12,683 bases of DNA, taken from Oscillospiraceae bacterium. GTDB taxonomy: Bacteria > Bacillota_A > Clostridia > Oscillospirales > Oscillospiraceae. The stretch spans positions 1 through 12,683 of the forward strand of contig JAEDOJ010000025.1 in NCBI GenBank assembly GCA_016302015.1. The letters are read 5' to 3'. Shown here piece by piece: positions 1-12,683 of this stretch. The position numbers and the translations under genes were made by a program. How positions within the stretch are numbered: the stretch's first letter is position 1; every line of letters begins with the position of its first letter. The notes under the pieces are model-generated. The model saw only the letters and a list, made by a program, of their open reading frames with translations. It had not been told where the DNA came from and did no database searches.

Positions 1-19
1 ATGTGCTGTGGGATGAAAC

Positions 20-38
20 CAAAAAACGGCTTCCTCCT
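20..38 (-). promoter_or_regulatory. Possible Shine-Dalgarno of a gene running off the left edge
   Basis: On the minus strand an AGGAGG (33-38) lies 10 nt upstream of a TTG (20-22). The TTG opens a frame that stays open to the window edge for only seven codons. It sits just beyond the terminator at 61-89, where a new transcription unit could begin. Seven codons cannot establish a gene, TTG starts are uncommon, and no convincing promoter is visible between the terminator and this site. Confidence 0.2.
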
Positions 39-60
39 TTTAAGCACAAAACAGACGAGT

Positions 61-89
61 AAAAGCGGTGGGATTTCCCACCGCTTTTT
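61..89 (-). terminator. Rho-independent terminator after the small membrane-protein gene
   Basis: A perfect 12-bp stem is formed by AAAAGCGGTGGG (61-72) and CCCACCGCTTTT (77-88) with a 4-nt loop. Read on the minus strand, the stem begins inside the stop codon of the small gene (88-90) and ends in TTTT. It also has a T-run on the plus strand (85-89), so it could work in both directions. Confidence 0.8.
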
Positions 90-357
90 ACAGCAAAACC
101 GTCAGCAGCCAGGGGCAGGCCACGGAGGCGGCGCCCATAAGCAGCCAGACCAGCGGCGGCCAAAGCTGCCGCCGCTTCTCCGCTTTCTGGGGAACAACAT
201 AGTGGTCAGCCAGCCGTCTGGCTTCCTCCAGCAATTCCCGCTCGCCCACGCCGTGCTTCTCCAATGCGTTTTCCCGGAGCAAAAACACCGCCTGATCAAA
301 CAGACCGTTGTCCGGGGATTTTACCACGATGACCTGTCTGGTCACACCTTTTACCAT
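88..357 (-). CDS. Small hypothetical protein with a C-terminal membrane anchor
   Basis: This encodes 89 residues of unknown function. The N-terminal two thirds (about 1-60) is charged and predicted soluble, with a probable helical part around 20-55. A basic cluster (KRR, about 61-63) precedes a single hydrophobic segment at about 66-88 that runs to the C-terminus, so it is probably a tail-anchored protein facing the cytoplasm. There is no signal peptide and no catalytic motif I recognise. AGGAGGG lies about 7 nt before the ATG at 357, a strong ribosome binding site that supports a real gene. The gene follows the hydantoinase but is separated from it by a good terminator, so it must depend on readthrough or on a promoter in that gap; a TATACT at 378-383 could be a -10 but lacks a good -35. 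It resembles small proteins I associate with Oscillospiraceae, but I cannot name a family. Confidence 0.75.
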   Translation of the reverse strand: MVKGVTRQVIVVKSPDNGLFDQAVFLLRENALEKHGVGERELLEEARRLADHYVVPQKAEKRRQLWPPLVWLLMGAASVACPWLLTVLL

Positions 358-386
358 GTAGATCCCTCCTGTTGGGAAGTATAAAC

Positions 387-416
387 AAAAAAGCTGCCTC
401 CAAAACGGAGGCAGCT
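387..416 (-). terminator. Rho-independent terminator of the hydantoinase gene
   Basis: A perfect 10-bp stem, AGCTGCCTCC (392-401) with GGAGGCAGCT (407-416), has a 5-nt loop. On the minus strand it is followed by a run of T residues (387-392). It starts 8 nt after the hydantoinase stop codon (425-427) and is a textbook intrinsic terminator. Confidence 0.9.
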
Positions 417-424
417 AAAAATTT

Positions 425-1795
425 TTACAGCAGACTTTTTCCCCGGGGGATGTACTGACCCCCACGGTCATCCAGAATTTCACCCTCGTTCACCCGGAGA
501 CTGCCACGGAGCCAGACCTGCGCAATGTGCCCGGCAATTTCCGTCCCTTCATAGGGGGCGTAGTCCACGTTGGCAGCCTGATCGGCGGCGGTAATGAGGG
601 AAGTGCCCTGGGGATCATAGACCACGATGTCGGCGTCCGCACCCTCCGCAATCTGTCCCTTTCTGGGGAAAGCACCGTAGAGCTTGGCGGGGGCTTCGGA
701 AAGCACCTCAACCATCCGCTGGGCGGTGATCCGACCCTGCGCTACGCCGAAGGTGTAGAGAAGAACGCCTCTGGTTTCCACGCCGGGCATACCGCCTGGA
801 ATCTTTGTGAAGTCGCCTCTGCCCGCATTCTTCTGAGACAGCGTGAAGCTGCAATGGTCGGTGGAAACCGTCTGAATCTCCCCCTCTGCCACGGCCTTCC
901 ACAGCACTTCGTTGTCCAGCTTCTTCCGCAGGGGAGGAGCGCAGACATACTTCGCACCCTCAAAATCCGGCTTGCTGTAGAGGGAATCCTCCATCAGCAG
1001 GTAGTGGGGGCAGGTCTCCACAAAGACCTTCTGACCATGGGCACGGGCGGCCTCCACCTCTCTCAGACCGGCTTCGCTGGACAGATGGACAATTACCACA
1101 GGAACATCCGCCAGCTTTGCCATCTTCAGCAGACGGCTGACGGCTTCCGCCTCCAGCACGGAGGGGCGGCACTTGGGATGGGATTCCGGGCCAAGCTCAC
1201 CGGCGGCTTTCTTTTCGGCAATCAGAGCGTCAATGACGCCGGCGTTTTCGCAGTGTACGCCGGCAATGCCGCCCAGCTCCTTCATTTTCCGCAGAGCCAG
1301 GAACATGGCTTCATCGCCGATCATCATGGCGGGATAGGTCATATACATTTTGAAGGACGAAACGCCCTGGTCAAACATTTTCGGCAGTTCCGCAATGATG
1401 CTTTCGTTCCAGTCGTCAATGGTCATATGGAAGCCGTAGTCGCAGGCGGTTTTCCCGTCGGCTTTTTTGTGCCACAAATCAAGACCGTACTGAAGGGACT
1501 CCCCCTTGTTGGGGCAGGCAAAGTCAATGACCATGGTGGTGCCGCCTCGCAGGGCGCTGCGTCCGCCGGTATAGAAATCATCTGCCGTGGTGGTGTTGCA
1601 GACATCCAGATCAAAGTGGGTGTGTGCGTCGATGAAGCCGGGGAACAGCAGCTTTCCGGTTACATCTACTACCTCCGCCCCTTCAGCGGACAGATTCTCA
1701 CCGATTTTTTCCACAACCTCGCCGTTGATCAGCACATCCGCGACCCGGGTGCTGTGGGCGTTGACAACGGTGCCGCCTTTCAGCAGCTTTTTCAT
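425..1795 (-). CDS. hydA: Dihydropyrimidinase / D-hydantoinase
   Basis: This cytoplasmic binuclear-zinc amidohydrolase opens the ring of dihydropyrimidines or 5-substituted hydantoins to give N-carbamoyl amino acids, as in reductive pyrimidine breakdown. At 456 aa it is near the family length of about 460. The metal-site residues are present: H58 and H60 in DAHTH, K149 (the lysine that becomes carboxylated) in SSFKMYMTY, H181 in GVHCEN, H237 in VIVHLSS and D313 in STDHC; Y154 is the expected catalytic tyrosine. The spacing closely matches known D-hydantoinases. The GGMPGVETR segment and a VETCPHYLL segment resemble E. coli HyuA/YgeZ. An ATG three codons upstream (1804) directly abuts the AGGAG, so the ATG at 1795, 9 nt after it, is the likelier start. 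The gene has its own promoter and terminator, and no racemase, carbamoylase or dihydropyrimidine dehydrogenase is adjacent, so the exact substrate is open. Confidence 0.92.
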   Translation of the reverse strand: MKKLLKGGTVVNAHSTRVADVLINGEVVEKIGENLSAEGAEVVDVTGKLLFPGFIDAHTHFDLDVCNTTTADDFYTGGRSALRGGTTMVIDFACPNKGESLQYGLDLWHKKADGKTACDYGFHMTIDDWNESIIAELPKMFDQGVSSFKMYMTYPAMMIGDEAMFLALRKMKELGGIAGVHCENAGVIDALIAEKKAAGELGPESHPKCRPSVLEAEAVSRLLKMAKLADVPVVIVHLSSEAGLREVEAARAHGQKVFVETCPHYLLMEDSLYSKPDFEGAKYVCAPPLRKKLDNEVLWKAVAEGEIQTVSTDHCSFTLSQKNAGRGDFTKIPGGMPGVETRGVLLYTFGVAQGRITAQRMVEVLSEAPAKLYGAFPRKGQIAEGADADIVVYDPQGTSLITAADQAANVDYAPYEGTEIAGHIAQVWLRGSLRVNEGEILDDRGGQYIPRGKSLL

Positions 1796-1804
1796 GGCGT
1801 CCAT

Positions 1805-1809
1805 CTCCT
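1805..1809 (-). promoter_or_regulatory. Shine-Dalgarno that decides the hydantoinase start
   Basis: AGGAG on the minus strand touches the upstream in-frame ATG (1802-1804) with no spacer. It is 9 nt from the second in-frame ATG (1793-1795), which is therefore favoured as the true start. Confidence 0.7.
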
Positions 1810-1845
1810 TTTATCCAACTGCATTGCAGCGGTGTTTCTACTCCC

Positions 1846-1874
1846 ATTTTATCACGGTTCTATGAAATAGTAAA
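1846..1874 (-). promoter_or_regulatory. Sigma-A type promoter of the hydantoinase gene
   Basis: On the minus strand, -35 TTTACT (1869-1874) and -10 TAAAAT (1846-1851) are separated by exactly 17 nt. The -10 matches consensus in five of six positions and the -35 in four. The transcript would start near 1839, giving a leader of about 40 nt before the ATG at 1795. Confidence 0.65.
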
Positions 1875-1877
1875 GAG

Positions 1878-1918
1878 TTATCCGACCGAAGGAGAAGAAT
1901 TCTCCCTCGGTCGGATAA
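1878..1918 (-). terminator. Hairpin after the SLH/NlpC-P60 gene, probable terminator
   Basis: A 12-bp outer stem, TTATCCGACCGA (1878-1889) with TCGGTCGGATAA (1907-1918), continues past one mismatch into a 6-bp inner stem, GGAGAA (1891-1896) with TTCTCC (1900-1905). The tract after it on the minus strand (CTCTTTACT) is only moderately T-rich, so termination may be partial. It ends 3 nt from the -35 of the hydantoinase promoter. Confidence 0.65.
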
Positions 1919-1923
1919 AAAGA

Positions 1924-3567
1924 TTAGTCCTTCAGAATACTGCAGCCTGCGAAGAAGTGGTCGTAATAGTAACCGCTCCAAAGGTTGCTGATGATTACGC
2001 CCTTGGTGGGGTTGGAGGCGTGGATAAAGTATCCGTTGCCGATGTACAGACCTACATGGGTAATGTTCCGATAATTGCTGTAGTCAATATTGCTGTAGCT
2101 GCTGAAGAAGACAAGATCGCCGGGCTGGAGCTGATCCATATTCAAATGATAGCCGTCCTTATATTGCTCCTGAGCGCCCCGGGAGAAGGAATATCCAAAG
2201 TGTTTATAGACGTAGAGAACAAAGCCGGAGCAGTCAAAGCTGTTGGGGCCGTTGCCGCCGTAAACATAGGGATAGCCCTCAAAGCTCTTGGCAAAGGCGA
2301 CGATATCGTCACGGAGACTTGCCTGGGGATCAATATCCTCTCCGTCGGGATAGGCTTCACGCCAGGAGACGGTATATTTGTAGCAGCGGAGGAAGACGGC
2401 GATGGCTTCCTGAATGGAAGTGTCGTCCAGAGGCTTCAGATACTTGCCGTCACCCCGGACTGCGCCGATATAAATCATCAGGCGGGTTGCGTTTTGCGCC
2501 CAGCCGGAGACGGTTTTGCCGTCTGCGTAGTTGTTCAGGCTGACGGAACGGGCGTCGTCACGGGGATAATTGAAGACCTTCATGAAGTTCAGCATGATCT
2601 TGAAGAACTGTTCCCGGGTCAGAGGATCGTTGGGGCCGAAGCGGCCGTCGCCATAGCCGCTGATGATGCCCAGCTCATAGGCAGTGTTCACATCCGGGTC
2701 GTTGGTGTCCGTGAAATGGTTTGTGGAGTTGGGCTTGCGGTTTTCACCCATGATCTTGTTGTAAGCGGTCAGCGCCACGGCGCACATCTGCGCCCGGGTG
2801 ATGGAATCGCTCATGTTGCAGTTGTCCAGGCAGGAGGGAATCATATTCTTCCGCTGCATTTCGCTGACTTCCATGATCGCCCAGGTGCTGATCCCGGTGT
2901 AGCCGCTTTCATAGATCTGAATGACCTTGCTCTCTTCGGAGTAGGAGTTGATCCACTCATTCATGTAGTTGTACGCCCGGAAGAACATGACAATGGCTTC
3001 TTCACAGGTGGTGTGGGCAAGGGGATGGAGACTCAGACCGTCGCCCTTGACAACGCCGATGGCGACCATGACCTGCGTGGGAGTTTTTGCGTAGTTGCTG
3101 ATGTAGGAGGCGTCGGCAAAGCCGTCCAGAGACGCCAGATCCACAGAGGAGGGGTCCCAATAGGCGGTGGTCATGACATTGTATGTAATTTTGAAGAAAT
3201 CCTGACGGGTCAGGTAGTCGTTGGGGTGGAAGGTACCGTCACCGTAGCCGCTGACGATGCCCTGTTCATAAGCATAGCAGATTGCGGGATCGCTGGTGTC
3301 GGTGAAATAGTTGGTGCTGTCGGGGCCAACGCCGGGGGTGCCGAGAAACTGGTTATAGACCAGAACCGCCATCTGTGCCATCTGGGCACGGGTGATGTTG
3401 GCTCCCATGTTCACGTTGGCCATGCTGGGAGGAAGAAGTCCCAGCGTGGACATGGAATCCACCGCCTCCACCGCCCAAGGGCTGACGTTGGAATAGGCGG
3501 ACGCTGCGGGAATGGAGCCTGCAAGAAGTGCAAGACAGAGCAGAATGCTGAGCAGTCTTCGTTTCAT
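1924..3567 (-). CDS. Secreted SLH-domain NlpC/P60 cell-wall hydrolase
   Basis: This is a 547-aa exported protein that should bind the cell wall through SLH domains and cut peptide bonds in peptidoglycan stems with a C-terminal NlpC/P60 cysteine peptidase. Residues 1-24 form a signal peptide (MKRR, a hydrophobic core, then cleavage near AASA). Residues about 27-200 and 220-400 are two related SLH triads, each with ITRAQM, a SGYGDG(T/R)F.PND element and an LTR..FFKI segment, giving six SLH repeats. The NlpC/P60 domain spans about 420-547, with Cys446 in FDCSG, His504 in THVGLYIG and His516 in FIHAS as the likely catalytic set. The longest open frame begins at a TTG (3588), but GGAGG at 3577-3581 points to the ATG at 3567, which also starts the signal peptide cleanly. 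The gene follows exoA by 4 nt and is probably co-transcribed with it. The role in remodelling or daughter-cell separation is inferred. Confidence 0.93.
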   Translation of the reverse strand: MKRRLLSILLCLALLAGSIPAASAYSNVSPWAVEAVDSMSTLGLLPPSMANVNMGANITRAQMAQMAVLVYNQFLGTPGVGPDSTNYFTDTSDPAICYAYEQGIVSGYGDGTFHPNDYLTRQDFFKITYNVMTTAYWDPSSVDLASLDGFADASYISNYAKTPTQVMVAIGVVKGDGLSLHPLAHTTCEEAIVMFFRAYNYMNEWINSYSEESKVIQIYESGYTGISTWAIMEVSEMQRKNMIPSCLDNCNMSDSITRAQMCAVALTAYNKIMGENRKPNSTNHFTDTNDPDVNTAYELGIISGYGDGRFGPNDPLTREQFFKIMLNFMKVFNYPRDDARSVSLNNYADGKTVSGWAQNATRLMIYIGAVRGDGKYLKPLDDTSIQEAIAVFLRCYKYTVSWREAYPDGEDIDPQASLRDDIVAFAKSFEGYPYVYGGNGPNSFDCSGFVLYVYKHFGYSFSRGAQEQYKDGYHLNMDQLQPGDLVFFSSYSNIDYSNYRNITHVGLYIGNGYFIHASNPTKGVIISNLWSGYYYDHFFAGCSILKD

Positions 3568-3571
3568 TTCA

Positions 3572-4333
3572 TCAAACCTCCAGTGCAATGGTCAGCTCCA
3601 CCGGACAGTGGTCTGAGCCAAAAATTTCATTATGGATGGGAGCGGCCTGAATCTGCTCCCTGATCCGATTGGAAACAAGAAAATAGTCGATCCGCCACCC
3701 TGCGTTGGTGGCACGGGCGTTGCGGCGGTAGCTCCACCAGGAATACGCCCCTGTTTCCTCAGGATGCAGGTAACGGAAGGTGTCCGTGAAGCCTGCGGCC
3801 AGTAATTCGGAGAACTTTCCCCGCTCTTCATCGGAAAAGCCTGCATTTCCCCGGTTGGTTTTGGGATTTTTCAGGTCGATTTCCTCGTGGGCCACATTCA
3901 GATCGCCGCAGACGATCACAGGCTTCACTTCGCTGAGCCCGGTCAGATAGGCACGGAAGGCGTCCTCCCAAGCCATGCGATGCTCCAGCCGCTTCAGACC
4001 GTCCTGTGCGTTGGGGGTGTAGCAGGTGGCAACGTAACAGTTCTCGTATTCCAGCGTAATCAGGCGGCCTTCGTGATCCAGCTCCTCCACACCCACGCCG
4101 TAGGTGACGGAGAGCGGCGTGTGCTTCGTGAAAATCGCCGTGCCGGAGTAGCCCTTCTTCTCTGCGGAATACCAGAACTGCTCATAGCCGGGAAGCTCCA
4201 GAGAGACCTGATGGGGCTGGGCCTTGGTTTCCTGCAGGCAGAAAAAATCCGCATCCATCGCCGCAAAAGCGTCCATAAAACCCTTGTCCAGACAGGCACG
4301 GATGCCGTTTACATTCCAAGAAATCAATTTCAT
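3572..4333 (-). CDS. xth: Exodeoxyribonuclease III-type AP endonuclease
   Basis: This cytoplasmic DNA repair enzyme cuts the backbone at abasic sites and removes 3'-blocking groups in base excision repair. The 253-aa length is normal for bacterial ExoA/Xth. The EEP-fold active-site residues are all visible: N7 in SWNVNGIRA, E35 in FCLQETKAQ, Y105 in CYTPNA, D144 and N146 in CGDLNVAH, D216 in WRIDYF, and D241-H242 in GSDHCPVE. GGAGG lies 10 nt before the ATG. A promoter lies at 4361-4389 and the SLH hydrolase gene follows after 4 nt. The sequence fits the Firmicutes ExoA group as well as the xth name, so the symbol could be exoA; the function is not in doubt. Confidence 0.96.
   Translation of the reverse strand: MKLISWNVNGIRACLDKGFMDAFAAMDADFFCLQETKAQPHQVSLELPGYEQFWYSAEKKGYSGTAIFTKHTPLSVTYGVGVEELDHEGRLITLEYENCYVATCYTPNAQDGLKRLEHRMAWEDAFRAYLTGLSEVKPVIVCGDLNVAHEEIDLKNPKTNRGNAGFSDEERGKFSELLAAGFTDTFRYLHPEETGAYSWWSYRRNARATNAGWRIDYFLVSNRIREQIQAAPIHNEIFGSDHCPVELTIALEV
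3577..3581 (-). promoter_or_regulatory. Shine-Dalgarno of the SLH/NlpC-P60 gene inside the exoA end
   Basis: GGAGG on the minus strand lies within the last codons of exoA, 9 nt before the ATG at 3565-3567. This rules out the upstream TTG at 3588 as the start and suggests translational coupling with exoA. Confidence 0.75.
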
Positions 4334-4360
4334 CTGTTTGATACCTCCAAAGTAGTCTCT

Positions 4361-4389
4361 ATCATATCAAAAAATTACAAAAATTACAA
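4361..4389 (-). promoter_or_regulatory. Sigma-A type promoter of the exoA-SLH hydrolase operon
   Basis: On the minus strand, -35 TTGTAA (4384-4389) and -10 TATGAT (4361-4366) have a 17-nt T-rich spacer. Matches to consensus are four of six and five of six. The start would fall near 4354, leaving a leader of about 20 nt before the ATG at 4333. Confidence 0.7.
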
Positions 4390-4421
4390 GCCTTTCCGGG
4401 GAAAAAGCTCTGGAAAGGTTT
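4388..4421 (-). terminator. Weak hairpin upstream of exoA, possible terminator
   Basis: CCTTTCC (4391-4397) pairs with GGAAAGG (4412-4418), extendable by three pairs including one G-U, around a 14-nt loop. On the minus strand it is followed by the T-rich CTTGTAATTTTTG. It could stop readthrough from the EF-G-like gene. It overlaps the exoA -35, so the two could interfere. Confidence 0.35.
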
Positions 4422-4425
4422 GGAA

Positions 4426-4511
4426 ACACGCTGGCAGACTGCAAAAAAGTTCGGAAGGCGAGCAACTCCCGGCCATCGACGTACAAAGGTACGGTAGACC
4501 GGGAGTTGCGA
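4426..4511 (+). repeat. Dispersed palindromic repeat, copy 1
   Basis: This 86-bp element matches 12578-12662 at about 80 of 86 positions, in the same orientation. It begins ACACGCTG, contains A6 then GTTCGG, and ends in a palindrome: GCAACTCCCGG (4462-4472) pairs with CCGGGAGTTGC (4499-4509). One C-A mismatch (4473/4498) then interrupts the stem. An inner CGTAC (4480-4484) with GTACG (4489-4493) closes an AAAG loop. It lies between the EF-G-like gene and exoA. I do not recognise the family. It could be a REP- or MITE-like element, or a structured RNA or terminator part. Confidence 0.85.
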
Positions 4512-4519
4512 AGCATCTG

Positions 4520-4547
4520 AAGGGAGCTGCAGTTCTGCAGCTCCCTT
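4520..4547 (-). terminator. Strong hairpin just after the EF-G-like gene
   Basis: AAGGGAGCTGCAG (4520-4532) and CTGCAGCTCCCTT (4535-4547) form a perfect 13-bp inverted repeat 10 nt after the stop codon. No T-run follows on either strand, so it may protect or process the 3' end rather than act as a classic intrinsic terminator. Confidence 0.5.
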
Positions 4548-4557
4548 ATTTGGAAAC

Positions 4558-6621
4558 TTATTCTTCTTCTGCCTTCTTTGCTTCCTCGATGATCTTTGCC
4601 TGATTCATCTGAGGAACTTCCTCATAGCGGACAAACTTGAGGGAGTAGGAGCCACGGCCCTGGGTCATGGAACGCAGGTCGATGGCGTAGGAGGTCATTT
4701 CGCCTACGGGAACCTCAGCCTCAACGATCTGCCAGCCACGGTTGGCGGAGTCGGGGTTCATGCCCATGACACGGCCACGGCGCTTGTTCAGGTCACCGAT
4801 GATGTCGCCCATGTTTGCATCGGGAACATAGACCTTCAGCTCGCCGATGGGCTCCAGCAGGGTGGGAGCAGCGGTGGGCAGACCTTCCTTATAGGCGATA
4901 CCGGCAGCGGTCTGGAACGCCATATCGGAGGAGTCCACGGGGTGGTAGGAGCCGAAGAACAAAGTGGCCTTCAGGAAGACCATGGGATAGCCGGCCAGAA
5001 CGCCCTTGCCGATGCAGTTGCGCAGGCCCTTTTCCACGGAGGGGAAGAAGTTCTTGGGCACGCAGCCGCCGACGGTCTCGTCAACGAAGATCATATCTTC
5101 GGTCTCGGTCTGGGGCTCGAAGCGGATGTGCACATCGCCGAACTGGCCGTGGCCGCCGGACTGCTTCTTGTGACGGCCGTGGATCTCGACCTTCTTCTTG
5201 ATGGTCTCACGGTAGGCGATCTTTGCGGGACGAAGCTCTGCTTCTACCTTGTACTTGGACAGCAGCTTGGCGATGATCACGCTCAGATGGATGTCGCAGA
5301 CACCGGCGATGATCATTTCCTTGGTTTCGGGATCGTTGCCGTAGGTGAAGGAAGCGTCTTCCTCGTTCAGTTTCACCAGGCCGCCTGCGACCTTGTCTTC
5401 CTGACCCTTGTTCTTGGCATAAATTGCCATGCGGTAGCAGGGCTCTGCATAGGTGATGGGCTTCACGGTGACAACCTTGCCCGCCAGACCCAGGGTGTCG
5501 CTGGTGCGGACAGAGGCCAGCTTGGTGAAGACGCCGATATCGCCGCAGCAGACCTTGCCGGTCTTGGTGTTGTCCTTGCCTCTGGGGAAGAAGGTGTTGC
5601 CCAGCTTCTCGTTGTCGCCGGTGCGGGCGTTGACCACGGTCAGGGTGTCTTCGATGTCACCGGAGATGACCTTGAAGTAGGAGTTCTTGCCGTACTGATC
5701 CGCCATGGTGTTGAATACAAATGCCATGGGGCTGCCGGTGGGATTCAGAGCGAATTCGGACTCGTTGCCCTCTTCGTCCACGGTGATCATGGGCTTGCCC
5801 TCCAGAGGAGAGGGAGCGTACTTGATCAGGTTGGCCATCAGGCGGGTGGTACCCAGACCGTTGGCGGCACAGCCGCAGAATACGGGGGTGATGGAACGCT
5901 GCTGAATGCCGTCCTTGATGCCCTTGGCCAGCTCTTCCGCAGTGAAGGGCTCTTCCATGAAGAACTTCTCCATGAGAGCTTCGTCGGTCTCGGCGACCTG
6001 CTCGTTCAGCTCCATCATGTACTCTTCAATCTTCTCTTCCGCATCGGCGGGGAGGGGCATTTCCTTGCCGTTTACGTCGTAGGCCTTCTTCTCGATCAGG
6101 TCTACAACGCCCACAGCCTGCTCACCCTTGAGGATGGGGAAGGTGAAGGGGATGGCGGAAGCGCCGAAGGTCTCCCGGATGGAATCGAAGGTGCCGAAGA
6201 AGTTGGCATGCTCTTCGTCCAGCTTGGAAATATAGAACATTGCGGGCAGATCGGCGTCAGCCAGAGCCTTCCAGCCCTTTTCGGTGCCAACGGCGATGCC
6301 GGACTTGGCGGTCAGGCAGATGATGCCGGAATCAGCAACACGGAGGGACTGAACCACTTCCGCCGCAAAATCGAAGTAACCGGGATTGTCCAGAATATTC
6401 AGCTTGGCGCCGGAATACTCCACGGGAATCACAGAGGTCTTAATGGAATACTGTCTCTTCTTCTCTTCGTCGTCGAAGTCGGAGACGGTGGTGCCGTCGG
6501 CACGCTTGCCGAGACGGGTAATCGCCTTGGTCAGGTAGAGCATACTCTCGCAGAGGGCAGACTTGCCGTCGCCGCCATGACCGAGCAAAGCAATATTGCG
6601 GATGTCCTTCGCAGTGTACAT
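4558..6621 (-). CDS. fusA2: EF-G2-like translation elongation factor G family GTPase
   Basis: This 687-aa GTPase has the full EF-G domain order: G domain (about 5-290), II (294-382), III (388-465), IV (467-590, with SGGHGQFGDV) and V (590-670, with MGDIIGDLNKRRGRVMGM). G1 is GHGGDGKS (14-21) and G3 is DNPGY (78-82), where canonical EF-G has DTPGH, so the catalytic His is a Tyr. G4 is SKLD (132-135) instead of NKxD. A GHGG P-loop and PGY switch are features I associate with EF-G2/FusA2 rather than the main EF-G, so this is probably a paralogue with slow or no GTPase activity; that activity is inferred. The open frame extends to 6723, but the ATG at 6621 is preceded by AAAGGAG and begins the conserved sequence. 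It has its own promoter. Its exact job on the ribosome is unknown, and the symbol is by similarity only. Confidence 0.9.
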   Translation of the reverse strand: MYTAKDIRNIALLGHGGDGKSALCESMLYLTKAITRLGKRADGTTVSDFDDEEKKRQYSIKTSVIPVEYSGAKLNILDNPGYFDFAAEVVQSLRVADSGIICLTAKSGIAVGTEKGWKALADADLPAMFYISKLDEEHANFFGTFDSIRETFGASAIPFTFPILKGEQAVGVVDLIEKKAYDVNGKEMPLPADAEEKIEEYMMELNEQVAETDEALMEKFFMEEPFTAEELAKGIKDGIQQRSITPVFCGCAANGLGTTRLMANLIKYAPSPLEGKPMITVDEEGNESEFALNPTGSPMAFVFNTMADQYGKNSYFKVISGDIEDTLTVVNARTGDNEKLGNTFFPRGKDNTKTGKVCCGDIGVFTKLASVRTSDTLGLAGKVVTVKPITYAEPCYRMAIYAKNKGQEDKVAGGLVKLNEEDASFTYGNDPETKEMIIAGVCDIHLSVIIAKLLSKYKVEAELRPAKIAYRETIKKKVEIHGRHKKQSGGHGQFGDVHIRFEPQTETEDMIFVDETVGGCVPKNFFPSVEKGLRNCIGKGVLAGYPMVFLKATLFFGSYHPVDSSDMAFQTAAGIAYKEGLPTAAPTLLEPIGELKVYVPDANMGDIIGDLNKRRGRVMGMNPDSANRGWQIVEAEVPVGEMTSYAIDLRSMTQGRGSYSLKFVRYEEVPQMNQAKIIEEAKKAEEE

Positions 6622-6632
6622 AGTTTGAAAAT

Positions 6633-6639
6633 CTCCTTT
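6633..6639 (-). promoter_or_regulatory. Shine-Dalgarno of the EF-G-like gene
   Basis: AAAGGAG on the minus strand lies 11 nt before the ATG at 6619-6621. It supports that start over the ATG at 6723, which overlaps the -35 promoter element and would add 34 residues unlike any EF-G. Confidence 0.7.
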
Positions 6640-6694
6640 CTGTGCAGTCGGGAAGTGACTGCGGGGGCAAACCATTGTTGCCACAATTATTTTT

Positions 6695-6723
6695 ATTATA
6701 CACGATAGAAAACCAGAATGCAA
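6695..6723 (-). promoter_or_regulatory. Sigma-A type promoter of the EF-G-like gene
   Basis: On the minus strand, a perfect -10 TATAAT (6695-6700) and -35 TTGCAT (6718-6723) are separated by 17 nt. The predicted start is near 6688, giving an untranslated leader of about 65 nt. Confidence 0.75.
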
Positions 6724-6783
6724 TTACAATTACTGAAATTTCCGCAGAAAAGCCAAAGTTTTTGTGAAAAAGGTATAGGTCTT

Positions 6784-8841
6784 TCAGAATTTCAGCAGGA
6801 TATACGAGATCAGCAGGGTTACACCCGCCCACAGCAGCTGGAACGCAGCCAGATGAATGGGAGACACGGCACTGACAGAACCCCAGACGATGAGCAGAGA
6901 GCAGAGCAGCAGACCGAACAGACCGGCGAAGAGATTCATCCACAGGCCGGTTCTGGCTGTGATCCGAAGGGTGCGTCCGGCGGCAACGGTCATGGCAAAG
7001 GCACCGAAGGTATCCTTGGCGATCAAAGCCCCCTGGGAAGATATTTCGGCGTTTTCCTTTTCGGAAAGCCGGAGACGCTCCGTGTATTTGGGATAAATCA
7101 GGGAATCCACAGGCAGCTCATACTTGGCAGCGATCAGCTCCGGGGTAATGAGGAAGTCTCTGGTGGCAAGCACCACGGAGAAATTCCGATTGGCCAGAAC
7201 CTCCTTCAGACCGCTGCCCGTGGAGGGGTTGGGCTTATACCTTATGGCGAAAATTCCTGCCAGCTCCCCGTTGACGGAGACATAGACCGCCTGACGAACC
7301 CGGGTGCCTGCGGGCATATGCACGCCCATGCTCCGCATAAAGCTGAGGGTGCCCACCAGAACCACGTTCTGATCGATTTCCGCTCCGATGCCGTTGTTCT
7401 CGTAGACCCGATGGTCTGTGAGCTGCAGGGGCTTGCGGAGAGGGGCGGTGAGCAGGGAGCGGAACAGACCGGTGAGAGGACTGTCCACCAGCTCCACTGC
7501 GGCAAGGGCCAGAGGAATCACTTCCTCCGCCCGGTAACCGTTGAAGAGCTTCATGCCGTTGGAGCTGCAGTCCGCACTGGGGAAGAGATCCTCGTCCCGA
7601 AGAATCAGCGTATGCTTTCCACCGAAGAGCTTTGCGCTGTGCCAGCCGCACAGGGCGCCTCCGAAGCCGGACAGCCGCTTGGCAAGCACCCGGCTGGGGA
7701 CGGCATAGGCCAGCATCCCCGTACAGGGCACGGAGCAGGTGAGCAGCAGAAGCCACAGCAGCAGGAAATTGGTGTTGGTTCGCACCGCAAACAAAACCGC
7801 GAGGATCATGGTCACCGGCAGCAGCAGGGTGGAGTAGACGCACAAAACCTTCTGGGGGAAATCCGGCCGGAGGAGGTTCTGAATGTAATCCTTCATGTCT
7901 GCGGGACTGCGGTGGAGGGAATCGGTATTGGGAAGCAGCTTTGGGGTGTCGTAAATGCCCATGGGACTGTCGAAGGAACAGACCGTGTGCAGGGTGTGGA
8001 ACATACCGCTGCGGTTTGCAACCAAAGAGTAGAAGTGGAAATACAGCAGGAGCAGCAGGGGCAGACAGTAGGTCTGCACCGTGGCAGACAGGGCGGTAAT
8101 TCCCTGAATGACGCCGAGAAGCACTGCAAGGGTGGTCAGGGTGTAGGTGCTGATTCTTGCGTGGAGCAAATCCAGCACGCCCCGGATGGGAACCTCCACC
8201 GCCAGAAGCAGGGACAGACCCAGTGCGGACAGGGCGATCGTCGACCCATATTTCTCCAGACCGGGGAAAAAGGAACCGGACAGCACCTGATAAAGCAGGA
8301 GAAACACGCTGAACAGAGCAATCAACGCCAACAAATACAGACGGATGTGCTGAATCAGCAGGCCGGAATGGTATTTTTTCAAAAGCTGGTGGGGAGAATA
8401 CTCCACCGGCGAGGATTCCGTGGGAGCTTGGGAAGCCGCCTTTTCCGCCTGAGACGGCTTCTTTTTGGGAAGGTCATTTTCCGGGAGATCATCCACCGGC
8501 TGAAAGGGTCTGGTTTTGGCGGAAGAATCTCTGACCGGCTGAAAGACTGCCGTATCTCCTTTTTTCCCGGAAGAGCCTGTTCTGCTGTGGGAAACCGGAC
8601 GGAAGGCAGCGGTGTCGCCCCTTCGGAAGGCAGCGGTTTCCTGGGAAACCGGACGGAAGGTGGCGGTGTCGCCCTTTCGGAAGGCTGCGGTATCCTGGGA
8701 AACCGGACGGAAGGTCATGGTATCCCCCGACGCCTTTCCGGGACGGGAGGAGGAACCGGTGTAAACCCGGGTGTCTTCCTCAAGCTGACCCTGGTCAGAC
8801 ACGTCCGGCCTATTCAATTGTTCCGGATCGCGCCGCTTCAT
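6784..8841 (-). CDS. Membrane protein resembling a catalytically dead P1B-type ATPase
   Basis: This encodes 685 aa. Residues 1-155 are polar and probably disordered, with FRPVSQ-type repeats at 41-118. Hydrophobic segments lie near 163-187, 199-219, 231-252, 255-272, 331-353, 358-380, 631-655 and 659-682, the eight-helix plan of P1B metal pumps. VPC (371-373) in helix six replaces the CPC motif. Residues 400-628 follow the order of a P/N domain: VDSPLT for the SEHP region (about 452-457), NGIGAEI for GxGxxG (483-489), VVLATRD for the TGD region (556-562), and AKDTFGAF for GDGxND (608-615). The DKTGT phosphorylation motif is absent (RDEDLF, 415-420), the actuator region is only about 58 aa, and no TGE is present. 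I infer a pseudo-ATPase with a sensing, scaffold or membrane role rather than a pump. The ATG is 3 nt after rlmB with AGAGGGG 7 nt upstream. No clear terminator follows, so readthrough into the EF-G-like gene is possible. Confidence 0.85.
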   Translation of the reverse strand: MKRRDPEQLNRPDVSDQGQLEEDTRVYTGSSSRPGKASGDTMTFRPVSQDTAAFRKGDTATFRPVSQETAAFRRGDTAAFRPVSHSRTGSSGKKGDTAVFQPVRDSSAKTRPFQPVDDLPENDLPKKKPSQAEKAASQAPTESSPVEYSPHQLLKKYHSGLLIQHIRLYLLALIALFSVFLLLYQVLSGSFFPGLEKYGSTIALSALGLSLLLAVEVPIRGVLDLLHARISTYTLTTLAVLLGVIQGITALSATVQTYCLPLLLLLYFHFYSLVANRSGMFHTLHTVCSFDSPMGIYDTPKLLPNTDSLHRSPADMKDYIQNLLRPDFPQKVLCVYSTLLLPVTMILAVLFAVRTNTNFLLLWLLLLTCSVPCTGMLAYAVPSRVLAKRLSGFGGALCGWHSAKLFGGKHTLILRDEDLFPSADCSSNGMKLFNGYRAEEVIPLALAAVELVDSPLTGLFRSLLTAPLRKPLQLTDHRVYENNGIGAEIDQNVVLVGTLSFMRSMGVHMPAGTRVRQAVYVSVNGELAGIFAIRYKPNPSTGSGLKEVLANRNFSVVLATRDFLITPELIAAKYELPVDSLIYPKYTERLRLSEKENAEISSQGALIAKDTFGAFAMTVAAGRTLRITARTGLWMNLFAGLFGLLLCSLLIVWGSVSAVSPIHLAAFQLLWAGVTLLISYILLKF
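8554..8721 (-). repeat. 54-bp tandem repeat encoding an 18-residue FRPVS tail repeat
   Basis: GAAACCGGAC recurs at 8591, 8645 and 8699, an exact 54-bp period, within the 5' part of the pseudo-ATPase gene. The units encode T(M/A)(T/A)FRPVSQ(D/E)TAAFR(K/R)GD. The third unit diverges after FRPVS, and looser FQPV copies continue to about 8488. Confidence 0.85.
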
Positions 8842-8844
8842 GGC

Positions 8845-9606
8845 TCAGCCCCTCTGACGAACTGCTTCGTAAAGCAAAATCGCTGCGGCGGCAGAGGCGT
8901 TCAGGGAGGAAATCCGCCCCTTCATGGGAATGCTGACCTTGAAATCGCAGCTTTCGGAGACGATACGGCTCATACCCACGCCTTCGTTGCCAATGACGAT
9001 GGCGGCGGGGCCCTTGAGATCGGCGGTGTAGAGGGAGGTGCTGCCGTCAGCGGCGGTTCCGAAGACCCAGACACCCCGCTCCTTCAGCTTCCGAATGGCG
9101 TCGGCAAGGTTGGAAACCCTTGCCACCGGCATATATTCAATGGCACCGGCGGAGGTTTTGCCTACGACCGCAGTCAGACCCACGCTGCGGCGCTTGGGAA
9201 TAATGACCCCGTGAGCGCCGGCACATTCGGCGGTGCGGAGGATCGCGCCCAGATTGTGGGGATCGGAAAGCTCGTCGCAGATCACCACCAGCGGGGCTTC
9301 GCCCTTTTCCTCGGCGCGGCGGAGGATGTCCTCGATGGACACATACTCATGCGCCGCCACGGTAGCCATAATGCCCTGATGGGCGCCGGTGGGGCTCATA
9401 TCGTTTAATTTTCTCCGATCGATGCGGACAACCACCGCACCGGCTTCCCTGGCCATGGCGGCCAGCCGGCCCAGAGCCTTGTCCGTGTCGCCGTCCGCCA
9501 GAAATACCTTGTTGATGGTTCTTCCGCTGCGGAGGGCTTCCGTTACGGCGTTTCTGCCTTCGATCATGTCCTCGGACAGAGAACTGAACTCTTTCTCTTT
9601 TCTCAT
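8845..9606 (-). CDS. rlmB: 23S rRNA 2'-O-ribose methyltransferase, RlmB/TrmH family
   Basis: This SpoU-class methyltransferase probably methylates the ribose of G2251 in 23S rRNA, in the cytoplasm, with S-adenosylmethionine. It has 253 residues. The N-terminal substrate-binding part (from MIEGRNAV, about 14-90) leads to the knotted SPOUT domain with motif 1 DPHNLGAILRTAECAG (115-130, N118 and R124), motif 2 IVIGNEGVGMSR (203-214, E208) and motif 3 with RISSLNAS (231-238, N236). The open frame begins at 9636, but the ATG at 9606 has GAGG 5 nt upstream, while the earlier ATGs have no usable site. The gene leads an operon with the pseudo-ATPase 3 nt downstream, and its promoter is at 9673-9701. 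TrmH-family members with other RNA targets look similar, so the exact site is by family. Confidence 0.93.
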   Translation of the reverse strand: MRKEKEFSSLSEDMIEGRNAVTEALRSGRTINKVFLADGDTDKALGRLAAMAREAGAVVVRIDRRKLNDMSPTGAHQGIMATVAAHEYVSIEDILRRAEEKGEAPLVVICDELSDPHNLGAILRTAECAGAHGVIIPKRRSVGLTAVVGKTSAGAIEYMPVARVSNLADAIRKLKERGVWVFGTAADGSTSLYTADLKGPAAIVIGNEGVGMSRIVSESCDFKVSIPMKGRISSLNASAAAAILLYEAVRQRG

Positions 9607-9611
9607 ACTTA

Positions 9612-9615
9612 CCTC
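9612..9615 (-). promoter_or_regulatory. Shine-Dalgarno that sets the rlmB start
   Basis: GAGG on the minus strand lies 5 nt before the ATG at 9604-9606. The alternative ATGs at 9636 and 9621 have no usable upstream purine tract, the latter having AGG only one base away. Confidence 0.6.
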
Positions 9616-9672
9616 GATCATTCCTGAATGTGACATTCGTATTTGCAGTCATACTGCCCATTATCCAAGGTT

Positions 9673-9701
9673 ATTATATCAGAGAAATTGTCGATATACA
9701 A
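9673..9701 (-). promoter_or_regulatory. Extended -10 promoter of the rlmB operon
   Basis: On the minus strand, TGATATAAT gives a perfect -10 (9673-9678) with the TGn extension. A weak -35 TTGTAT (9696-9701) stands at 17 nt. The leader would be about 60 nt. Confidence 0.75.
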
Positions 9702-9750
9702 TATAAAATATGTATTCACAGAAAATTTACACCCCGGCCGGTATCCGGAA

Positions 9751-9779
9751 TTGCGAAACGGTGAAAGATATGATATGAT
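9751..9779 (+). promoter_or_regulatory. Sigma-A type promoter of ftsH-mscS
   Basis: -35 TTGCGA (9751-9756) and -10 TATGAT (9774-9779) are separated by 17 nt. The start would be near 9786, about 33 nt before the ftsH ATG. It diverges from the rlmB promoter about 50 bp away. Confidence 0.7.
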
Positions 9780-9818
9780 TGAAAAAAATAAACGCACTTC
9801 GCAAAGGAGCGTGAATCT

Positions 9819-11729
9819 ATGCCCAATAATAACAATCAAAACGGAAATAATGACAATCGTTCCAAAACTCCGCTGATCGTACTGGCAGTGGTGGTGATTG
9901 TCTTTACAATCTTCGGCAACCGGATCATGTCCATGCTGTTCGCCGCGGGACAGGAGGAGGTTACTTATCATGACTTCCTCTCCTCGGTGGAAAACAACGA
10001 GATTGAGGACGTAAAGATCGGCGAAACCCAGATTTTTTACGAGAAAAAGACGGATGAGGAAGGCAATCGGAACAAGGTTCAGTATTATACCACCCGGCTG
10101 GCAGATGTGGATCTGACGGAAGTGGTGCAGAAGCTTCATGCCAACGGCGTTGACTTTAACGGCGTGGCAACGGATGACGACAATTCCTCCTTCTTCCTTT
10201 CCTGGATTCTGCTGCCTCTGCTGATGTATTTCGGCTTTGTCCTGCTGCTGCGCTTTCTTGCAAACCGCAGCGGCGGCAGCGGGGGCTTCGGCGGTCTTGG
10301 TGGCATGGGAAGCATCGGGAAAAGCAAGGCCAAGGTTTATATGGAAAAGGAAACCGGTGTGACCTTTCAGGACGTGGCCGGTCAGGATGAAGCCAAGGAG
10401 TCTCTGGTGGAGATTATCGATTTCCTCCATAACCCGAAAAAATACACCGCCATCGGCGCAAAGCTGCCCAAGGGCGCTCTGCTGGTTGGCTCTCCCGGCA
10501 CCGGCAAGACCCTCCTTGCCAAGGCCGTTGCCGGCGAGGCCCATGTGCCTTTCTTCTCCATTTCCGGCTCCGACTTTGTGGAAATGTTCGTGGGCGTTGG
10601 CGCAAGCCGGGTTCGTGACCTGTTTCAGGAGGCCTCCAAGGTGGCGCCTGCCATCATCTTCATCGATGAAATTGACGCCATCGGCCGCAGCCGTGACAGC
10701 AAGCTGGGCGGCAACGACGAACGGGAGCAGACCTTGAACCAGCTTCTGGCGGAAATCGACGGCTTCGACTCCTCCAAGGGCGTGGTCATTCTGGCCGCCA
10801 CCAACCGTCCGGAAATTCTGGATAAGGCGCTGCTTCGGGCAGGCCGCTTTGACCGGCGGATCATTGTTGACCGTCCCAATCTGGAGGGGCGGTATCAGAC
10901 CCTTCTGGTTCACACCAAGAATATCCGGATGTCTGAGGACGTAGACCTGCGGAAGCTGGCTCAGGCCACCGCCGGCGCTGTGGGCGCCGACCTTGCCAAC
11001 CTGGTCAACGAGGCTGCCCTCCGGGCAGTCCGCCAGGGCAGAAAGGCGGTCAATCAGCAGGATTTGCTCACCTCCTTTGAGGTGGTAATTGCCGGCACGG
11101 AGAAAAAGGGCACCGTGCTGACGGACATTGAGAAACGAATCGTTTCCTACCATGAGGTGGGTCATGCTCTGGTGGCGGCGCTGCGGAAGCACTCCCAGCC
11201 GGTCTCCAAAATCACCATTGTGCCTCATACCTCCGGGGCATTGGGCTATACCATGCAGATGCCGGAGGAGGAAAAATATCTGAATTCCAGGGACGATCTG
11301 CTGATTGAGCTGCAAACCCTGTTGGGCGGACGGGCTGCGGAGCAGGTGGTCTTCGGTATTCAGACCACCGGTGCGGCCAACGACATTCAGCGGGCGACTG
11401 ACCTTGCCAGAAAAATGGTTACCCAGTTCGGCATGAGCGATCAGATTGGACTCATGGCATTGGCAACCACGCAGAATGAATATCTGGGCAGTCAGGCCTA
11501 TATGGACTGCGCCCAAACCACCGCTTCGGAAGCGGATCGGGAAGTCCGGAACCTGCTCAATGACTGTTATGAAAAAGCAAAGACCCTGCTGCAGGAAAAC
11601 CGGGAGCTTCTGGATGAAATTTCCCTGTATCTGCTGCAAAAAGAAACCATTACCGGCGATGACCTGATGGCCTATGTAAACGCTGATTCCAAAAAGCTGC
11701 CCGCCGGAGAAACAGAGGAGGAAGCATGA
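9819..11729 (+). CDS. ftsH: ATP-dependent membrane zinc metalloprotease FtsH
   Basis: This membrane-anchored hexameric AAA+ protease degrades misfolded membrane proteins and short-lived regulators. It has 636 residues. An Asn-rich start precedes membrane helix 1 (about 18-40), an extracytoplasmic region, helix 2 (about 126-147) and a glycine-rich linker (151-167). The AAA+ module has Walker A GSPGTGKT (224-231), pore loop FVEMFVGVG, Walker B IIFIDEID (279-286) and the second region of homology with R340 and R343. The zinc site is HEVGH (445-449; most relatives have HEAGH) with D522 as the expected third ligand, and [11 protein letters not shown] follows at 503-513. No active residue is missing. 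GGAG lies 9 nt before the ATG. The stop codon overlaps the mscS start as ATGA, so the two are co-transcribed and probably translationally coupled. Confidence 0.97.
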
Positions 11730-12544
11730 GTTTCGAGGGTCTGGAGATTAACTGGGACGCCATAAAGAGCTTCTTTGCGTCCCTGACGGTAAAAAAGGTC
11801 GTTCCGGGCCTGCTGATCCTTGTCGTGGGAATGATTGCGGCCAAGCTGCTGCTGAAGCTCTTTGACCGAATGCTCCAGCGCTCCAAGCTGGATCGGACGA
11901 TCTTCGCCTTCCTCCGGGCGGTGATGCGAACGCTGCTTTACGCAATCATTGTTTTGATTGCGGCAAGCTCTCTGGGTATCGACGTTACCTCGCTGGTGGC
12001 TGTGCTCAGCGTGGTCTCTCTGGCCATTACTCTGGCGGTGCAGAATGTGCTTGCCAATGTGGTGGGAGGCGTGACCCTGCTGATGACCCATCCCTTCCGG
12101 GTGGGAGAGACCATTCAGGTGGGGGAGGACATCGGCACCGTGAAGGAGATTGGCATTCACTATACCAAGCTGCTGACCTTCAACGGGGAACTGATTTATA
12201 TTCCCAACAGCGATACGGTATCCGCCAGAATCTATAATTACAGCGCCGAGGGGAAACGCCGCATTGAACTGGATTTTACCGCTTCCTATGCAGACAGTAT
12301 GGATCTGGTCAAGGAAGCCATTTTAGAAGCGGCAGACCATCCCAAGGTGCTGGCGGAACCAAAGCCTCAGGTTCTTGTCAAGGAGTATTGCGACAGCAGC
12401 ATCTGCTATCGTTTGCTGGTCTGGACGGCTCCGGAGGATTATCTGGAGACAAAGTTCGGCATCACAGAGGAGGTCAAACGGAAATTTGACGAAAAGGGTA
12501 TCAGCATACCCTTCCCCCAGATGGACGTACATCTTGACAAATAA
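11726..12544 (+). CDS. mscS: MscS-family small-conductance mechanosensitive channel
   Basis: This inner-membrane channel opens under membrane tension to release solutes after osmotic downshock. At 272 aa it is close to E. coli MscS (286). Membrane helices are near 24-46, 66-82 and 87-121; the third is the Ala/Gly-rich pore helix ending in the signature HPFRVGETIQVG (122-133). The cytoplasmic beta and vestibule part includes YIPNS (158-162) and ends with GISIPFPQMDVH (258-269), a typical C-terminal signature. GGAGG 4 nt before the ATG lies inside ftsH. The gene is the last of its operon and is followed by a strong terminator. Confidence 0.95.
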   Translation: MSFEGLEINWDAIKSFFASLTVKKVVPGLLILVVGMIAAKLLLKLFDRMLQRSKLDRTIFAFLRAVMRTLLYAIIVLIAASSLGIDVTSLVAVLSVVSLAITLAVQNVLANVVGGVTLLMTHPFRVGETIQVGEDIGTVKEIGIHYTKLLTFNGELIYIPNSDTVSARIYNYSAEGKRRIELDFTASYADSMDLVKEAILEAADHPKVLAEPKPQVLVKEYCDSSICYRLLVWTAPEDYLETKFGITEEVKRKFDEKGISIPFPQMDVHLDK

Positions 12545-12545
12545 G

Positions 12546-12575
12546 AAAAGAGCCGACCCGCCGGTCGGCTCTTTT
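12546..12575 (+). terminator. Rho-independent terminator of ftsH-mscS
   Basis: A perfect 13-bp stem, AAAAGAGCCGACC (12546-12558) with GGTCGGCTCTTTT (12563-12575), has a 4-nt loop and ends in TTTT. It begins 2 nt after the mscS stop codon. The A/T symmetry makes it able to work in both directions. Confidence 0.9.
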
Positions 12576-12577
12576 CC

Positions 12578-12662
12578 ACACGCTGACAGACTGAAAAAAG
12601 TTCGGAAGTCGAGCAACTCCCGGTCGTCGGCGTACAAAGGTACGGTAGACCGGGAGTTGCGA
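12578..12662 (+). repeat. Dispersed palindromic repeat, copy 2
   Basis: This 85-bp element matches 4426-4511 with five substitutions and one missing C. Its stem is longer than in copy 1: GCAACTCCCGGTC (12613-12625) pairs perfectly with GACCGGGAGTTGC (12648-12660), 13 bp. An asymmetric internal loop follows, then CGTAC (12631-12635) with GTACG (12640-12644) around AAAG. It starts 2 nt after the mscS terminator. The A6 run (12594-12599) reads as T6 on the opposite strand, 13 nt beyond the palindrome. Confidence 0.85.
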
Positions 12663-12683
12663 TGGAAGCCAAAATTCTTGCGA
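12662..12683 (+). CDS. Possible start of a gene cut by the right edge
   Basis: An ATG at 12662 opens a frame reading MEAKILA to the window end. GGGAG (12652-12656), part of the repeat palindrome, lies 5 nt upstream and could serve as a ribosome binding site. Seven codons are too few to establish a gene or suggest a product, so this is only a candidate. Confidence 0.2.

Follow-up and report, generated by a model that had tools for sequence, protein, structure and literature searches.

What kind of sequence would occur twice, beside different genes, in one short contig of an Oscillospiraceae bacterium? The window (the whole stretch of DNA analysed, 12,683 nt) contains two segments, 4426-4511 and 12578-12662, that have the same orientation and are identical in 80 of 86 alignment columns, as the initial annotation had reported. 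Over a 61-nt gapless part, 57 positions equal those of copy 1, and the next best place in a scan of the + strand of the window reaches 29. The right arm is identical between the copies and the differences are confined to the left part, a pattern also described in that annotation and confirmed on the alignment. The long palindrome recognised in both segments folds far better than shuffled sequence: + strand RNA folding gives -37.9 and -40.3 kcal/mol (z -4.84 and -5.07), equalled by none of 200 shuffles for either copy, and the - strand likewise folds well (z -3.15 and -4.00; one of 200 shuffles each).

Extent and setting of the two window copies

The similarity of the segments stands, but their proposed extent as an 86-bp unit does not. 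Copy 2 aligns at 95% over 113 nt (12571-12683) with a copy in a related genome, G016, and this similarity stops only where the window does; the 86-bp unit is accordingly one part of a larger, cut-off element. By alignment A2 and a covariance model, R1, copy 1 (4426-4511, + strand) is the left half of this element only, whereas copy 2 (12578-12683, + strand) starts at the right arm of the left-end hairpin and is cut by the window end, with its right part beyond; the model scores of 78.3 bits (4415-4522) and 95.2 bits (12558-12675) are not independent, because both copies are among the 30 chosen copies from which R1 was built. The left arm of the left-end hairpin is missing in both copies, and copy 1 also lacks the right half. 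The window copies are probably truncated relics.

Several parts of the complete element can be traced on the + strand of copy 1. Its alignment places the right arm left over from the left-end hairpin, ACACGCTG, at 4426-4433, and an inner terminal-repeat-like stretch, CAGACTGCAAAAAAGTTCGG, the 5' strand of a helix termed P1, at 4435-4454. Folding and covariation delimit the core hairpin P2, with its conserved inner CGTAC/GTACG stem, at 4462-4509. The adjoining AGCATCTG (4512-4519) may, to judge by its letters, be a remnant of the right end (..CAGTCTG). A perfect hairpin, AAGGGAGCTGCAGTTCTGCAGCTCCCTT (4520-4547), abuts copy 1 and probably terminates an EF-G-like gene on the - strand; it differs from the weak hairpin CCTTTCC..GGAAAGG to the left (4391-4418). 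Copy 1 lies between the start of an exonuclease-III-like gene and this terminator. Copy 2 follows directly on the likely intrinsic terminator hairpin of an MscS-like gene (12546-12575, + strand), its probable target site, and contains P2 at 12613-12660 and GCCAAAAT (12668-12675, + strand), the 5' strand of a helix P3 whose partner is beyond the window. The three gene names are readings of the translations alone.

A widespread family of short elements in related genomes

Complete copies were reached through a protein encoded at 6784-8841 of the window, which has counterparts at 44-47% identity in four relatives (metagenome-assembled genomes, one assigned to Bacillota and three to Oscillospiraceae). 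One of the four, G003, carries the repeat in at least 40 copies among 52 candidates; a DNA similarity search did not find it in the other three. Read with their flanks, the G003 copies measure about 255 bp, carry CAGTCTGTCGAAAAACT and ACTTTTTTGACACTCTG at their ends, and are bordered by the same hairpin left and right. Across genomes, 104 of 108 copies are 230-289 bp long, and the element, a non-autonomous one (MITE), is short and lacks a transposase gene.

The expectation that two copies in the window imply many in a genome holds in relatives: the core motif occurs in 23 of 28 genomes, three of the 28 having been taken as non-carriers, with up to 48 copies. The counts include 48 (G003), 43 (G014), 27 (G010) and 26 (G169) against 0-3 per genome for a reversed-pattern control; a count of 4 in G167 barely exceeds its own control (3). 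Scans with R1 scored at most nine places per genome, and copy numbers were therefore taken from core-motif counts. At E 1e-3, R1 has matches in 55 of the 394 genomes of the order, although in 14 of these the best E is above 1e-4 and the match may be chance; at E 1e-6 it has matches in 30 of 391 genomes of the class. In a similarity search of 40 relatives, 13 matched, 10 of them through the element itself; among the matches listed, G017, G018 and G040 matched only via that end of the query which holds the target hairpin. G018 and G017, with no MITE match listed, have repeated matches to a hairpin resembling the one targeted at locus L019 (GGGGTCAGGCA..TGCCTGACCCC), which perhaps represents another repeat family.

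Phage and plasmid records yielded no DNA similar to the repeat, and exact-pattern scans of viral contigs gave no matches. A shorter pattern hit at least 120 stretches of viral contigs; four of 80 listed hold a real element by R1, the rest presumably being chance. The element or truncated relatives of it thus occur in contigs filed as viral (L261 at 10170-10293, L264, L290 and L318), in L261 with a duplicated hairpin by eye, and such contigs are a possible route of spread. Rfam 15 at gathering thresholds, applied to the window and 18 loci, reported nothing on the element. By E-value, five more loci gave three sub-threshold matches, one of which overlaps an element (STnc50, on the L006 copy at its left end; 30.4 bits, E 0.17, threshold 55); the suggested Rfam comparison hence identifies no family above threshold. 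Many copies are located at contig ends of draft genomes, which implies that the family also breaks assemblies.

A covarying fold inside the element

The suggestion that the repeats are structured is supported by compensatory change. Alignment A3 holds 55 of 68 non-redundant full copies, and their + strand folds as a left-end hairpin, P1, P2 and P3, where P1 is formed by the inner terminal repeats and P2 is the core hairpin of the window repeats. Across the 55 copies, 91.6% of cells are paired, compared with 38-49% when partners are slid, and both sides have changed in 496 cells, compared with 63-117; these statistics come from related sequences, and part of the excess is built in, since the structure was derived from the same alignment. 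P3 is paired in just 80% of cells. The measure of further pair types, one of five used, is less decisive, with 25 of 500 shuffles reaching it. The balance of G.U over A.C mismatches is 51 to 12 in P2, 32 to 14 in P1, 10 to 11 in the left-end hairpin and 15 to 31 in P3. P2 therefore looks selected on one strand, and the left-end hairpin has no strand preference.

Such a fold could be a mere by-product of nested terminal repeats and have no role itself. Terminal-repeat sequence does make up the left-end hairpin and P1, and the even G.U and A.C counts of the former agree with that view. P2 and P3 are not terminal repeats, however, and the outer P2 stem has double changes at all 16 pairs across the 55 sequences, which makes a purely passive origin of the fold unlikely. 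We propose instead that the fold may have been selected for helping the element to move, as folded DNA or RNA.

Intrinsic terminators as targets and duplication of whole hairpins

The flanks identify the target. We collected 131 copies (28 from G003, 23 from R1-matched loci of the order and 80 others), of which 108 are readable at both ends with flanks; in 21 no right end was found and two have short flanks. These 108 are not independent, since 24 come from G003 and some insertions are common to several genomes. The same sequence flanks both ends in 95 of them, compared with one of 535 shuffled left/right pairs, and 13 have no two-sided match. In 93 of the 108 the duplication abuts the element within 3 nt, with a median length of 27 bp (16-56), and 86 of these 93 duplications are hairpins with at least 7 bp formed from their ends, against 22 of 930 shuffled sequences. 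Left and right duplicates differ at 20 of 1918 stem positions and at 28 of 479 unpaired ones, as expected if both duplicate stems stay under selection. The two duplicates at L186 differ by a compensatory change on both arms. At L183, the right terminator copy is the exact reverse complement of the left.

Gene context agrees with a terminator target. Among 110 copies, 45 lie between convergent genes, 18 and 19 between tandem genes in either orientation, and six between divergent genes (22 not classified); one copy, L028, overlaps a mechanical open reading frame. At one site occupied in G005, G010 has the same flanks with just one hairpin between them, and this hairpin is not the same in sequence. 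The terminator of the MscS gene is a plain hairpin in other relatives; in G004 it hosts, by eye, a similarly built element in reverse orientation, whose core is different and which a BLAST search with the window repeat did not match.

Placement at gene 3' ends, together with strong compensatory change that in P2 is mainly on one strand, is also what one would see if the repeats were a structured non-coding RNA gene or a 3'-UTR module kept for the host, its copies being paralogues at gene ends. Up to 48 copies per genome, duplication of whole hairpins and terminal repeats common with IS1182 (see below) speak against that reading, as do the absence, under strict filters, of any match from 339 of the order's 394 genomes and the lack of an Rfam match above threshold. 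The orientation of the element to the gene in tandem pairs is unbiased (18 versus 19), which disfavours a host-beneficial 3'-UTR module in particular. We hold the whole reading to be very improbable. The earlier idea of a 3'-end module survives in so far as the target is a terminator at gene 3' ends; it fails on orientation.

Probable IS1182-family partner elements

The element's outer repeat points to its probable source of transposase. IS1182-family insertion sequences of the same order have the same outer terminal repeat, CAGNNTGTCRAAAAA (a consensus made here). In G003, the MITE end CAGTCTGTCGAAAAACT and the IS end CAGTCTGTCGAAAAAGC are identical over their first 15 nt, and in G010 the MITE right end equals the IS left end, CAGACTGTCAAAAAA. 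All four transposases tested, including L101, L134 and L144, pass the IS1182 model NF033551 (363-404 bits, cut-off 270). Whole-hairpin duplications flank 10 of 13 IS copies with both ends located (L134, L135, L136, L138, L139, L140, L143, L144, L146 and L162). These ten share the MITE-like outer repeat and target class and differ from the MITE in being about 1.3-1.6 kb long and in carrying a transposase gene; R1, run on all of them except L162, found no P2-type core inside. The remaining three of the 13, and L147, which the end pattern of that count missed, have different hairpins on their two sides.

MITE and IS also meet in a single genome, where a co-resident IS has the same ends and the same kind of target. 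The G003 IS body is unassembled, but nine IS ends can be read at contig ends, all abutting hairpins by eye, and three of them have their hairpin in common with a MITE. The four left ends code for a transposase N-terminus resembling that of L144 (17 aa, E 2e-5). Of the five right ends, four code for a C-terminus resembling that of L145 (22-23 aa, E 1e-4 to 6e-4), and the fifth, a few nucleotides shorter, matches only L134 among transposase ends (E 0.03). Across the order, carriers of the MITE and of L101-like transposases coincide in four of 394 genomes, compared with 5.9 by chance, and a DUF772 domain was found in three of 13 genomes tried; both counts speak against the partnership. This lack of co-occurrence may be due to collapse of multi-copy IS in draft assemblies: G003 has nine IS ends and yet none in the transposase scan, so a draft assembly can hide an IS.

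Other features of these IS merit description. By eye, several copies possess a terminator-like hairpin of their own, just inside one end. In L134 and L101 the left end contains a hairpin of 16-18 bp, its loop bearing a -10-like element, right before the transposase start codon. L134 (39.3 bits) and L101 (19.1 bits) also match R1, their target hairpin and terminal repeat standing where the MITE has its left hairpin; P2 might conceivably derive from the IS left-end hairpin. In L137 (1000-2900), the right end of an IS1182 copy is joined directly to the left hairpin of a MITE. In L097, at the end of G003 contig 16, the left part of a MITE runs straight into an inner fragment of a transposase gene of the IS1182 type, possibly as a deletion derivative or an assembly chimera; this locus was left out of account. 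A sister IS1182 group (end GNGCTGTTGACAAA) has three of nine copies (L151, L153 and L158) between 7-nt repeats, and this repeat is clearly the hairpin loop in L151 and L153; the other six have no clear duplication. The loop-type transposase of L153 scores 379 bits against NF033551 (cut-off 270). As far as the available text of PMC5678879 goes, loop insertion in L151 and L153 fits the third hypothetical pathway given there.

Proposed origin and mobilisation of the family

Very probably, both window repeats are truncated MITEs of a family mobilised in trans by IS1182-family DDE transposases that use intrinsic-terminator hairpins as target. The ends, target class, whole-hairpin duplication, wide spread and covarying fold are present in relatives, and the transposon identity of the family is well supported. 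The MITE-like element moved by a transposase encoded elsewhere, as first proposed, is borne out by terminal repeats, target duplication, copy number and the IS1182 elements with the same ends; movement in trans by an IS1182 transposase is what we infer from them. In the proposed mechanism, the transposase would recognise the terminal repeat common to IS and MITE, and the terminator hairpin would be extruded as a cruciform. The 3' ends of the element would be attached, one per strand, at the hairpin's 5' feet, after which repair would copy the whole hairpin to each side. Beyond the element, each neighbouring gene would then still have a hairpin together with its own tract, so insertion would be mild. 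If whole-hairpin duplication holds for copy 2, its right flank would be expected to repeat AAAAGAGCCGACCCGCCGGTCGGCTCTTTT.

The closest known system, on the available text of PMC5678879 and PMC4923244, is IS1272/TnSha1. It also has an IS1182-type transposase, targets hairpins without fixed sequence that are partly terminators, and inserts at the hairpin base; there, the hairpin is deleted and no target duplication is formed, whereas here the whole hairpin is duplicated. In what is accessible of Wan et al. 2017 (PMC5678879), whole-hairpin duplication is drawn only as a hypothetical branch, pathway b. The present family could likewise replace stem-loops, the second hairpin being pre-existing or arising from later recombination. 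This would agree with the behaviour of IS1272, an IS1182-family element for which the same two sources, in their available parts, give replacement without target duplication, and with the different hairpins on the two sides of three of 13 IS copies and L147. The same sequence on both sides of 95 of 108 MITE and 10 of 13 IS copies, and the one hairpin of the unoccupied relative, render it a highly doubtful account of the family. Reviews by Siguier and colleagues reportedly list palindromic targets for IS1182, together with variable repeats.

A REP/RAYT-type palindrome family dependent on a Y1 tyrosine transposase, the other mobile option raised at first, would also be short, palindromic, intergenic and numerous, but it is rejected as barely credible, with Y1 (RAYT/IS200-type, Y1_Tnp) transposases not found in 11 of 20 draft carrier genomes and with terminal inverted repeats and long target duplications in the element. 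REP elements are not known to combine terminal repeats with long target duplications. Group IIC introns insert beside terminator hairpins, as does the element. IStrons pair an IS with a structured RNA, according to the accessible part of PMC4227781, which invites comparison with the folded element. No intron or other Rfam family matches the element above threshold, and its target duplications point to DNA transposition. Bacterial MITEs, in the available portions of PMC10969869 and PMC6382973, are likewise small and non-coding, with target duplications and terminal repeats common with IS. MITEAba12 has 9-bp duplications of no set sequence (PMC6382973, available portion), whereas those here are 16-56 bp and mostly hairpins, and the inside of the element here, unlike that of MITEAba12 as the same portion presents it, is a covarying fold. 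PMC9587614 appears, from its available part, to be unrelated. Titles and abstract openings, with most subscription papers beyond reach, contained no MITE or IS with whole-terminator duplication, and within that reach a MITE family that joins IS1182 ends to a conserved fold and duplicates whole terminators is new. A stronger version, a new composite mobile element, is possible but tentative: its transposase would be guided by the shape of terminator hairpins, whose near-harmless duplication would be combined with a family-specific P1-P2-P3 fold with a conserved loop, acting as a structure-recognised RNA or single-stranded DNA cofactor of transposition.

Implications for life at terminators

Duplication of a whole hairpin, earlier just a drawn branch, is found in 95 of 108 MITE and 10 of 13 IS copies from many genomes, and strand-transfer geometry on a hairpin thereby becomes directly testable. 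A covarying fold in a MITE is unexpected because MITEs are usually viewed as transposon ends with passive filling, and it offers a defined structure for mutation. Terminator duplication would let the element live at gene ends without cutting off termination, and the terminator-like hairpin inside an IS end would likewise suit life at terminators.
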